Part shown: one piece after another, positions 1-64,000 of the stretch | Layout: each line of letters begins with the position of its first letter | Position numbering within the stretch: the first letter of the stretch is position 1 | Assembly (NCBI RefSeq): GCF_011761495.1 | Contig: NZ_JAASRU010000005.1 | Location: 1 to 64,000, forward strand | Reading direction: 5' to 3' | Length of the DNA stretch: 64,000 nucleotides | Source of the DNA: Alkalibacillus almallahensis | Lineage (GTDB): Bacteria > Bacillota > Bacilli > Bacillales > Alkalibacillaceae | Made by a program: the position numbers and the translations under genes | The notes under the pieces: model-generated | The model's database searches: none | Told to the model about the DNA's origin: nothing | Seen by the model: the letters and a program-made list of their open reading frames with translations, nothing else

Positions 1-64
1 TTTGTTATTATACTTCTATTATATCAAATTAACGCGGTGAATTGTTAAAGTTTATGCAAAAAAA

Positions 65-118
65 TCAGGCTGCCGAGACTTTCTCGACAGCCTGAAGCTG
101 GCTTAAGCCAGCTTTTTT
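65..118. terminator. Double hairpin terminator, probably bidirectional
   Basis: Two adjacent inverted repeats lie here. Arms 65-78 and 82-95 pair with one wobble, and 95-114 is a perfect 20-bp palindrome. The second is followed by six T on the + strand (113-118). The first is preceded by seven A (57-64 region), which reads as a T-run on the - strand. It probably ends a gene to the left of the window and/or stops readthrough toward it. Confidence 0.7.
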
Positions 119-212
119 CATGATAGTATTTGACGACTTAGCTCATTTCGTAGGTGTAACATCAAAATTAATAGAGCCATTTCCATTATGATTGTGCGCT
201 TTAATTGATTTC

Positions 213-328
213 GTTCGCCGATATTTTCATTATATCAGCGCTTTACCTGGCTTGGTCGCCGTTAAATATCGCATATCAGCGACCTACAAAATATATCGAC
301 GACTCAGCATTTTTATCGATGACGTACA
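213..328. repeat. 20-bp-period intergenic repeat array, left half (array A)
   Basis: Cores resembling TATCRGCGMC start at 233, 274, 294 and 314, the last three exactly 20 bp apart. Inverted copies (TCGCCGAT-like) lie near 215 and 254. The array is cut by the insertion sequence that starts near 329 and resumes on its far side at 1804. No coding capacity is apparent. Confidence 0.7.
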
Positions 329-368
329 ATAGTCTGTGTAAAGGATCCCTTCCGGTATAAAAAAAGAA

Positions 369-420
369 GGTAAGGTACAACCTTTTAGTAACCAAAACCA
401 AAAAAAGGATGTGCCTTACC
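369..420 (+). promoter_or_regulatory. Leader inverted repeat before the transposase start
   Basis: Arms 369-378 and 411-420 are complementary with one wobble pair. They enclose the A-rich ribosome-binding stretch AAAAAAAGGAT, one base before the ATG at 422. A hairpin here in readthrough transcripts could hide the start region, a common way for insertion sequences to limit transposase made from outside promoters. The function is inferred. Confidence 0.45.
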
Positions 421-421
421 T

Positions 422-1591
422 ATGTCTAATAGTATGTCAGAAAATAATTATTTTAAACCCCTAGAAGAGCTTGTATTAAATTTTGTGAAAGATCACTTAG
501 AAGAGATTATGAAAGAAGAGATGAAAAACTTCTTTGACGTTGAACACCCTGAATTAAAAAATAGTAAAAATGGATTTTATGAACGATTATTAGATACGCG
601 TTATGGTCGCATAGATGATTTGTCAGTTCCCCGTGATCGCGAAGGTTGTTTTCAAACCGCTTTATTTGACCCTTATCAACGACGAGAAAGATGGTTAGGT
701 GAGACGATCATTGAAATGTACAGTAAAGGGGTTAGCACACGTGAAATCGCTCAGTTTATTGAGCGAATGCTTGGCGATTCGTATTCCGCATCAACGATAA
801 GCAATATCACAGATGTTGTCGTAGAAGATATTCAAAAGTGGCAGAAGCGCCCATTGAGTAAACGGTATTCTGTATTATATCTGGATGGAACGTACCTTAA
901 ATTGCGACGACATGATGTCGCGAGTGAAGTGATTTATGTCGTTGTTGGTATAACAGAAGAAGGATATAAAGAAATCATTAGCTTTCAAGTAGGAGGACAA
1001 GAAAGTTCTTTGGGTTGGAAAGAAGTCTTAGCGGATTTACGTGATCGTGGTGTTGAAGAAGTATTATTAGGGGTTTTTGACGGTTTAACAGGCTTAGACG
1101 CCAGTTTTAAAGAAATGTTTCCTAAGGCGGATGTTCAACGTTGTGTGACACATAAGGTGCGCAATACGCTACACAATGTTCGTAAGACAGATCGTGAAAC
1201 ACTCGTTGAGGACTTGAAAAAAGTTTATCGTGCTGATACGACAAAAGAAGCGCTAGCTTATTTTGATGATTTCAAAGGTTCTTGGCAATCCATTTACCCT
1301 AAAGTCATTGAATCTTGGGAAGACGATTTAAATGAGCTACTGACATTTATGAAATACCCTAAAGAAATACAGCCCCAAATCTATACAACCAATACGATAG
1401 AACGCACCATGAAAGAAATCAAAAAACGAACACGATCCATGAATAGTTTACCTAGTGAACAAGCAGTCGAAAAGATCATTTATCTAGTGACTCAAAATTT
1501 CAACGAACGATGGGCCAAACGTGTTATTACAGAGTTTGCGTCGGCAAGAGAAAAGTTATCTAAGATGTTCAAAAAACGTTACGAAGCTTAA
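422..1591 (+). CDS. IS256-family transposase
   Basis: This 389-residue protein has the full length of IS256 (mutator-type) DDE transposases and catalyses cut-and-copy transposition of the surrounding element. The catalytic triad is visible: Asp155 in LYLDGTYL, Asp220 in GVFDGLTG and Glu327 in TTNTIERTMKEIKKRTR. The CysxxHis-type motif QRCVTHKVRN follows the second Asp, as in the family. No frameshift or stop interrupts it, so it is probably functional. The ATG at 422 is preceded by AAAAAAAGGAT; an alternative ATG lies four codons downstream. Nothing else shares its transcript. Confidence 0.95.
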   Translation: MSNSMSENNYFKPLEELVLNFVKDHLEEIMKEEMKNFFDVEHPELKNSKNGFYERLLDTRYGRIDDLSVPRDREGCFQTALFDPYQRRERWLGETIIEMYSKGVSTREIAQFIERMLGDSYSASTISNITDVVVEDIQKWQKRPLSKRYSVLYLDGTYLKLRRHDVASEVIYVVVGITEEGYKEIISFQVGGQESSLGWKEVLADLRDRGVEEVLLGVFDGLTGLDASFKEMFPKADVQRCVTHKVRNTLHNVRKTDRETLVEDLKKVYRADTTKEALAYFDDFKGSWQSIYPKVIESWEDDLNELLTFMKYPKEIQPQIYTTNTIERTMKEIKKRTRSMNSLPSEQAVEKIIYLVTQNFNERWAKRVITEFASAREKLSKMFKKRYEA

Positions 1592-1630
1592 TAAAAGAGG
1601 TTGACCTTAACCTAGCTCGGCTCCTTATTC

Positions 1631-1745
1631 GTTGGTTTGACATGGAGCCTCTGTGGGCATGAGTTTGAAGCCAAACCGCCAGATTTTAAAAAACTTGGCT
1701 ACACCAATCAAGGCTATCATGCCCACCACTCCATATAAAACCAAC
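1631..1745 (+). ncRNA. Structured non-coding tail of the IS256 element (candidate RNA)
   Basis: Three nested perfect pairings close one long stem: 1631-1638 with 1738-1745 (8 bp), 1642-1647 with 1729-1734 (6 bp) and 1653-1662 with 1718-1727 (10 bp). Only small internal loops separate them. Inside, 1669-1674 pairs with 1695-1700. The structure fills the gap between the transposase stop and the right inverted repeat. It could act as a terminator, an RNA made by the element, or a transposase-binding DNA structure. I know of no named family for it. Confidence 0.45.
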
Positions 1746-1794
1746 TATGAGGAATGATCAACGTGTGGGTGCTCCTTACACAGACTTATTGACA

Positions 1795-1930
1795 CTACCT
1801 TTTTATCGGCGCCATCTGGAATATAACGGCGCCATTTTAATTTTTTCGGCGCGCGCTGATATATAACGGCAAGCGCCGTAATATCAGTTATATCGGCGAC
1901 CCACAGCAATTTTATCGGCGACCCGTTCTC
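1795..1930. repeat. 20-bp-period intergenic repeat array, right half (array A)
   Basis: Cores start at 1804, 1824, 1844 and 1864 (20-bp steps), then at 1891 and 1913 after a small disturbance. Around 1857-1890 the sequence can fold into an imperfect hairpin. This continues the array interrupted by the insertion sequence. An open frame through it on the - strand is a by-product of the repeat and not a gene. Confidence 0.7.
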
Positions 1931-1947
1931 AATCACTCAACCAAATT

Positions 1948-2796
1948 CTACAACAAGCTCTCCCGATTTCCTTCTTTATAACCACGCTTAAATATCTCCT
2001 GCACATTACTAGTCGTCACATACGCGTCTTCATCGATTTTTTCGATAATCCGACGCAACTGAACGATTTCGCGCTTGTTAATCACGACATATAGAATATC
2101 GCGGTCATCTCGAACGAAGCCGCCTTTTCCGTTCAAAATCGTCACTCCGCGTCCTAGTCGGCCCATTAAATCATCAAGCAACTCATCCGAATTTTTCGAG
2201 ATAATCATGACTGCAGTCCGTTCATCTGCGCCTTCCACAATTTTATCGATAATCTTTGCTCCGACATATACCGCGATTAACGTGTACATCGCTTTTTCCA
2301 TGCCGATGACGAAGGATGATGCTGCGACAACAGTAATATCAATAACGAGCATCGCCTTGCCCACGCTCCAACCGAGCAGCTGATTGAGCAAGCGAGCCAA
2401 AGTCGTCGCACCGCCTGAAGTTCCGCCTGCTCGGAAAATGATCCCCAAACCAACGCCAACTAGCAAGCCAGAAAATAGCGCCGCTAATAACGTATCGCCT
2501 AACACACGGCCAAACGGATACGTCACTTCAAGTGCGACTGACATAAACACAATCGTGAGCAATGTATAAATCGTCGTTTTTAACGAGAAAAATTTATAAC
2601 CAATCGCGACCAAACTCATATTCAGAATGAAGTTCATCAAACCAGGCGACCAGTCGAATAAATAGTAAAGAACAACGGTGATCCCGATGACACCACCTTC
2701 TGACAATGTGTTCGGAATCGCGAAATAGTTAATGCCTAACGCGAAAATAATCGAGCCAGTCAACAAAATCCCAATATCTAAACTAATTCTTTTCAA
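1948..2796 (-). CDS. YitT family membrane protein (DUF161/DUF2179)
   Basis: This 282-residue protein has five or six membrane segments in its first ~200 residues, including a glycine-rich stretch (FRAGGTSGGATTLARLL) typical of the YitT/YpjC/YqfU family. A soluble C-terminal domain of about 75 residues, the DUF2179 position, follows. Its molecular function is not established. The start is TTG at 2796, behind AAGGGGCGG. It lies 95 bp downstream of rpiA on the same strand and may be cotranscribed. Family assignment is firm; substrate and role are unknown. Confidence 0.85.
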   Translation of the reverse strand: MKRISLDIGILLTGSIIFALGINYFAIPNTLSEGGVIGITVVLYYLFDWSPGLMNFILNMSLVAIGYKFFSLKTTIYTLLTIVFMSVALEVTYPFGRVLGDTLLAALFSGLLVGVGLGIIFRAGGTSGGATTLARLLNQLLGWSVGKAMLVIDITVVAASSFVIGMEKAMYTLIAVYVGAKIIDKIVEGADERTAVMIISKNSDELLDDLMGRLGRGVTILNGKGGFVRDDRDILYVVINKREIVQLRRIIEKIDEDAYVTTSNVQEIFKRGYKEGNRESLL

Positions 2797-2891
2797 AGCA
2801 CCGCCCCTTTCGCACGCTGATCATTAAAACAAACCTCTTTTAATTGCAACATGATGCGAAGAGATTTGCAATGTGGATCAGGTTATGACGA

Positions 2892-3557
2892 CTAATCCAA
2901 TACATCAGCTCTATCCTCACGTCCAACGATCACTAGATCCGTCATATTCAAAAATAATCCCGTCTCAACAACACCGACTAATGATTTCAACTGATTATGC
3001 AACCACTCAGAATCCTCAATTCTCTCAAAATGACAATCCAATATATAAAGCCCATTATCCGTCACAAAAGGCTCACCACCTGTCTCTCGTAACACCGCTT
3101 CACAGCCAAACGCTTCAATCTTTCCCTGCGTCTGTTCCCAGCCAAACGGCACGACTTCCACTGGCAAAGGAAAAGCTCCTAACTGCTCCACTTGCTTCGA
3201 CTCATCTGCCACTACAATAAACCGATCAGCAGCGACATCCACAATTTTCTCCCTCAATAAAGAACCGCCGCCACCTTTCAACAGTTGAAAATTAGGATCC
3301 ACTTCATCTGCCCCATCGATCGCTAAATCTAAGTTGGATACCTCTGAGAAATCCGTCAACTCAACACCATACTCCCGTGCCAGTTTCTCCGTTTTAACCG
3401 AAGTTGGCACACCTTTTATATCTAAACCATCTCGAACTCGCTCACCTAATGCTTCAAGCACGACATTCATCGTTGATCCAGTACCAAGCCCTAAAACCAT
3501 TCCATCTTCAATATACTCAACTGCTTTTAGTGCAGCTTGTGTTTTTGGGTTCATCAT
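2892..3557 (-). CDS. rpiA: Ribose-5-phosphate isomerase A
   Basis: The product interconverts ribose-5-phosphate and ribulose-5-phosphate in the cytosolic pentose phosphate pathway. Its 221 residues match the family length. Diagnostic motifs are GLGTGST at residues 23-29, DGADEVD near residue 82 with the catalytic acid, KGGGGSLLREKIV with the catalytic Glu/Lys region, and PLPVEVVPFG. The ribosome site GGAGG sits eight to eleven bases before two consecutive ATG codons (3557 and 3554), either of which could be used. An upstream repeat array separates it from the next gene. Confidence 0.95.
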   Translation of the reverse strand: MMNPKTQAALKAVEYIEDGMVLGLGTGSTMNVVLEALGERVRDGLDIKGVPTSVKTEKLAREYGVELTDFSEVSNLDLAIDGADEVDPNFQLLKGGGGSLLREKIVDVAADRFIVVADESKQVEQLGAFPLPVEVVPFGWEQTQGKIEAFGCEAVLRETGGEPFVTDNGLYILDCHFERIEDSEWLHNQLKSLVGVVETGLFLNMTDLVIVGREDRADVLD

Positions 3558-3639
3558 TACCGCCTCCTTCAGATAATTCTATTTTATCAACTTTATAAAG
3601 AAAAAACATACTATATTCTTCCATTAGGGATAGTACCGA

Positions 3640-3771
3640 TATTATCAGCATATCAGCGCCTCACGAGATTTATCGGCGCCATCCAAAATATTTCAGCGCC
3701 TCAACAAATATAACGGTGCCCGCTGATATATATCGACGACCTTGAACATTTTAACGGCGACTTAGGTTTAG
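3640..3771. repeat. 20-bp-period intergenic repeat array (array B)
   Basis: Cores of the type TATCRGCGMC start at 3651, 3671, 3691, 3711, 3731 and 3752. That is five exact or near-exact 20-bp steps, with the last one 21 bp. A partial inverted copy lies just before, near 3634-3645. The ten bases between cores are variable and A/T-biased. The array fills the gap between rpiA and the zinc-ribbon gene. Confidence 0.8.
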
Positions 3772-3774
3772 GAA

Positions 3775-3812
3775 CAAAAAACGCCTGCCCCATTAATAAC
3801 AGAGCAGACGTT
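3775..3812 (-). terminator. Terminator of the zinc-ribbon gene pair
   Basis: Arms 3780-3788 and 3804-3812 pair with one wobble, and the - strand continues into six T (complement of the A-run 3776-3781). It lies just past the stop of the RDD-domain gene. Confidence 0.7.
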
Positions 3813-3817
3813 CATCA

Positions 3818-4432
3818 TTATCTTGACCTAATCACGAGAGTTCTCGCGATCATATCATGCAACGCTTGTTTTTTCGCAGTTAAACCAGCCATGATAAAGC
3901 CGATATACAGAATAAAAGCTGATAAATTCAAGGCTAATCCACGACCAAATCCGCGTGCAAATGAAATTCGGTCTCCATTCATGTCGGTTACTCTAATTCC
4001 AATCATTTTCTTACCAGGTGTTGCTTGCCATTTCGATGAGTGGAAAATACCCGTATATAATGCATTAAACACAAGGCCGATCAAAAAGGTGAATCCTTGA
4101 AAAGATGCAAATGCTTCTTCAGTTTGCATTGCATTAGGTTCGCTTGCCATAACAATAAAAGCTAAAAAAGTTCCGATAAAAAACAACGGAACCGCTAAAA
4201 TGACACCATCTAATATATACGCAACTGCTCTTAACCAAAAACCTGCATAGTAATGAATTCCTGATTGGGCTTGTTGTAAACGCACACCGCACTGAACGCA
4301 CATTTCCTGTTTTTCGGAAGTCTCTGAACCACAACTCTGACAATAATGATGACTATTTAATGGACGCACACCACAATTCGGGCAAATCTCTGTCTTATCC
4401 GATACGTGATGCCCACATTCTCGACAATACAT
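3818..4432 (-). CDS. Zinc-ribbon RDD-family membrane protein
   Basis: This 204-residue protein opens with two zinc-ribbon units (CxxC pairs CREC/CPNC at residues 3-20 and CQSC/CVQC at about 31-48). An RDD-type membrane domain with about three hydrophobic segments follows. FWLRAVAYILDG carries the Arg and Asp that name the family, and KMIGIRVTD is the usual second motif. The role of such proteins is not known. It lies 15 bp downstream of a second zinc-ribbon membrane gene and has the ribosome site AAGGGG. The two share the N-terminal zinc-ribbon design, which suggests local duplication of that part. Confidence 0.8.
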   Translation of the reverse strand: MYCRECGHHVSDKTEICPNCGVRPLNSHHYCQSCGSETSEKQEMCVQCGVRLQQAQSGIHYYAGFWLRAVAYILDGVILAVPLFFIGTFLAFIVMASEPNAMQTEEAFASFQGFTFLIGLVFNALYTGIFHSSKWQATPGKKMIGIRVTDMNGDRISFARGFGRGLALNLSAFILYIGFIMAGLTAKKQALHDMIARTLVIRSR

Positions 4433-4447
4433 AAGCTTATCCCCTTA

Positions 4448-4876
4448 TTAGAAAAATTCCCATTCTTCAATACTCTTACCATCAGCTACTTTCTTCGACA
4501 CTAAATACGCATCTATAATAGCAAAAGGTGTCGTGATAATAGCTGATAATCCAAACGTCATAAAACCTAATACCATGCTAATAGCTAAAACAGCAAAACC
4601 TTTCTTAATCTGACCAATCACCATTTGACCTAGGCCAGCGACAAAGAAAGACACCAACGCCATTAACCATGGTGGCTTGCTATCGTCACCTGTTGAAATA
4701 GATGTTGACACTTTCTTATGTACTCGAACTCCACAATTCACACACATTTCCTGATTAGCATTAATCGATTCACTACAATTATAGCAATAGTTCACTTCAC
4801 GAAATGGGCGCACACCACAATTCGGACATAATTCCGCCTTATCCGAAATTGATGAAGCGCAATTTGGACAATACAT
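4448..4876 (-). CDS. Zinc-ribbon small membrane protein, TM2-like
   Basis: This 142-residue protein has two zinc ribbons (CPNC...CPNC and CYNC...CVNC) in residues 1-50, a polar linker, then two hydrophobic segments. PWLMALVSFFVAGLGQM resembles the start of TM2/DUF5683-type domains, where a glycine-rich first helix is followed by a polar turn. Its function is unknown. It has a strong ribosome site (AAGGAGG) and is first of a two-gene unit with the RDD-domain protein downstream. Confidence 0.75.
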   Translation of the reverse strand: MYCPNCASSISDKAELCPNCGVRPFREVNYCYNCSESINANQEMCVNCGVRVHKKVSTSISTGDDSKPPWLMALVSFFVAGLGQMVIGQIKKGFAVLAISMVLGFMTFGLSAIITTPFAIIDAYLVSKKVADGKSIEEWEFF

Positions 4877-5163
4877 TTTAACACCTCCTTTTTTACTAGT
4901 TTATACCAAAAATTATTTTGTTGGAAGGTGCTTCAAAAAGAATTTGTTGAATATTGTAGAATTCATCTCCCCACCCACTATCTTAAGACCCTTTCCGATA
5001 TTAACAATCTACTACTCTTTTAATTAGCAATCTCAAAAAACTACCGTTCCAATTCGACTTATAACAACTAAAATCCTATATTTGTGTTAAAATTCTATGT
5101 CAAATAGCTTATAATGATATTAATCATATTGATTTGGAATAGTTTTGAAAAGGAGGGTGTTGA
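4877..5163. promoter_or_regulatory. Divergent promoter region of the zinc-ribbon and acidic-protein genes
   Basis: This 287-bp gap separates two divergently transcribed genes. On the + strand a perfect TATAAT lies at 5110-5115, about 50 bp before the acidic-protein start, with only a weak -35 candidate (TTAAAA, 5087-5092). No operator or riboswitch was recognised. Confidence 0.4.
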
Positions 5164-6093
5164 ATGGCATATAGAGTTTTATTAACCATATTCGTGATAA
5201 TTACTCTAATAATCGCTAACCCTGTCCAAGCTGAAGAACAAGATGACGAATCAACTAATGAAACCGATACAGAAAAAGAAGACAATTCTACTAAAGACGA
5301 CACCTCAACAGAAGATGGTACAACTCAAGATGAAGAATCACCTAACAACAATAATGGTGAAGAAGAATCTCCTGACCAAACTGAAAGCGATGAAAATGAC
5401 CAAGAGTCCAGCGATGATGAAGAAAATAGCTCATCAGATGAACAAGGAAACACTTCAGAGCAAGACTCATCTGATTCAGATGAATCTAATGACTCAACTA
5501 ATGAATCCTCAAATGAAGATTCTACAGCTGAAGAAGACGATTCTTCGGATACAGAGACATCCACTGATGACAATTCGACCGAGACCGATACAAATACATC
5601 CAATCAAAATGACTCCAATGACACCCAAGATTCGAATGACCAGCATAATGAATGGAATAACGACAACAATGATTCAACTAGCGATTATTCAAATTCAACA
5701 AATAACTCAAACGATACAAACGAAACTTATGAAAGCACCGAAGAGAATACATACGAACAAACCGAGGAACTAGAAGAATCAGATGACATCACAGATGAGG
5801 AACTACCTGATGAAACTGACAATTCCAACCGAGAAGAACACTATAACAAAGACCTTGATGATCTAGCTCTGCAAGATCAAAACATCGAAGACCATTCACG
5901 CCCTATATCGAATCAAATGACAAAGATGCATGCCTACTCTCAAAACAAAACGGCTGTAAGTGGTGTTTTTGCACAGCGACAAGCCTCAAGCCCTGGATCA
6001 ACCCACACCATGATGCTAGTCTTTAGCTTAGCCATTATCCTTACTATATCAGCATTATTCCTTGTCGTTCGTCAACATAGATATAATAAATGA
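5164..6093 (+). CDS. Extremely acidic, low-complexity membrane-anchored surface protein
   Basis: The 309 residues comprise a signal peptide (about 1-23, ending VQAEE), a region of about 240 residues built almost only from Asp, Glu, Ser, Thr, Asn and Gln, and a C-terminal membrane helix (about 280-300) followed by a short basic tail (RQHRYNK). That is a type I membrane topology with the acidic part outside. No LPXTG motif or folded domain is recognisable. The ribosome site AAGGAGGG supports the ATG. It resembles Ser-Asp stalks of surface proteins, but no adhesive domain is attached. I do not recognise a family. Confidence 0.75.
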   Translation: MAYRVLLTIFVIITLIIANPVQAEEQDDESTNETDTEKEDNSTKDDTSTEDGTTQDEESPNNNNGEEESPDQTESDENDQESSDDEENSSSDEQGNTSEQDSSDSDESNDSTNESSNEDSTAEEDDSSDTETSTDDNSTETDTNTSNQNDSNDTQDSNDQHNEWNNDNNDSTSDYSNSTNNSNDTNETYESTEENTYEQTEELEESDDITDEELPDETDNSNREEHYNKDLDDLALQDQNIEDHSRPISNQMTKMHAYSQNKTAVSGVFAQRQASSPGSTHTMMLVFSLAIILTISALFLVVRQHRYNK

Positions 6094-6123
6094 CCTGCTA
6101 CTTCTTAGCAGGTCATTTATTAT
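6090..6123. terminator. Terminator after the acidic surface protein
   Basis: Eleven-base arms (6090-6100 and 6106-6116) flank a 5-base loop and are followed by a T-rich stretch. The stem begins at the stop codon of the acidic-protein gene. Confidence 0.8.
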
Positions 6124-6273
6124 TAAAACAGTTTAAATAGAAACGTTTAAGACTTTTTTATCAGTTTAATTTCTGTCATGTTCAATTTAAAAAAATTGTT
6201 AAAAAAACATAGATTTTAGTGATTTACCGTGATAGAATGTCATTTGTTAGAAATTATTTAAGGGGGTCTCTAA

Positions 6274-7257
6274 ATGAACAAGAAAATGTTAAGCGCTTTC
6301 ATATTATTCGTAACGATGTCCTTTATGTTAGTAGCATGTGGTGGCGGAGATAGCGAATCAGAAGGCGGAGAAGGAAATGGTGAAGGTTTAGACACTGATA
6401 TTGCAACAATTGCAACAGGTGGTTCATCAGGTCCGTACAACATTATCGCAACAACATTAAGTGAAGTTTACACAGAAGAACTTGGTGTCAATTCACGTAC
6501 ACAGACAACTGGTGCTTCAGTTGAAAACATGAATCTATTAAAAGAAGAAAAAGTAGAAATGGCTTTTGTTATGAGTGACGTATTAAGCCAAGCAGTTGAA
6601 GGTGTAGAAAACTTCGAAGGTGAAGCGATTGACAATGTTCAACAAATCGCAACGCTATATCCTAACTATGTTCAGGTTGTTACAACAGCTGACACTGGCA
6701 TTGAAACATTAGGTGATTTAGAAGGTAAACGTGTCGCAGTCGGTGACCAAAACTCAGGTGTTGAAGTTAATGCGAAAACACTACTTGAAGGCCACGACAT
6801 TACGTATGATGATATCGAAGAGGATTACTTAGGTTATGCAGAAGCTGCTGATGGACTACGTTCTGGACAAATTGATGCGGCATTCCTAACAAGTGGTCTA
6901 CCTAACTCTTCTGTCCTAGAATTAGCTGAATCAGTTGATTTAAAGATCGTTACAATTGAACAAGATCGTGTTGAACAAATCGCTGAGGACAAAGATTACT
7001 TTGTACCGATGGAAATTCCAGCCGATACATACGGTAACGACGAACCGATTGAAACGGCTGCAATTATGAACGCACTTGTTGCACGTTCAGATTTAAGTGA
7101 AGATGATGTATACAAGTTTTCAAATCAACTTTTCAACAACTTAGATCAACTAGTCAACTCACACCAAGCAGCATCTGACATTAGTGTTGAAGGTGCTCAA
7201 GAAGGTATGGTCGCACCTATTCACCCTGGAGCAGAACGCTTCTACAATGAACAATAA
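6274..7257 (+). CDS. TAXI-family TRAP transporter solute receptor (lipoprotein)
   Basis: This 327-residue extracytoplasmic receptor delivers its ligand to the fused TRAP permease encoded downstream. The lipoprotein signal ends LMLVAC with the lipidated Cys at residue 22. IATIATGGSSGPYN near residue 46 is the TAXI-family ligand-binding start. The family's ligands include glutamate and other organic acids; this one cannot be told from sequence. The gene overlaps the DUF1850 gene by 11 bp, so the three genes 6274-9726 form one operon. The ribosome site AAGGGGG is optimal. The mature N-terminus is acidic (many Glu/Gly). Confidence 0.92.
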   Translation: MNKKMLSAFILFVTMSFMLVACGGGDSESEGGEGNGEGLDTDIATIATGGSSGPYNIIATTLSEVYTEELGVNSRTQTTGASVENMNLLKEEKVEMAFVMSDVLSQAVEGVENFEGEAIDNVQQIATLYPNYVQVVTTADTGIETLGDLEGKRVAVGDQNSGVEVNAKTLLEGHDITYDDIEEDYLGYAEAADGLRSGQIDAAFLTSGLPNSSVLELAESVDLKIVTIEQDRVEQIAEDKDYFVPMEIPADTYGNDEPIETAAIMNALVARSDLSEDDVYKFSNQLFNNLDQLVNSHQAASDISVEGAQEGMVAPIHPGAERFYNEQ

Positions 7258-7711
7258 GGTGTTACTAGGGAGCGCTTTAATACTAGCGCTCCTCTTTTTA
7301 ACCTTTTATCATCAGAATGTGACCGTGATTGAAACAGATGACGACACCTATTATCTCAACGATAAATCATTCACTTTAACATGGATTCATTCAGTTGAAA
7401 ACGAACCGTGGTATGAGGTGTATGAACGTCAAGATAATCATTTTGTTCTTACAGAAACCTACTTCAAAACATTTGGTGCAGGTGTTCCATCAGATGGAGA
7501 AATCATTGAATCGGATGACGATTTTATACATATGAAAATAAACCGTTCAATGGATGAAGTAAATATTATTGTTTCAGAAAATGCTGAAACGACCTTAATA
7601 ACAGGTGATAAAGAAATCCCTTTATACAACCTTGTCGATCACAACCATGAAGTGTCAATTAATACACGTCATCTTTACTTTTGGAATATGTGGGGAGGTA
7701 CATTTATATGA
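7247..7711 (+). CDS. DUF1850 protein of the TAXI-TRAP operon
   Basis: This 154-residue protein has one N-terminal hydrophobic segment (residues 5-18) and a beta-rich outer domain. FTLTWIHSVENEPWYEVYE is the hallmark of DUF1850 proteins, which are regularly encoded between TAXI receptors and fused TRAP permeases. Their role is not established. The start at 7247 lies inside the end of the receptor gene (11-bp overlap), and the stop overlaps the next start as ATGA, so translation is probably coupled. A longer in-frame start at 7184 would lie deep in the receptor gene and is unlikely. Confidence 0.85.
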   Translation: MNNKVLLGSALILALLFLTFYHQNVTVIETDDDTYYLNDKSFTLTWIHSVENEPWYEVYERQDNHFVLTETYFKTFGAGVPSDGEIIESDDDFIHMKINRSMDEVNIIVSENAETTLITGDKEIPLYNLVDHNHEVSINTRHLYFWNMWGGTFI

Positions 7712-9726
7712 GTCAAGTAGATGAGAAAGTCACCAATGATAAGCAAAGCCAACAGCCCGAAAACGATCAACAAGAAGTTCTTGAAAAGTATGATCGTCAA
7801 TCAAAGGTAAGAGATTTCGATAAAAGTAGATTTATACTTTGGACTTTCTTTATCATTGCTGCCTTTTATTCGATTTATCATTTATGGGTTCAATTCAATC
7901 CAATGCCGGCATTGCAACAACGATCAATTCACGTTGCGATAGGTTTAGCTTTAATATTCTTATTATATCCGACGTTTGCCAAACAAAACCGTGAACGTGT
8001 TCCTTTCTATGATTGGATCCTTGTTGGACTTAGTTTCTATACATCGGTCTACATTCTAACGGAATATACAGCAATCGTTACAGAGCGTGGCGGTATTCCG
8101 AATACGATGGATACCATTGTCGGTATACTTGCTGTACTTCTTGTATTAGAGGCAGCACGACGAGTTACAGGTCTTATCTTACCAATCGTGGCACTCGTTT
8201 TCCTAGCTTATCCATTCTTAAGCCATATGGATTTCATGCCAATGCGCTTAACGACAAGAGAATTTGATCTTGGTGATATCTTTGGTCAAATGTTCTTGAA
8301 AACAGAAGGACTTTATTCCACTGCGATCGGTGCTTCGGTTAACTTCATCTTTCTATTTATCTTATTCGGTGCTTTCTTGACGAAATCTGGATTAGGACAA
8401 TTCTTTAACGATATTGCGATGGCTTTAGCAGGTCACAGACAAGGTGGTCCCGCGAAAGTCGCCACCATATCCAGTGGTTTTATGGGAAGCATTAATGGAG
8501 CTGCCGTTGCCAATGTCGTCAGTACAGGATCATTTACGATCCCATTGATGAAGAAAATCGGCTACAATAAAAATTTCTCAGCCGCTGTTGAAGCTAGTTC
8601 ATCCGTTGGTGGTCAGGTCCTACCTCCAATCATGGGTGCTAGTGCCTTTATTATGGCAGAGACGACTGGCGTGAACTACGGAACCATTGCGCTCGCTGCT
8701 TTAATTCCTGCCGTTTTATATTACTTGGCTGTTATTATGCAGATTCACTACCGAGCTGGTAAGAATGATCTAAGAGGGATTCCTAAAGCTGACCTCCCTC
8801 GAGTCAAAGAAGTCATGAAGGAACGCGGACATCTATTAATCCCGATTGTAGCCTTAATCGTGATGCTTTTCCAAAACTTCCCTGTTGGTCATGCTGCTTT
8901 TTGGACAATCGTGACAACAATAGTTGTCGCATCTTTACGTAAGAAAACACGCATGAACTTTTCAGATATTATGGAAGCCCTTGTCTTAGGTGCTAGACAA
9001 TCATTAGCCGTTATGATCGCCTGTGCGGTTGTCGGTATTATCATTGGTGTCGTTAGCTTAACAAGTTTCGGAACCATCATGACATCATCGATCCAAAGCC
9101 TTGGGGCAGGATCATTATTCTTTACACTATTCTTTACGATGTTAGCATCCATGCTATTAGGTATGGGGCTTCCATCAATTCCAGCGTACATTATTACAGC
9201 GACAATGGCTGCACCAGCCCTATCAGAGTTTGGTGTCCCTGTTCTAATCGCGCACATGTTTGTATTCTATTTCGGTATTTTCGCAAACGTCACACCACCT
9301 GTTGCCTTAGCAGCATTTGCAGGAGCCGGCGTTTCGGGTGGAAATCCAATGGTCACAGGGTTCCAAGCCTTGAAATTATCACTGGCTGGGTTCATCATCC
9401 CGTACCTATTTGTCTATGAGCCAACGCTCTTAATGATTGATACGACAGGTGTTGCGACAAACGCTACCGAATTCGGACTACCACCAGTGTTCGATATCCT
9501 ACTCGTAACAGGTACAGCCATCATCGGGATCATTGCTCTCAGCGCTGGACTTGAAGGATTCTATAAAACTAAGATTAATCCGATATTACGTATTCTATTA
9601 CTAGGTGGCGCAATTTTATCCGTTGTACCAGGCATCATGACAGACGTTATTGGTCTTTCCTTAGTTGTCATAATCATGGCCATCAATTATGTCAGCTTTA
9701 AGAAACAACAAGTGCAGACAACTTAG
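7708..9726 (+). CDS. TRAP transporter fused permease (4TM/12TM, DctQM type)
   Basis: This 672-residue polytopic protein joins the small and large TRAP permease subunits and carries out ion-driven uptake of the ligand bound by the TAXI receptor. The N-terminal ~45 residues are polar and cytosolic. About four membrane segments (45-170) precede the large DctM-like domain. That domain contains FMGSINGAAVANVVSTG and LGMGLPSIPAYIITA, the conserved loops of the M subunit. The ATG at 7708 follows GGGGAGG by eight bases and overlaps the DUF1850 stop. An in-frame ATG at 7681 lacks a ribosome site. Confidence 0.92.
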   Translation: MSQVDEKVTNDKQSQQPENDQQEVLEKYDRQSKVRDFDKSRFILWTFFIIAAFYSIYHLWVQFNPMPALQQRSIHVAIGLALIFLLYPTFAKQNRERVPFYDWILVGLSFYTSVYILTEYTAIVTERGGIPNTMDTIVGILAVLLVLEAARRVTGLILPIVALVFLAYPFLSHMDFMPMRLTTREFDLGDIFGQMFLKTEGLYSTAIGASVNFIFLFILFGAFLTKSGLGQFFNDIAMALAGHRQGGPAKVATISSGFMGSINGAAVANVVSTGSFTIPLMKKIGYNKNFSAAVEASSSVGGQVLPPIMGASAFIMAETTGVNYGTIALAALIPAVLYYLAVIMQIHYRAGKNDLRGIPKADLPRVKEVMKERGHLLIPIVALIVMLFQNFPVGHAAFWTIVTTIVVASLRKKTRMNFSDIMEALVLGARQSLAVMIACAVVGIIIGVVSLTSFGTIMTSSIQSLGAGSLFFTLFFTMLASMLLGMGLPSIPAYIITATMAAPALSEFGVPVLIAHMFVFYFGIFANVTPPVALAAFAGAGVSGGNPMVTGFQALKLSLAGFIIPYLFVYEPTLLMIDTTGVATNATEFGLPPVFDILLVTGTAIIGIIALSAGLEGFYKTKINPILRILLLGGAILSVVPGIMTDVIGLSLVVIIMAINYVSFKKQQVQTT

Positions 9727-9774
9727 TGACTGGTCAATGATGATTGATTCCAAAACTTTACTCCTCATATAAAT

Positions 9775-9813
9775 GAAGCCCTTATTCGGTATAACAGGCC
9801 GAATAGGGGCTTC
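9775..9813. terminator. Hairpin after the TRAP operon
   Basis: Fifteen-base arms (9775-9789 and 9799-9813) pair with one mismatch around a 9-base loop, about 50 bp past the permease stop. There is no clear T-run, so termination strength is uncertain. Confidence 0.5.
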
Positions 9814-9903
9814 TGTTATGAGGAAATGAATATAAAATTTTTTTCCTGAAGTTTCTTCTCTCATATTGAAAAATATTTAAATTTATTTGTCAGTATTCAA
9901 AAA

Positions 9904-10040
9904 AGTCGCCGATATTTCAAGCATATCGACGACTCAGAAATTTTATCGACGCCATCTGAAATTTAACGGCGCCTCAGCGCATATATCAGCGCCCGCTGAT
10001 ATATATCGGCGAGCGTGGGTAATTTATCGGCGACTTAGCT
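9904..10040. repeat. 20-bp-period intergenic repeat array (array C)
   Basis: Cores start at 9924, 9944, 9964, 9984, 10004 and 10025. The steps are 20, 20, 20, 20 and 21 bp, the same pattern as array B. An exact inverted core (GTCGCCGATA) at 9905-9914 opens the array. Two adjacent units form a perfect 11-bp hairpin (9981-9991 with 9994-10004). The array lies in the 625-bp gap between the TRAP operon and the GntR gene; the rest of that gap (10041-10280) shows no recognisable feature. Confidence 0.85.
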
Positions 10041-10281
10041 AAAATCATATAATATAATCCGACATTACCTGAATGTTATGTTGCAATTACTCAAGCAATC
10101 CTATTAGAGAATCAATTCCAACAAATACATTCTCTCCTTTTATCAATCTATTAGTATAAGTAGTGCGTGACCTAATAATCTGTTGTCGTTAATGAACTCT
10201 GGTCAGTTAGTTAGGCTGTATAATCTTATTTATAGAAATTGTTTAATTCTATTGGATGGTTACAGAAGTTCCTATTATTTC

Positions 10282-10311
10282 TCGACACAAAATGTTAAAA
10301 TTTCTTATAAC
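10282..10311 (+). promoter_or_regulatory. Probable sigma-A promoter of the GntR regulator
   Basis: TCGACA (10282-10287) and TATAAC (10306-10311) are each one base off consensus and are 18 bp apart. They lie 40 bp before the regulator start. Confidence 0.55.
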
Positions 10312-10351
10312 AATCCAATATGTTAAACACTGCAAAATGATAGGTGATTAG

Positions 10352-11080
10352 ATGCCCTTAAATTATGTCAATTCAATTCCACTGCATTATCAACTAGCAA
10401 AAGAGATTGAGGATAAGATATACAGTGGTCAATATAATGAGAAAATTCCAAGTGAACGTGAATTAATGGATGAATTCCATGTCAGTAGAAGTACTGTTAG
10501 ACAGAGTGTTTCGCAATTAGTGCAGGCTGGTGTCTTGGAAAGAAAAAGAGGAATGGGAACCTTCGTTAAGATTAAGCCTATTCATGATTGGCTTGGAAAT
10601 TTAAAAAGTACAACTGAAACAATTGAAGAAATGGATATGATTCCAGGTGCCAAATTAATAGAATCAAGATTAGTAGAGTTAGATGATGAATTACAATCGA
10701 TCACTGGTTTAAAGAAAGCCTACTATTTCAAAAGATTACGTTATGCCAATCATCTGCCATTAGGAATTGAATCTCATTATTATCCGATTGAACTAGGTAA
10801 GAAACTCATCCAATATGATTTAAATAAAGAGTCCTTTTATCACTTAATTGAGGAAAAGCTCGGTGTTAAATCTTTCAATGCTGATCAGAATATTACTGCT
10901 AATATTATTAGCGATGAAGATGCAAAGCTTATGAATGTGTCAAACAAGCTATGTATGCTTCATACTAATCGTAAAATTATTGATATTAATGGACAATTTG
11001 TCGAGTATGAGGACGCTGTCTATCGTTCAGACATGTATTCCTTTAATATTAGCCTGACTCGCGGTTTTAATATTGAATAA
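10352..11080 (+). CDS. GntR-family regulator, HutC subfamily
   Basis: This 242-residue transcription factor has an N-terminal winged helix (about residues 5-72; SERELMDEFHVSRSTVRQSV is the recognition region, and GMGTFVK ends the wing). An effector-binding UTRA domain follows (about 90-235, with FKRLRYANHLPLGIESHYYP). HutC-type regulators respond to small metabolites such as amino acids or sugars; the ligand here is unknown. The ribosome site is weak (AGGTG). It is convergent with the amidohydrolase/symporter pair, the likeliest local targets, though the TRAP operon upstream is also possible. Confidence 0.88.
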   Translation: MPLNYVNSIPLHYQLAKEIEDKIYSGQYNEKIPSERELMDEFHVSRSTVRQSVSQLVQAGVLERKRGMGTFVKIKPIHDWLGNLKSTTETIEEMDMIPGAKLIESRLVELDDELQSITGLKKAYYFKRLRYANHLPLGIESHYYPIELGKKLIQYDLNKESFYHLIEEKLGVKSFNADQNITANIISDEDAKLMNVSNKLCMLHTNRKIIDINGQFVEYEDAVYRSDMYSFNISLTRGFNIE

Positions 11081-11084
11081 TAGA

Positions 11085-11114
11085 AAGGCCATCTCCTCCC
11101 GGGAAGATGGCCTT
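11085..11114. terminator. Bidirectional terminator between GntR and amidohydrolase genes
   Basis: Perfect 10-bp arms (11085-11094 and 11105-11114) lie between two converging genes. Confidence 0.7.
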
Positions 11115-11119
11115 CAACT

Positions 11120-12763
11120 TTAGCTCAAACGATTATACACTTCTTCTCCATCAATAATCGTTCGAGTTACTTCAATATCTTTTATTTCACTTAATTCTAC
11201 ATCATAAGGATTATGAGATAGTGTGACTAAGTCAGCCTGTTTACCTACCTCGATACTTCCCGTTAAATCTTCTTCAAAGTTTAACTTCGCTCCTTCAGTG
11301 ATCATCGTCCGTAATGCTGTTTCCAAATCAATGATTTGACCTTCTCCTAACACATAACCATTCCGCGTTAAGCGATTAACCGCTGCCCAGACTGAAAACA
11401 ATGGTGATATTGGTGTGATTGGACAGTCAGAGTGCAATGTATAAAGTAAACCTTTATCACTTGCCTCTTTTAATGGATTAATCCGTTTTGCACGATCTGG
11501 ACCTAAGAAAATATCGCGATGACGGTCACCCCAATAATACACATGATTAATAAAGAATGAAGCTGCTACGCCTAGACGTTTCATTCGATCAAGGTCCTCA
11601 GGTTTTGCCGTTTGTACATGCTCAATTCGATGACGATGATCTTCTCTTGGATATTGGTTAAGAGCGTATTCATAAGCATCGAGTATCGAACGAATAGCCC
11701 GATCTCCATTACCATGTGTGGTGATTCTGAATCCACGTTTATGATATTCTAATACTTCTTCCTTAAAATCATCTTCATCATGAATGAAATCACCTATTAC
11801 TGAAGAATCGTTATAATAAGGTTCTCTAAGTGCACCTGTCATGCCCTGGATGGATCCATCCTGAAACATTTTAACACTATCTAATGAAACTAAACCATCA
11901 GACTTGTCCAATAAATACTGATTTAATTCTTCTGGTGTATAGTTGCCAAAAGGAGTACCTTCTTGCATTAAATAATGCATAATCATGACCCGTGTTTTAA
12001 TAGGATTCACTCTATCTCTGGCTGCTTTTAAATGAACCTCTAGTTCTTCCATATTGAATATGGCCGCATCTGAGTTGGTTGTAATCCCTTTAGTTAAGTA
12101 TTCATCAGAAGCTTGTTTTAAAATATTGACTGATTCATCAGTGCTTCTTTCAGGTAATGCGTCTAAAAATGGCTGCATAGCACCTGGTTCATATAACACA
12201 CCATTCAATAATCCTTCTTCGTCTCTTCCAAAGTGACCCCCTGGAAAATCTTCCACTTGGTCATCTAAACCTACCATTTCAATCGCTTTCGAGTTCACAT
12301 AAGCCAGATGTCCTGAGATATGTCTGATATAAAGTGGATGATGAGGCGCAACATCATCTAATTCTTTACGATTCAGATGACGCTTATCAGCAATCATCGT
12401 GTCATCATACCCAAACCCTTCAATCCATGAACCTGATTCCACTTGTTTAGTTTGTTCACTGATCGCATTTAACACATCACTAACTGTTTCATTTGGAGGT
12501 ACATTACAATCTATTTGTTCCTTTGTTTTTGCATACATGAAGATATGGTTATGTGTATCGATAAACCCTGGAATCATCGTTACTTGATCTAAATCGACAA
12601 CAGCTGCATCGCTATTAGACTCCACTTCATCTTGTGGAGGTTCAGAACTTTCCCAAACGCCTGTTATCACACCATCAGCTACTGTGAGCGAGCCATACAT
12701 ATGATTAGAAGAATCAAACGAGTAGATTCTACCATTCTTATAAATTGTATCTGCTTTCACCAT
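11120..12763 (-). CDS. YtcJ-like metal-dependent amidohydrolase
   Basis: This 547-residue enzyme of the amidohydrolase superfamily resembles the YtcJ/NfdA group. It has a small beta-sandwich around a TIM barrel. Metal and catalytic residues are visible in GFIDTHNHIF (strand 1), in TTHGNGDRAI and IEHVQ (His ligands of strands 5-6) and in TLHSDCPITP (terminal Asp). The C-terminal SIEVGKQADLVTL is typical of the sandwich. The substrate is unknown, but an amide or cyclic amide is likely. A symporter gene 24 bp upstream on the same strand probably imports the substrate. Confidence 0.88.
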   Translation of the reverse strand: MVKADTIYKNGRIYSFDSSNHMYGSLTVADGVITGVWESSEPPQDEVESNSDAAVVDLDQVTMIPGFIDTHNHIFMYAKTKEQIDCNVPPNETVSDVLNAISEQTKQVESGSWIEGFGYDDTMIADKRHLNRKELDDVAPHHPLYIRHISGHLAYVNSKAIEMVGLDDQVEDFPGGHFGRDEEGLLNGVLYEPGAMQPFLDALPERSTDESVNILKQASDEYLTKGITTNSDAAIFNMEELEVHLKAARDRVNPIKTRVMIMHYLMQEGTPFGNYTPEELNQYLLDKSDGLVSLDSVKMFQDGSIQGMTGALREPYYNDSSVIGDFIHDEDDFKEEVLEYHKRGFRITTHGNGDRAIRSILDAYEYALNQYPREDHRHRIEHVQTAKPEDLDRMKRLGVAASFFINHVYYWGDRHRDIFLGPDRAKRINPLKEASDKGLLYTLHSDCPITPISPLFSVWAAVNRLTRNGYVLGEGQIIDLETALRTMITEGAKLNFEEDLTGSIEVGKQADLVTLSHNPYDVELSEIKDIEVTRTIIDGEEVYNRLS

Positions 12764-12787
12764 TTAATCACCTTCTTAAACATCATT

Positions 12788-14209
12788 TTATTCAGTTTTT
12801 TCATTCTTATAAGCAAAATAATAAGCTGTTGGATCCTCATCTTCTGAGTGGTCAGTCATTAAACTCACAACCACTAAAATAATTAAAGACACTACTAGTC
12901 CTGGGACAATCTCATGTAAGCCAAACGGTTTTCCTGCTAAATTCCAAATTAGTGCAAAAATTAAGGAACCAACCACACTTGCAATCATGCCTGTCTTCGT
13001 TGCACCACGCCAATACATCGCTGCTAAAACAGGGAACACCATTGAAACCGCTGAAAGTGATAAAGCATACGTGTAAATCGCGATAATGTCAGAGATTAAT
13101 AGAGCAATTAATAAACCACCCACAGCCATAACAGCTACGGAAAGACGAGATACTTTTAAGATTTTCTCACCACTAGCATCAGGATTCATCCATTTTTCAT
13201 AAATGTCTTTCGAGATATTCATTGCACCACTTAACAAGAATGACGTTGCCCCTGTTAAGACAGCAGCAAATAACGACACCATAAAGAAACCACCAATAGC
13301 AGGGTGAAAGACAGTCGCAAGAAAATCTGTATAAACGGAATCAGGATGCGTATCTAACGGAATAGATTGACGAGCAATCACACCAATTCCAACTGCAAAG
13401 AAACCAACAACTGATGTCATAATAAACCCAACTGTCACAGCACTAACAGCTGTCTTCTCCGATTTAGCAGCTGAAATACGTTGCCACGACGTTTGCCATA
13501 CTAGATAGAATGGCCCGAAGATAATGAGATAGTTAAGCAATTCTGTACCACTTAATCCTGTGAAGTTAAGTAATTCGCTTGGCGTATTTTGTACAACCGT
13601 ATCAAATCCACCAACATAATTTAGACCAACGATAAACATTAAAATCAACCCAACAATGATTAAAACAGACTGTACCGCATCAGTCCAGGCAACACTCGGT
13701 AGACCTCCCATTAGAGTGAAGGACACACAGACTAAAAAGCCAATAATCATGGCCCAGAATAGTGGAATATCGACAATCGTCGTGAAAATGGAACCCATTC
13801 CAACAATCTGCATACCAAATGTTGGTGTCATATAAAGAATACTGATGACCAACGCAGGGATTAACCCTGCTGCTTTACCGAAACGTCTTACGAATAGATC
13901 AGGTATCGTATACAACTTCAACTTTCGAATCGTTTTACCAAGTAAGAATACGAGTAAAATTGAGAACCCAGCGACAGGTAAGGTAGTTAAAAACCAAGCC
14001 GTACCGACCTGGAATCCTTCTCCAGCTGCACCTATGACGGCGGCAGACCCCATAGAAGTCGCAATAATGCTACCACTGATTGGGAAAAAACCCAGGCTGA
14101 AGTTCGCCATTGTATAATCATCACTACTTTTAATTCTACGAGAATAATAAAATCCTAACCCCATAATTCCGGTTAAGAAAACAATTAACCATATTAAATA
14201 CCACGACAC
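12788..14209 (-). CDS. Sodium:solute symporter (SSS family)
   Basis: This is a polytopic protein of about 473 residues with some 13 membrane segments. SLGFFPISGSIIATSMGSAAVIGAAGEGF and GGLPSVAWTDAVQSVL match the sodium and substrate site regions of the SSS/PutP family. It presumably imports the substrate of the amidohydrolase encoded just downstream. A GTG at 14209, nine bases after AAAGGTG, is the best start. A GTG at 14221 overlaps that ribosome site. A perfect 12-bp inverted repeat about 100 bp upstream could be an operator. Confidence 0.85.
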   Translation of the reverse strand: MSWYLIWLIVFLTGIMGLGFYYSRRIKSSDDYTMANFSLGFFPISGSIIATSMGSAAVIGAAGEGFQVGTAWFLTTLPVAGFSILLVFLLGKTIRKLKLYTIPDLFVRRFGKAAGLIPALVISILYMTPTFGMQIVGMGSIFTTIVDIPLFWAMIIGFLVCVSFTLMGGLPSVAWTDAVQSVLIIVGLILMFIVGLNYVGGFDTVVQNTPSELLNFTGLSGTELLNYLIIFGPFYLVWQTSWQRISAAKSEKTAVSAVTVGFIMTSVVGFFAVGIGVIARQSIPLDTHPDSVYTDFLATVFHPAIGGFFMVSLFAAVLTGATSFLLSGAMNISKDIYEKWMNPDASGEKILKVSRLSVAVMAVGGLLIALLISDIIAIYTYALSLSAVSMVFPVLAAMYWRGATKTGMIASVVGSLIFALIWNLAGKPFGLHEIVPGLVVSLIILVVVSLMTDHSEDEDPTAYYFAYKNEKTE

Positions 14210-14310
14210 AAATAACAACACCTTTCGACTATGATTGCTAAAATTATTAGAATATTTACATAGTCATTATTATAAAGAATGCATTTTTCGTGGTTCAATG
14301 AAGTAGGAAT

Positions 14311-14340
14311 GTCCGAACCAGTAGACCAACTGGTTCGGAC
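14311..14340. promoter_or_regulatory. Perfect 12-bp inverted repeat upstream of the symporter gene
   Basis: Arms 14311-14322 and 14329-14340 are perfectly complementary with a 6-base spacer, and no T-run follows on either strand. The position, about 100 bp before the symporter start, suits an operator. A GntR-type site (GGTnnACC-like centre) is possible but unproven. Confidence 0.4.
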
Positions 14341-14360
14341 GTCTTAAAGTGTTATTTAAT

Positions 14361-14397
14361 AAAAAAGAATCGGACTACCCAATTGTTAGCCCGATTC
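14361..14397 (-). terminator. Terminator of ugd
   Basis: Eleven-base arms (14367-14377 and 14387-14397) carry one mismatch and run into six T on the - strand, directly past the ugd stop. Confidence 0.75.
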
Positions 14398-14401
14398 AAA
14401 A

Positions 14402-15571
14402 TTAATCTCTCGCAAATATATCTCTAGTGTAAACCTTATCATAAACATCATTTAATTGATTAGATAAACGATTCGCCACAATCACATCCGCATAATCTTT
14501 AAACGTCTCAAAATCATTCATCACTTTTAGCCCTTCGAATTTATCCATCCCAAGAGAAGGTTCATAAACGACAAGTTCAACTTCATTAGACATCAATCGT
14601 TTAATCACTCCATGAATGGCTGATTGGCGAAAGTTATCAGAATCCGTCTTCATGGTGAGACGATAAATTCCCACTACTTTCGGGCCTCTTGATAAAATCC
14701 GTTCTGCAATATGATCCTTACGGGTACGATTTGATTCAACGATGGCTTTAATGAGGTTATTCGGAACACCTTCGAAACTTGCACGTAATTGTTTCGTATC
14801 TTTTGGCAGACAATAACCACCATAACCGAATGATGGATTATTATAATGATCACCAATACGTGGGTCTAGCCCTACTCCTTCAATAATTTGTCGCGTATCT
14901 AAATCATTAATCTCAGCGTAGTTATCAAGTTCATTAAAGAATGACACCCGCATCGCGAGATATGTATTGGCAAACAACTTAATCGCCTCAGCTTCAGTTG
15001 AGTTCGTAAATAATGTTGGGATATCTTCTTTGATAGCCCCTTCAACAAGCAGACTCGCAAATGTTTCTGCTCGTTCAGACTGTTCACCTACAATAATTCG
15101 AGATGGATAAAGATTATCATAAAGTGCCTTTCCTTCCCGTAAAAACTCTGGTGAAAAAATAATGTTATTGGTATTGTATTTCTGTCGTAATTCTTCAGTA
15201 TAGCCAACTGGTATAGTCGATTTAATAATCATCAACGCTTGCTCATTTATGGACAGAACAGTTTCAACAACCGTTTCAACTGAAGACGTGTCAAAGTAAT
15301 TCTGTTCAGGGTCATAGTTTGTTGGTGTTGAGATCACAACAAAATCAGCATCCTGAATAGCTGTTTGTTGATCAGTCGTTGCATTTAAGCGCAAGTCTTT
15401 AGTTGATAAAAACTCTTCGATCTCATGATCTGCGATTGGTGATTGTTGATTGTTAATTAAATCAACCTTCTCTTGAACGATATCAAGTGCTGTGACATTG
15501 TTATGTTGAGCTAATAGAACGGCGTTCGATAGCCCGACATAGCCTGTACCTGCTATTGTGATGTTATGCAT
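14402..15571 (-). CDS. ugd: UDP-glucose 6-dehydrogenase
   Basis: This 389-residue enzyme oxidises UDP-glucose to UDP-glucuronate with two NAD+, supplying uronic acid for the polysaccharide. It shows the N-terminal Rossmann motif [10 protein letters not shown] (residues 7-16), the catalytic Cys in [14 protein letters not shown] (about residue 253) and a C-terminal UDP-binding Rossmann domain. The short length matches the CapL/Ugd subgroup and not the ~440-residue WbpO type encoded at 56.9 kb. AAAGGG precedes the ATG. A decayed copy of its 3' end lies at 20440-20565 in the same orientation. Confidence 0.92.
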
Positions 15572-15944
15572 AGTTTCACCCTTTTAATAGTAAATTTAAC
15601 TATTTTGATTACATTAGTACCAATATAGAAATGGACTATTTATGAATAGTTAAAGTTAAATTGAATCCAGCCTCTTTCTAGCGTCTCATTAAATATGAAG
15701 CTTTTTATATTATACAAAAATTCATTGTAAACATAAAAAGAAACACATAATTATTCTAATCAATGAAATATGCAGAGTCTGCGATTAAAAGCTTAATAAG
15801 TTACTTATAACTAAGTATTCTCATAAGATACAAATCAACAACTTTAATTTAATGTTTACGATATAACATAACGTGACTAATGCTATTCATTGAAAATCCA
15901 TTCGAAATATTCAATCTAGATTGATAAAACGAGGGGCAAGACTT
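15572..15944. other. Intergenic gap between ugd and cysQ
   Basis: These 373 bp of A/T-rich DNA contain no convincing gene, terminator or promoter beyond the ugd ribosome site at its left edge. Confidence 0.5.
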
Positions 15945-16733
15945 CTATTTCACCAAAAACCAACCATTAGTTAGATCTTCTCGATTATAATAAAAACGCT
16001 CTCCATCATCATATCTCACAACCTTCTTACCAACGGATTCAACAATGGCTTGTCCTGCACCTGTATCCCATTCCATTGTTGGTGCATATCGTGGATAATA
16101 ATCGGCTTCGCCTTCAGCAACTAAACAGAACTTCAGTGAACTACCTGAAGAAACAGTCTCAACCTCACCATGTTCTGCTTTCAGTTCTTCAATAAACGCT
16201 TCCGTTTCTTCTGACATATGAGAACGGCTCGCTACAACGTCCACAGCGTCTTTTGATTGCTCTAAAGGTAGCTTATGACTTAGCTCTTTAACATCCTCGT
16301 CTGTTTTAAGCTTGGCTTGAGAAGCATCATTCAGTTTAAAAGCACCTTCACCAACAACTCCAACATAAAGAATATCTAACGCAGGAGCATAAATAACGCC
16401 AACAGAAGGATAACCACCATCAACAAGCGCTATATTAACGGTAAATTCACCGTTTTTCTTAATGAATTCCTTCGTCCCATCAAGTGGATCGACTAAAAAG
16501 AATTGTTTCCAATTCTTGCGTTCTTCATATGAAATGTCATCGCCTTCTTCACTTAAAATCGGAATCGAAGGAAAGCTTTCTTTAAGCTCTTTTTCAATCA
16601 CTGCATGAGCTTGCTCATCCGCAATTGTTAAAGGTGATTCGTCTTCCTTATAAGCAACATCAAAGTCTTTCTTATAAATCTCCATAATCTCTTCACCAGC
16701 ATCAAGTGCAATATTTGCTAACTCTTTAATCAT
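15945..16733 (-). CDS. cysQ: 3'(2'),5'-bisphosphate nucleotidase (PAP phosphatase)
   Basis: This 262-residue inositol-monophosphatase-fold enzyme removes the 3' phosphate from PAP, the by-product of sulfotransferases, relieving their inhibition. The metal-binding DPLDGTKEF (about residues 86-94) and the later WDTGAGQAIVE are diagnostic. EEGDD (about 62-66) supplies further ligands. It is last of the operon sat-transporter-cysC-cysQ and begins three bases after cysC. The presence of CysQ with sulfotransferases nearby points to PAPS being spent on sulfation. Confidence 0.92.
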   Translation of the reverse strand: MIKELANIALDAGEEIMEIYKKDFDVAYKEDESPLTIADEQAHAVIEKELKESFPSIPILSEEGDDISYEERKNWKQFFLVDPLDGTKEFIKKNGEFTVNIALVDGGYPSVGVIYAPALDILYVGVVGEGAFKLNDASQAKLKTDEDVKELSHKLPLEQSKDAVDVVASRSHMSEETEAFIEELKAEHGEVETVSSGSSLKFCLVAEGEADYYPRYAPTMEWDTGAGQAIVESVGKKVVRYDDGERFYYNREDLTNGWFLVK

Positions 16734-16736
16734 CTT

Positions 16737-17342
16737 TTACGCCTCAAAGTGTCCGTTTTGTTTTAAGTAATCAACGACTTGCTGAACGCATTCTTCTAAT
16801 GAATTTTGATCAGAATGAACGACTAATTCAGGATTCTTAGGTTCTTCATATGGATCATCGATACCAGTAAATCCTTTGATTTCACCTGCTCGCGCTTTTT
16901 GATATAGACCTTTAGGATCGCGTGATTCACATACTTCTAAATCGCAAGCGACATAAACTTCAATAAATTCGTCGGCATCCATGATTCCGCGTACTTTATC
17001 ACGGTCTCTACGATAAGGTGAAATGAAAGCTGTTAACGTTAATAGTCCAGCATCAGCCATTAACTTAGCAACTTCCCCAACTCGACGGATGTTTTCTGTG
17101 CGGTCTTCCGCACTAAATCCTAAATTATTATTAAGTCCATGACGAACATTATCACCGTCTAACCGAAATGTATGTAAACCTTGTCGATACAGTTCATTTT
17201 CAACTTCAACTGATATAGTTGATTTCCCTGCACCAGACAATCCAGTAAACCATACGACAGCACTTTTTTGTCCTTTTTGTTTTTGGCGTTCTTCTTTGAC
17301 TACTTTTGAATCATGCCAAACGATATTTTCTGATTTTGTCAT
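16737..17342 (-). CDS. cysC: Adenylylsulfate (APS) kinase
   Basis: The product phosphorylates APS to PAPS, the sulfate donor for sulfotransferases. Its 201 residues match the family. The Walker A motif is GLSGAGKST (about residues 34-42), with [17 protein letters not shown] for substrate binding and [13 protein letters not shown] later. It lies between the sulfate-type transporter gene (10 bp upstream) and cysQ (3 bp downstream), with ribosome site AGGAGG. Confidence 0.95.
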
Positions 17343-17352
17343 TATAATCCTC

Positions 17353-19137
17353 CTAAATCCACACTTGTGAAATAATCGTTGTTGTCACAATCATCACAAT
17401 GATTGAGAGTGGTAGTCCCACTTTAATATAGTCATGAAATTTATAACCACCCGGACCATAAACGATTAAATTCGTTTGATAACCAATTGGTGTTATAAAA
17501 CTAGCAGATGCTGCAATTGCTACAGTCACAGCTAACCCAATAGGGTCAATATTCAGCTGCCCAGCCATCTCAATAGCAATGGGAAGCATTAGCACAGCTG
17601 CTGCTGCATTGGTAATGAGTTCAGTAAATAGATTCGTTAATAGATAGACTAACACAACTATCGCCACTAAACCTAAAGGTTCGACTAGATTCAACGTTTG
17701 TTGTGCTATGTAATCCGCTAGACCAGTCTTGGTCATGGCGGTTCCGACACCAATCGCACTGGCAATTAACAGAAGCACATGGAATTGTATATACCTTTTG
17801 GCTTCTTCTGGTGTTACAACTCTACCGATAAATAGTAGTAAAACAGCCAACAACATAGCCTTAAACATACTCAATAAGCCTACCGCAACTAACATAACCA
17901 TCGCAATTAACACGATGATCGAGAACCAGCCTTTAACAGGATCTTCATTTAATTTCTTCGGAGTACCTAAACTCGAAATGACGTAAAAATCATCGGAATG
18001 CTGATGATTATCGATAAAATGATCACCTGTGAGTAACAGCAATGTATCCCCAGGCTTTAAAACAATATCACCGATTTTACTCTGAATACGTTCATTATTA
18101 CGGTGAACAGCAATCACACCAGCATCATACCGTGAACGAAATTGCGATTGTTTAATTGTTTTATGAAGTAATGATGAATCATGTGAGACGACAGCTTCTA
18201 ACAACTGCGTCTGACCATCACCATTTTTAAGATCCTCTAATTTCAGATCTGTCCCTGTCTCCAGATACAGCCCTTTCATTTTCTCTAAATCAGCAATCGT
18301 TGAGATTAAGCCTGTGAAGATTAATCGGTCATTAGCACGAATTACCGTATGTGAACTAACGGGGGATATAATCTCGTTATCACGCAGGATCTCGATTAAA
18401 AACAATCCTTCTAAATCACGCAAGCCAGCTTCAGCAACTGACTGATTCGTATAAGGAAAATCATTACCTACCGTTAATTCAGCTATGTATTCCCGAGTAT
18501 TTTCCCGCATTTTATCTTGAAAACTCTTATACGAAGGCAAAATCTTAGGAGCGATCAAAGTCACATATACTAATCCAATCAATGTCACAGGTACACCGAC
18601 AATCGCTAACTGTAAAAATGAAAACCCTGCAAATCCGTAGTCCTTTAACATGCCGTGAACTACTAAGTTCGTCGATGTCCCCATCAAGGTAATCGTTCCA
18701 CCAAGAATCGTCACATAAGACAATGGTATTAACAGCTTAGAAGGAGCAATCCCTTTATCCTGACACCACTTACGTAATACAGGCGTGAACGTCACCACAA
18801 TCGGTGTATTATTAAGGAAAGCTGAAAACAGTGATAGCGGAGCGAAAAATTTCCCCGTCACACCTGTCATCGACCGTGTATTTTGAAGCCACTTACTAAC
18901 CAACCGATCGGTAATGCCACTTTTCTGAACAGCACCAGCCACAATAAACAATAAGGCAATCGTTAACATTCCTTCATTCGAGAAGCCTCTAAGCGCTTCG
19001 TCAGGTGTTAAGATTCCGGTTAACAACAAAATACCTAATGCTGTAAAAACAACCATGTCTGGCCGAGCTACTTCAAAAAGTAACCCGACAAACATGGCTA
19101 TAATAATCAATAAAACAAAGACCATTTCAATAGTCAT
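17353..19137 (-). CDS. SLC13-family anion transporter with RCK/TrkA-C domains, probable sulfate importer
   Basis: This 594-residue divalent-anion:sodium symporter family protein has N-terminal membrane segments (1-195), then two soluble TrkA-C-like domains (about 210-380, with [10 protein letters not shown]), then a second membrane half. Signature loops are [15 protein letters not shown] and [18 protein letters not shown]. Proteins of this layout (SAC1-like) often carry sulfate. The location between sat and cysC supports sulfate, but the substrate is inferred. A perfect palindrome at 19139-19150 overlaps its ribosome site AAGGGGA. Confidence 0.85.
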
Positions 19138-19152
19138 TGGGAACGTTCCCCT

Positions 19153-20310
19153 TTACACTTGCTTCATGCCTTTAATCAATACATCAGCTACTTCAGGTCT
19201 TGAGAATTCTTTCGGTGGACGTTCGCCATTACGAAGCAACTCACGAACTTTCGTACCACTTAAATGAGCATGGTTTTCTTTATCGTGAGGGCATGTCTTA
19301 GCTGACGCCATGTTCTCACAAACCATACAATAGAAAGCATGTTCAAATTTAAAAATCGTCATGCCCAATTCGTCTTCGAATTGTTCAATGAAACGTTGTG
19401 CGTCATAAGTACCATAGTAATCGCCGACACCAGCGTGGTCACGTCCAACAATGAAGTGCGTACAACCATAATTTTTACGCACAATTGCGTGAAGTACAGC
19501 TTCTCGAGGGCCTGCATAACGCATCGCTGCTGGATAAATAACTAAGCGAACACGATCTGCAACATAATAATTATCAAGAATCACTTGGTAACTTTCCATG
19601 CGTACATCCGCAGGAATATCATCAGACTTCGTTTCACCGACTAATGGATTTAATAGTAGGCCATCAACAGCTTCTAAAGCCGTTTTTTGAATATGCTCAT
19701 GCGCACGGTGTACAGGATTACGTGTTTGGAATCCAACAACCGTCTTCCAACCTAATTCCTTGAACATTTGACGTGTTTCAGCCGGCTTCATATAATGTCC
19801 TTCAAAATCACCGTGATCAGGGCGATTTAATAAAGTGATCGGACCACCTATGTAAACATCACCACGTTCGAATAGTTTCTTTACGCCTGGATGCTCTTCA
19901 TCAGTTGTCCCATATACATTTTTAGCTTCTTTCTCTTTATCAGCCTCGAACTTTTCCTCAACTTTTAGCGTTGCATAGATCACACCGTCAGCACCTTTAA
20001 GTGCGATGTTTTCGCCAACTAGATACTTGTCAGCTTCTTCTTTCGTAACCGACAATGTAATCGGAATACTCCAAACAGTGCCATTAGCTAAACGAGTATC
20101 ACGGACAACATTTTCGTAATCTTCTTTGCCCATAAATCCAGTTAATGGGCTAAAACCACCAATACCTATTAATTCGATATCCGATACTTCCCAATCATTA
20201 ACTTCTAATACCTTTAAGTTAGCTGCTTCTTTTAAAGCTTGTTCACGCTTATTAGCAGCTAATTCACGATTCACTAATTCGCCACCATGAGCTGCGATTA
20301 ATTGTGTCAT
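19153..20310 (-). CDS. sat: Sulfate adenylyltransferase
   Basis: This 385-residue homomeric ATP sulfurylase makes APS from ATP and sulfate. Catalytic motifs are [13 protein letters not shown] (HxxH and the arginine switch), [12 protein letters not shown], and the C-terminal cysteine cluster around [15 protein letters not shown] common to this bacterial type. The start at 20310 lies seven bases after GGAGG; an in-frame codon 45 bp upstream lacks a ribosome site. It is first in the PAPS operon and is preceded by an extended -10 promoter. Confidence 0.95.
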
Positions 20311-20360
20311 AGTAACCTCCAGATTATTGTTGAATAATATTGTTGTTATTACCAATATTG

Positions 20361-20369
20361 ATTATAACA
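20361..20369 (-). promoter_or_regulatory. Extended -10 promoter of the sat operon
   Basis: On the - strand TGTTATAAT reads as a perfect TATAAT (20361-20366) with the TGn extension, 50 bp before the sat start. No strong -35 is seen, and no S-box or T-box leader was recognised between it and the gene. Confidence 0.5.
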
Positions 20370-20439
20370 TAGAATATTTGATTGACATTAACACTATATT
20401 ACAAATTAAACTATTCATGTAATCATTTTTGAACTTATT

Positions 20440-20565
20440 TCTTGTGTAGACCTTAAGATAGACATCATCTAATTATTCTGATATAAAATTGACCACAATG
20501 ACATCTGTGTAATCTTTAAAAACGTCAAAATCATTCAAGACCCTTTACCTTCAAACTCATCTTTA
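20440..20565 (-). pseudogene. Relic of a second ugd gene (C-terminal ~40 codons)
   Basis: The - strand frame reads FKDYTDVIVVNFISE, a stop, then LDDVYLKVYTRN. This aligns without gaps to the C-terminus of the intact ugd at 14402 ([28 protein letters not shown]). Nucleotide similarity extends further, with frameshifts. Nothing of the N-terminal part remains. It marks the right edge of the PAPS operon insertion. Confidence 0.85.
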
Positions 20566-20572
20566 CAATCTT

Positions 20573-21379
20573 CTATTTATACCCGTATTTTTTCATATGT
20601 TTTTCACAAATGGAATTAATTAGTTCTAAATTATTTTTCCCAAAAAAATCTTCATGACTCATATCATTGTTTCCTTTTGGTTGAAACTGGTGATCTAATT
20701 TACTACTTATATCATTAATCTCTGGTAAATCTAATTTTTTTGCTAGATTTTTTATTTCTTTATTCTTATCCATTTTAAATTCTTCATATCTTAACAAAAC
20801 AAATTCATCCTGATATTGTTCATAAACTTCAATTGCTTTCACCCAACGTTCAGCCATTTTTCCTATATCATTAGAGCTTTTAACATGTAAAAAATTATTT
20901 GTAATCGTTAGTTTCCAATCTTCACTAACAGTTTCCCATAACTCAGGTGTATCATATTCAAAATTTTCAACATGTCCAGGGAGGTTTAGGCGGTTTAAAA
21001 TACTTCTTATATTATCGCGTGGATCTCGTACAATAAAAACATTTTTTCTTGAATTGAAAATATTTCTTATATCTTTATATAGAAAGGTAAAACTAGGTTC
21101 TTTTATTAAAGAAGGGGAAAAATCATATTTATTCTTCTTTACAAATGTTGAAAATGAGGTGTTTCCTGAATGAATATTAGACTGAATTGGCTCATATATT
21201 CCTTTAGTATCTATAGTGACAGATTTATCACTCAACCCGGCAAGTAAACCTACTATTGCAGAAGTACCACTTTTTTGATTACCTAAAACAAATATTGCAT
21301 CTTTATTTATTTCTGAAGTCATGTTTTTATAGTTTTTTAAAACTAAATTATAAGCTTTTAATACTATTTTTTTTAGCAT
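20573..21379 (-). CDS. Sulfotransferase family protein
   Basis: This 268-residue cytosolic enzyme is predicted to move sulfate from PAPS onto a sugar or other acceptor. The 5'-phosphosulfate-binding loop is GNQKSGTSAI (about residues 33-42), and the 3'-phosphate site is VIVRDPRDNIRSIL (about 112-126). The acceptor is unknown, but it sits in the polysaccharide locus next to the PAPS operon and directly downstream of the Wzx gene (16-bp gap). It is distinct from the second sulfotransferase at 34.2 kb. The ribosome site is GAGGG. Confidence 0.85.
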   Translation of the reverse strand: MLKKIVLKAYNLVLKNYKNMTSEINKDAIFVLGNQKSGTSAIVGLLAGLSDKSVTIDTKGIYEPIQSNIHSGNTSFSTFVKKNKYDFSPSLIKEPSFTFLYKDIRNIFNSRKNVFIVRDPRDNIRSILNRLNLPGHVENFEYDTPELWETVSEDWKLTITNNFLHVKSSNDIGKMAERWVKAIEVYEQYQDEFVLLRYEEFKMDKNKEIKNLAKKLDLPEINDISSKLDHQFQPKGNNDMSHEDFFGKNNLELINSICEKHMKKYGYK

Positions 21380-21394
21380 TATATCACCCTCTTA

Positions 21395-22822
21395 CTATGA
21401 ATTCATTAGAACCTGTTTATTTGAAATTATGTATTTAATTTCCTTTTGGTATACTAAAGTAAGTACTATACCCATTGCTATACCTAGAAAAATATTTTCC
21501 CAAAAAGATATCCCTATTACAGCTAAACTACTATAGACGAATAATAAACCAATCATAAAATACATTCTCCCAGCGGTATACGGTACACGATAATAATAAT
21601 AAGAAATAAAGGTTCTTAACGAAAAGAAAATAATGATTGATATAGCGGTTGCAATAGCCGCACCTATCGCTCCGTATTCGGGTACCAGTAACCAATTTAA
21701 TGTTATATTACTTCCACAAGCAAGTGTTGAAATTAAAATATGCCAATAAGTCTTTTTTACAAAATTAATTCCCATTACAGTGGTTTCAGATATAGTGAAA
21801 AAAACAGGCATAAAGATCAAAAAAGGCACGATTATTGCAGCTTCTTGAAATTGTTCCCCTAATAGCATAGCTATTACTTCTCTAAATGCGATGCTGATTA
21901 TACCGACTAAAAGCATAATATATGCCACTAAAGAATTAATCAATCTAAAGAACTTTCTATTCTCTGGCTCATTCTCATATTTTTCAAATGCAACTGGAGT
22001 CCAAAAATTACTGAATGTAGTCCTAAGTATCATTACTAGAGCAACTAATTTCATAGCTGCAGAATAGATTCCTAGCTCGTCAAAATCACTCCATTGACGC
22101 AAAGCTATTTTATCAAATGATTGAAACAATAATGAAATAAATACCGTAAAAACAAAAGGGGACCCATATTTGAATATGCTCATTTTAGTATGTCTAACTT
22201 GTTTGGTAGTTTCACTTTGATAAAACCAAAAATCTTTTGTTGAGTAAATAGCTACTATAATTAATAATAATATCGTTACTATTCTAGCACTTACTAAAGT
22301 TTGAAAGTTATCCCCTATTAAATAGAAAAAAGATAAAATCAGAACAAAATCAAATGCTCTTTGAAGCATTTGTAGAACCGAGTAAATGTTTCCTTTTTGT
22401 TGCATTCGTACAACTAGTTGAGCGTAACGAAAAATTAGTTGAGTTATAATCCCTATATTCAAGTACCATACATAGCTTATATTCGCTTCTCCAAAGACAA
22501 AAGAGGTAATAGGTTTATAAAATAAAAATGTTCCTATTAATATTATGATAGTTGTTAGAATCGGTATCTTCATTGAATTATATAAAAGATCTGTTCTTTT
22601 TTCTTTTTCTTCTTCGTAAAAGAATCTAATAAAGGCCTGGTCACTCCCGAATATAGCAAAAACCATACTCATTTGAACAAATAATTCATACATAGAAAAT
22701 TTACCAAATGATTCTGGTGTAAGAAGACGAGTTATAACCATTGTAGTCACTAATCCAATAATCATCCCTATCCAGCTACCGTATGAAAACTTCAAAAAAT
22801 TTTTAAGCAAGTTGTCTTTCAT
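21395..22822 (-). CDS. Wzx-type polysaccharide flippase
   Basis: This 475-residue membrane protein of the MOP superfamily has about 12-14 hydrophobic segments. It is predicted to flip the undecaprenyl-linked repeat unit across the membrane. FLKFSYGSWIGMIIGLVTTMVITRLLTP at the N-terminus and the early FGKFSMYELFVQM are typical of oligosaccharide flippases. It pairs functionally with the Wzy polymerase at 28.4 kb. A ribosome site (AGAAGGA) precedes the ATG. No operon partner lies upstream within 500 bp. Confidence 0.9.
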   Translation of the reverse strand: MKDNLLKNFLKFSYGSWIGMIIGLVTTMVITRLLTPESFGKFSMYELFVQMSMVFAIFGSDQAFIRFFYEEEKEKRTDLLYNSMKIPILTTIIILIGTFLFYKPITSFVFGEANISYVWYLNIGIITQLIFRYAQLVVRMQQKGNIYSVLQMLQRAFDFVLILSFFYLIGDNFQTLVSARIVTILLLIIVAIYSTKDFWFYQSETTKQVRHTKMSIFKYGSPFVFTVFISLLFQSFDKIALRQWSDFDELGIYSAAMKLVALVMILRTTFSNFWTPVAFEKYENEPENRKFFRLINSLVAYIMLLVGIISIAFREVIAMLLGEQFQEAAIIVPFLIFMPVFFTISETTVMGINFVKKTYWHILISTLACGSNITLNWLLVPEYGAIGAAIATAISIIIFFSLRTFISYYYYRVPYTAGRMYFMIGLLFVYSSLAVIGISFWENIFLGIAMGIVLTLVYQKEIKYIISNKQVLMNS

Positions 22823-23350
22823 GATTATCCTTCTATCCTTTTATAATATAGTATTCTAGTATGCAACTAAAAATATGAGTTCAAAACTAATTAAATACTA
22901 CCAGTTCATCAATTTAGAAATTATTCTCAAGACTATAGTATCGATGCTAGCCGACATCTTTTGTAATTTTTAGTTTTATCAATTACACTACTATAGTAGA
23001 ATTTGTATCATAAACGATTAATTCTACACTTCCGCGCACCAAGGAATTTTAATTTTTTGACTGGTACGAAAATAACTCATCAGTAAATTTAGGTCTATGT
23101 TGATTCTCAAAATGTTAGTTAGACTTTAATAATACTGTCTAAGACTAAATGCATCAACCTATCAACGTTCAAAGGTTAGCTATAAGTCTATATTTCATGA
23201 TTAATCAGTGGTAATATTTTCAGCTTTGTGATTCTTTATACTATTCCAAAACCAGTTCTTACCTTATGTCATAATTGTCTCTCACATGTACTGACTAACA
23301 TTAGTAATAACCTTATTTCCCTAATGTCATTTTTCATCTAACTATACCAC
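22823..23350. other. Gene-free A/T-rich gap, probably decayed DNA
   Basis: These 528 bp between the flippase and a GT4 gene show stops in all frames and no terminator or promoter I can support. The position in a gene-dense locus suggests a decayed gene, but no residual motif was recognised. Confidence 0.4.
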
Positions 23351-24469
23351 TTAGATCAATTTATCGTATATTTTTTTCATTCTCTCTAAATATTTATCTT
23401 CGGAAAAGTTTTTTATAACGTTATTACGGATTTCTATTCTTTTATAATTTCTATAATTATTAAGCATATACTCAATACTCTTAGCAATATCCTCAGAAGA
23501 ATGTTGAGCAAGTACTCCTACTTGTTCACCAACAAAGGTTTCAGGACCACCAGAATAAGTTGCAACTATCGGCAAACCACAACTCATTGCTTCAACAATA
23601 GCTACTCCGAATGTTTCTATTTTGCTAGTTGAAACAAAAAAGTCTGACTCATTAAACAACTGAACTAAGTCTTCATTATTTATTGTTCCAATAAATTCAA
23701 CATTATCAATTAATTTTAACTCGTTACGTTTATTAATTAAGTTATCTTTATTAGGTCCATTTCCTGCAATTTTAAGCTTAAAATCGTATCCTTTTTGTTT
23801 TAGTATAGCTAGATTCTCTAATAAATCTACATATCCTTTTTTATCATTTAAGTCTAAACTACCTACAGTCACTAATTGAGGAGTTTCATTATCAACTCTA
23901 TCGTTCATAATTTTAAATTTATCAGTAGATACAATGTTGGGTACGACTTCTATATCTGTATTAACATATTTATTCATTGTTTCTTTTAATGGTTGGCTTA
24001 CAGCTACTACCTTAGCCGCATTAAGCAAAGCCTTTTTGATTTTAGGACCATAATATAAGCTTTTTACCTTTCTTTCAAAAAAGGTGGCATGTTCTACAAT
24101 AATATATGGTATATTGTATATTTTAGATATCTTGCGAACTAACCAACTGCGATAACTAGAAAAATGAACTTCTATTAATGAAGGAGCATATTCTTCAATA
24201 ATATAAGATAACAATTTTAATGCATGCTTATCTAATATAACACTTCTTATTTTGGGGATTCGTGAATTCAGTTTTATGACGTAGTGCTTAAAATTCTCTT
24301 CTTCATAACAAGTCACTTCACTTTCATCCTTAGTTACTTCAACTGAAACGACTATTATATTATATTTTTTCTTTAAAATTTCTGTTCTGTGTTTAACAAA
24401 CATAAAATTTGCAGGTTTGTTTTCTGTCGGAAAATCCGAAAAAAGGAGGATCGTTTTTTCATTATTCAT
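23351..24469 (-). CDS. Glycosyltransferase family 4
   Basis: This GT-B retaining glycosyltransferase has about 372 residues. The C-terminal donor domain carries the E-x7-E signature region TFGVAIVEAMSCGLPIVATY and GGPETFV. The N-terminal half contains the helix with VEHATFFERK. Sugar and acceptor are unknown. The start at 24469 is preferred because GGAAGTGAA precedes it and the first strand (EKTILLFSDF) follows at once. An in-frame ATG at 24505 lacks a ribosome site. It is isolated by decayed DNA on both sides. Confidence 0.88.
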   Translation of the reverse strand: MNNEKTILLFSDFPTENKPANFMFVKHRTEILKKKYNIIVVSVEVTKDESEVTCYEEENFKHYVIKLNSRIPKIRSVILDKHALKLLSYIIEEYAPSLIEVHFSSYRSWLVRKISKIYNIPYIIVEHATFFERKVKSLYYGPKIKKALLNAAKVVAVSQPLKETMNKYVNTDIEVVPNIVSTDKFKIMNDRVDNETPQLVTVGSLDLNDKKGYVDLLENLAILKQKGYDFKLKIAGNGPNKDNLINKRNELKLIDNVEFIGTINNEDLVQLFNESDFFVSTSKIETFGVAIVEAMSCGLPIVATYSGGPETFVGEQVGVLAQHSSEDIAKSIEYMLNNYRNYKRIEIRNNVIKNFSEDKYLERMKKIYDKLI

Positions 24470-25716
24470 AATTTCACTTCCACTTATCATAATAATGTTC
24501 TTCATTTACCAAAACGCTATTTAATATATTGATATAGTTATCCTTAACAGTCTGAAATATTTTGACTTCATATAATATTATCACCTGGTAATATTAAAGT
24601 TAATACACTTATGGACAGAGGATTTCCTTATAAAAAACTATATTCGATTAACAACATAACATGATGATGTACAATAATTAGGTAAAAAACTTTGCTCTAT
24701 AGAAATGGGTAGAGTATTTTCGTAGTTATTATATAAATCAACTCGTAATAGGAGACCTTCTATCCTATGTCTATAAGAATTGATCAAACATCTTTAAAAT
24801 AATCTAGATAATTCAGCCTGTTCTTTAATCCAAAAATTGAATCCAAAGTGAAGAGAAAAATGAACCAATTCTCCAAAAAACCATACTGAAAATTATAAGA
24901 TCGTAGTTATGGTTATCAACTCGGTTTGTAATTCGTATTATGGACGGAAATGTTCCAACTTTAATAAAAAATTAGCTCTTTAAAACCATTACAGTATATC
25001 AGAAAAATTTAAATCGAAAACTTCATTGAGCGCAAGCCAAGTCACGTCTATACTCTTTATATTATTTATAACTTGACTAATTTGATTTCAGAAGACATTA
25101 TATTTGTACATAGCAGAAGTGTTAACTCAAGAAAATAGGCTATTCTTTATATTGATGGCAAATAACCCTTGAAGATAATATCTGCGATATTGTCTACGTT
25201 GTAATCGGTGTTATAAAAAGAAAGTATCTTTAGAATATCGGTTTCTTAAATTAAATGTTAGAAGCCGCCTTTAATTCAGGAAAAGTACCCCTTGGAATAT
25301 TTAACGGCACCCCAAACCTGGTTGAAATAACTTGAATCATCCATTCTGTCAACTATAGGTGAGAAGATAAAATAAACAGCTGAATTTCTGTTATAATACC
25401 TATCAATAGAATCATTCTAAATTCGTCCAGATGTAGAAGTGATTTTCATGTCTTAATCATCTTCTATCTGAAGAGGTAACAGAGATACTAATCTATATGG
25501 ATTCAAAAGAGTATAATAACAGGTTTCTTCATAATTCAAAATTGTGGAGTTTTAAAAAGCAAGTCCTTAGTTACACATGTGTTGGAAAAGCGATAAGTAT
25601 CACGAGCTGATCCTTAAAGTGGCTACCCCTTCTCGGAAAATCTTTTCTACTGTTTTATACATTGTTTTATGACTGCCACCACAGTTACTCTCACAATATA
25701 TTGAATAGATATAAAC
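24470..25716. other. Decayed 1.2-kb region
   Basis: No intact gene is found here. Short pieces of an IS256-like transposase are readable at 25148-25350 (separate entry). The remainder holds no convincing promoter, repeat or RNA. Confidence 0.6.
25148..25350 (+). pseudogene. Wrecked IS256-family transposase fragment
   Basis: Three pieces align in order with the intact transposase at 422, separated by frameshifts, stops and small deletions. They are YIDG at 25148 (first catalytic Asp region), DIVYVVIGVIKRKYL at 25186, and PLGIFNG at about 25288 (second catalytic Asp replaced by Asn). Neither terminus could be identified. Confidence 0.6.
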
Positions 25717-26853
25717 TTAGCTCATTAAATTTAAAATAATTTGAATAACTCTCTCTTGATCTTCTTCAACTAGATTAGATCCTGATGGTAAACAAAGTCC
25801 CTTCTCAAATAATTCATCTGATACACTTTTACTATTATAGAAAGGGTAATAGGTATATGCTTGATATAAAGGCTGTAAATGCATTGGTTTCCATACCGGA
25901 CGTGCCTCAATATTCTCTTCATTAAGGGCTTCAATTATATCATCACGTGACACTCCTGTTTGGTAGGGGTCAATCGTTAAAGCAGTGAGCCATCTATTAG
26001 ACATACTCTCTTCAAGCTCAGGTTGAAATTCAATACCCTCTAACTGATGAAAAGCTTCAAAATAACGTTTAAACACAGCACGTCTTTGTTTCACACGTTG
26101 ATCTAATACTTCTAATTGTCCTCTTCCAACGCCTGCAACTATATTACTCATACGGTAGTTATATCCCAGTTGACTGTGTTCATAATGTACAGCAGGGTCA
26201 CGAGCTTGAGTCGATAAAAACCGGGCTTTTTGAATAGAATATTCATCATCAGAAACCAGAGCCCCACCGCCTGAAGTTGTAATGATTTTATTACCATTGA
26301 ATGAATAGATACCATAGTGACCAAAGGTGCCACTTTTATAATTCTTGTATTCACTGCCTAGTGACTCGGCAGCATCTTCAATAACTGGGACATTATAAGA
26401 ATTACATACCGACATAATTTCATCCATTTTTGCGCTCTGACCATATAAGTTCACAACAATTACCGCTTTAGGCAATTGATTAGATCGATCGTAATCTTGT
26501 AACGCTCTTTCTAATGCCAACGGCGACATATTCCAACTATCTGGTTCAGAATCAATAAAAACAGGTGTAGCATGTTCATATAGTACTGGATTTGCAGTTG
26601 CTACAAAAGTTAAAGAAGATAAAAATACATGGTCTTGTGGTTCAACTTCTATAATTTTCAATGCCAAATGAATGGCTGCAGTTCCAGATGACATAACTGT
26701 TGTATGTTTAATCTTATTATAATCGGACAACGCTTCTTCAAAACCATTCACGTTGTTGCCAAGAGGAGCTATCCAATTTAAATCAAATGCTTCTTTAATA
26801 TATTTTTGTTCATTCCCTGACATATGTGGGCTAGATAAAAATATTTTGTTCAT
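25717..26853 (-). CDS. DegT/DnrJ/EryC1/StrS-family sugar aminotransferase
   Basis: This 378-residue PLP enzyme is predicted to aminate a nucleotide 4-keto-sugar, probably the product of a CapD-type dehydratase. The internal aldimine lysine is in FNGNKIITTSGGG (about residue 184), PLP contacts are in EDAAESLGS, and the N-terminal SSPHMSGNEQ matches PglE/EpsN-type enzymes. Its usual partners, a sugar acetyltransferase and initiating transferase, are not adjacent. It stands alone between gene-free stretches. GAGG precedes the ATG. Confidence 0.88.
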   Translation of the reverse strand: MNKIFLSSPHMSGNEQKYIKEAFDLNWIAPLGNNVNGFEEALSDYNKIKHTTVMSSGTAAIHLALKIIEVEPQDHVFLSSLTFVATANPVLYEHATPVFIDSEPDSWNMSPLALERALQDYDRSNQLPKAVIVVNLYGQSAKMDEIMSVCNSYNVPVIEDAAESLGSEYKNYKSGTFGHYGIYSFNGNKIITTSGGGALVSDDEYSIQKARFLSTQARDPAVHYEHSQLGYNYRMSNIVAGVGRGQLEVLDQRVKQRRAVFKRYFEAFHQLEGIEFQPELEESMSNRWLTALTIDPYQTGVSRDDIIEALNEENIEARPVWKPMHLQPLYQAYTYYPFYNSKSVSDELFEKGLCLPSGSNLVEEDQERVIQIILNLMS

Positions 26854-27179
26854 TTTTTCCTCTTTTCTGCAAAAATTTTAGACAATTTTTATGCACATAT
26901 TATTTCAATATAGGAAAAGGAGTATTAATAAGTAATATATTTATATATACTTCAATTACAACTCAAAACTTCGGTTTCTGTTCAAATCTCCTTAGAAATA
27001 GTTCATACCATTTATAAAACTACTGAAAACATTAGAGATGACTATCACTTCTTCTCAATCAATCTAATAATTTAAAGAGTCAATTTTAATAGTAGTACCT
27101 TCGCACATTACTCTATAGTAATTTAATAACAGATCAACACTATGGTGAAATAGTAAATTAATATGAATTTCTTTATATA
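26854..27179. other. Gene-free gap
   Basis: These 326 bp of A/T-rich DNA lie between the aminotransferase and a GT2-like gene. Only the aminotransferase ribosome site at the left edge is recognisable. Confidence 0.4.
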
Positions 27180-28340
27180 CTATTTTTCATGTTTAAACAT
27201 TCTACGAATAATGTATTCTTTAAAATTTAAAATTCCTTTGATTAAAGAATATTTCCATGGCAAAACTGAATTAAAATCTAGATCTTTTTTTATGTCAATT
27301 TTCCCTTTTATAATAGTCGGGACTTCTTCTCCAAGATCATATAGATAAATATCATCTCCAGTTTCATCAAATATAATATTAACATCATGTGGTTTAAAAC
27401 TTAGTGAATATCTTTTTATTACATTATAATTCATCCTCTTTTTAGTTAAGACATACCTTTTATAGAAATTATGATTTTTTGTTCCATACAAATCTACACA
27501 TAAATTTGAATTATTAATCCCTAAGTAACACTCACCTATCTCCATATTTTCAAAAAAAACATCATATTTTATTCCATTCTCGAAATCAGTAAATTTATAA
27601 TCTTTAATTCCATGAAGTAGAGGTACTTGATACATATTGCTTTGTTGTTTTGCATGTTCACCTATTTCAGAAGCATTTGTAGATAATGATATATAAGGAT
27701 ATACAAAAAACTTATTGGTTTCAACTATATATTTCATGTAAAATTTCTTCCAAGAAGTTTCAGGCCAACTATATATTTTGGAAGGCATATCATAACCTGT
27801 CTTCAATGTATTATTGTTTTCATACCACGACCTAAAATCATTCCACATTTCTTTTGACCAACATTGCCCCCAAGATTGGGCGCTTTGTATAAAATATACA
27901 TCGGAATGATCTTGCATTGGAGCAAATGGCTTTTCTGCCATTTCGTTAATTAGTGGTGAATACAATGATATACCAGCTATTTTTGAATCATTTTTATAAT
28001 AATTCAAAGCTTCTTTCGAGAATTTGTAAAAATTCTCTGCAGGAACAATGTCGTCTTCAAATATAATTACAGCTTCATAGCTATTTGTTAGATCACCACA
28101 CTTTAAAATATGATTTCGTAATCCTTGTCTTTCCTTGAAGGTTCTTACGTATTTGTTACCAACATTCCAGTTATAATTATCTGCAATTTCCTTTACTACT
28201 TTTTCTTTATCACTTTTATCAATACTTATTATTAAATCAACATTATCATTGCCATAGTATGAATTTTTTAAAGCCTTAAGTAACCGTTCTAATGAAGAAG
28301 GTCTATTATAAGTTACGACCACCACTGCTATGTCTGAAAT
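27180..28340 (-). CDS. GT-A fold glycosyltransferase, probable ATT start
   Basis: This protein of about 386 residues has a GT2/GNT-I-like N-terminal domain: first strand AVVVVTYNRPSSLERLL, then the metal-binding FEDDIVPAENF and the SAQSWGQCWSKEMW loop. The C-terminal ~130 residues are a less conserved beta-rich region. Sugar and acceptor are unknown. AAAGGAGG lies eight bases before an ATT codon at 28340. No ATG, GTG or TTG exists between the upstream stop and the GTG at 28325, which would cut into the first strand. ATT is therefore the likely start. Confidence 0.75.
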   Translation of the reverse strand: MSDIAVVVVTYNRPSSLERLLKALKNSYYGNDNVDLIISIDKSDKEKVVKEIADNYNWNVGNKYVRTFKERQGLRNHILKCGDLTNSYEAVIIFEDDIVPAENFYKFSKEALNYYKNDSKIAGISLYSPLINEMAEKPFAPMQDHSDVYFIQSAQSWGQCWSKEMWNDFRSWYENNNTLKTGYDMPSKIYSWPETSWKKFYMKYIVETNKFFVYPYISLSTNASEIGEHAKQQSNMYQVPLLHGIKDYKFTDFENGIKYDVFFENMEIGECYLGINNSNLCVDLYGTKNHNFYKRYVLTKKRMNYNVIKRYSLSFKPHDVNIIFDETGDDIYLYDLGEEVPTIIKGKIDIKKDLDFNSVLPWKYSLIKGILNFKEYIIRRMFKHEK

Positions 28341-28385
28341 AAAGATAACCTCCTTTATACTAGATTTAAGATTTTATTTACAAAT

Positions 28386-29642
28386 TCAAAGTACTATTTT
28401 TTTACCTATGGTCTTTTCCCACAATAGTATGAGTATTACAACTAAAACAATTAACTTCGTAGCACTTGTTGTTAATATCAATTTACCAATCGGCAATGAA
28501 AACATTTGTAATACTATTAAAAAATTTATTATATAAACAACACTCCTAGAGTGCATTGATTGATATGTATATTTAGATAAAAATCCTAATAGAAAGCAAA
28601 AAAGCAATAGACCAATATAACCATAATTCTCAATTAATTTCATAGAATCTGGTGTCCATTTGACACCAACATCTATCAAACTTCTAACAGATTGAGTTAA
28701 ATTAAGATTTGAATTTAACATACCAGGAAAGAAACCCGAAATAAGGTTAGTTGAAGAGCTAAACCATATTTCTTGTATATAAGTGGAAGTGTAGAAAAAA
28801 CCGAATCCTAAGTAATTAAAAATAGAAAGAATAAATATCGATAATTCTTGTGAAATTTTTGGTAAAATTTCATTTGAATTATATTGAATATCATTTGTGA
28901 TATGTTGGTTAAATTCTACTCCTCTGAGTCCTAACATAAAATTAAAGATAAAAATCATTATCAATATAACAAAAGTTATTTTTAAATAATTTGATAAGTT
29001 TAGTTTTTTTGTGGCATATATTTTTTGTCTAACAAAAATTATGAAAATTATCAAAATTACTATCTCAAACAATTCGAAATTCGTGCCTCTTGCTTGTCCA
29101 AAATAAATATGTGGGATGGAGATCATTATAATAAAAAATAAATTGAATTTACTTATTTTTTTATTATGTGTAAAAACTGTAATGTAACTGTAAATTAAAA
29201 CGAATTTTATTATAAAAAGCATGAGAACGTAAGGTATCTTAGACAGATTAAACTGTGATAAGTTATTCGTTCTGAAATATTCTTGATATTGATTATATTG
29301 TGAACCACCATCTAAGAATAACTGCATCAAACTGATTGGAGTTTGCCCTGTATAATAATTAGTAGCCAGTATTGAAAAAACGTTTACAATAATTATTACA
29401 AACATTAGCTTCATTTTACTTAAACGAAACAATAAAGGCTGAGTGTTTTGTGCTTTCCTATTAAAGTTTGTCTGTTTAAGATTAAATGATCTTATCCCTA
29501 AATTAAAAAAAATGTAGTTTAACCACAACATTATTATTGAGGGAATAATATAAAATAATGATAATGTTGTTGAAAATATAGCAAGTAATATGTATATCGA
29601 AAATAAAATGTATAAGAATTTCACTATTTTTAATGTGTTCAT
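28386..29642 (-). CDS. Wzy-type polysaccharide polymerase
   Basis: This 418-residue polytopic protein has about ten to twelve hydrophobic segments and a larger periplasmic-type loop around residues 225-300. It has the very A/T-rich, poorly conserved sequence usual for Wzy polymerases, which join repeat units at the outer membrane face. FGQARGTNFELFEI resembles a recurring Wzy/EpsG-like loop with Arg. Function rests on topology and context with Wzx and the chain-length regulator. Ribosome site AGGAAGAG precedes the ATG. Confidence 0.75.
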   Translation of the reverse strand: MNTLKIVKFLYILFSIYILLAIFSTTLSLFYIIPSIIMLWLNYIFFNLGIRSFNLKQTNFNRKAQNTQPLLFRLSKMKLMFVIIIVNVFSILATNYYTGQTPISLMQLFLDGGSQYNQYQEYFRTNNLSQFNLSKIPYVLMLFIIKFVLIYSYITVFTHNKKISKFNLFFIIMISIPHIYFGQARGTNFELFEIVILIIFIIFVRQKIYATKKLNLSNYLKITFVILIMIFIFNFMLGLRGVEFNQHITNDIQYNSNEILPKISQELSIFILSIFNYLGFGFFYTSTYIQEIWFSSSTNLISGFFPGMLNSNLNLTQSVRSLIDVGVKWTPDSMKLIENYGYIGLLLFCFLLGFLSKYTYQSMHSRSVVYIINFLIVLQMFSLPIGKLILTTSATKLIVLVVILILLWEKTIGKKIVL

Positions 29643-29692
29643 ATATAACTCTTCCTATTTAAAATTAAAATAAACAAACTTAACTTTTTGAT

Positions 29693-30979
29693 TTATTGTC
29701 TTAGTTTTTGTATTTCTGTAAGAAACTTCTTTGATATTCTATCTTGATTATGATTGGATAGAAACCTTTCTCTAGATTTTCGTATTAATTTTTTTTGTAG
29801 TGTATCATTATTTAAAAAATTCCTTAGGTTTTCTTCTATATTGTTAATGTTTGTGATGCAATAGCCAACATCTTTTAAATATTCAACTGAAGCTATATCA
29901 TTTGGACCTACAGCTAAAATAGGCTTTTCGAACGATAAATATTCTGGAATTTTGGTAGACATCGAAAGTCTTGTATCTTCTATATCCTTCACCTCAAATG
30001 ATTCTACATGAACTAATATATCTGAATTATTCAAAACTTTTGTTAATTCATCCCTATTTAATGATCCACAAAACTCACTAGAATCTTCTCTATTCAATTT
30101 ACTTAAAATCTTCTTATTAGGTTCATTATTAGAATAAATATACAATTTGACTGGTTTGTTTAATCGTTTATTAATTAATTCAATTGCTTTCGCTATTTCT
30201 ATTAAACTCTTATGTCTGTTGTGTTGTAGTCCGCCAGCGTAAACTAGTGACATTTCAGATTTATCTTTTTGATTATAATTTGCTTTTTTAAAACTTGTAG
30301 TTGAATTCATAAATACTACACTATCTTTATCAAAAATTTCGTGATATTTATACCTCATTTTTTCTGAGATAGTGATAAACTTATCAGATGAGTATATTAC
30401 TTCATTTAATTGTTTTCTGATTTTCTTCCTTCTAATATTTTCAAGCCAAGATGAATTGGTTCTAGGTAAAATATAATCATCAGTTACATAGGTTATTAAT
30501 TTTGCATTAAATTTATTTCTTACAAAATTAGTAATGTCATAAGCGAATGAACTATCTCCTGCACAAAACAAAATTACTTCAGGAGAAACTTCTTCAAGCC
30601 AATCATTCAGTCTTTTACTATTCCATTTATTTTTTAGCCAAAAACTTTCTCTCAATAATCTAAAAGATTCTTTTGTTTTAATTAAATTTTTAAGATTATT
30701 TGAATCAGTTTTTTCTTCTCGTTTTTCACTTTCGATTTTTCCCACTATTTTTCCGACATCATTTCTTTTTAAAAAGAAACTCTGAAACATTTCTTCATCA
30801 GTTATCCTAAAGAAATTGTTACAATTATCACTCTGAGGAACTTCTTTACTTAGGTATAATTGTGAGATATTCTCCTCCGGAATATCTTTGATGAGCGAGT
30901 TCAAAGTTTTCCCATTATTGCGTGTGAAACTTAATGCATTATTACTTATTATAAGCAGATTAGGAAAGTCATTACTCAT
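29693..30979 (-). CDS. Glycosyltransferase, GT4-like
   Basis: This protein of about 428 residues has a GT-B fold. The N-terminal part begins PNLLIISNNALSFTRNNGKT. The C-terminal donor domain holds SLVYAGGLQHNRHKSL and the final STKIPEYLSFEKPILAVGP, equivalent to the GT4 nucleotide-sugar site. Donor and acceptor are unknown. The ATG at 30979 overlaps the end of capG by 8 bp (ATGAGTAA), so translational coupling is likely. An in-frame ATG at 31006 lies inside capG. Confidence 0.82.
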   Translation of the reverse strand: MSNDFPNLLIISNNALSFTRNNGKTLNSLIKDIPEENISQLYLSKEVPQSDNCNNFFRITDEEMFQSFFLKRNDVGKIVGKIESEKREEKTDSNNLKNLIKTKESFRLLRESFWLKNKWNSKRLNDWLEEVSPEVILFCAGDSSFAYDITNFVRNKFNAKLITYVTDDYILPRTNSSWLENIRRKKIRKQLNEVIYSSDKFITISEKMRYKYHEIFDKDSVVFMNSTTSFKKANYNQKDKSEMSLVYAGGLQHNRHKSLIEIAKAIELINKRLNKPVKLYIYSNNEPNKKILSKLNREDSSEFCGSLNRDELTKVLNNSDILVHVESFEVKDIEDTRLSMSTKIPEYLSFEKPILAVGPNDIASVEYLKDVGYCITNINNIEENLRNFLNNDTLQKKLIRKSRERFLSNHNQDRISKKFLTEIQKLRQ

Positions 30980-32102
30980 TATTTTGCCATACCTTTCTAT
31001 TAACATAATCAGTATAAGATAAAATGATTCTTACAACTTTCTCAGAAACGTTAGGCATACTATAATCATTTACCAACCTTAAAGTAGTACTATCTTGATC
31101 ATTCAAAACTGTTAACCCTTGTAGGATTCTTTCTTTCTTTAACCCTATCATCATAACTGATGTTTCTTCCATTGCCTCTGGTCTTTCATGTGCCTCTCTA
31201 ATATTTAACGCTCTAAACCCTAATATAGAAGATTCTTCACTAATTGTACCGCTATCACTTAACACAGCACGCGAACTTATTTGTAATTTATTATAATCAT
31301 TAAACCCTAATGGCTTTAATGTTTGAATTAGTGAATGTAATGGAACATCATTAGATTCAATCATTTTCATAGTCCGAGGATGAGTACTGATTATTACCGG
31401 TATTTTAAAATGTTCAGCGATATAATTTAAGCTTTCCATTAAGTCATTAAAATTTCGCTCTGAATTAATATTTTCTTCTCGGTGAGCTGATACAAGGAAA
31501 TAGTTACCCTCTTCAAGCTCAAGTTCCTGTAATACATCAGAATTCTTTATATCGTCTTGTCTTGAGTTTAAAACTTCATACATAGGGCTACCTGTTTTAA
31601 TAACTCGATCTGCTGATAATCCCTCATTAATCAAATATTCTCTAGCAATACTACTATAAGTCAAATTAATATCAGCAGTATGATCCACAATTTTTCGGTT
31701 TGTTTCTTCAGGCACACGTTGGTCAAAACAACGATTTCCTGCTTCCATATGAAAAATCGGGATTTTCTTGCGTTTGGCTGCAATGGCCGTTAAACAACTA
31801 TTTGTATCACCCAACACCAATAGTGCATCTGGATTAACTTCATCCAAAACGGGGTCAATAGCGATAAATATATTTCCTATTGTTTCTATCGCTGAACCTT
31901 GTGCTGAATTCAAAAAGAAATCTGGTTTTCTTAAATGGAAATCTTTAAAAAACACTTCATTCAATTCATAATCATAGTTTTGACCTGTATGGACAAGTGT
32001 ATGATCAATTGCATCTGATTGTTCCAGTTTATTAATAACAGTTGACAATCGAATAATTTCAGGGCGAGTACCTACTACCGTCATGACTTTCAACATTTCC
32101 AT
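30972..32102 (-). CDS. capG: UDP-N-acetylglucosamine 2-epimerase family, CapG/FnlC type
   Basis: This 376-residue WecB-fold enzyme completes UDP-N-acetyl-L-fucosamine synthesis by C2 epimerisation of the CapF product. Motifs are TVVGTRPEIIRLS at the start, HTGQNYDYELN, HMEAGNRCFDQRVPEETNRK and SDSGTISEESSILG. The adjacent capF and capE, in the order E-F-G, identify the pathway rather than ManNAc synthesis. The start at 32102 follows GGAGG by nine bases; a longer reading frame would overlap capF. Confidence 0.9.
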   Translation of the reverse strand: MEMLKVMTVVGTRPEIIRLSTVINKLEQSDAIDHTLVHTGQNYDYELNEVFFKDFHLRKPDFFLNSAQGSAIETIGNIFIAIDPVLDEVNPDALLVLGDTNSCLTAIAAKRKKIPIFHMEAGNRCFDQRVPEETNRKIVDHTADINLTYSSIAREYLINEGLSADRVIKTGSPMYEVLNSRQDDIKNSDVLQELELEEGNYFLVSAHREENINSERNFNDLMESLNYIAEHFKIPVIISTHPRTMKMIESNDVPLHSLIQTLKPLGFNDYNKLQISSRAVLSDSGTISEESSILGFRALNIREAHERPEAMEETSVMMIGLKKERILQGLTVLNDQDSTTLRLVNDYSMPNVSEKVVRIILSYTDYVNRKVWQNNE

Positions 32103-32106
32103 TTTA

Positions 32107-33216
32107 TTAAACCTCCAAATAGTGCGTATCAGGGTTATCAGGGTCAAATAGTTCATTCGCCCACATTAATGTTACCATTTCTGTGTCTCCTAAATTCTCG
32201 ATATTATGCGTATAACCGACTGGAATATCAATCACTTCAAGTTGTTCACCTGAAACATGATATTCAATTATCTTGTCGCTTCCATATTGACGGAATCGGA
32301 TAACACCTTCACCTGAAACTACTAAAAATTTCTCGTTTTTTGTATGATGCCAATGATTCCCTTTAGTTATGCCTGGTTTGCTAACATTCACTGAAACTTG
32401 TCCTCGATCAGGCGTCTTCAAAATCTCAGTGAAAGAACCACGATGATCAACATTCTTCTTCAATGGGTAACTAAAATTATCAGTATCTAAATAACTTAAA
32501 TAAGTACTATAGAGTTTCTTTGTAAATTCATCAGACAAGTCGGGAACAAAATAATTATTTCTGCTATCTTTAAATGACTGTATTAATTCAACTATATTTC
32601 CTAAAGTAACACGATGAACAGTAGGCACTTCACAAAAATAATCAATTTTGTTCGGACTGTTATTTAAAGCTTGAAGAAATTCTTTAACGACATCGTCAAT
32701 GTAAACAAGTTGCATAACTACATTGGGATCATTTACTTGAATAGGTATATCGTTAGCAATGTTATAACAAAAAGTAGCCACAGCACTATTATAATTCGGT
32801 TCACTCCATTTACCGAACACATTAGGTAATCGATAGATATATGTACTAACTTGGTGTCGCTCACCATAATCAAACACTAAATCTTCTCCTGCTTTTTTAC
32901 TTTTTCCATAAAGATTATCCTGTTCAGCCTGTATAGAAGAGGTGATTAAAATTGGGCTACGGTTATTATGTTTCTTTAACTTATTAAGCAACTCATTAGT
33001 TAAATCATAATTACCTTCCATGAACTCCTCGTCACGTTCAGGACGATTTACTCCAGCTAAATGAAAAATAAAATCAGCATTATGACAATAGTCTTCAAGA
33101 TCATCTAGTGAACTATTACGATTAAACAATAATAATTCATCATGACCTTGACTTTCCAATTCAGCTATCAAGTTTTTAGCAATAAAGCCATTTGATCCTG
33201 TTATCAAGATTTTCAT
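32107..33216 (-). CDS. capF: CapF/FnlB-type bifunctional reductase with cupin domain
   Basis: This 369-residue enzyme is the second step to UDP-FucNAc. The N-terminal short-chain reductase domain (about 1-245) starts with ITGSNGFIAKNL and has the YxxxK-type stretch around LYGKSKKAGEDL. The C-terminal cupin domain (about 255-365) contains KPGITKGNHWHHTKNEKF, the metal-binding histidines. Staphylococcal CapF has the same fusion. It overlaps capE by 4 bp (ATGA), and capG follows after a few bases. Confidence 0.92.
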   Translation of the reverse strand: MKILITGSNGFIAKNLIAELESQGHDELLLFNRNSSLDDLEDYCHNADFIFHLAGVNRPERDEEFMEGNYDLTNELLNKLKKHNNRSPILITSSIQAEQDNLYGKSKKAGEDLVFDYGERHQVSTYIYRLPNVFGKWSEPNYNSAVATFCYNIANDIPIQVNDPNVVMQLVYIDDVVKEFLQALNNSPNKIDYFCEVPTVHRVTLGNIVELIQSFKDSRNNYFVPDLSDEFTKKLYSTYLSYLDTDNFSYPLKKNVDHRGSFTEILKTPDRGQVSVNVSKPGITKGNHWHHTKNEKFLVVSGEGVIRFRQYGSDKIIEYHVSGEQLEVIDIPVGYTHNIENLGDTEMVTLMWANELFDPDNPDTHYLEV

Positions 33217-34235
33217 GATTTATGCCATCCTTTCAATGCCTCTTGTACAACATCTAGAGTTAATAGTTTTTCTTTAACCTGGTCTATAGACAATCGTTCT
33301 GTATTATGAGAATTATACTCATCATCAGTAGATAATTCTTCACTACCTTCAACAAAATACTTATCATAATTAAGGTCTCTAGTATCTGCAGGAACACGAT
33401 AGAATCCACCTAAATCTTCAGCTACAACATGTTCTTCTTTAGTTAGTAGTGTTTCGTATAATTTCTCGCCATGCCTTGTACCTATAACTTTTATTTCATT
33501 ATCAGCATTAAACAACTCTTTTAATGCTTTTGCTAAATCTCCAATCGTTGAAGCTGGAGCTTTTTGAACCATGATATCTCCAGATTCAGCATTTTCGTAT
33601 GCAAAAATCACTAACTCAACCGCTTCTTCTAATGTCATGAGAAACCTTGTCATTTCGGGATCTGTAATTGTAATAGGTTGATCATTTTTGATTTGATCAA
33701 TAAATAACGGTATCACTGAACCACGAGAAGCCATCACATTACCATACCTAGTACCACTAATCAAAGTTCTTTCCGGATCAACTGTTTTGGATTTCGCAAC
33801 AAACACTTTCTCCATCATCGCTTTCGAAATCCCCATAGCGTTTATAGGATAAGCTGCTTTATCCGTAGATAAACAAATAACCTTTTCAATTCCTGCTTCG
33901 ATGGCTGCTTGTAATACATTTTCAGTTCCTTCAACATTTGTTTTAACGGCTTCCATTGGGAAAAATTCACACGAAGGCACTTGTTTCAAAGCTGCAGCAT
34001 GAAATATGTAATCAACACCGTACATAGCATCTTTAACGCTTTGTTTATCTCTTACATCACCTATGTAAAATTTAAGTTTGTTATTTTGATAATGTTTACG
34101 CAAATCATCTTGTTTCTTTTCATCACGTGATAAAATTCGAATTTCTTTCACATCTGTTTCTAAAAACCGTCGCATAACAGCATTACCGAAAGATCCTGTC
34201 CCACCTGTTATTAAAATTGTTTTATTAGTAAACAC
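33213..34235 (-). CDS. capE: UDP-GlcNAc 4,6-dehydratase/5-epimerase, CapE/FnlA type
   Basis: This 340-residue soluble extended SDR enzyme makes the first intermediate of UDP-N-acetyl-L-fucosamine. It has the NAD motif TGGTGSFGNAVMRRFL, then HAAALKQVPSCEFFP and STDKAAYPINAMGISKAMMEK with the catalytic Lys pattern of this group. The GTG at 34235 fits both the usual N-terminus (xFTNKTILITGG) and the GAGG ten bases upstream. A GTG at 34244 overlaps the sulfotransferase stop and is too close to that site. It belongs to one transcriptional unit with capF, capG and genes upstream. Confidence 0.92.
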   Translation of the reverse strand: MFTNKTILITGGTGSFGNAVMRRFLETDVKEIRILSRDEKKQDDLRKHYQNNKLKFYIGDVRDKQSVKDAMYGVDYIFHAAALKQVPSCEFFPMEAVKTNVEGTENVLQAAIEAGIEKVICLSTDKAAYPINAMGISKAMMEKVFVAKSKTVDPERTLISGTRYGNVMASRGSVIPLFIDQIKNDQPITITDPEMTRFLMTLEEAVELVIFAYENAESGDIMVQKAPASTIGDLAKALKELFNADNEIKVIGTRHGEKLYETLLTKEEHVVAEDLGGFYRVPADTRDLNYDKYFVEGSEELSTDDEYNSHNTERLSIDQVKEKLLTLDVVQEALKGWHKS

Positions 34236-34240
34236 TTTTC

Positions 34241-35101
34241 TCACACCTCAATAAATTGATCTAATAATTTTTGATAAGTATTTCCGACAATTCCATTTAT
34301 TTTAGCGATTTCTTCATCACTCAAAGTTTCATAGCCTTTACCTATACTTTTTGCAGATACTTCTGAGCATATAGATTTTAATTTATCATAATTATATTCA
34401 ATATGGAGTGAGTCTAAAATAAATTTGATTTGTTTTTCAGGATTACGAACTAAATCATTATATTCCACTGCTATATATTTACTTTCTTGCATTTTTAATA
34501 AGGAGTTCATAGTATTACTCACTGATTTTTTCCATTGTTTTGCAGAGATTTCTACTGCACTTAATTTTTCAGCATCGTTTTCAAAACCGGTATATTTAGG
34601 TCCCCAGTAGGATAATCTTTTTTCATTATTCCAAAACTTTTGCAGTCTATTTAAAAGGTATTTTCCCCCATAATAAGGTATATCTTGTTTAGGAATAAAC
34701 CTAGCTTTCTTCGCTGTATACTTTAGGTCTAAACTGGCTTTCCACCTCTTGTCTGCACTTGCGATTACATCGATAGGGTCTCTGAAAATGAATAAATATT
34801 TGGCATCTTCCACGATTGAATCTACGAAATCAACTCTTAATGAATTTGCACATGTTTTTTCTATAACATGATTAACTTGATATTTGTCTTTCACCCATCT
34901 GAATTGTTTGTTTATATACTCTTTATTTTTACTGTTGATATTTTCAATCGAAAGTTCATCATGTTCTATAGTTTTATTGCCATAACGCCAGATATAATTG
35001 ATTTCATCACAAGGCCATGTCGCAAAGTCATTAAGTTCTGTTAATAAGTCCCTTAACATATTCGTCCCTGATCTCGCAGCACCAATAATAACAATATTCA
35101 T
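34241..35101 (-). CDS. Second sulfotransferase family protein
   Basis: The 286 residues begin with the PAPS-binding loop IIGAARSGTNML (residues 4-15). The 3'-phosphate motif is LFIFRDPIDVIAS (about 104-116). It is predicted to use PAPS made by the sat/cysC products to sulfate a sugar. It lies three bases after a GT4 gene and abuts capE, so it belongs to the core polysaccharide operon. That ties sulfation to this polymer rather than to sulfur assimilation. It is only distantly related to the sulfotransferase at 20.6 kb. Confidence 0.85.
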   Translation of the reverse strand: MNIVIIGAARSGTNMLRDLLTELNDFATWPCDEINYIWRYGNKTIEHDELSIENINSKNKEYINKQFRWVKDKYQVNHVIEKTCANSLRVDFVDSIVEDAKYLFIFRDPIDVIASADKRWKASLDLKYTAKKARFIPKQDIPYYGGKYLLNRLQKFWNNEKRLSYWGPKYTGFENDAEKLSAVEISAKQWKKSVSNTMNSLLKMQESKYIAVEYNDLVRNPEKQIKFILDSLHIEYNYDKLKSICSEVSAKSIGKGYETLSDEEIAKINGIVGNTYQKLLDQFIEV

Positions 35102-35103
35102 AA

Positions 35104-36318
35104 TTAATCCTCGACTTTTTCTATTATATTCTTATATGCTTTATCAGTTGTTAGATGATTCTCAAAATAGTTTCTACCATTAATAGATAATTCGTCTCTT
35201 AAATCTTTAGAAGATCTCAATTTCATTAAATTATTATAATATATATCTATATCTCCTGTTTCGGACCATAACCCACACCTTGCTTCTTCTTCAATTAATT
35301 TGCGATAATCTGTATTAACATCCGTCGCAGCTAAGACTGGTATTCCAAGCCTCATTAAATTCAAGGTTTTTGATGGTATGTTAGGGATTGTATAATTCCT
35401 ATTCAAGTTCACTAGACCAATATCACTTAATTTTAAAAGTTGGTCATACTCTTCTGTAGGAACAAAGTCAAATAGTGAAATATTATCTAACTTCTTATCT
35501 AAAACTAGATTTTTTATTTTTTCTTTCGCAATCCCTTTTCCAATAATTAAAAAATGTACATCATCCACACCGTTTAGTTTTAATCTTTCAGCTAATTTTA
35601 CTAAAAACTCTAACTCATTGGCTGGGCTAATATTTCCTCCAAACGTTAGTACAAACTTTTTATCAATGCCGTATTTCTGTTTAATTTTTTCCGCTTGCGT
35701 AGATTCTAGACGTTCCACATTATATACAGAAGACCAGTTTTCTAATTTAAAAAATTTACTCTTATCTACATTATTATTTTGTTGAATATAATTTATATTC
35801 CCTTGTGACATACATCCTAGATAATCAGATGTTTGATATAGTTTCTTTTCAATATACCTAAAAGCCTTATAAACTATATTTTTGTCCATCATTCCTATAT
35901 CAACTGCATTTTGTGGAAAAATATCTTTCACAACCAATAAGTATTCAGCATTAGGATGTTTTTTCTTTAATTTTTTCACAGTATAGTATAATGTGATTGC
36001 TGGAGTTGGATAAATAATTAGATCAAAATCAACATCAGAAAAATAGTCCTTTATAGCTTTATTAAAATGCAATGGCAATTGTATCGCCGTTAAACCTTTT
36101 TTGAACTTATTAACTCCGAAATAATCGCCGGCATTAATCCATAGTATCTTATGATTTGATTCTTCTTGAACGAAGGTCCTATCAGCATTTTTATGTTCTA
36201 ATAAGGCTGCCACATATACATTATGTCCTTGTTCAGCAAATTTTCTACTCAAATCCTTATACATATGTTCTCTACTTGGATCATAGGGGTAATTTAACAT
36301 TAAAAATAATACATTCAT
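35104..36318 (-). CDS. Glycosyltransferase family 4, WbuB-like
   Basis: This GT-B enzyme has about 404 residues. It starts MNVLFLMLNYPYDPSREHMY and carries the glycine loop FGGNISPANELEFLVKLAE and a C-terminal PNIPSKTLNLMRLGIPVLA donor site, as in WbuB-type transferases that often add FucNAc. That sugar would fit the capEFG genes alongside, but it is inference. The ATG at 36318 is preferred over an in-frame TTG at 36330, which overlaps the AGGCAGG ribosome site. Confidence 0.85.
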   Translation of the reverse strand: MNVLFLMLNYPYDPSREHMYKDLSRKFAEQGHNVYVAALLEHKNADRTFVQEESNHKILWINAGDYFGVNKFKKGLTAIQLPLHFNKAIKDYFSDVDFDLIIYPTPAITLYYTVKKLKKKHPNAEYLLVVKDIFPQNAVDIGMMDKNIVYKAFRYIEKKLYQTSDYLGCMSQGNINYIQQNNNVDKSKFFKLENWSSVYNVERLESTQAEKIKQKYGIDKKFVLTFGGNISPANELEFLVKLAERLKLNGVDDVHFLIIGKGIAKEKIKNLVLDKKLDNISLFDFVPTEEYDQLLKLSDIGLVNLNRNYTIPNIPSKTLNLMRLGIPVLAATDVNTDYRKLIEEEARCGLWSETGDIDIYYNNLMKLRSSKDLRDELSINGRNYFENHLTTDKAYKNIIEKVED

Positions 36319-36326
36319 AAAAGTTT

Positions 36327-37031
36327 TCAACCTGCCTTGTGATCATCAATCAATCTATTGCTTTCAACTATTTTAGCATAATATTCATCAATATCTATAA
36401 CATCTTCCCTGAGCAGATAATCACCTAAATCTTCTGCTGTCTCCATTCCTTCTGAAGATATACCTTCACGTTTGAAGACATTCATAGCAGTTATAAGAAC
36501 TATTTTAAGGTCCAAACTCCAAGATTGTTCTTTCAAATACTCTAAATCTAATGACAACTTATCTTCCCATGTAACACTGTTTCTTCCGTTTATTTGAGCC
36601 CAACCAGTTAACCCAGGTCTTAACTCATGTCTTTCTCTTTGTGCATCTGTCATAAAGACCATATCTTTAACCAGTTGCGGCCTTGGGCCTACAATAGACA
36701 TATCACCTTTAGTAATGTTTATTAGTTCAGGCAGTTCATCAAACGATGTTGACCGTAGAAACTTCCCAAATTTAGTTAAACGATCATCATCTGATAATAA
36801 TTCACCTTCACTATCTTTTTCATTTGTCATTGTCCGAAATTTGTACATAGTAAAAATAGTTTCATTTAAACCTGGGCGTTTTTGTTTAAAAAGAACTGGT
36901 GACCCAATTTTCACTTTAACAAGAATAGCTAAACTTATAAGTATAGGGCTTAGTATAAAAATAGATATTAGTGCAACTGTGAAATCAACAAACCTTTTAA
37001 CCCTTTTATTATACATACTGTTTTTTTTCAT
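36327..37031 (-). CDS. Initiating sugar-phosphate transferase (undecaprenyl-phosphate)
   Basis: This 234-residue bacterial sugar transferase is predicted to load the first sugar-phosphate onto undecaprenyl phosphate. One membrane helix (about 14-36) anchors it. KQKRPGLNE, MYKFRTM, STSFDELPELINITKG and RPGLTGWAQINGRN are the conserved catalytic motifs. It lacks the extra N-terminal membrane domain of WcaJ and so is the short EpsL/CapM-type form. The C-terminal ~45 acidic residues are unusual for short forms. It is between galU and a GT4 gene. Confidence 0.92.
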   Translation of the reverse strand: MKKNSMYNKRVKRFVDFTVALISIFILSPILISLAILVKVKIGSPVLFKQKRPGLNETIFTMYKFRTMTNEKDSEGELLSDDDRLTKFGKFLRSTSFDELPELINITKGDMSIVGPRPQLVKDMVFMTDAQRERHELRPGLTGWAQINGRNSVTWEDKLSLDLEYLKEQSWSLDLKIVLITAMNVFKREGISSEGMETAEDLGDYLLREDVIDIDEYYAKIVESNRLIDDHKAG

Positions 37032-37052
37032 GTTGTATCACGACCTTTTGTT

Positions 37053-37931
37053 CTATTTTATTTTATAATTATCTAGAACAGTAGACATAAACTCCAAAAT
37101 ATCATCGCGAACATCGTCACGTTCCAATGACATTTCTATCGTGGTCTTCAAGAACCCTTTAATCTCACCCACATCATACCTACGCCCTTCAAAATCATAA
37201 GCATAGACTGATTGCTGTTCATTTAACGCCTGAATTGCATCTGTTAGTTGAATTTCGTTACCAGCGCCAATTTTTTGTTCGCCTAAATAATCCATCACTT
37301 CAGGATTCAAGACATAGCGACCCATGATTGCCAGATTAGAAGGTTCTTGGCCTAGCGCTGGTTTTTCAACAAAGTTATTGACTTGATAAAGACGTCCATC
37401 TTGTTCTAATGGATCAATAATACCATAACGATTCGTTTCACCTTCAGGGACGGTTTGCACGCCAATAATGGATTTTCCAGTTTCATCGTAATTGTTAATC
37501 AATTGTTTTAGACCTGGTGTTTCAGCGCGGACGATATCATCGCCTAATAAAACCGCGAATGGATCGTCACCGATAAATTTACGTGCGCACCAAACCGCAT
37601 GTCCTAATCCCTTAGGTTCTTTTTGTCTTATGTAATGCAGGTCTACATTAGAAGATTTTCTCACCTTCTCTAACAATTCATATTTCTCTTTTTCGATCAG
37701 TGCGTCCTCTAATTCATATGAATTATCAAAATGGTCTTCAATCGCTCGTTTGCCTTTACCTGTTACGATAATAATATCTTCAATGCCTGATTCAATCGCT
37801 TCTTCTACAATGTATTGGATCGTCGGTTTATCAACAATAGGTAACATTTCTTTAGGCAAGGCTTTTGTCGCTGGCAAGAATCGGGTTCCTAGCCCAGCTG
37901 CTGGTATAATAGCTTTTTTGACGGGTTTCAT
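37053..37931 (-). CDS. galU: UTP-glucose-1-phosphate uridylyltransferase
   Basis: This 292-residue enzyme makes UDP-glucose, substrate of the ugd product at 14.4 kb. The nucleotidyltransferase signature [19 protein letters not shown] lies at residues 10-28. [13 protein letters not shown] and [21 protein letters not shown] follow as in GalU. The ribosome site AGGAG precedes the ATG. It lies between capD (12-bp gap) and the initiating transferase in the main - strand operon. Confidence 0.95.
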
Positions 37932-37943
37932 TGTTGGTCACTC

Positions 37944-39767
37944 CTAAATCATGTTTTCCAGAGTATACTGCTCTTCATCAGATTTAATCATTGTTAAAAG
38001 CATTGTTTTCAGTTCATGTTCTTCTGCGTATGTGAGTTTTTGTATATCTTGGTGGATATAAGCGGTGCTGTCAAAAGTACATTTACCTACGTGTATTTTC
38101 GGGAAGATTTGTTCTTCAGATATTTCGTCTTCCCCGAGTAGTTCTTCATACATTTTCTCACCTGGGCGGATACCAGTGTATTCAATTCCTATGTCATCTT
38201 CTTGATACCCTGACAAACGGATTAAATTCTTCGCCAGATCGACGATTTTGACTGGTTCACCCATGTCGAGTACGAAAATTTCTCCACCTGATGCAAGTGA
38301 CCCCGATTGAATAACGAGTTGGCTTGCTTCTGGAATGGTCATGAAATATCGGGTCATTTCAGGGTTTGTTACAGTCACAGGCCCACCATTTTGTATCTGG
38401 TCTTTAAATAATGGAATCACACTGCCACGGCTACCAAGGACATTGCCGAAACGAACTGCTAGATATTTCGTTTCACTTTGTTGAGATAGGTTCTGGATAA
38501 CCATTTCGGCAACTCGTTTTGTCGCCCCCATCACATTGGTCGGGTTAACGGCTTTATCTGTTGAAACTAATACGAATGTGTCAACATGATATTGATCTGC
38601 CGCTTCAGCAACATTCTTCGTCCCATACACATTGTTTTTAACCGCTTCACGTGGATTAAACTCCATAAGTGGCACATGCTTATGCGCGGCTGCATGATAA
38701 ACTACATCCGGACGATATTGATTAAATACTTCAAAAATGCGCTCCTGATCCTTCACATCAGCAATAACAGGTGTGATGGAAAAACGACCGTCATAGCGCT
38801 CTCGCATTTGCCGTTCGATTTGATAAATGCTGTTTTCACCTTGTCCAAGCAACACCATGTGGTCTGGTTCAAACGGTCCGATCTGTCGGCAAATTTCAGA
38901 TCCAATTGATCCCCCTGCTCCAGTGATTAAAACTGTTCGACCTGTAATATTATCAGCAATGAGATCTAAATCAAGTTCTACAGGGTCCCGGCCCAATAAG
39001 TCTTCTACTTCAACATCTCTCAATTGATTGACAGAAACTTTACCTGTAACGAGATCCTCGAACTTCGGAACTATTTGAGTTTTCGCGTTCGTATTTGAAC
39101 ATTCATCAATAATCTCATTTAATCGATTTTTATTTAAAGAAGGAATGGCGATCACAATATGCTCGATTCGTTTTTTTTCAACGATAGAATAAATCTCATC
39201 TATAGTCCCTTCAACTGGTATTCCGTGAATTTGCATTTTAACTTTTGTAGAATTATCATCAACAAAAGCTATTGGCTTGAGTTCACTTTCGTCACTTGTC
39301 TGCAATTGACGCGAAACCATAGCGCCCCCAGCTCCTGCACCTATAATCAGGGTTCTCTTCCCTTGCTTCAGACGGCCTTTCATGATCTCATCACGAAGAA
39401 TTCGCCAAACAAACCGAGATCCTCCAATGAGCAATATGTGTAACATCCACGTCACAGCCAGTGTTCTTATGTATATAACATCAAACAACAACCACTGCAT
39501 GATAAAAGTAGTAGCTATTGAATAGGTCACAACTTGAAAAATCGCGACTAATTCACCAATACTTGCATATTCCCAGACTTTATTATAGAGACCTTTGAAC
39601 ATTGCGAATAAATGATGTAAAGCAACTAGTGTAATGGAAGAAAATAAAATGACAGGGTTATCTATGAATGATTGGTTGTATAGGATGATTGTACTAATAA
39701 ATATGGCACCAAGCACTATCAGTGTATCTAACGCTATTAAGCTTGAAAGCCTCTTCTTATAGGTCAA
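37944..39767 (-). CDS. capD: Membrane-bound UDP-sugar 4,6-dehydratase (CapD/EpsC type)
   Basis: This 607-residue protein has four N-terminal membrane helices (about 10-110), a CoA-binding-like Rossmann domain (GAGAGGAMVSRQL, about 143-155) and a catalytic extended-SDR domain (TGAGGSIGSEICRQI, about 282; STDKAVNPTNVMGATKR). Such enzymes convert UDP-GlcNAc to its 4-keto-6-deoxy form, the precursor of QuiNAc or bacillosamine-type sugars, which the aminotransferase at 25.7 kb could aminate. The start is TTG at 39767 behind GGGGGTGA. It is the first gene of the main - strand polysaccharide operon. Confidence 0.92.
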   Translation of the reverse strand: MTYKKRLSSLIALDTLIVLGAIFISTIILYNQSFIDNPVILFSSITLVALHHLFAMFKGLYNKVWEYASIGELVAIFQVVTYSIATTFIMQWLLFDVIYIRTLAVTWMLHILLIGGSRFVWRILRDEIMKGRLKQGKRTLIIGAGAGGAMVSRQLQTSDESELKPIAFVDDNSTKVKMQIHGIPVEGTIDEIYSIVEKKRIEHIVIAIPSLNKNRLNEIIDECSNTNAKTQIVPKFEDLVTGKVSVNQLRDVEVEDLLGRDPVELDLDLIADNITGRTVLITGAGGSIGSEICRQIGPFEPDHMVLLGQGENSIYQIERQMRERYDGRFSITPVIADVKDQERIFEVFNQYRPDVVYHAAAHKHVPLMEFNPREAVKNNVYGTKNVAEAADQYHVDTFVLVSTDKAVNPTNVMGATKRVAEMVIQNLSQQSETKYLAVRFGNVLGSRGSVIPLFKDQIQNGGPVTVTNPEMTRYFMTIPEASQLVIQSGSLASGGEIFVLDMGEPVKIVDLAKNLIRLSGYQEDDIGIEYTGIRPGEKMYEELLGEDEISEEQIFPKIHVGKCTFDSTAYIHQDIQKLTYAEEHELKTMLLTMIKSDEEQYTLENMI

Positions 39768-40034
39768 TATCTTGTCACCCCCTTCAATTCAATCAACATA
39801 ACTCTAAGCATTAATATAGGACAATAGATTTATACCTTTTCCATACACCCATGTTAGCATATGGAAATTTTGAATTCAATATTTTGTGACATTATCTTTC
39901 ATTATATTGACATTGTTCAGTATAATGTTATTAATTATTATAATTCTATTTTTAGAAATTGGCAATTTTTCAACAAAATCTACTAAACTTTGTGTTATAA
40001 TTTAGCCTGTAATTTAATTAACGGAGGATTAATG
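39768..40034. promoter_or_regulatory. Divergent control region between capD and the chain-length/kinase genes
   Basis: This 267-bp A/T-rich region must promote both directions. On the + strand TATAAT at 39996-40001 carries the TGn extension (TGTTATAAT), 34 bp before the first gene. A consensus TTGACA at 39907-39912 has only a weak partner. On the - strand TTGAAT and TAACAT, 17 bp apart, sit near 39855-39885 as a weak candidate for capD. Confidence 0.45.
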
Positions 40035-40775
40035 ATGGAAGAAACCATTTCACTACAAGAAATTTGGCAAACACTGAAAAAACGCATGAGGTTGATCATT
40101 CTTATTACAGTCTTAGCGATGCTAGCTAGTGTCATTGCAACAATGTTCTTTATGACACCTCAATATGAAGCGAACTCACAATTTATCGTGTCACAATCTG
40201 AAACAACTCAAGAACAACAAATCACTCAAGGGGATATACGCACGAATGTTGAATTAATTAATACATATAACGTGATTATTCAAAGCCCTGCCGTTATAAC
40301 TGATGTGATTGATGAACTTGACTTGGGATTATCAGCCGGGCAATTATCTAATCGTATTAACGTCAATAATGCAGAAAACTCTCAGGTTGTTAATGTTGGT
40401 GTCACAGGACCTGACCATGAACAAGCTGTCGATATTGCAAATACAACGGTATCAGTCTTTATGGAAAAAGTTCCTGAATACATGAACGTCGATAATGTGA
40501 GTGTATTATCGGAAGCTACTCACGACAGTAATCCCTCACCAATTAGCCCGAATTTAACGTTGAACTTGGCGATCGCCATGGTCTTAGGAGTCATGGTCGG
40601 TGTCGGTGTTGCTTTCTTACTCGAATACTTAGATACAACAATTAAGACCGAAGATGATATCGATAAGACATTAGAGCTTCCGGTAATGGGGATGATTTCA
40701 ACCTTTAATTTCGATGACGATGAACAACAAACTAGTCGCAAAAAATCAAGAAAGGGTGGTCCTTTTGGCGCGTAA
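40035..40775 (+). CDS. ywqC: Chain-length regulator / kinase activator (Wzz domain, YwqC/CapA type)
   Basis: This 246-residue protein has two membrane helices (about 18-40 and 175-200) around an outer Wzz domain, plus a short cytosolic tail that activates the kinase encoded next. NPSPISPN before the second helix is the family's Pro-rich motif. ATG codons at 40032 and 40035 follow GGAGG; the second has the better 7-base spacing. It is divergent from capD. The C-terminus overlaps the kinase gene by 11 bp. Confidence 0.9.
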   Translation: MEETISLQEIWQTLKKRMRLIILITVLAMLASVIATMFFMTPQYEANSQFIVSQSETTQEQQITQGDIRTNVELINTYNVIIQSPAVITDVIDELDLGLSAGQLSNRINVNNAENSQVVNVGVTGPDHEQAVDIANTTVSVFMEKVPEYMNVDNVSVLSEATHDSNPSPISPNLTLNLAIAMVLGVMVGVGVAFLLEYLDTTIKTEDDIDKTLELPVMGMISTFNFDDDEQQTSRKKSRKGGPFGA

Positions 40776-41460
40776 AACAACTGTTCAACGAGCACAGCAA
40801 CACCGCAGTTTGATTACACATGAACAACCGAAATCACCAATATCAGAGCAGTTCAGAACACTTAGAACGAATTTACAGTTTTCTGCTGTTGATCAGGATC
40901 TGAAATCGCTAATTGTTACATCATCCCATCCTGCTGAAGGAAAGAGTTTGACAGCTGCTAATTTGGCAGTCACGTTTGCCCAACAAGGTAAAAAAGTATT
41001 GCTCGTCGATTCTGATATGCGTAAACCCAGTACTCATTTCACCTTTCGAATTAATAACACGATGGGATTAAGCAATGTACTAGTTGGTGACTTCTGTTTA
41101 GAAACGGTGGTTCAGGATAGTAAGGTGGATAACCTAGATGTCTTAACATGCGGACCCGTACCACCAAATCCAGCTGAATTAATTGGTTCGAAGGCTTTCG
41201 CTCAATTAGTAGAACATGCTAAAAAGTTATATGATATGGTCATTTTCGACACCCCTCCTGTTTTGGCTGTTACAGACTCCCAAGTATTATCACAGTATGT
41301 GGATGGCGTATTGCTTGTCGTTCGGAGTAAGGTAACCGATAAAAACGAGTCGGTTAGAGCTAAAAATCTTTTAGAACAAACTCATGCTAATATGCTTGGC
41401 GTAGTACTCAACGATCGATCCATCGAAAAAAATAGCTTTTACTACTATTATGGTAAGTAG
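40765..41460 (+). CDS. ywqD: Bacterial tyrosine kinase (BY-kinase, CapB/YwqD type)
   Basis: This 231-residue cytosolic kinase has Walker A SSHPAEGKSL, Walker A' VLLVDSDMRKP and Walker B VIFDTPP. It ends with the autophosphorylated tyrosine cluster FYYYYGK. With the preceding membrane activator it controls polymer length and export. The likely start is TTG at 40765, a few bases after AAAGGGTGG. Upstream in-frame codons lie inside the activator gene. Confidence 0.92.
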   Translation: MARKTTVQRAQQHRSLITHEQPKSPISEQFRTLRTNLQFSAVDQDLKSLIVTSSHPAEGKSLTAANLAVTFAQQGKKVLLVDSDMRKPSTHFTFRINNTMGLSNVLVGDFCLETVVQDSKVDNLDVLTCGPVPPNPAELIGSKAFAQLVEHAKKLYDMVIFDTPPVLAVTDSQVLSQYVDGVLLVVRSKVTDKNESVRAKNLLEQTHANMLGVVLNDRSIEKNSFYYYYGK

Positions 41461-41465
41461 GACTA

Positions 41466-41500
41466 AAGTCTAGTTCACGAGAATGAACTAGACTTTTTTT
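41466..41500 (+). terminator. Terminator after the tyrosine kinase gene
   Basis: Perfect 12-bp arms (41466-41477 and 41484-41495) are followed by T's to 41500. The phosphatase gene downstream is thus partly uncoupled from the kinase gene. Confidence 0.85.
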
Positions 41501-41584
41501 GTAATAAGGTTGCTAATTTTGTCGAAAAATTATAAACTGAGTTAAAAGTATTAATAATAAAGAAAAGATGAAGGGAGAGGTTAG

Positions 41585-42352
41585 ATGATTGATATACATA
41601 GTCATATCCTCCCGGGAGTCGACGATGGTGCAGAGAGTACTGCTGATAGCATAGCCATGGCTAAAGTCGCTCAATCCGAGGGAATTAATACCATTTATGC
41701 AACACCGCATCATTTAAACGGACGATATGATACGGAACCAAAAGTGATTGAGGAAAAGGTACATAATCTAAATGAAGAATTTAAGAAACTTAATATAAAT
41801 TTAACTGTTTTAGAAGGACAAGAAATACGAATCAATGGAGAGGTTCATGAGGATTTACAAAATGGATCAGCTATATCATTAGGAAATCAATCCATTTATA
41901 CTTTAATTGAATTTCCATCAAGCCATATTCCACAATTCTCGAAATATACCATTTATGATTTGCAGCGAGATGGCTATTTACCGATCATTGCACATCCTGA
42001 GCGTAATGCCGGTATTTCTAATCACCCCAACACACTATATCGCTTAGTAAAACGTGGAGCCTTGAGTCAACTAACAGCTGCAAGTGTGGCAGGTCATTTC
42101 GGTAAAAAGATTCAAAAATTGTGTTTTAAATTGATTGAAGCTAACCTAGTCCACTTCATTGCTTCAGATGCCCATAACACAGACTCACGTGGATTCTTCA
42201 TGGAAGAAGCATTTGATGTGATTGAAAAGCGGTACGGATACGGTTTAGTGGAACAGTTTAAAGAAAACGCTCATGCTGTAATGACTAATGAAATGGTCAT
42301 TGCAGACCCACCCGTTGAAATAAAGAAAAAAGGCCTTTTAAACATATTCTAA
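41585..42352 (+). CDS. ywqE: PHP-type tyrosine-protein phosphatase (CapC/YwqE)
   Basis: This 255-residue metal-dependent phosphatase reverses tyrosine phosphorylation of the BY-kinase. Metal ligands are in DIHSHILPGVDDG (residues 3-15), TPHHLNG, HPERN and SDAHN, spread across the PHP barrel. A strong ribosome site (GAAGGGAGAGG) precedes the ATG. It completes the activator-kinase-phosphatase set. Confidence 0.93.
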   Translation: MIDIHSHILPGVDDGAESTADSIAMAKVAQSEGINTIYATPHHLNGRYDTEPKVIEEKVHNLNEEFKKLNINLTVLEGQEIRINGEVHEDLQNGSAISLGNQSIYTLIEFPSSHIPQFSKYTIYDLQRDGYLPIIAHPERNAGISNHPNTLYRLVKRGALSQLTAASVAGHFGKKIQKLCFKLIEANLVHFIASDAHNTDSRGFFMEEAFDVIEKRYGYGLVEQFKENAHAVMTNEMVIADPPVEIKKKGLLNIF

Positions 42353-42360
42353 GCCATTAC

Positions 42361-42392
42361 AAAACCGATGCCTTAAGCAGGCATCGGTTTTT
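42361..42392. terminator. Bidirectional terminator between ywqE and the asparagine-synthase-like gene
   Basis: Eleven-base arms (42362-42372 and 42380-42390) enclose a short loop. T's follow on the + strand and A's precede it. Confidence 0.8.
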
Positions 42393-42486
42393 AGTAGTTA
42401 CTAAATTTTATTTTCTAAAACAGTGCGAAGTAAAATTAAAATCAATGTATAACACCCGATATTAACTTTTCATCCATCTAATGCAT

Positions 42487-43872
42487 TTAAAATTTCGGAT
42501 TAACTGGTATCTCTAGCATTTCTGGATAATATTTTTCGAGTATCATTTTTTGTATATTCCTCTCACCCATATATTTCTTATACTTCATAACAGTAAACAA
42601 AAACTCTCTATTGTTATAAGGTGTTATTTCCTCTACTGCGATGTCTTGCTCTGCAGGGTACATCGAACCCCAATTAGCTATCCATTGCTCTATAAAAAAC
42701 AAGTCAGCTATAGGAACGTCTAGTTCTATTGAAAAATTCAGTGCATCTTCGTACCACTTATTAAATTCATTACTCACAAATTTTGCATCAGGAAATTTAA
42801 GTCTTGTTGATTTAAGGGAAAAAACATTCGCATCAGAATTTATAAAGCCATCTCGAGTAATTTCCCCAACATTTCCATTGATAATTATCTTATTGCTTTT
42901 ATTATCTAAGTGATATTGAACAGTTCTATGTTTCGGTAAATTTCTTCCCAGCATTACATTCTCTTTAATAGCATCTTCAGCTTCTTTAGATAAATCCGGT
43001 AACGATTGAATATGATTGAGTTTAAAGTCAAAAGAATTCGCTAATTGTTTAGGGACCCTTATATCTTGATCGTTTTCGTTTAATACATTTTTACTACTTA
43101 CAAAATGCTCTATATTTCCATAAGAATGCAAGGAATATGCCAATAACAACCTGCTATCCCAACCAGCAGTCACACCTTGCATCAAAAAAAACCTTGAAGA
43201 CAGACTTGATATGGAATCTTTTAGCAAGTTGTGAACCCTATCAAGCGTAACACTTGAGTCACTTGTCTCAATATTATCTAAGCTTATTGGCAGCCTACTA
43301 GTGGTACGATCATTAACATCTAAATAGTGATTAGGTAATAATCGATAAATACTAGAATAAATTGTTTTATCACCTATCCAAGCTCTTTCAGTTTTTTCGA
43401 AAACATGCGAATTAACAAACTCATCCATATCCTCTGACATATTCACACTTGCCCCTAAATGTTTTGCTATTAAATTAGCTGATGAAGAAACCACTTTTTG
43501 ATTGTTAGTAGAATAAAAAATCCGTCTCATTCCACAAGCATCATTAAAAACAAACATTTCATCTTTTTTAATCCAAATTATAGCCCATCTTCCACCTAAA
43601 TGAAATGTGTTTTGAAAAAGATCTGAAAAACCTCTACTATTATTTAATAGTCTCTCAACTATTTCCCTATTCGAATCATTCTTATTATCCGGATCTATTG
43701 CTATACCAATCAATATTAGCGTGGTTTCATCATCAGAAATTGATTCAACATTTAATGATTGGTCATAATACAGTGTATACAATTCATTTATATCTATTTT
43801 CAACCAATCATGTTCAATATTCATAGGTTTCTCTGTTAATACAAATTGTCTTTTATTAACTAAATTCGACAT
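42487..43872 (-). CDS. Asparagine-synthase-like protein without glutaminase cysteine (copy 1)
   Basis: The 461 residues form an Ntn-hydrolase-like N-terminal domain (GGRWAIIW, then NDACGMRRIFY) and an ATP-pyrophosphatase domain with the PP-loop variant GVTAGWDSRLLLAY (about residue 232). The Cys that follows the start Met in true glutamine amidotransferases is absent, so it probably cannot hydrolyse glutamine. In polysaccharide loci such proteins (for example WbpS) are linked to amidation of uronic acids, which would suit the two dehydrogenases here. The ATG at 43872 follows GGAGG; earlier in-frame codons lack one. Confidence 0.75.
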   Translation of the reverse strand: MSNLVNKRQFVLTEKPMNIEHDWLKIDINELYTLYYDQSLNVESISDDETTLILIGIAIDPDNKNDSNREIVERLLNNSRGFSDLFQNTFHLGGRWAIIWIKKDEMFVFNDACGMRRIFYSTNNQKVVSSSANLIAKHLGASVNMSEDMDEFVNSHVFEKTERAWIGDKTIYSSIYRLLPNHYLDVNDRTTSRLPISLDNIETSDSSVTLDRVHNLLKDSISSLSSRFFLMQGVTAGWDSRLLLAYSLHSYGNIEHFVSSKNVLNENDQDIRVPKQLANSFDFKLNHIQSLPDLSKEAEDAIKENVMLGRNLPKHRTVQYHLDNKSNKIIINGNVGEITRDGFINSDANVFSLKSTRLKFPDAKFVSNEFNKWYEDALNFSIELDVPIADLFFIEQWIANWGSMYPAEQDIAVEEITPYNNREFLFTVMKYKKYMGERNIQKMILEKYYPEMLEIPVNPKF

Positions 43873-44194
43873 TGTTAGCCTCCAATTTAGTCTGTATTCA
43901 CCATTAAACTTTTCTTTTGAGTAATATAAATTTATTATCACTAAGCGTAATATATATTTCACATAATAAATAAAATATTGATGAATAGTATATTTTACTC
44001 TAAAGCAAACCTAATATCATTTTGTAATAAGTTTTTAAAAAATTATACTCAATTGCTAAACTCAGCAAACCTGCACTGCTTTGATATAAATACTCCTCTT
44101 GCATCATCTCAGGTAAAACGTTGGTTCAATTCAAGTTTCCCCGTTTTATTTAGTTATAAACGTCTCCAAAAGAAAATAATTAAGCTAATAGATA
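43873..44194. other. Gene-free gap
   Basis: These 322 bp carry only a short + strand open frame without a ribosome site, judged not to be a gene. No terminator or strong promoter was seen. Confidence 0.4.
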
Positions 44195-45109
44195 TTAATT
44201 AGCCCTAGACCTTAATAATCTTTGAAATTTATGTATACGGTCAAACTCTTTTTGATAATCATATTTGATATAGGCATCTTCGTTCAACCCTTCATAATTA
44301 GGCCACTTATATACACCTGAATACGTAGGTACATCTAATCCCTTAGTTATTTGAAAATTCATTCTTACTATTACAGCTAGATATTCTTGATATTCAAAGG
44401 CGTCTTGTAAATATGACTGCTTACCATCTAAAATGTCATTAATAAGCAAGTTCAGTGTTTTTCTTGCTGTAACAGCTTCATCCATAACTAAATCCCAATC
44501 TGTTTCCGTTTCTTCAATCAGTTCAATAAAATACAAAAATCGTGCTTGATTATATTTGATGAATCCTTTCCACATTAGATCATCTTGTGATTGTTCTAAC
44601 GCTTTCTCACTAGCACTTTTAGCTTCATATAAGTAAGTTAAAATCAATTCTTTATCGTGATGTGATAAGGAATCGCGATTTTGAATAATGGTTTTAATTC
44701 CGTCAATCTCTAAAATATCATAACCATCTAGTGGCAGGTTTTGATATAAGAGGTCAATTGCTTTCTTATTATAAAATAAGCTTAGATAATTATAATAAAC
44801 TGTACTTGTGACAGGATTCCTTAACAAAGTTCCTCTTACTTCTAATATCTTATAAACTGGCTTAATATTTTCGGTATGGGTTAACTGTTGATAATTACTG
44901 ATCGCTTCAATAAGATTGACCGTTTCTCGAATTAGTATTAAATTGCCTGTACTTATCGTCATGAGGTCCTTTTCTTTCTTTTTGATCAGGCGAATAATGT
45001 GCTCCATCCGATTAATATTAGCTTGATGGTGATGATTTTTGGAATTAAACAAAGAGGGAAATACAATAATTAAGTCAATAAAATATTGTAGTTGATCCGC
45101 AAATTCCAC
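44195..45109 (-). CDS. Hypothetical helical protein, 304 residues
   Basis: I do not recognise this protein. It has no signal peptide or clear membrane helix except a mild hydrophobic patch (DLIIVFPSLF, residues 12-21). It is predicted to be mostly helical, and the segments around residues 150-230 resemble TPR-like hairpins. Its start overlaps the end of the small membrane protein gene by 35 bp, so the two are surely cotranscribed and probably act together. It lies between tagO and the asparagine-synthase-like gene, in the wall-polymer region. Confidence 0.6.
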   Translation of the reverse strand: MEFADQLQYFIDLIIVFPSLFNSKNHHHQANINRMEHIIRLIKKKEKDLMTISTGNLILIRETVNLIEAISNYQQLTHTENIKPVYKILEVRGTLLRNPVTSTVYYNYLSLFYNKKAIDLLYQNLPLDGYDILEIDGIKTIIQNRDSLSHHDKELILTYLYEAKSASEKALEQSQDDLMWKGFIKYNQARFLYFIELIEETETDWDLVMDEAVTARKTLNLLINDILDGKQSYLQDAFEYQEYLAVIVRMNFQITKGLDVPTYSGVYKWPNYEGLNEDAYIKYDYQKEFDRIHKFQRLLRSRAN

Positions 45110-45473
45110 AGCTGTTTTTTGAGTGCTTTTTAAAACGCTTCTCTAACTGATCAAACAAAGCTTCACTTACTTCTTCAGAGTTTTCCTGATCATATTCACT
45201 AATTATTTTGTGAATAGACGTTGTATACAACTCATTCTCTAATACATTCCCATCCATTTTCGTAATCGTATAGAAACTATCGATCGACAGATACGTTTTA
45301 ACAGATATAATAAACGCAATGAATGAAATCACGATTGAAACAACTGAAATATTAAAATCAACAAATTGCACCGTACCATCGAGGTGATAGGCTTGATAAC
45401 CAACAATAATTGCTAAAAAGATCGCAATAAGACTGGTAGCCCAATAAAATATTAATCGTTTCTTCATCTTCAT
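45075..45473 (-). CDS. Small two-helix membrane protein of unknown function
   Basis: This protein of about 132 residues has two membrane helices (about 7-28 and 42-62) followed by a soluble helical tail rich in Glu and Lys. It ends in a Cys-containing segment (SCGICGSTTIFY) that could bind metal or form disulfides. No family is recognised. GAGAGGA lies eight bases before the ATG at 45473; two nearby in-frame ATGs are alternatives. It overlaps the hypothetical gene downstream. Confidence 0.6.
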   Translation of the reverse strand: MKMKKRLIFYWATSLIAIFLAIIVGYQAYHLDGTVQFVDFNISVVSIVISFIAFIISVKTYLSIDSFYTITKMDGNVLENELYTTSIHKIISEYDQENSEEVSEALFDQLEKRFKKHSKNSCGICGSTTIFY

Positions 45474-45490
45474 AAGCATGTTCCTCTCAT

Positions 45491-45524
45491 AAAAAAATCT
45501 AACCAAATTTGAATGGTTAGATTT
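45491..45524. terminator. Terminator of tagO
   Basis: Eleven-base arms (45495-45505 and 45514-45524) run into seven T on the - strand, 30 bp past the tagO stop. Confidence 0.8.
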
Positions 45525-45552
45525 TCATCATAATTGTATACTATTATGTCAT

Positions 45553-46629
45553 TTATTTTGTTTTACTTCCAAGGTTTTTGGTTAATTTTTTCATTAAAAT
45601 TAACACAGGCTTCTTGCCACCTAAAACCAGACCAGCCATCTCTGCAATGATGTGCACTAAAAATAATGCAATCAGGATAAACAACACACTTGAAGCGATA
45701 TTTGAATAACCAAATAATATGGCTAGAGTGCCAAACAAAGCACTTAGTAAATAAATAGTCAGTACTGCTCCGCGATGAGAAAAACCTGCATCTAATAACT
45801 GATGATGAATATGTTTCCTGTCTGCAATCATGACACTTTCTCCATTTTTTAAACGTCTAATAATTGTAAAGAATGTATCGACAATTGGAACAGCGATGAC
45901 TAACAAAGGAATGATGAAACTAAAAAGCGTGACATTTTTAAATAACCCTAGCATTGAAATAATTGCCACCATATAACCTAAAAACAACGAACCAGAGTCG
46001 CCCATATAGATCTTAGCTGGATAAAAGTTAAAGTATAAGAAACCAAAGTTTGATCCTAATACAATGATTGACAAGAAAGCAGCAGCCAAGTTGCCTTCAA
46101 GAAAAGCCATAATAATAATGGATGTCAAAGCAATGTTAGTTACACCTGCAGCTAGGCCATCTAACCCATCGATTAAATTAATGGCATTTGAAACAGCTAA
46201 AATCCATAAAATCGTAACAATGATACTTAAATTATCTAATTGGACCTCACCAAACAATGGGATGTTAATTTTTTCGATTAATAATCCTGATGACACAATC
46301 ATAATCGCACTCAACCCTTGTCCAGCAAGTTTATAAACTGGTCTTAAGCAAATTAAATCATCAAGAAGACCTGTAATTAACATGATAAAAGCACTTATAA
46401 TGATTGCTGTCTGATGTTCATGCTCAGGCCAAAAAACAACATAAGCTAACAGCACTCCGAAAAATATCGAAATACCGCCTAAATAAGGAGTTGCTTCACG
46501 ATGTATCTTCCTTGCATCAGGATGATCAACTATCCGAAATTTAATCGCTTGTTTTCTTATAATTGGTGTTATAACTAATGAAGTTGTAAATGCGATAAAA
46601 AAGCTTATAATTAATATGGTTAGATTCAT
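45553..46629 (-). CDS. tagO: Undecaprenyl-phosphate GlcNAc-1-phosphate transferase
   Basis: This polytopic enzyme of about 358 residues (around 11 membrane segments) starts wall teichoic acid and related polymers by moving GlcNAc-1-phosphate to undecaprenyl phosphate. Conserved cytosolic motifs are DHPDARKIH, GLLDDL, NAINLIDGLDGLAAG, MGDSGSLFLGY and the C-terminal HIHHQL. The ATG at 46629 follows GAGGG; an in-frame codon 30 bp upstream has no ribosome site. It is divergent from the LCP ligase gene. A second initiating transferase at 36.3 kb suggests two separate polymers. Confidence 0.93.
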   Translation of the reverse strand: MNLTILIISFFIAFTTSLVITPIIRKQAIKFRIVDHPDARKIHREATPYLGGISIFFGVLLAYVVFWPEHEHQTAIIISAFIMLITGLLDDLICLRPVYKLAGQGLSAIMIVSSGLLIEKINIPLFGEVQLDNLSIIVTILWILAVSNAINLIDGLDGLAAGVTNIALTSIIIMAFLEGNLAAAFLSIIVLGSNFGFLYFNFYPAKIYMGDSGSLFLGYMVAIISMLGLFKNVTLFSFIIPLLVIAVPIVDTFFTIIRRLKNGESVMIADRKHIHHQLLDAGFSHRGAVLTIYLLSALFGTLAILFGYSNIASSVLFILIALFLVHIIAEMAGLVLGGKKPVLILMKKLTKNLGSKTK

Positions 46630-46722
46630 AATTAACCCTCGAGTCTTATTGAAATTCACATTAATATTAGCACAAACTTTGTTGTAATTAAATGAATTAT
46701 AGTGTATTTTTAGATATAATGG

Positions 46723-46752
46723 TTTACAATTTATGAGAATGAAATTTATAAT
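46723..46752 (+). promoter_or_regulatory. Sigma-A promoter of the LCP gene
   Basis: TTTACA (46723-46728) and TATAAT (46747-46752) are 18 bp apart, about 40 bp before the LCP start. Confidence 0.6.
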
Positions 46753-46794
46753 GTTATAATTGGATAGAATATTTTACTTCAAAGGATGAGTAAT

Positions 46795-47829
46795 ATGAAG
46801 AGAATTGAACAACGCAAACAAAGACGTCGAAAAAGACTTAAAAAATTTATATATATTACATTGGCATTACTCGTGTTAGTTGGAGGTGCAATAACCTATT
46901 ACGCTTTTCAAACGTACCAAGCGGCAAGTAGTTCCTATGATGATTTAGGCCGGGAAAAATCCGAAAAAAGAGATGAAGCCGTAGATATAAGTAAAGATCC
47001 GTTTTCTATTTTAGTCATGGGGTTAGAAAACTACCAAGAGGATGACCCTGGAAGAACAGATACGTTAATTCTATTAACTTATGATCCTGAAGATCAATCA
47101 GTGAAAATGGTGAGTATTCCACGTGATACGCGGGTGGACTTCGCTGGCATGGACCGAACTGATAAAATTAACCATGCTTATGCCTATGGGGATAAAGAAA
47201 TGACGATTGATACAGTGTCGAAGTTCTTAGATATTCCTGTCGATTATTATGCGACTGTCGATTTTAATGCATTTACACGAACAGTCAATGTCTTAGGTGG
47301 CCTAACTGTTGACGTACCGTTTGACTTTGAACAAAAATCAATGGCGCCCAATTCTTACATGATTGATTTCCAAGAGGGTGAACAACATTTAAATGGTGAA
47401 GAAGCGTTAGCATTTGTTCGCATGAGAAAAGAAGATCCTAGAGGTGACTTAGGTCGAATTGACCGTCAGCAAGAGTTTCTAAATTCTTTAGCAGATGAAG
47501 CGATGTCTTTAAAATCTATCTTTAAGAGTAAAGAACTTGCAAATGTCGTTGGCGAAGAAGTAACAACAAATGTACGTATTCGAGAAGGCATACAAATGCT
47601 TACCAACCTAAATAATTTTGATAGTAGTAATATAGATTCACTAACACTAGAAACTTATAATGAAAGAATTGGTGGCATTAGTTATCAAATCCCCGTCCAA
47701 GAATCATTAACTGAAGTCAAACAAAGCCTAAAACAACACATGGAGATAGGTGATACAGAAGAAACTTCTCGTGAAGGGGAACAAAATGCCCAAGCAAGTG
47801 AAAAAGATAATAAGGATAACCATTATTAA
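46795..47829 (+). CDS. LytR-CpsA-Psr (LCP) family ligase
   Basis: This membrane-anchored enzyme of about 344 residues moves undecaprenyl-linked polymers onto peptidoglycan. A basic cytosolic start and one membrane helix (about 17-38) precede the LCP domain. Its phosphate-binding residues are visible in GRTDTLILLTYD, SIPRDTRVDF, DKINHAYAYG and FVRMRKEDPRGDLGRIDRQQEF. The C-terminal 25 residues are acidic and disordered. AAAGG lies nine bases before the ATG at 46795. It is divergent from tagO, consistent with wall teichoic acid or capsule attachment. Confidence 0.93.
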   Translation: MKRIEQRKQRRRKRLKKFIYITLALLVLVGGAITYYAFQTYQAASSSYDDLGREKSEKRDEAVDISKDPFSILVMGLENYQEDDPGRTDTLILLTYDPEDQSVKMVSIPRDTRVDFAGMDRTDKINHAYAYGDKEMTIDTVSKFLDIPVDYYATVDFNAFTRTVNVLGGLTVDVPFDFEQKSMAPNSYMIDFQEGEQHLNGEEALAFVRMRKEDPRGDLGRIDRQQEFLNSLADEAMSLKSIFKSKELANVVGEEVTTNVRIREGIQMLTNLNNFDSSNIDSLTLETYNERIGGISYQIPVQESLTEVKQSLKQHMEIGDTEETSREGEQNAQASEKDNKDNHY

Positions 47830-47838
47830 ATTTAAAAC

Positions 47839-47875
47839 GGAGTGTCCCTTCTTTGGGCTACACTCCATTTTTTTA
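47839..47875 (+). terminator. Terminator of the LCP gene
   Basis: Seven-base arms (47839-47845 and 47860-47866) plus an inner CCC/GGG pairing are followed by a long T-run. Confidence 0.85.
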
Positions 47876-48218
47876 TTATAATATATAAATCTAAACATGA
47901 TACTTGCTTTAACATAATGATAATCTTCCATATTCAAAGTATGGCTATTTTATATTATGTGTTATCAGTGAGAATACAATAATAATATTTTTAAATTAAG
48001 TTTCAATCCTTTTAACTCTCAAATCATATAATATAGGATAACTAAACCTCACTTGTTAAATACTGTTTTTTGAAAAAATATAAAAAGTAAAATGCTAATC
48101 CCCGTTTATATCAAACAAGTTACCATTACATAATTAACAATTACATGAGTAATTTAATCATCTAAAGTTAATGATATAATAGAGTGAGATTTAATAAATA
48201 TAAACTTGGAGGTTAATT
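47876..48218 (+). promoter_or_regulatory. Upstream region of the second asparagine-synthase-like gene
   Basis: These 343 bp of A/T-rich DNA contain a perfect TATAAT (48175-48180) with the TGn extension, about 40 bp before the gene, and no strong -35. Nothing else is recognisable. Confidence 0.45.
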
Positions 48219-49637
48219 ATGAAAAACTACGATTCTTTAGAAGCGTTTAAATATGGATTCCTTATATCGGAAGAATTACCAAGCAATCCTGAAAAGCTGG
48301 AAGGCTGGTCTTATAACAATTTATCTAATTATCATATCTATTCACATCCATCTTTAAAGATACAGACTATTAAAACTAAATATGGGCATGCTGTCATTAT
48401 AGGTGATATCTTTGTTGCAAAAGGTAATAAATCAATTCATAAGATTATTAACAAGCTAATTAATAAAGAAGATTGGGATGCATTTGACAAATTATCAGGA
48501 AGGTTCGCCATATTTCTTATCTCTAAAAGTTCTGCAAAAGTTCTGCACGATCCCTTTGGATCTAGAACTATCTATTACCGCCAAGAGGAATCATTTGGGG
48601 TATCATCTCATTCAACGCTTTTAGCTGAAGCATTTAATGAAAGTATAGACGAAAACGCCAAAAGCTTTATAAAATTACCTGAGTATGCTCAGCGAGGTAC
48701 TGGGTATCTTCCAGGTGATGCAACAATGTATAAGAACATCAAATTATTAGTACCAAACAACTATTATGACGTATGTTCAAGAAATACTGTTCGATATTGG
48801 CCAAGAAAACCTATAAAAAAAACCTCATTTAATAAATTTTTAAAAGAATGCGATGAATATTTTCAAAACTTCAATTCGTATGTTAACAAACACTATTCAT
48901 TATTATTAGGGCTGACAGGAGGAGTGGATTCCCGCGCACTTATCGCTGGTTTAAATCAATCTAATTCTCAGATTAGATTGATAACATGGAGTGGTAAAAG
49001 ATTGCCTGAAAGCGAGTTTCCAATAGTAGAAAATATGAAATCCTATCTAGACTTACCTCATTTCTACATGGACCCTTCACCTATCCCAGATAGCGAAAAT
49101 TTTCAAAAATACCGCAATCTAGCCTCAGTATCTACTGGATACTCTCGAGGTGGTTCTATACTAACGGGTCACATGAGTGAGTTAAATTTCCTAAATAATG
49201 AAGTATTCGTTCGTGGATGGGGTGGCGAAATTATTAGAGGCTTTTATAATAGGCATAACCAACACGTTTCAAATAGTCTTTCAGAAGATTTTTTCCAATA
49301 TTACAAAGGAGGTAAACTTAAAAACCCGAGTTATGAATTTGAGTCTTTCACTCGCCAAGCTATTCAAGGATTCATATCTAGAGGAAATTATGATAAAGAA
49401 TTATTCAATATAGACGTAAGAGACCTTTATTATTGGGAGCAACGCATGGGGACATGGGGAGCTAATATGCTAAATGAACTTGACCCTGTAATTTATTCAT
49501 TAATTGGCCTTAATAGCCGTCCTCTGTTTGAAAAGGCCTTCGGACTCAAAGAAGATGAACGGTTAGGAAAAGATATAATGATAAATATTACAAAACGCTA
49601 TGATGTTAAGTTAGCCAAAATGGGCGTTGTTTCTTAA
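48219..49637 (+). CDS. Asparagine-synthase-like protein without glutaminase cysteine (copy 2)
   Basis: This 472-residue homologue of the protein at 42.5 kb has the same design. The N-terminal Ntn-like domain (GRFAIFL, HDPFGSRTIYY) lacks the catalytic Cys. The ATP-pyrophosphatase domain has PP-loop LGLTGGVDSRALIAG (about residue 228), closer to the SGGxDS consensus than copy 1. It is predicted to form an amide bond by adenylating a carboxylate; the nitrogen source and substrate are unknown. Its own promoter and terminator make it a single-gene unit. The ribosome site GGAGG is optimal. Confidence 0.75.
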   Translation: MKNYDSLEAFKYGFLISEELPSNPEKLEGWSYNNLSNYHIYSHPSLKIQTIKTKYGHAVIIGDIFVAKGNKSIHKIINKLINKEDWDAFDKLSGRFAIFLISKSSAKVLHDPFGSRTIYYRQEESFGVSSHSTLLAEAFNESIDENAKSFIKLPEYAQRGTGYLPGDATMYKNIKLLVPNNYYDVCSRNTVRYWPRKPIKKTSFNKFLKECDEYFQNFNSYVNKHYSLLLGLTGGVDSRALIAGLNQSNSQIRLITWSGKRLPESEFPIVENMKSYLDLPHFYMDPSPIPDSENFQKYRNLASVSTGYSRGGSILTGHMSELNFLNNEVFVRGWGGEIIRGFYNRHNQHVSNSLSEDFFQYYKGGKLKNPSYEFESFTRQAIQGFISRGNYDKELFNIDVRDLYYWEQRMGTWGANMLNELDPVIYSLIGLNSRPLFEKAFGLKEDERLGKDIMINITKRYDVKLAKMGVVS

Positions 49638-49671
49638 AAAATTCATTTGATAATATTATATTTAATAAGTA

Positions 49672-49718
49672 AAAGACTGGCCAGAGTACACAACACATCA
49701 ATACTCAGGCCAGTCTTT
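49672..49718. terminator. Bidirectional terminator
   Basis: Perfect 11-bp arms (49672-49682 and 49708-49718) lie between convergent genes. The loop is long (25 bases), and A- and T-runs flank the stem. Confidence 0.75.
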
Positions 49719-49725
49719 ATTTTCA

Positions 49726-51765
49726 CTATTTTATTGTGTTTAAGGGACGTACCTTAGGAGTAACATTAAACATTTGGAAAATATTATCTTTTACAATCTT
49801 TAACTCCTCATCAGAAAAGTTATCGGAGTTATCTAAAGTACTAGATTTTATTTTCAAGTATGGAATCTGATCTAGCTCATATTTATAAATCCAAGGCGTT
49901 AAGAATAGCACTTCTTCTGCAGTTGCAACTTCATTTGGTACTAAAAGGTCTAAATTTTTATTAAATAACAATTTATATACTTCTGATGTGATTCTTGAAT
50001 CTGGATTATTCTCATAATTAGGATAATGAAACACAGCTATATCCTCAGATCCATCGAGCTTTTCAATATAATTTTTAATTTTATCTAATTGGCTTCTATC
50101 AGATAAATCTACAACTATTATTCTTCTATAAGTCTTTTCTACCTCTTTTTCTGGAAGTATTGGTCTAGGTTTTGGAAATCTATAATGTCTTCCAGCCGGA
50201 TTCAAGTACAACTGATTAACCTCTTCAAAGGAATCATGCCACCATTCAAATGCCTCACGATAATTTCTTCGCAAGCCAAATTTTATTGTTCTTGAATTTG
50301 TTGTGCTTGTACTAGTTAACGAATTTTCATTAGATAAAGATATAGAAAGTGGGACATTAGGAAAAACTCTAGCAATACTATCTGAACCAAATACTTTCTC
50401 AATTCTGAACAGATATTCAGTATCGCCTGCTACACGTACAGAGTCCCATCCTCCCAGCATCTTTACTACTTCCTTTTTAACTAAAAGTGAAGAGGAATTC
50501 ATTGTTAAAAATTTTCCTCCAATTAGTGAAGTACTATTTATAGGAGTAATATCTTTAAGAGCTCTTACTAAATAACTAACAGAACCTATGCTTTTCTCAT
50601 CCTTTAAGATTTCTTTAACTTGAATTTCAATTTTTTGTGTATGTGACCAATCATCACTATCATGTACCGTTATAAAATCGCCTGTAGCATAGAGTAAACC
50701 TGTATTTCTTGCAGCATATGCACCTTCATTAACTTCCTTTTGAATTAATTTTATCCTTGAGTCTTTTCTTGAATACTCATTAACTACTTTAGCAGTATTA
50801 TCTGAGCTACAATCATCAACAACAATAATTTCTAAATTTTTCATAGTTTGATTTATTAAGCTGTCTAAAGCCACATATAATAAATCTGCAGCATTATACG
50901 CTGGGATAATAACAGAAACCTTATAATGTTCAACACTGGATGGTTCTAATGGCGTGTTGTAAATATTTTCTAAGTCTAATGGCTTTTGTTCTTCTATTTT
51001 CTCTATTTTTTGAAAGTTATTTTTTTCATATAATAGATTATACCACTGTAAACGATCATTTTCTATTTCTGACAGATGTGACATTGCTAAACATAATTCA
51101 GAGAGCATTCCTCTTGAATTAATCGCTTCCCACACTATTCGTTTAGCCTCGTCAATCTTATTTAATTTTTTTAAAATCTTGATTTCTATTATGATATTTG
51201 AGATATAATTACCAGAAGTTTCGTGATCTTTTATGAATTGAATTTCATTTAATGCATTTTCAAACTGTAGATTATCATAATACCATTTCACCAATGATTT
51301 TGCAGCTTTTATTTTGTTGTTCATTGTTTCTGACTCATCATTTCTTATAGACAATAAACTCTGAGAAGCGTATGATGCAAATCCACCCCATAATTTTTTG
51401 TCAAGCTCATTTACACCATGTGACATTACCTTTGAGTTAATAACACTACTTGAGTTGTTATTATTGGAAATAATTTTTTGTTTATTCTTTCTTTTGACTC
51501 CTCCTAACAATCGTAATGGCCAAGATAATTTCCAAGAACGACTTTTGCTCAACTTTTCAAAATTCTTTTTGGCTTTAGCAACTTGTTTTTGTTGATTGTC
51601 TAATTCATTCTTTTTCTTTTGTAAATTTAGATTCAATTCCTTCTCGAGGCGAATTAATTCTAATCTTCTTATATCTTCTTCTTCTATTCGTTCCTTTAAA
51701 TAATTTGAGGAAGCTATAATTTGATTAATTTCATAATTTGAGATATCTTCATTTTTATTATTCAC
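49726..51765 (-). CDS. Large GT2 glycosyltransferase with coiled coil and helical repeats
   Basis: The 679 residues comprise an N-terminal coiled coil (about 15-72) ending in SRSWKLSWPLRLLGG, helical TPR-like repeats (about 120-250), a GT2 domain (VSVIIPAYNAADLL at about 281, VVDDCSSDNT, TVHDSDDWSH with the DxD) and a C-terminal domain of about 200 residues. It is a paralogue of the 610-residue enzyme at 58.4 kb. The polymer built is unknown; teichoic- or capsule-type is likely from neighbours. The start is GTG at 51765 behind AAGGAG. Confidence 0.85.
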   Translation of the reverse strand: MNNKNEDISNYEINQIIASSNYLKERIEEEDIRRLELIRLEKELNLNLQKKKNELDNQQKQVAKAKKNFEKLSKSRSWKLSWPLRLLGGVKRKNKQKIISNNNNSSSVINSKVMSHGVNELDKKLWGGFASYASQSLLSIRNDESETMNNKIKAAKSLVKWYYDNLQFENALNEIQFIKDHETSGNYISNIIIEIKILKKLNKIDEAKRIVWEAINSRGMLSELCLAMSHLSEIENDRLQWYNLLYEKNNFQKIEKIEEQKPLDLENIYNTPLEPSSVEHYKVSVIIPAYNAADLLYVALDSLINQTMKNLEIIVVDDCSSDNTAKVVNEYSRKDSRIKLIQKEVNEGAYAARNTGLLYATGDFITVHDSDDWSHTQKIEIQVKEILKDEKSIGSVSYLVRALKDITPINSTSLIGGKFLTMNSSSLLVKKEVVKMLGGWDSVRVAGDTEYLFRIEKVFGSDSIARVFPNVPLSISLSNENSLTSTSTTNSRTIKFGLRRNYREAFEWWHDSFEEVNQLYLNPAGRHYRFPKPRPILPEKEVEKTYRRIIVVDLSDRSQLDKIKNYIEKLDGSEDIAVFHYPNYENNPDSRITSEVYKLLFNKNLDLLVPNEVATAEEVLFLTPWIYKYELDQIPYLKIKSSTLDNSDNFSDEELKIVKDNIFQMFNVTPKVRPLNTIK

Positions 51766-51793
51766 ATTAATTACTCCTTACACTTCCGAAGTT

Positions 51794-52732
51794 CTATTTT
51801 TTAAATATTTGACCAATTTTTCTGTAAAATGCCGTTAATTTCCATGACGTGCTATTAAGTATCTTTTCATACTCTTTCAAGAAGTATTGTTTATTTTTTT
51901 TGGCTTTAATGATTTTTTGATCATTCATTTTAACTTTTTGTCGTAAATCTGCTACCTTTTGTTCAAGTTTCTCATTATTTCTAATTTTTTCTTCAAGCTC
52001 TGAATGATTTCGATTATAAGTCATTTCTTCTTTTGTAAGTTTGAAATAGTATTCTTGTTGATTGATTAAAGTTGATAAATTTTCTTCCATTGCTTCAAGC
52101 CGTTCTGAATTATGTTCTATAAGATTAGTATCCAAGTAATTTGCACTCCTCTCTTCACGCGACAATTCTTTTACATTATCATGAACTTTTTTGTAATTTA
52201 TTTCTTGGGAATAATCATCAAAAAAACAAATTAAACGTTGATCAATACCCTTATCAGGTCTTCTTAAAGGTTCTCGAACAACAATTGAATAGAGTGGATC
52301 TCGTCCTGTCCACTCTTTTAATTTATCTAAATTAACTGGGTCATTTACATGTTCCTCTTCAACGCCCTGAGGCCAATTATAGGGTACAGAGATTAACACC
52401 TTGTTTGATAAATCAAATAATTTTTGAGCAAACTTTTTAGGATGTTCAATATGCTCTAAAACTTGTAAACAAGTAACAAAATCAAATTTTTGATTACTTT
52501 TGTAGCTAAAAAAATCTTCTACTATAGGTATGACGGTTTCAGAAGAATACGGGTTGCATACATCTAATGTATATTTGTATGGAATCCAGTAGAATCCTTC
52601 AATATATTCCGCATTTGATGATCCTATATCAATCATGCTATTAGCTTCTTTACCAAATGCTTTAACTAAAAAGTCAACATACTTATAATACATCATATTA
52701 TTCCTATTGGTCCAATAGTTATTAGTAGGCAT
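51794..52732 (-). CDS. SAM-dependent methyltransferase with C-terminal coiled coil
   Basis: The 312 residues form a class I methyltransferase domain (about 1-165) and a long coiled coil (about 200-290) that ends STSWKLTAFYRKIG. The SAM-binding acidic loop is MIDIGSSNAEYI, and motif IV is CLQVLEHIEHP. Methylation of a glycan chain end is plausible but unproven. The closing SWKL motif matches the end of the coiled coil in the GT2 enzyme encoded 28 bp downstream, which suggests the two bind the same partner or membrane site. AGGAG precedes the ATG. Confidence 0.82.
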   Translation of the reverse strand: MPTNNYWTNRNNMMYYKYVDFLVKAFGKEANSMIDIGSSNAEYIEGFYWIPYKYTLDVCNPYSSETVIPIVEDFFSYKSNQKFDFVTCLQVLEHIEHPKKFAQKLFDLSNKVLISVPYNWPQGVEEEHVNDPVNLDKLKEWTGRDPLYSIVVREPLRRPDKGIDQRLICFFDDYSQEINYKKVHDNVKELSREERSANYLDTNLIEHNSERLEAMEENLSTLINQQEYYFKLTKEEMTYNRNHSELEEKIRNNEKLEQKVADLRQKVKMNDQKIIKAKKNKQYFLKEYEKILNSTSWKLTAFYRKIGQIFKK

Positions 52733-52816
52733 ACTAAAACACTCCTAAAATTGACTTTAACTCTATCATATAATGAATATTGTTTTTTGTTAATATATTT
52801 AGCACATTTTAAAAGC

Positions 52817-52851
52817 AAAAAAGTGACCTAACTAAATTAGGTCACTTTTTT
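52817..52851. terminator. Strong bidirectional terminator
   Basis: Near-perfect 15-bp arms (52817-52831 and 52837-52851) consist of A6-GTGACCTAA and its complement. They end the glucosaminidase gene on the - strand. Confidence 0.9.
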
Positions 52852-52856
52852 GCCTT

Positions 52857-55800
52857 CTAGTTTATTTGTTCCAACCAATTGTTCGCAGTCCAGTATTCTG
52901 AACCATTTACTTCAATCTTATACCAATTGTATTCTGTTCCATCCAATCCTTTAGTTTCATTAATTATATCTTCATTAGAATCAAGTTTAGCGACAACTAA
53001 TTCATTATTTGCTAAACCTCCTGCTTTGTCTCCTGCAGGATCAAACCGATAATTAATCCCATTGTCCGAATTCACCATAAATAAATTAAGGACTTTAACA
53101 TAATCACCTGAAACCCAGCCTTCTTCATCATTTACTTCTATTAAATACCAACCATCTTTGTTATATCCATGAATAGAAACTTCTGTTCCATCACTAAGAG
53201 AAGAAATTGCATTATAATTTGTACTAGGTCCTTCTCTAAAGTTTAGACTTCCTTTAACTTCAACTTCACCTTTAACATTGTCTGGATACTCATTAATAAC
53301 AATCTCATCTTCTTGTGAAGGAGGCGGAGGCACTTCTCCATTAGCATTAGGCTGATTTAGATATTGTGGTACATCAAATTTATTCGCTACATCATGTGCA
53401 TTATTTCCAAGCATATCACTTAAGAAATTAGCTTGTATTTCTGCCCACCTTATATGTGTTGCATATTGTCTTCTTCCACGATCAACATTTCCACCAGATA
53501 CATCTGGATCCCATTTCATTTTATATAAAGTATTTTGCCCTCTAGCTAAATAACTGTTAGCTATTTCTTGAGCACCACCATGTATTGCTTCGCTTGGGCT
53601 AAACCATTTTTCATCAAACGCGTATTTTGCACCTCCACTAATAGGACTGTTATCAACCGCTCCATACCCATACATGTTATAAACAATATGATCAACATCT
53701 TGATGGTTAATGTCTTTAATAATATTTCCTTCTTCATCTCTCACAACTTCACCATTAGCATTCACACCAATGCCTGAGGCCAACGTAGAAGCTCCATTTC
53801 CAGTTTCATGAAGAGCATGGGCAATTAAATAAAGTTCGTTTACATTATAATCTTTTCCTGCTTTTTTAAACGCCTCTCCAGTACCTTGTAGTATACCTTT
53901 CCCAGATAAAAAGTTAGTGTTTAATTCATTAACTGTGTAACTTGTTGTTTCATCTAATAGCATAAACTGTAAGTAGCCAGATGTACCTTCTTTGAAGTTA
54001 GATGGATTCAAATAATATTCAACATTTGCACGATCTGCAGATACAGCACCTGCCCCATCATATTTAGGGTTACCATATTTCATTTGAATATCGACAGCTG
54101 AATCAAAAGTAACATCATACTTAGTTGTAGTAATGTTTATCAACTGGTCTGGTGCTTGTTTACTTTGTGCTAATTCTAAGTTTTCTACAGCTGCATTCAC
54201 TACATATGAAGGTACACCTTCCGAACTAGATAAATTTTGGTAACGCAGTATTGCTGATTGAAAATTGGATTGTTTATGTTGTTGAAATGCATAATCATAA
54301 TAATCTAAAGAAATATCTTCTATTGCTTCAAGGATATTATTACTAGTTGGGTGAATTTTATAAGCATCTTTAATTAAACCAAATCGATTACTAATAGTTC
54401 TTTCACTGTAGGTTGTATCTATCAACTTCTTATCTGTTGGTATTACATTTCGGTTTTCTGCATATCTTAATAACAATTCCGCTAGCTCAACAAGGTCGGG
54501 CGATATACCAGAAGCAGAAATTATTTTGTTATATCTGAACACAGCATTTTCAAAATTCCCTGTGTTATGACGGTTATCACGAGCCCAATCCAAGTAATTC
54601 TTTGATGTCTCATTTAAACCTTCAACTATTAAACTATTATTTGGATAAAGTACATATGCTTTACTGAAACCTTCAAATTGCCCGCTTATCGTTGGTCTTT
54701 CATAGATTTTATGAAATAAATTCTCTGTATCATCAATCTTTCGACTACGTTCGGCAAATGAAAGTTTAGCTTCCGTTTTTTCTTTTAATTGTGTATCTAA
54801 ATCTGGTAAATTTAAAATCTTTTTATATCTTTTACTGGCAGTATTGAAATTAGATTTATTATGCTGATCCGTTGCCCAATTAATTAAGTTTTGAGCACTT
54901 TTCATTAAATGACTGTGTAGCATTTGGTCACGTTCATATAACCAGTATCCATCTAAAAATGCTTGTAAGATACCTGATGCCGTGTCTTGATCATTGGCAT
55001 AATTTATATAATCCTTCTTAGACGGTATGGTAGAAGACTCAACTGCATATTCAAGACTTTTTTCTGTCTTATTTTTTAATTCCTTGTCTATTCCCTCTAT
55101 TGCAAGAATTTCTTCGTAATAGCGTTGTGCCTTGTCATATTGTGCTTTGTCATGAAATGACTTTGCTTCATCATACAAACTTGAAACTAATTGAATCATT
55201 GAATTCTGTATATCAGATTTCAAAGAATTATTAATAAGCTCAATATTTAAGATCATTTCATAATTGTTGTAAGCCGTTAATGTTTCTCCCTGACTTTGTT
55301 TTTTATGAGCCCAATTATATAATGATGATGCACTACTATTAACCCCCTCTATGAATCTACTATTATTTGGGTAAAATTCATGACCTTCTAAATACAATTC
55401 TAATTTTGTAGAAGCCTGATATGCATTATTAGCTTGTTCTAAGATGGCGTTTGCTGACCGTTTACCTTTATTTGCATCAGCATATAATTGTTCTGCTTTA
55501 TCAATAAGGCTTTGATCGACGTATTTAAAATCCAGCACTTTTTCGTATCTAGCCTTTGCGGTTTTAAAATCAGATTCATTATGTTGTTTTAAAGCCCAGT
55601 CTATCAAATTAGACGCAGCCTCATTCATCAATTCTACATCACTAATTCCAGGGTATAGTACAGTGATATCCTTAGCAACTTCAAATTTTCCACTAACTGT
55701 TCTATTCTCATTATACTCTTCAATAAGTTGTTCATATTGAGGAATATTAAGGTTGTTCTCCGCACGATCAAGGTGTAAATTAATAGAATCTATTAACTTT

Positions 55801-56744
55801 TCACTAGTTTTTTTAGTATTTAGTATTTTATTATAACGGTCTATCGCTATATCATACTCACCAGTATTATGTTGTTTACGCGCCCAATTCAACAAAGATA
55901 AACTACTCTCATTCAGACCTTTAACTAGTGCTGAATTATTAGGGTAATGAGAAACCCCTTCTTGATATAGCTCAACTTTACCTGAAGCTGTCCATTCATT
56001 TCTTGCTTCATTTAATATGATTTCAGCTGGTCTTCTCTCGGCTTTCGCATCTTCGAGATACTGTTCTGTAGTCGATTTTAGTTCATTCTCTAAGGATGGT
56101 GATCCTAAAATTCTGGAGTATCTTACCTTCGCTGTCTCAAACTCATGGTTTTTATGTTTTTTTTCAGCCCAATCAAACAAATTATGAGCACTGTCATGCA
56201 AACCATTTTCAATCTTGGAATTATTTGAGTAGTAATTGTATGCTTCTATGAAAGCATCTAACCTTCCCGAAGCAGTTGTTTTCATCATAGCCTCTTTGTA
56301 CATTTGATTAGCTGTTGGGTATGCATTACCATTAGATGCATATTCTAATTTGAAATTTGCTTCTTCCAATAAGTTGTCTCGTATATTTTCTAATTCTATT
56401 ATGTATTGATAATGATCAACCGCCTTAGAGTACTCACCATCTTTATGAATACGAGACACCCAGTTCAGTAGATTTTTCACGCTATCATTTAGCCCATCTA
56501 CTAGTAATTTATGATTAGGATGCTCATTAAGTGCCTCTAAAAATGTTTCTACACGAGCACCCGCAGTATAATGTGACATAGCTTCATCATACCAAGCCTG
56601 TGCTGATTTTGATTCAGATGAAGAGGTTGTTTCGCTTTCATTATCTTCCTGATTAGATGTTTCATCCGCCAATGAGGAACTGTGTGGAAAAAGCAAAACC
56701 AATAAAACAGTTAAAATCGTAAAAATATGTCTAACTTTCTTCAT
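52857..56744 (-). CDS. Secreted glucosaminidase with eight ~95-residue helical repeats and SH3b domains
   Basis: This cell-wall hydrolase of about 1295 residues has, in order, a signal peptide (about 1-27), eight repeats of 93-96 residues (to about 850; each with a YPNNS-like turn, a LxWAxxxHN helix and a RYxxIL helix), and an endo-beta-N-acetylglucosaminidase domain (about 880-1130, catalytic Glu in LIAHALHETGNGAS). Two SH3b domains close the protein (about 1165-1225 and 1230-1295). It presumably trims or remodels peptidoglycan where wall polymers are attached. Repeat five carries an extra insertion. The ATG at 56744 lies eight bases after GGAGG. Confidence 0.9.
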   Translation of the reverse strand: MKKVRHIFTILTVLLVLLFPHSSSLADETSNQEDNESETTSSSESKSAQAWYDEAMSHYTAGARVETFLEALNEHPNHKLLVDGLNDSVKNLLNWVSRIHKDGEYSKAVDHYQYIIELENIRDNLLEEANFKLEYASNGNAYPTANQMYKEAMMKTTASGRLDAFIEAYNYYSNNSKIENGLHDSAHNLFDWAEKKHKNHEFETAKVRYSRILGSPSLENELKSTTEQYLEDAKAERRPAEIILNEARNEWTASGKVELYQEGVSHYPNNSALVKGLNESSLSLLNWARKQHNTGEYDIAIDRYNKILNTKKTSEKLIDSINLHLDRAENNLNIPQYEQLIEEYNENRTVSGKFEVAKDITVLYPGISDVELMNEAASNLIDWALKQHNESDFKTAKARYEKVLDFKYVDQSLIDKAEQLYADANKGKRSANAILEQANNAYQASTKLELYLEGHEFYPNNSRFIEGVNSSASSLYNWAHKKQSQGETLTAYNNYEMILNIELINNSLKSDIQNSMIQLVSSLYDEAKSFHDKAQYDKAQRYYEEILAIEGIDKELKNKTEKSLEYAVESSTIPSKKDYINYANDQDTASGILQAFLDGYWLYERDQMLHSHLMKSAQNLINWATDQHNKSNFNTASKRYKKILNLPDLDTQLKEKTEAKLSFAERSRKIDDTENLFHKIYERPTISGQFEGFSKAYVLYPNNSLIVEGLNETSKNYLDWARDNRHNTGNFENAVFRYNKIISASGISPDLVELAELLLRYAENRNVIPTDKKLIDTTYSERTISNRFGLIKDAYKIHPTSNNILEAIEDISLDYYDYAFQQHKQSNFQSAILRYQNLSSSEGVPSYVVNAAVENLELAQSKQAPDQLINITTTKYDVTFDSAVDIQMKYGNPKYDGAGAVSADRANVEYYLNPSNFKEGTSGYLQFMLLDETTSYTVNELNTNFLSGKGILQGTGEAFKKAGKDYNVNELYLIAHALHETGNGASTLASGIGVNANGEVVRDEEGNIIKDINHQDVDHIVYNMYGYGAVDNSPISGGAKYAFDEKWFSPSEAIHGGAQEIANSYLARGQNTLYKMKWDPDVSGGNVDRGRRQYATHIRWAEIQANFLSDMLGNNAHDVANKFDVPQYLNQPNANGEVPPPPSQEDEIVINEYPDNVKGEVEVKGSLNFREGPSTNYNAISSLSDGTEVSIHGYNKDGWYLIEVNDEEGWVSGDYVKVLNLFMVNSDNGINYRFDPAGDKAGGLANNELVVAKLDSNEDIINETKGLDGTEYNWYKIEVNGSEYWTANNWLEQIN

Positions 56745-56914
56745 AAGGTACACCTCCTAATAAAAAAGATTTGAATTCAAAATTAGACAATATAAAAGTG
56801 TATACAATAAATCACCTTTCGATTTAGCTTCAGCTTGTTACTATCCATATCATTATATTATAAAATGAATAGTAAAAAAATTCATGTGAAATTCGACTTA
56901 ATTTTACAAAAAAA

Positions 56915-56954
56915 CCTTATAAGCAACAGGATGTAATTCCTATTACCTATAAGG
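56915..56954 (-). terminator. Terminator of the UDP-HexNAc dehydrogenase gene
   Basis: Seven-base arms (56915-56921 and 56948-56954) run into a T7 tract on the - strand. Confidence 0.7.
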
Positions 56955-56978
56955 GTGAATCTATAATATCCTCAATTT

Positions 56979-58295
56979 TTATAAGCTCCAGTAATAGTAA
57001 CCTTTAGTCTGGGCCTCATTCCTATTAAACAATTCCTTTACATCGATTAGCACTTTCTTATCTTTATCATTGAAATAATTATCTAGCAAATCTAAGTTAA
57101 ACTGTTCTTTTATCTCTTTGTGATTTACAGCAACAACCATAGCATTTAAGTTATGCAGATCTTCTTTGGTGGCTAATTCTAGGCCAAACTCTTTCTCGAC
57201 TTCATTCTCATCAGCTACTGGGTCATAAATCACAACTTCAATTCCGTAATCTCTTAGTTCATTTACAATATCAATAACTTTAGTATTCCTTACATCGGGA
57301 CAATCTTCTTTAAATGTAAGACCAAGAACTGCTACTTTACCACCATTAACTTCTTGTTTTGCTTTTATCATTTCTTTTACGACGTTGGATGCTACATGTT
57401 TACCCATTCCATCATTAATTTGACGTCCTGCTAAGATGATTTGTGAATGATAACCTAATTGTTCTGCCTTATAGGTGAAGTAGTATGGGTCCACTCCTAT
57501 ACAGTGCCCACCCACTAATCCAGGTGTGAATTTAAGGAAGTTCCACTTTGTCCCAGCAGCTTCTAAAACTGCTTTAGTAGGAATGTCCATTTTGTTTAAT
57601 ACCATAGACAATTCATTCATAAAAGCAATGTTTATATCTCTCTGAGAGTTTTCGATAACTTTTGCTGCTTCAGCAACTTTTATAGATTCAGCTTCATGAA
57701 CCCCAGCCTCTATAATAGAAGTATAAAGATCCGAGATTTCCTTAAGAGCATCTTCATCTGAACCTGAGACAATTTTGGTTATCTTAGTCAATGTATTAAC
57801 CTTGTCTCCTGGATTTATACGTTCAGGGGAATAACCGACCTTAAAGTCCTCACCGAATTTAAGGCCTGATTCATTTTCAAGATATGGAATGCAAATTTCT
57901 TCAGTTGTACCAGGGTAAACTGTAGATTCAAACACTACAATTGAACCTTTTGTTAAATGTTTCCCTATTGTTTTACTGGCACCAATTACTGGGTCAAGGT
58001 TTGGTGTTTTATCTGTGTTAATCGGGGTTGGAACAGATACGATGTGAAATTTACATTTCTCTAAATCCATTGGATTACTTGTGAACTCCATAGTCGTATT
58101 TGATATTACACTGTCACCAACTTCTTCTGTTACATCAACTCCATTACGATATGAAGCTAATTTATCCTCGTTGAGATCAAACCCTACCACTTCATAATAT
58201 TTGGCTAATTCAACTGCCAAGGGTAACCCAACATAGCCTAAGCCTATGACTGCTATTTTTTCATCTTTATTTTTTATTTTTTCAAATAATGACAT
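56979..58295 (-). CDS. UDP-N-acetylhexosamine 6-dehydrogenase (WbpO/TviB type)
   Basis: This 438-residue NAD-dependent enzyme oxidises the C6 of UDP-GlcNAc or UDP-GalNAc to a uronic acid. It has the Rossmann motif GLGYVGLPLAVELAK (about 18-32), FESTVYPGTTEE, AAGTKWNFLKFTPG and the catalytic Cys in GLVGGHCIGVDPYY (about 263). The length and AAGTKWNFL block separate it from the Ugd-type enzyme at 14.4 kb. It gives the locus an N-acetylated uronic acid. AGGTG precedes the ATG. Confidence 0.9.
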   Translation of the reverse strand: MSLFEKIKNKDEKIAVIGLGYVGLPLAVELAKYYEVVGFDLNEDKLASYRNGVDVTEEVGDSVISNTTMEFTSNPMDLEKCKFHIVSVPTPINTDKTPNLDPVIGASKTIGKHLTKGSIVVFESTVYPGTTEEICIPYLENESGLKFGEDFKVGYSPERINPGDKVNTLTKITKIVSGSDEDALKEISDLYTSIIEAGVHEAESIKVAEAAKVIENSQRDINIAFMNELSMVLNKMDIPTKAVLEAAGTKWNFLKFTPGLVGGHCIGVDPYYFTYKAEQLGYHSQIILAGRQINDGMGKHVASNVVKEMIKAKQEVNGGKVAVLGLTFKEDCPDVRNTKVIDIVNELRDYGIEVVIYDPVADENEVEKEFGLELATKEDLHNLNAMVVAVNHKEIKEQFNLDLLDNYFNDKDKKVLIDVKELFNRNEAQTKGYYYWSL

Positions 58296-58376
58296 TTTAG
58301 CACCTACCTACTTATTTTTCTTGTTTATTATACTATATCTAGCAATTATTTGTTTAAATAACGACATCTAAAATGT

Positions 58377-60209
58377 TTAATTATCTCGGCTAGTATTAAA
58401 TAATTCATTAGCTTTAAGCTCAGATATAGCTCGATAAATTTTTGTTGAATGTTTATCACTCTTAATTGTGGTTTCATTAGATATTATATTAGGGAGATAT
58501 TCTTGTTTATATTTCAATAACTGATCGTCAATAATAATGAGGTGGCTACATTCTAGGAATTCGCCATAAACAACAAATTGAATACGTTTCCCGTCCAATA
58601 TTTCTCTTATATTATCACAAACTTTACCACTTTTCCTCGCATTTTCATAGCTATGGAGTTGCACTAATCCGACTTTTTCATAATGCTTCAGCCAATCTTT
58701 AACTTCTTCGTCCAATTTCTTACTCTCATCTGTGAAATCAGAAGCAATTATAACATCGAAGTACCTGAAACCTTGTTCTTTTGTATCCTTAGTAAGCCAT
58801 AATGGTTCTGGTACTGAATACGGACGTTCATTTAAAGGGAATGGCATGTATAAATTGCCTGAAGAATGATACCTTTCAAGCGCTTCAACATATTCTTTCC
58901 TAATCCCTTTAAAATATCCGTTATACCCAAATGCTGAATTTCCAGTTAGTGATGCGACAGCTTGCTTTGGTAATGATAATGGACCTGTATTTAAATCCTT
59001 CACTCTGTTATTACCAAATGCATTGACTAATCTTCGTTTAAATTCTCCATCTGCAGCAAATCGAACACTATCCCAAAAGCCAATTGTATTAATGACTTCA
59101 GCTTTACGAAACATGATAGAAGACATATTCGAAAAAATGTATCTACCAGGTAATCCTCTTCGATAAAACTTTAGGTTTTCAGTTAATCTTGCGTGTTCGG
59201 ATGAATTAGCAACCATTTCTGGATTATCAATCAAGTGCCTGGCTTGAAGTTCTATTTTTTCTGCATGTGACCAATCATCAGCATCATTAACAGTGACAAG
59301 ATCGCCTGTAGATTTTTGTAAACCTATGTTTCTAGCTACATATGGTCCACTATTTTCACCTGTAGTATAAAGTTTTATACGCGAATCTTCTTCCTTTAAT
59401 CGATTTACAATTTCCTTCGTCTCATCCTGACTACAGTCATCAACAACGATAATTTCAATGTTTGTCCAAGTCTGTTTTTGCATTGATTCAATAGCTGTTT
59501 GTATACCTTCTTCAGCATTATAAGACGGAAGAATGATTGATACCTTAACATCAGTATTTTTACTCGGAATAGATGGATTCTTCATGTCTAATTGTTCATA
59601 TGACACTTCATTCTCTGTATTTCGGAAAGTAATTGGTTCTAGGTCATAATGCTTGTAAGCTTTATTAATCCAAACAATTTTTTCATCTATATTTGACATT
59701 AAATTTGATTTGGCTAAATAAAGATCTGGATGTTCCTGATATGAGAGTACTCTATCTAAAATTTCATTCGCCCTATCTTGTTCATCTAATATATCTAGGC
59801 ATTCCGACATTAGTATAGCTACTTTTCTTAGGTCATCAACATTAGAGTGGTTTTTTACATAAAACCTTAAATATTTAATTGCCTTTTTAGCTTCATTGGC
59901 TGTGTAATTATTAGCATGCCAAAGGGCAAGTTCCCACGCAGCCTTTTTTCTTTTAGTAATAGATCCTTCATCATTAAGATAAATATCTTGTAAATCTTCT
60001 AATGCTTTGTCATAAAAACCTAAGTTATATAGTTTATATTTAATTTCATCCACTTGTTTTTTATCCTTTTCATTTTGGCTCCTACCAAAATACCGCTTCA
60101 ACATTTTTTTTTGACGTTCACTTAGCATCCCACTTAACTTTTTCCGCTTTTCATCTGACATCCTAGAAAATATTACAGAATCAAAAAGCTTGAATAATTG
60201 CTTTTTCAA
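58377..60209 (-). CDS. Large GT2 glycosyltransferase with helical N-terminal repeats
   Basis: The 610 residues comprise a basic N-terminus, TPR-like helices (about 50-190) and a GT2 domain (VSIILPSYNAEEGIQT at about 225, VVDDCSQDET, TVNDADDWSH with the DxD). A C-terminal domain of about 150 residues lacks a recognised fold. It is paralogous to the 679-residue enzyme at 49.7 kb but lacks that protein's coiled coil. It probably elongates the polymer exported by TagGH, encoded just upstream. The start is TTG at 60209, ten bases after GGAGG. Confidence 0.85.
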   Translation of the reverse strand: MKKQLFKLFDSVIFSRMSDEKRKKLSGMLSERQKKMLKRYFGRSQNEKDKKQVDEIKYKLYNLGFYDKALEDLQDIYLNDEGSITKRKKAAWELALWHANNYTANEAKKAIKYLRFYVKNHSNVDDLRKVAILMSECLDILDEQDRANEILDRVLSYQEHPDLYLAKSNLMSNIDEKIVWINKAYKHYDLEPITFRNTENEVSYEQLDMKNPSIPSKNTDVKVSIILPSYNAEEGIQTAIESMQKQTWTNIEIIVVDDCSQDETKEIVNRLKEEDSRIKLYTTGENSGPYVARNIGLQKSTGDLVTVNDADDWSHAEKIELQARHLIDNPEMVANSSEHARLTENLKFYRRGLPGRYIFSNMSSIMFRKAEVINTIGFWDSVRFAADGEFKRRLVNAFGNNRVKDLNTGPLSLPKQAVASLTGNSAFGYNGYFKGIRKEYVEALERYHSSGNLYMPFPLNERPYSVPEPLWLTKDTKEQGFRYFDVIIASDFTDESKKLDEEVKDWLKHYEKVGLVQLHSYENARKSGKVCDNIREILDGKRIQFVVYGEFLECSHLIIIDDQLLKYKQEYLPNIISNETTIKSDKHSTKIYRAISELKANELFNTSRDN

Positions 60210-60237
60210 GAGTTAATTACCTCCTAACTTGCTTGTG

Positions 60238-61719
60238 TTAAACAGATTCGCTATAGTGTTTAACAACTTCTTCAGATGGTCCATCCATAATAACTTGACC
60301 TTTTTCCATCCACAACGTTCTAGTACAAACTTTTTCTACAAAATTTAGATTGTGTGAAACTATAATTACAGCCTTTGCACTTTCAATTAATTCTTGAATA
60401 CGCTCACTAGCTTTTTGTTGAAATTCAATATCACCAGTAGATAAAGCCTCGTCAATGATAAAAATATCAGGTTTTAGAACAGCAGCAATACTAAAGCCTA
60501 GTCTAGATTTCATACCACTAGAGTATTCTTTCACAGGTTTTTCAACTGCTCTTCCTATCCCAGAAAACTCAATAATCTCATCATATTTCTCTTGCACGAC
60601 TTTTTTTGGTATACCTAGTAACATCGCATTCAAAAATATATTATCTTCTCCTGTAAGTTGTGGGTTAAAACCTGTCCCATATCCCAAAAGAGAAGATGTT
60701 TGTCCATTAATAAAAATTTCACCTTGGTCTGGACTATAAATATGTGTTAACACCTTACATAGTGTACTTTTTCCTGCTCCATTATGACCGATAACTCCAA
60801 CTATTTCACCTTCATAAACAGTAAGATCTAAATTACTTAACGCCCAGAATTTTTTCTTATCTAAGTTGAAGCTAACACCTACATTGTTAGCTTTAATTAC
60901 TTCTTCACCTTTTTCTTTTTCAGCCGTTTTATCTAATTGTAAAATTTTCTTTTTCTTTGGCTTAGGCTTTGTTGTATTTTCTTGATATTCTTTTATTAGT
61001 GTTGACGGATCCCCCGTTTTTTTAACTTTTCCCTTTTCCAACCAGACAAGCCTATCACAATTCGCTTCTGCATACTTCAGACTGTGTGTAACTATTATTA
61101 CCATTTTTGCTTGCTTAACTAATTCTTGCATCTTTTGTGCTGCTTTTTTACTAAATTGTCGATCACCTGTATTTAAGGCTTCATCTAAAATCAGTATTTC
61201 TGGTTGAAGATGAGAAGCTACACTAAAACCTAACCTTGCTTTCATACCGCTTGAATAATACTTCATTCGTTGATCGAAGAAACTTTCCAAATCGGAGAAA
61301 TCATGAATTTCCTCTATATAACTCTCAATTTCACTTTTCGATATTCCCAGCATCATTCCATTTAAATACACATTTTCTCTTCCTGTTAATTCGGGGTTAA
61401 ATCCCATTCCAAAAGAAAATAATGCTGTCACATTGCCTTTCACTTCCATGCTCCCTGAATCCTCGGTAATAATTTTAGAAATCACTTTACTTAAAGTTGT
61501 TTTCCCGGCTCCATTAGAACCAATTATTCCTAAAATCTCACCTTCAACACCTTCGAAAGAAATATCTTGAAGGGCCCATTTAATTTTTTCCTTTTTATTT
61601 TCCTTTTTAGAAAAAATTTTAAATGCTTTGGATTTTAAGTCATCTTCTTCTCTTGATTCAAAATAAACACTTACTTTATCTGCCTTAACAACTTCGTTAG
61701 ACACATTATTTTTTTTCAT
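60238..61719 (-). CDS. tagH: Tandem-fused TagH-type ABC ATPase
   Basis: This protein of about 493 residues contains two complete nucleotide-binding domains. Walker A is GSNGAGKTT then GHNGAGKST, the signature YSSGMKARLGFS then YSSGMKSRLGFS, and Walker B ILILDEALNTGD then IFIIDEALSTGD. The H-loops are VTHSLKY and VSHNLNF. Each half resembles TagH, the energising subunit of teichoic acid export, which normally has one such domain and works as a dimer. A Lys-rich linker (about 250-262) joins them. The ATG at 61719 is preferred to a GTG at 61731 by ribosome-site spacing. tagG lies upstream. Confidence 0.9.
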   Translation of the reverse strand: MKKNNVSNEVVKADKVSVYFESREEDDLKSKAFKIFSKKENKKEKIKWALQDISFEGVEGEILGIIGSNGAGKTTLSKVISKIITEDSGSMEVKGNVTALFSFGMGFNPELTGRENVYLNGMMLGISKSEIESYIEEIHDFSDLESFFDQRMKYYSSGMKARLGFSVASHLQPEILILDEALNTGDRQFSKKAAQKMQELVKQAKMVIIVTHSLKYAEANCDRLVWLEKGKVKKTGDPSTLIKEYQENTTKPKPKKKKILQLDKTAEKEKGEEVIKANNVGVSFNLDKKKFWALSNLDLTVYEGEIVGVIGHNGAGKSTLCKVLTHIYSPDQGEIFINGQTSSLLGYGTGFNPQLTGEDNIFLNAMLLGIPKKVVQEKYDEIIEFSGIGRAVEKPVKEYSSGMKSRLGFSIAAVLKPDIFIIDEALSTGDIEFQQKASERIQELIESAKAVIIVSHNLNFVEKVCTRTLWMEKGQVIMDGPSEEVVKHYSESV

Positions 61720-61737
61720 AATAATATTCACTCTCTT

Positions 61738-62514
61738 TTATAGGGCCTTAATGATTTTATGTTCATTCTTACGATAATAATTAATCATTATAACACATAC
61801 AGCCAATGAAACTATGAGTATTGTTGTTAACCCTGTGAACTGAGGCTGTGAATTATACATTAGGACATCTCTATAGGCATCTACTAATACAGCAATAGGA
61901 TTGTAGTCAACCGCCCAACTATAATCTTCTGGTAATCGCTGTTCTGTCCATATGATAGGTGAAGCATAGAAAAATACTCTAATCACATGCGTTAACAAGT
62001 TATCAATATCCCTTACAAAAACAGTTATATAGCCTAAAACAAAGCCTACAGCCATTAAAAACAAAATGGTTATAAGTACTATTAATGGGAGGTAAATAAC
62101 TTCCCATCCAGGAATTGTTCCGTTTATAAGTAAAAATCCTGCTACAACAATTAATCCGAACATAAAGTTAAATGTTTGGGAAACTGTAAATGATAAGGGG
62201 AAAATTGACTTTGGTAAATATACTTGATTAATAATTGAACTATATCGTAATATCGATTTAGCAGAACTATTAATACTAGAACTAATCCATCGCCATACCA
62301 CAAGGCCAATAACTAGATACACTGCATAGTTTTCTCCACCTCTCCCAAGTACTATGACAATTAGGAAGTAATAAACCACAACGCTTAACAATGGATCTAA
62401 TAACCACCAAAAATAACCTAAAAAGCTATTTCTATGTTCTGCTTTCAACCCTGACTTAACTAAGTAAAATAATAAGTCCTTTCTTTTTACGATTTCATCT
62501 ATATAATTTTTCAT
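61738..62514 (-). CDS. tagG: Teichoic acid ABC exporter permease
   Basis: This 258-residue ABC-2 type permease has about six membrane helices. HRNSFLGYFWWLLDPLLSVVVYY near the N-terminus and the interfacial YASPIIW and YNPIAVLVDAYRDVLMY regions are typical of TagG/Wzm exporters of undecaprenyl-linked polymers. It pairs with the fused ATPase encoded 18 bp downstream. The ribosome site is GGCGGTG with longer spacing than usual. Confidence 0.92.
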   Translation of the reverse strand: MKNYIDEIVKRKDLLFYLVKSGLKAEHRNSFLGYFWWLLDPLLSVVVYYFLIVIVLGRGGENYAVYLVIGLVVWRWISSSINSSAKSILRYSSIINQVYLPKSIFPLSFTVSQTFNFMFGLIVVAGFLLINGTIPGWEVIYLPLIVLITILFLMAVGFVLGYITVFVRDIDNLLTHVIRVFFYASPIIWTEQRLPEDYSWAVDYNPIAVLVDAYRDVLMYNSQPQFTGLTTILIVSLAVCVIMINYYRKNEHKIIKAL

Positions 62515-62535
62515 TTAACATGACACCGCCTATAT

Positions 62536-63333
62536 TTATCTTTCGTTAATCTTCATTTTTGACTTTAGCGCATTATGCAATCCATGGAATGTATAATGTA
62601 AGAAGTAATAAGAGCTTATCAAAAGATTTTTCTTTTCAATTTGCCTGTATACATACCATTGCCCTTTAGCAGCCTTAAATTTATTGCTAGATACAGTATT
62701 CTGTCCAAGTCTATACTTTGCTAAAATTTCGGGTAATCCATAGGCACGATAACCTTTTCGTGTGATTGTTAACCAAAGAGCATAATCTTGTCTTCGTCTA
62801 ATATTTTTCATTTCAATATTGTCGATCTTTTGTCTATCTAGCATTACAGTTAAACAACCTATAATACAGTGCTTCATAAGATCATGATACCCGACTGACT
62901 TTGGCGTTTTAGATATATTATTCGTTAGAGTCCCATCTAACCTCATCCGTTGATATTTTGTAAAGGAGAATGCTAAATCATTTTTTTCCATGAATGCTAG
63001 TTGTTTTTCAAGTTTTTCAGGGTACCAAAGATCGTCACTATCTAAAAATGCTAAATACCTTCCGTTAGCATTTCGAATCGACTTATTTCTTGCAACTGCA
63101 GCTCCACTATTTTCATCCAACTCATATAGCTTAATCCTCGAATCAATCATTTGATACTGTTTAATAATATCAACCGTGCTATCACTTGAGCAATCATCTA
63201 CAATTACCATTTCCCAATTACTAAAAGATTGTTTGATAACAGATTCTATTGTCTCAGCTATAAATTGTTCGGAGTTATATGTGGGTGTAATAACTGAAAC
63301 TATTGGTGTTTTCTCCTTGTTTTCTGTGAGCAT
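62536..63333 (-). CDS. Glycosyltransferase family 2
   Basis: This GT-A enzyme of about 265 residues begins with VSVITPTYNSEQFIAETIES (about 13-32), has VIVDDCSSDST and the metal site FLDSDDLWYPEK, and an NIRRRQDYALWL acceptor loop characteristic of small wall and O-antigen glycosyltransferases. The sugar is unknown. The ATG at 63333 follows AGGTG by seven bases. It sits between a GT4-like gene and tagG in the same transcriptional unit. Confidence 0.88.
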   Translation of the reverse strand: MLTENKEKTPIVSVITPTYNSEQFIAETIESVIKQSFSNWEMVIVDDCSSDSTVDIIKQYQMIDSRIKLYELDENSGAAVARNKSIRNANGRYLAFLDSDDLWYPEKLEKQLAFMEKNDLAFSFTKYQRMRLDGTLTNNISKTPKSVGYHDLMKHCIIGCLTVMLDRQKIDNIEMKNIRRRQDYALWLTITRKGYRAYGLPEILAKYRLGQNTVSSNKFKAAKGQWYVYRQIEKKNLLISSYYFLHYTFHGLHNALKSKMKINER

Positions 63334-63345
63334 TAATATCACCTA

Positions 63346-63999
63346 TTATTGGGTTTTCGTCCAATCATCGTACAATTCCACTAAACGATTTGCTTGTGAT
63401 TGCCAGTTCAATTCACTAATTACAGCCTTTTTTCCATTCAGGCCCATTTCATGAACTTTTGACGGATTACTTACTAGATAATCGATTGTGTCTCTTATTT
63501 CATCATCATCATAAGGGTCAACAGCAATTCCACATTGATGCTTATTGACGAATTCTTTCCATGCACTGAAATTTGAACAAATAATCGGAATGCCTGCGTT
63601 CATATATTCAAAAAACTTTGTTAGTTCTTTCTTCTGATAATGATCCGTTGGAGGAAAAATAGCTAATCCAGCCAACCAATTTCTACTCAAATACTGCCTA
63701 TCAATTTCTTCTTTTTCAATGAACTTATTAATCCCAGTAATATGAATTCTTTCTTTAGTATCCCCTGCTATTCTATAAATTTCTTCAGCAAACTTTAATG
63801 GACATTTTCCAACAAAATGAACTCCTATTTCAGAATGCAAATCAGGAATTTTTGCGTGGATTTGTGCCCCACGTTGGATATCAACATTACCAGTATATAG
63901 CAATCGCTTTTCGATTGGCTTATCCTTACGCTGATGTTCAATATATTGTTGATTCACAGTTGGATAATTAAGAATCCATTTGCCTTTGGGATAAATGTT
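63346..63999 (-). CDS. GT-B glycosyltransferase, 5' end outside the window
   Basis: The readable 217 codons encode the C-terminal donor-binding half of a GT-B fold enzyme: RLLYTGNVDIQRG, HFVGKCPLKF, then TKFFEYMNAGIPIICSNF with the nucleotide-sugar contacts and the final LNWQSQANRLVELYDDW. The frame stays open to the window edge. A GTG at 63957 would give only half a protein, so the true start lies beyond 64000. It ends 13 bp before the GT2 gene. Confidence 0.85.
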   Translation of the reverse strand, partial: NIYPKGKWILNYPTVNQQYIEHQRKDKPIEKRLLYTGNVDIQRGAQIHAKIPDLHSEIGVHFVGKCPLKFAEEIYRIAGDTKERIHITGINKFIEKEEIDRQYLSRNWLAGLAIFPPTDHYQKKELTKFFEYMNAGIPIICSNFSAWKEFVNKHQCGIAVDPYDDDEIRDTIDYLVSNPSKVHEMGLNGKKAVISELNWQSQANRLVELYDDWTKTQ

Positions 64000-64000
64000 T

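Follow-up and report, generated by a model that had tools for sequence, protein, structure and literature searches.

Replication iterons are direct repeats with a fixed pitch, and eukaryotic satellite DNA comprises several tandem families per genome, which turn over unit by unit and replace one another between species. A role as boundaries or in supercoiling has been proposed for BIMEs, which have also been linked to gyrase. Among plasmid partition systems, parC/ParR families that differ in their repeats and in the protein that recognises them are described in PMC9426499, and in the parC site of pSK41 the 20-bp repeats are bound by ParR and the DNA wraps around this protein. BOX elements of Streptococcus pneumoniae have the composition boxA-boxB(n)-boxC and, according to PMC3049150, are folded, transcribed and accompanied by target duplications. 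REP/BIME sequences associated with RAYT proteins are described in PMC3733652 as dispersed and extragenic 20-40-bp palindromes of several families that are often located downstream of genes; CGTC REPs are said there to lack a dedicated transposase.

The arrays described here, from the source genome (G000; 2.71 Mb in 36 contigs), have features of all of these. Like iterons and parC they are direct repeats with a fixed pitch, which at 20 bp is also that reported for pSK41 (PMC9426499), but they occupy many chromosomal gaps rather than one plasmid site, and neither an adjacent parMR or rep gene nor a plasmid match was seen. The ParR profile PF10784 was silent in all genomes searched and likewise in the control genomes, so this search is uninformative. 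Similarity to BOX elements, as portrayed in PMC3049150, extends to their short, modular, dispersed and intergenic nature, the variable tandem middle units and the inverted repeats at the ends; in contrast, the arrays have an exact 20/21-bp pitch that is shared by several unrelated cores, the pairing of their arms is not conserved between the source genome and its sister G005, and no target duplication was recognised. The arrays are also dispersed, extragenic and often downstream of genes, with palindromic parts and several families, as are REP/BIME sequences, but they consist of phased direct sites instead of the 20-40-bp palindromes of that account (PMC3733652). A GTAG-REP/RAYT system does not fit, as GTAG precedes the arm in only 2/28 hairpins and a search with PF01797 gave no match to a Y1 (RAYT-type) transposase in G000 or G002-G005; elsewhere this profile matched once in G001, which belongs to the same genus, twice in G018 and in 5/14 control genomes. 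With regard to MITEs, array C has inverted terminal cores (see below) and one array (T9) is confined to the source genome; at T9 no clear target duplication was evident by eye, and no cognate transposase was found. Several tandem families, unit-wise turnover and replacement between species are shared with eukaryotic satellites, from which the arrays differ in being short, in lying in bacterial gene gaps and in showing position-specific conservation. We found no paper on such arrays in open-licence PMC text searched by description and by the letters of the core, among the matches listed.

Three arrays are present in the window (the whole 64-kb stretch of DNA that was analysed). An earlier note on this DNA had placed cores of the form TATCRGCGMC at positions that are correct for array C, for array B (3651 to 3752) and for part of array A (274 to 314). 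Array C (9905..10034, plus strand) begins with an inverted core (9905-9914), located 19 bp before the first of the direct cores at 9924, 9944, 9964, 9984, 10004 and 10025, and includes a palindrome at about 9984-10001. Array B (3632..3761, plus strand), which has an orthologue in G005, starts with a degenerate inverted core (3632-3641) at the same offset of 19, followed by direct cores at 3651, 3671, 3691, 3711, 3731 and 3752. Both the final 21-bp step and the inverted or partly inverted starting core that had been claimed are therefore present in B and C, while array A has two inverted cores. Its left part (214..323, plus strand) contains inverted cores at 214-223 and 255-264, a core at 233 and direct cores at 274, 294 and 314; its right part (1804..1922, plus strand) has cores at 1804, 1824 and 1844, as claimed, and a head-to-head palindrome, then cores at 1891 and 1913, whereas the further site claimed at 1864 is degenerate. 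The two parts form a single array that is split by an IS256-type insertion sequence (332..1785, plus strand; transposase 422-1591, PF00872). In G005 the orthologous array is present and the insertion sequence is absent. No direct target duplication was seen at this element, and the sequences on its two sides, CAATA and TTATTG, stand in opposite orientation to each other. IS256 was rejected as the source of the arrays, since the element interrupts array A and is unlike the cores at its ends. The strongest self-similarity in the window apart from the arrays belongs to a low-complexity open reading frame (5164-6093) that is very rich in Asp, Glu, Ser, Asn and Thr and has a C-terminal hydrophobic segment.

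The layout is modular, with a start module, a variable number of tandem units and an end module. A typical module often starts with an inverted core, followed after 9 bp by a direct core and then by one direct core per 20 bp, with a final step that is often 21 bp. When inverted-direct core pairs were searched at start offsets of 17-21, 27/28 were found at offset 19 (one spurious row, L053, is excluded from this count), and palindromes of the type TATCRGCG-NN-CGCYGATA-TA sit within the 20-bp phase. The arrays were not reproduced by simulated sequence: the window contains 15 pairs of cores that lie on the same strand and 20 or 21 bp apart, compared with a mean of 0.34 and a maximum of 3 in 200 Markov-1 sequences, using a tolerant core with C4 and G8 fixed and at least 9/10 allowed letters. 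All 15 pairs fall within the first 11 kb, and none occurs between 14 and 64 kb, from which the arrays had been reported absent. Single tolerant cores are at chance level (150 versus a simulated mean of 147); single cores counted with the pattern of the earlier note and up to two mismatches are mildly enriched (96 versus a mean of 74, with 0/100 shuffles reaching 96). The observation of phased arrays is confirmed, and among same-strand steps of 11-31 bp those equal to 20 or 21 account for 96/104 in the source genome and 93/111 in G005.

A genome-wide search, which the earlier note had proposed, places the TATCRGCG family in 16 gaps of the source genome, on contigs C3, C4, C5, C7, C9, C13 and C19. 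Array C as a DNA query gave 31 matches at E≤1 in this genome, and R1, a three-unit model that uses sequence alone and was built from 34 training sequences (24 of them from the source genome), gave 69 at E≤1, the weakest of which are probably chance, and 51 at E≤0.01; the figure of 16 gaps derives from the latter, grouped by hand with array A counted once. Contig C5 is rich in arrays and positions 1-200 kb of contig C1 are nearly devoid of them. At E 0.01 R1 matched 12/40 genomes, including the source genome; among the others it is strong only in G005 (44 matches), with 14 weak matches in G003. At E 1e-7, 7/299 genomes of the order match, the source genome again included. Among named genomes, 50 stretches contain an exact two-unit pattern; judged by genus name, 34 of them are from Bacillaceae and 16 from elsewhere. 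Many of the Bacillaceae stretches have longer arrays, for example in Cytobacillus depressus, Bacillus sp. S/N-304-OC-R1 and B. ndiopicus. The 16 others contain a single pair each, with a few further 20-bp units in Frankia and Streptomyces and a 10-bp repeat in Gelidibacter.

The TATCRGCG arrays are one of several families of equal pitch, which extends the picture beyond that of the earlier note. We applied a core-blind scan, based on banded self-alignment, to 464 kb of the source genome (all of contig C5 and parts of C7 and C1, the first two picked for having arrays and C1 because R1 is silent there), to 400 kb in G003 and to 200 kb in both G026 and G018. A second-order Markov copy (n=1) of the G003 stretch gave one match at a score of at least 20, compared with 33 in the real stretch. 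At score 22 and outside open reading frames of at least 100 codons, the best period is 20 or 21 in 29/33 matches from the source genome and G003 (a few are weak or merely AT-rich); the same scan gave none in G026 and two in G018, with periods of 16 and 21. At least four more families are present in the source genome, with cores of the TTTCGCTGTAT, ATTGTTTMACAAT, TTTTGAAATAAAT and CGCTCATTTATTT type, and gap S16 carries a TATCATCGAG-type core. In G003 the cores are TTTGGCGCTCG with TATCAGCGCTCA, TATTCGGTAATAA, GTCCGACATTAA and ATCGGGCGAAA. Those with a common YRGCG heart may be drifted relatives; other cores lack this heart. In the TTTCGCTGTAT family 17/18 steps in the source genome are 21 bp (the exception measures 42), and across its 21 units the nine columns at the end, which form the spacer, carry 0.0-0.4 bits. 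As these units were picked by a regular expression for the core, conservation of the core columns is by construction and the result lies in the pitch and the spacers. G005 has eight units with this core, with steps of 21 (6/7) and 63. At named loci 31/33 matches outside open reading frames in Bacillaceae have a period of 20 or 21, compared with 0/2 in other groups, a figure biased by the choice of these loci with a 20-bp pattern.

Comparison with G005 reveals how the arrays evolve in place. Twelve arrays of the source genome were aligned with their G005 orthologues and substitutions were tallied per unit position, counting both directions. Core positions 0, 3, 6 and 7 together are substituted in only 25/694 cases (8/173, 3/173, 5/174 and 9/174, respectively), compared with 135/435 at spacer positions 12-14 (p 7e-20, halved counts); core position 4 is more changeable (43/173). 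Overall, the core shows 193/1733 substitutions and the spacer 258/1456 (p 0.0002, halved counts), with 751/4093 in sequence outside the arrays; related sites in these tallies are not independent of one another. The earlier statement that the bases between cores vary is borne out for positions 12-14 and fails for positions 11 (8/144), 16 (13/146) and 18 (6/147), which diverge little between the species, so that the protected footprint may reach 16 of the 20 bp. It is qualified further by arrays B and C, which align in register at 82% mean identity including the spacers, implying that arrays are also copied from place to place. Orthologous arrays differ by whole units, in the TATCRGCG family and in the others.

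Orthologous gaps, identified by the flanking gene ends in G001-G004 and, where the remaining families are concerned, in G005, G003 and G002, can differ in their cores. G003 has an array at a score of at least 22 in 6/21 gaps that carry arrays in the source genome (S8 on both sides, S14, S15, S16 and T5), whereas S5 (score 19), S7 (18), S12 and C (both 16) fall below the threshold and no array is present at S4, S6, S9, S10, S11, T1, T2, T4, T7, T8 and T9; gaps A, B, S13, T3 and T6 were left out of this count. The background in the scanned G003 stretch is 14/151 gaps of at least 100 bp, so that the excess of arrays at orthologous gaps is only modest (binomial p 0.010, with gap lengths unmatched). 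In G002 an array is found in 7/13 of the S and C gaps, a raw count without a background figure. The sisters carry TTTGGCGC and TATCAGCGCTC units at S5, S14 and S15, CCGGCGAA types at S7 and S8 and TTAGGCGAA at S16. At T5, ATTGTTTMACAAT in the source genome and G005 is represented by GTCCGACATTAA in G002 and G003. T2 has TTTCGCTGTAT in the source genome and G005, TTATCAGCGCTC in G002 and none in G003, and at T3 the source genome has TTTCGCTGTAT while both G005 contig ends that meet there have ACCATCGAGTT. S6 in G001 is occupied by a GCGTCCGACTG array. The T9 array is absent from G005, G003 and G002, in which the gap is about 40-55 bp. As families replace one another in this way, no particular core appears to be needed at a gap.

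Gaps containing 20-22-bp arrays are convergent in 10/28 cases compared with 24/262 other gaps (p 0.0004) and divergent in 1/28 compared with 60/262 (p 0.014), both based on heuristic calling of open reading frames. The arrays are thus in excess between convergent genes and rare between divergent ones, a bias that could stem merely from avoidance of promoters. Loci selected by the core comprise 18 convergent, 14 co-directional and 5 divergent cases and 6 at locus edges, some flanking open reading frames overlapping the arrays. Not all arrays lie in 3'-3' gaps, since at L130 in G010 a 21-bp array of the TTTATCGGCAAGTTTTC type adjoins enolase on its 5' side and seems to separate it from gpmI (gene names assigned by eye). 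No gene recurs next to arrays at the loci that we looked at, the neighbours being ordinary chromosomal genes. A rule for replication-strand polarity was discarded (10 opposite and 6 same in the source genome, 9 and 6 in G005), and the arrays point in no consistent direction with respect to GC skew. In G003, six arrays of the same family are clustered within 24 kb (contig C1, 73-97 kb; L154 and L155), and 210-400 kb of that contig is almost free of arrays.

With slightly better than even confidence, we read the arrays as phased strips of putative sites for sequence-specific DNA-binding proteins, located mostly beyond the 3' ends of genes. An exact pitch combined with constrained core positions and nearly information-free spacers is hard to obtain without a protein that reads a site and measures the distance to its neighbour. 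The idea of phased protein sites in the earlier note is supported to this extent by cores conserved in place, by retention of the pitch in the TTTCGCTGTAT family and by arms that are not kept complementary. Its geometry, of two helical turns per unit with all cores on a single DNA face, requires modification. At an assumed 10.5 bp per turn, each 20-bp step rotates the core by about -34 degrees, or about half a turn over five steps, so that this family would need a wrapped complex, of the type formed by ParR on plasmid centromeres (PMC9426499); a straight face fits the 21-bp families. Each protein unit would read about 8-11 bp and the next would dock 20 bp further on (21 in the sister families), the inverted sites and palindromes bounding or folding the strip. 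Binding of this kind could be cooperative and coat the strip, 20-bp arrays would probably be wrapped, and each family may have its own, perhaps paralogous, protein. In the gaps at gene ends the bound strip would then serve as a boundary or as an anchor, blocking read-through, taking up supercoils or organising the nucleoid, and would not be an ordinary operator; the preference for the 3' sides of genes suggests a boundary or supercoil role similar to the one proposed for BIMEs, although promoter avoidance by itself would produce such a bias. Several points count against protein sites. No binding protein was found in this analysis, families replace one another at one gap, the T9 array is missing from three sisters, arrays at orthologous G003 gaps are only modestly above background, and 20 bp does not make a whole number of turns. 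Runs of identical units, together with the likeness of B and C, show tandem duplication and copying between places.

The latter features are expected of selfish, satellite-like repeats, the main rival to the protein-site reading. The cores would in that case be recognised by an enzyme (a recombinase, nuclease or transposase) that copies and expands units at a two-turn step, and arrays would spread into permissive gene-end gaps and replace one another with no gain for the cell. Replacement of families at a single gap, the T9 array and the patchy distribution within the order are also consistent with such spread. Nevertheless we consider it unlikely, as idle copies would not show conserved core positions at arrays that stay in place in two species, no gene recurs beside the arrays looked at, neither G000 nor any of G002-G005 has a Y1 transposase, and no target duplication was recognised. 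Neutral minisatellites, generated by replication slippage with a preferred step of 20-21 bp, would explain the runs of identical units and the unit-wise indels, as 40 gap runs in the alignments with G005 include six of 20 bp, one of 40 and one of 60, but 15 are of 1 bp (the rest range from 3 to 79). Slippage would neither hold the pitch once spacers are scrambled, as in the TTTCGCTGTAT family, nor conserve core positions nor place the same core in many gaps, and is quite improbable.

Two further explanations seem highly unlikely. A transcribed RNA element, with hairpins that serve as terminator or regulator, is suggested by array C, which on either strand folds better than its shuffled versions (z -3.6 and -3.7), and by one two-sided arm change at S16 between G003 and G002/G004, in another family. 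A conserved fold of the BOX type with compensating changes was not found between the source genome and G005, however: among 52 arm positions that are paired in one species and altered in the other none is two-sided, 42 break pairing and 10 become G-T, with 296 unchanged. At core position 4 the two arms have the same purine in just 16/28 hairpins, and the 64-kb window has no Rfam match at gathering thresholds. As the core is conserved in place and the arms are uncompensated, the pattern on balance favours selection on double-stranded sites rather than on an RNA or a cruciform. Relics of plasmids or phages, in the form of iterons or partition sites, to which we attach an equally small probability, would account for fixed-pitch direct repeats like those bound by ParR in pSK41 (PMC9426499). 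Array C has no match at E 1e-5 in 72,556 plasmid and 50,697 phage records, two viral stretches have one core pair apiece and no array, and the neighbours looked at are ordinary chromosomal genes; these comparisons give no support for a phage or plasmid origin.

To return to protein-binding strips, a more specific version is tentative and in our view rather doubtful. Bacillaceae chromosomes may carry interchangeable strips with different cores, a site every 20 or 21 bp, nearly free spacers and a location beyond the 3' ends of genes, each coated by its own member of a putative protein family that marks or insulates the gaps there. Protein and core would co-evolve, which would let families drift and take each other's place at a given gap. 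If such proteins exist, they would constitute a new level at which the chromosome is organised, offering many natural families to compare; selfish arrays, on the other hand, would amount to a bacterial form of satellite DNA whose two-turn step is built in. Two types of unit can also occupy the same gap: at L117, L118 and L119 in G003 and L126 and L127 in G002, TTTGGCGC-type units give way to those of the TATCAGCGC type, and the order is identical in 5/5.
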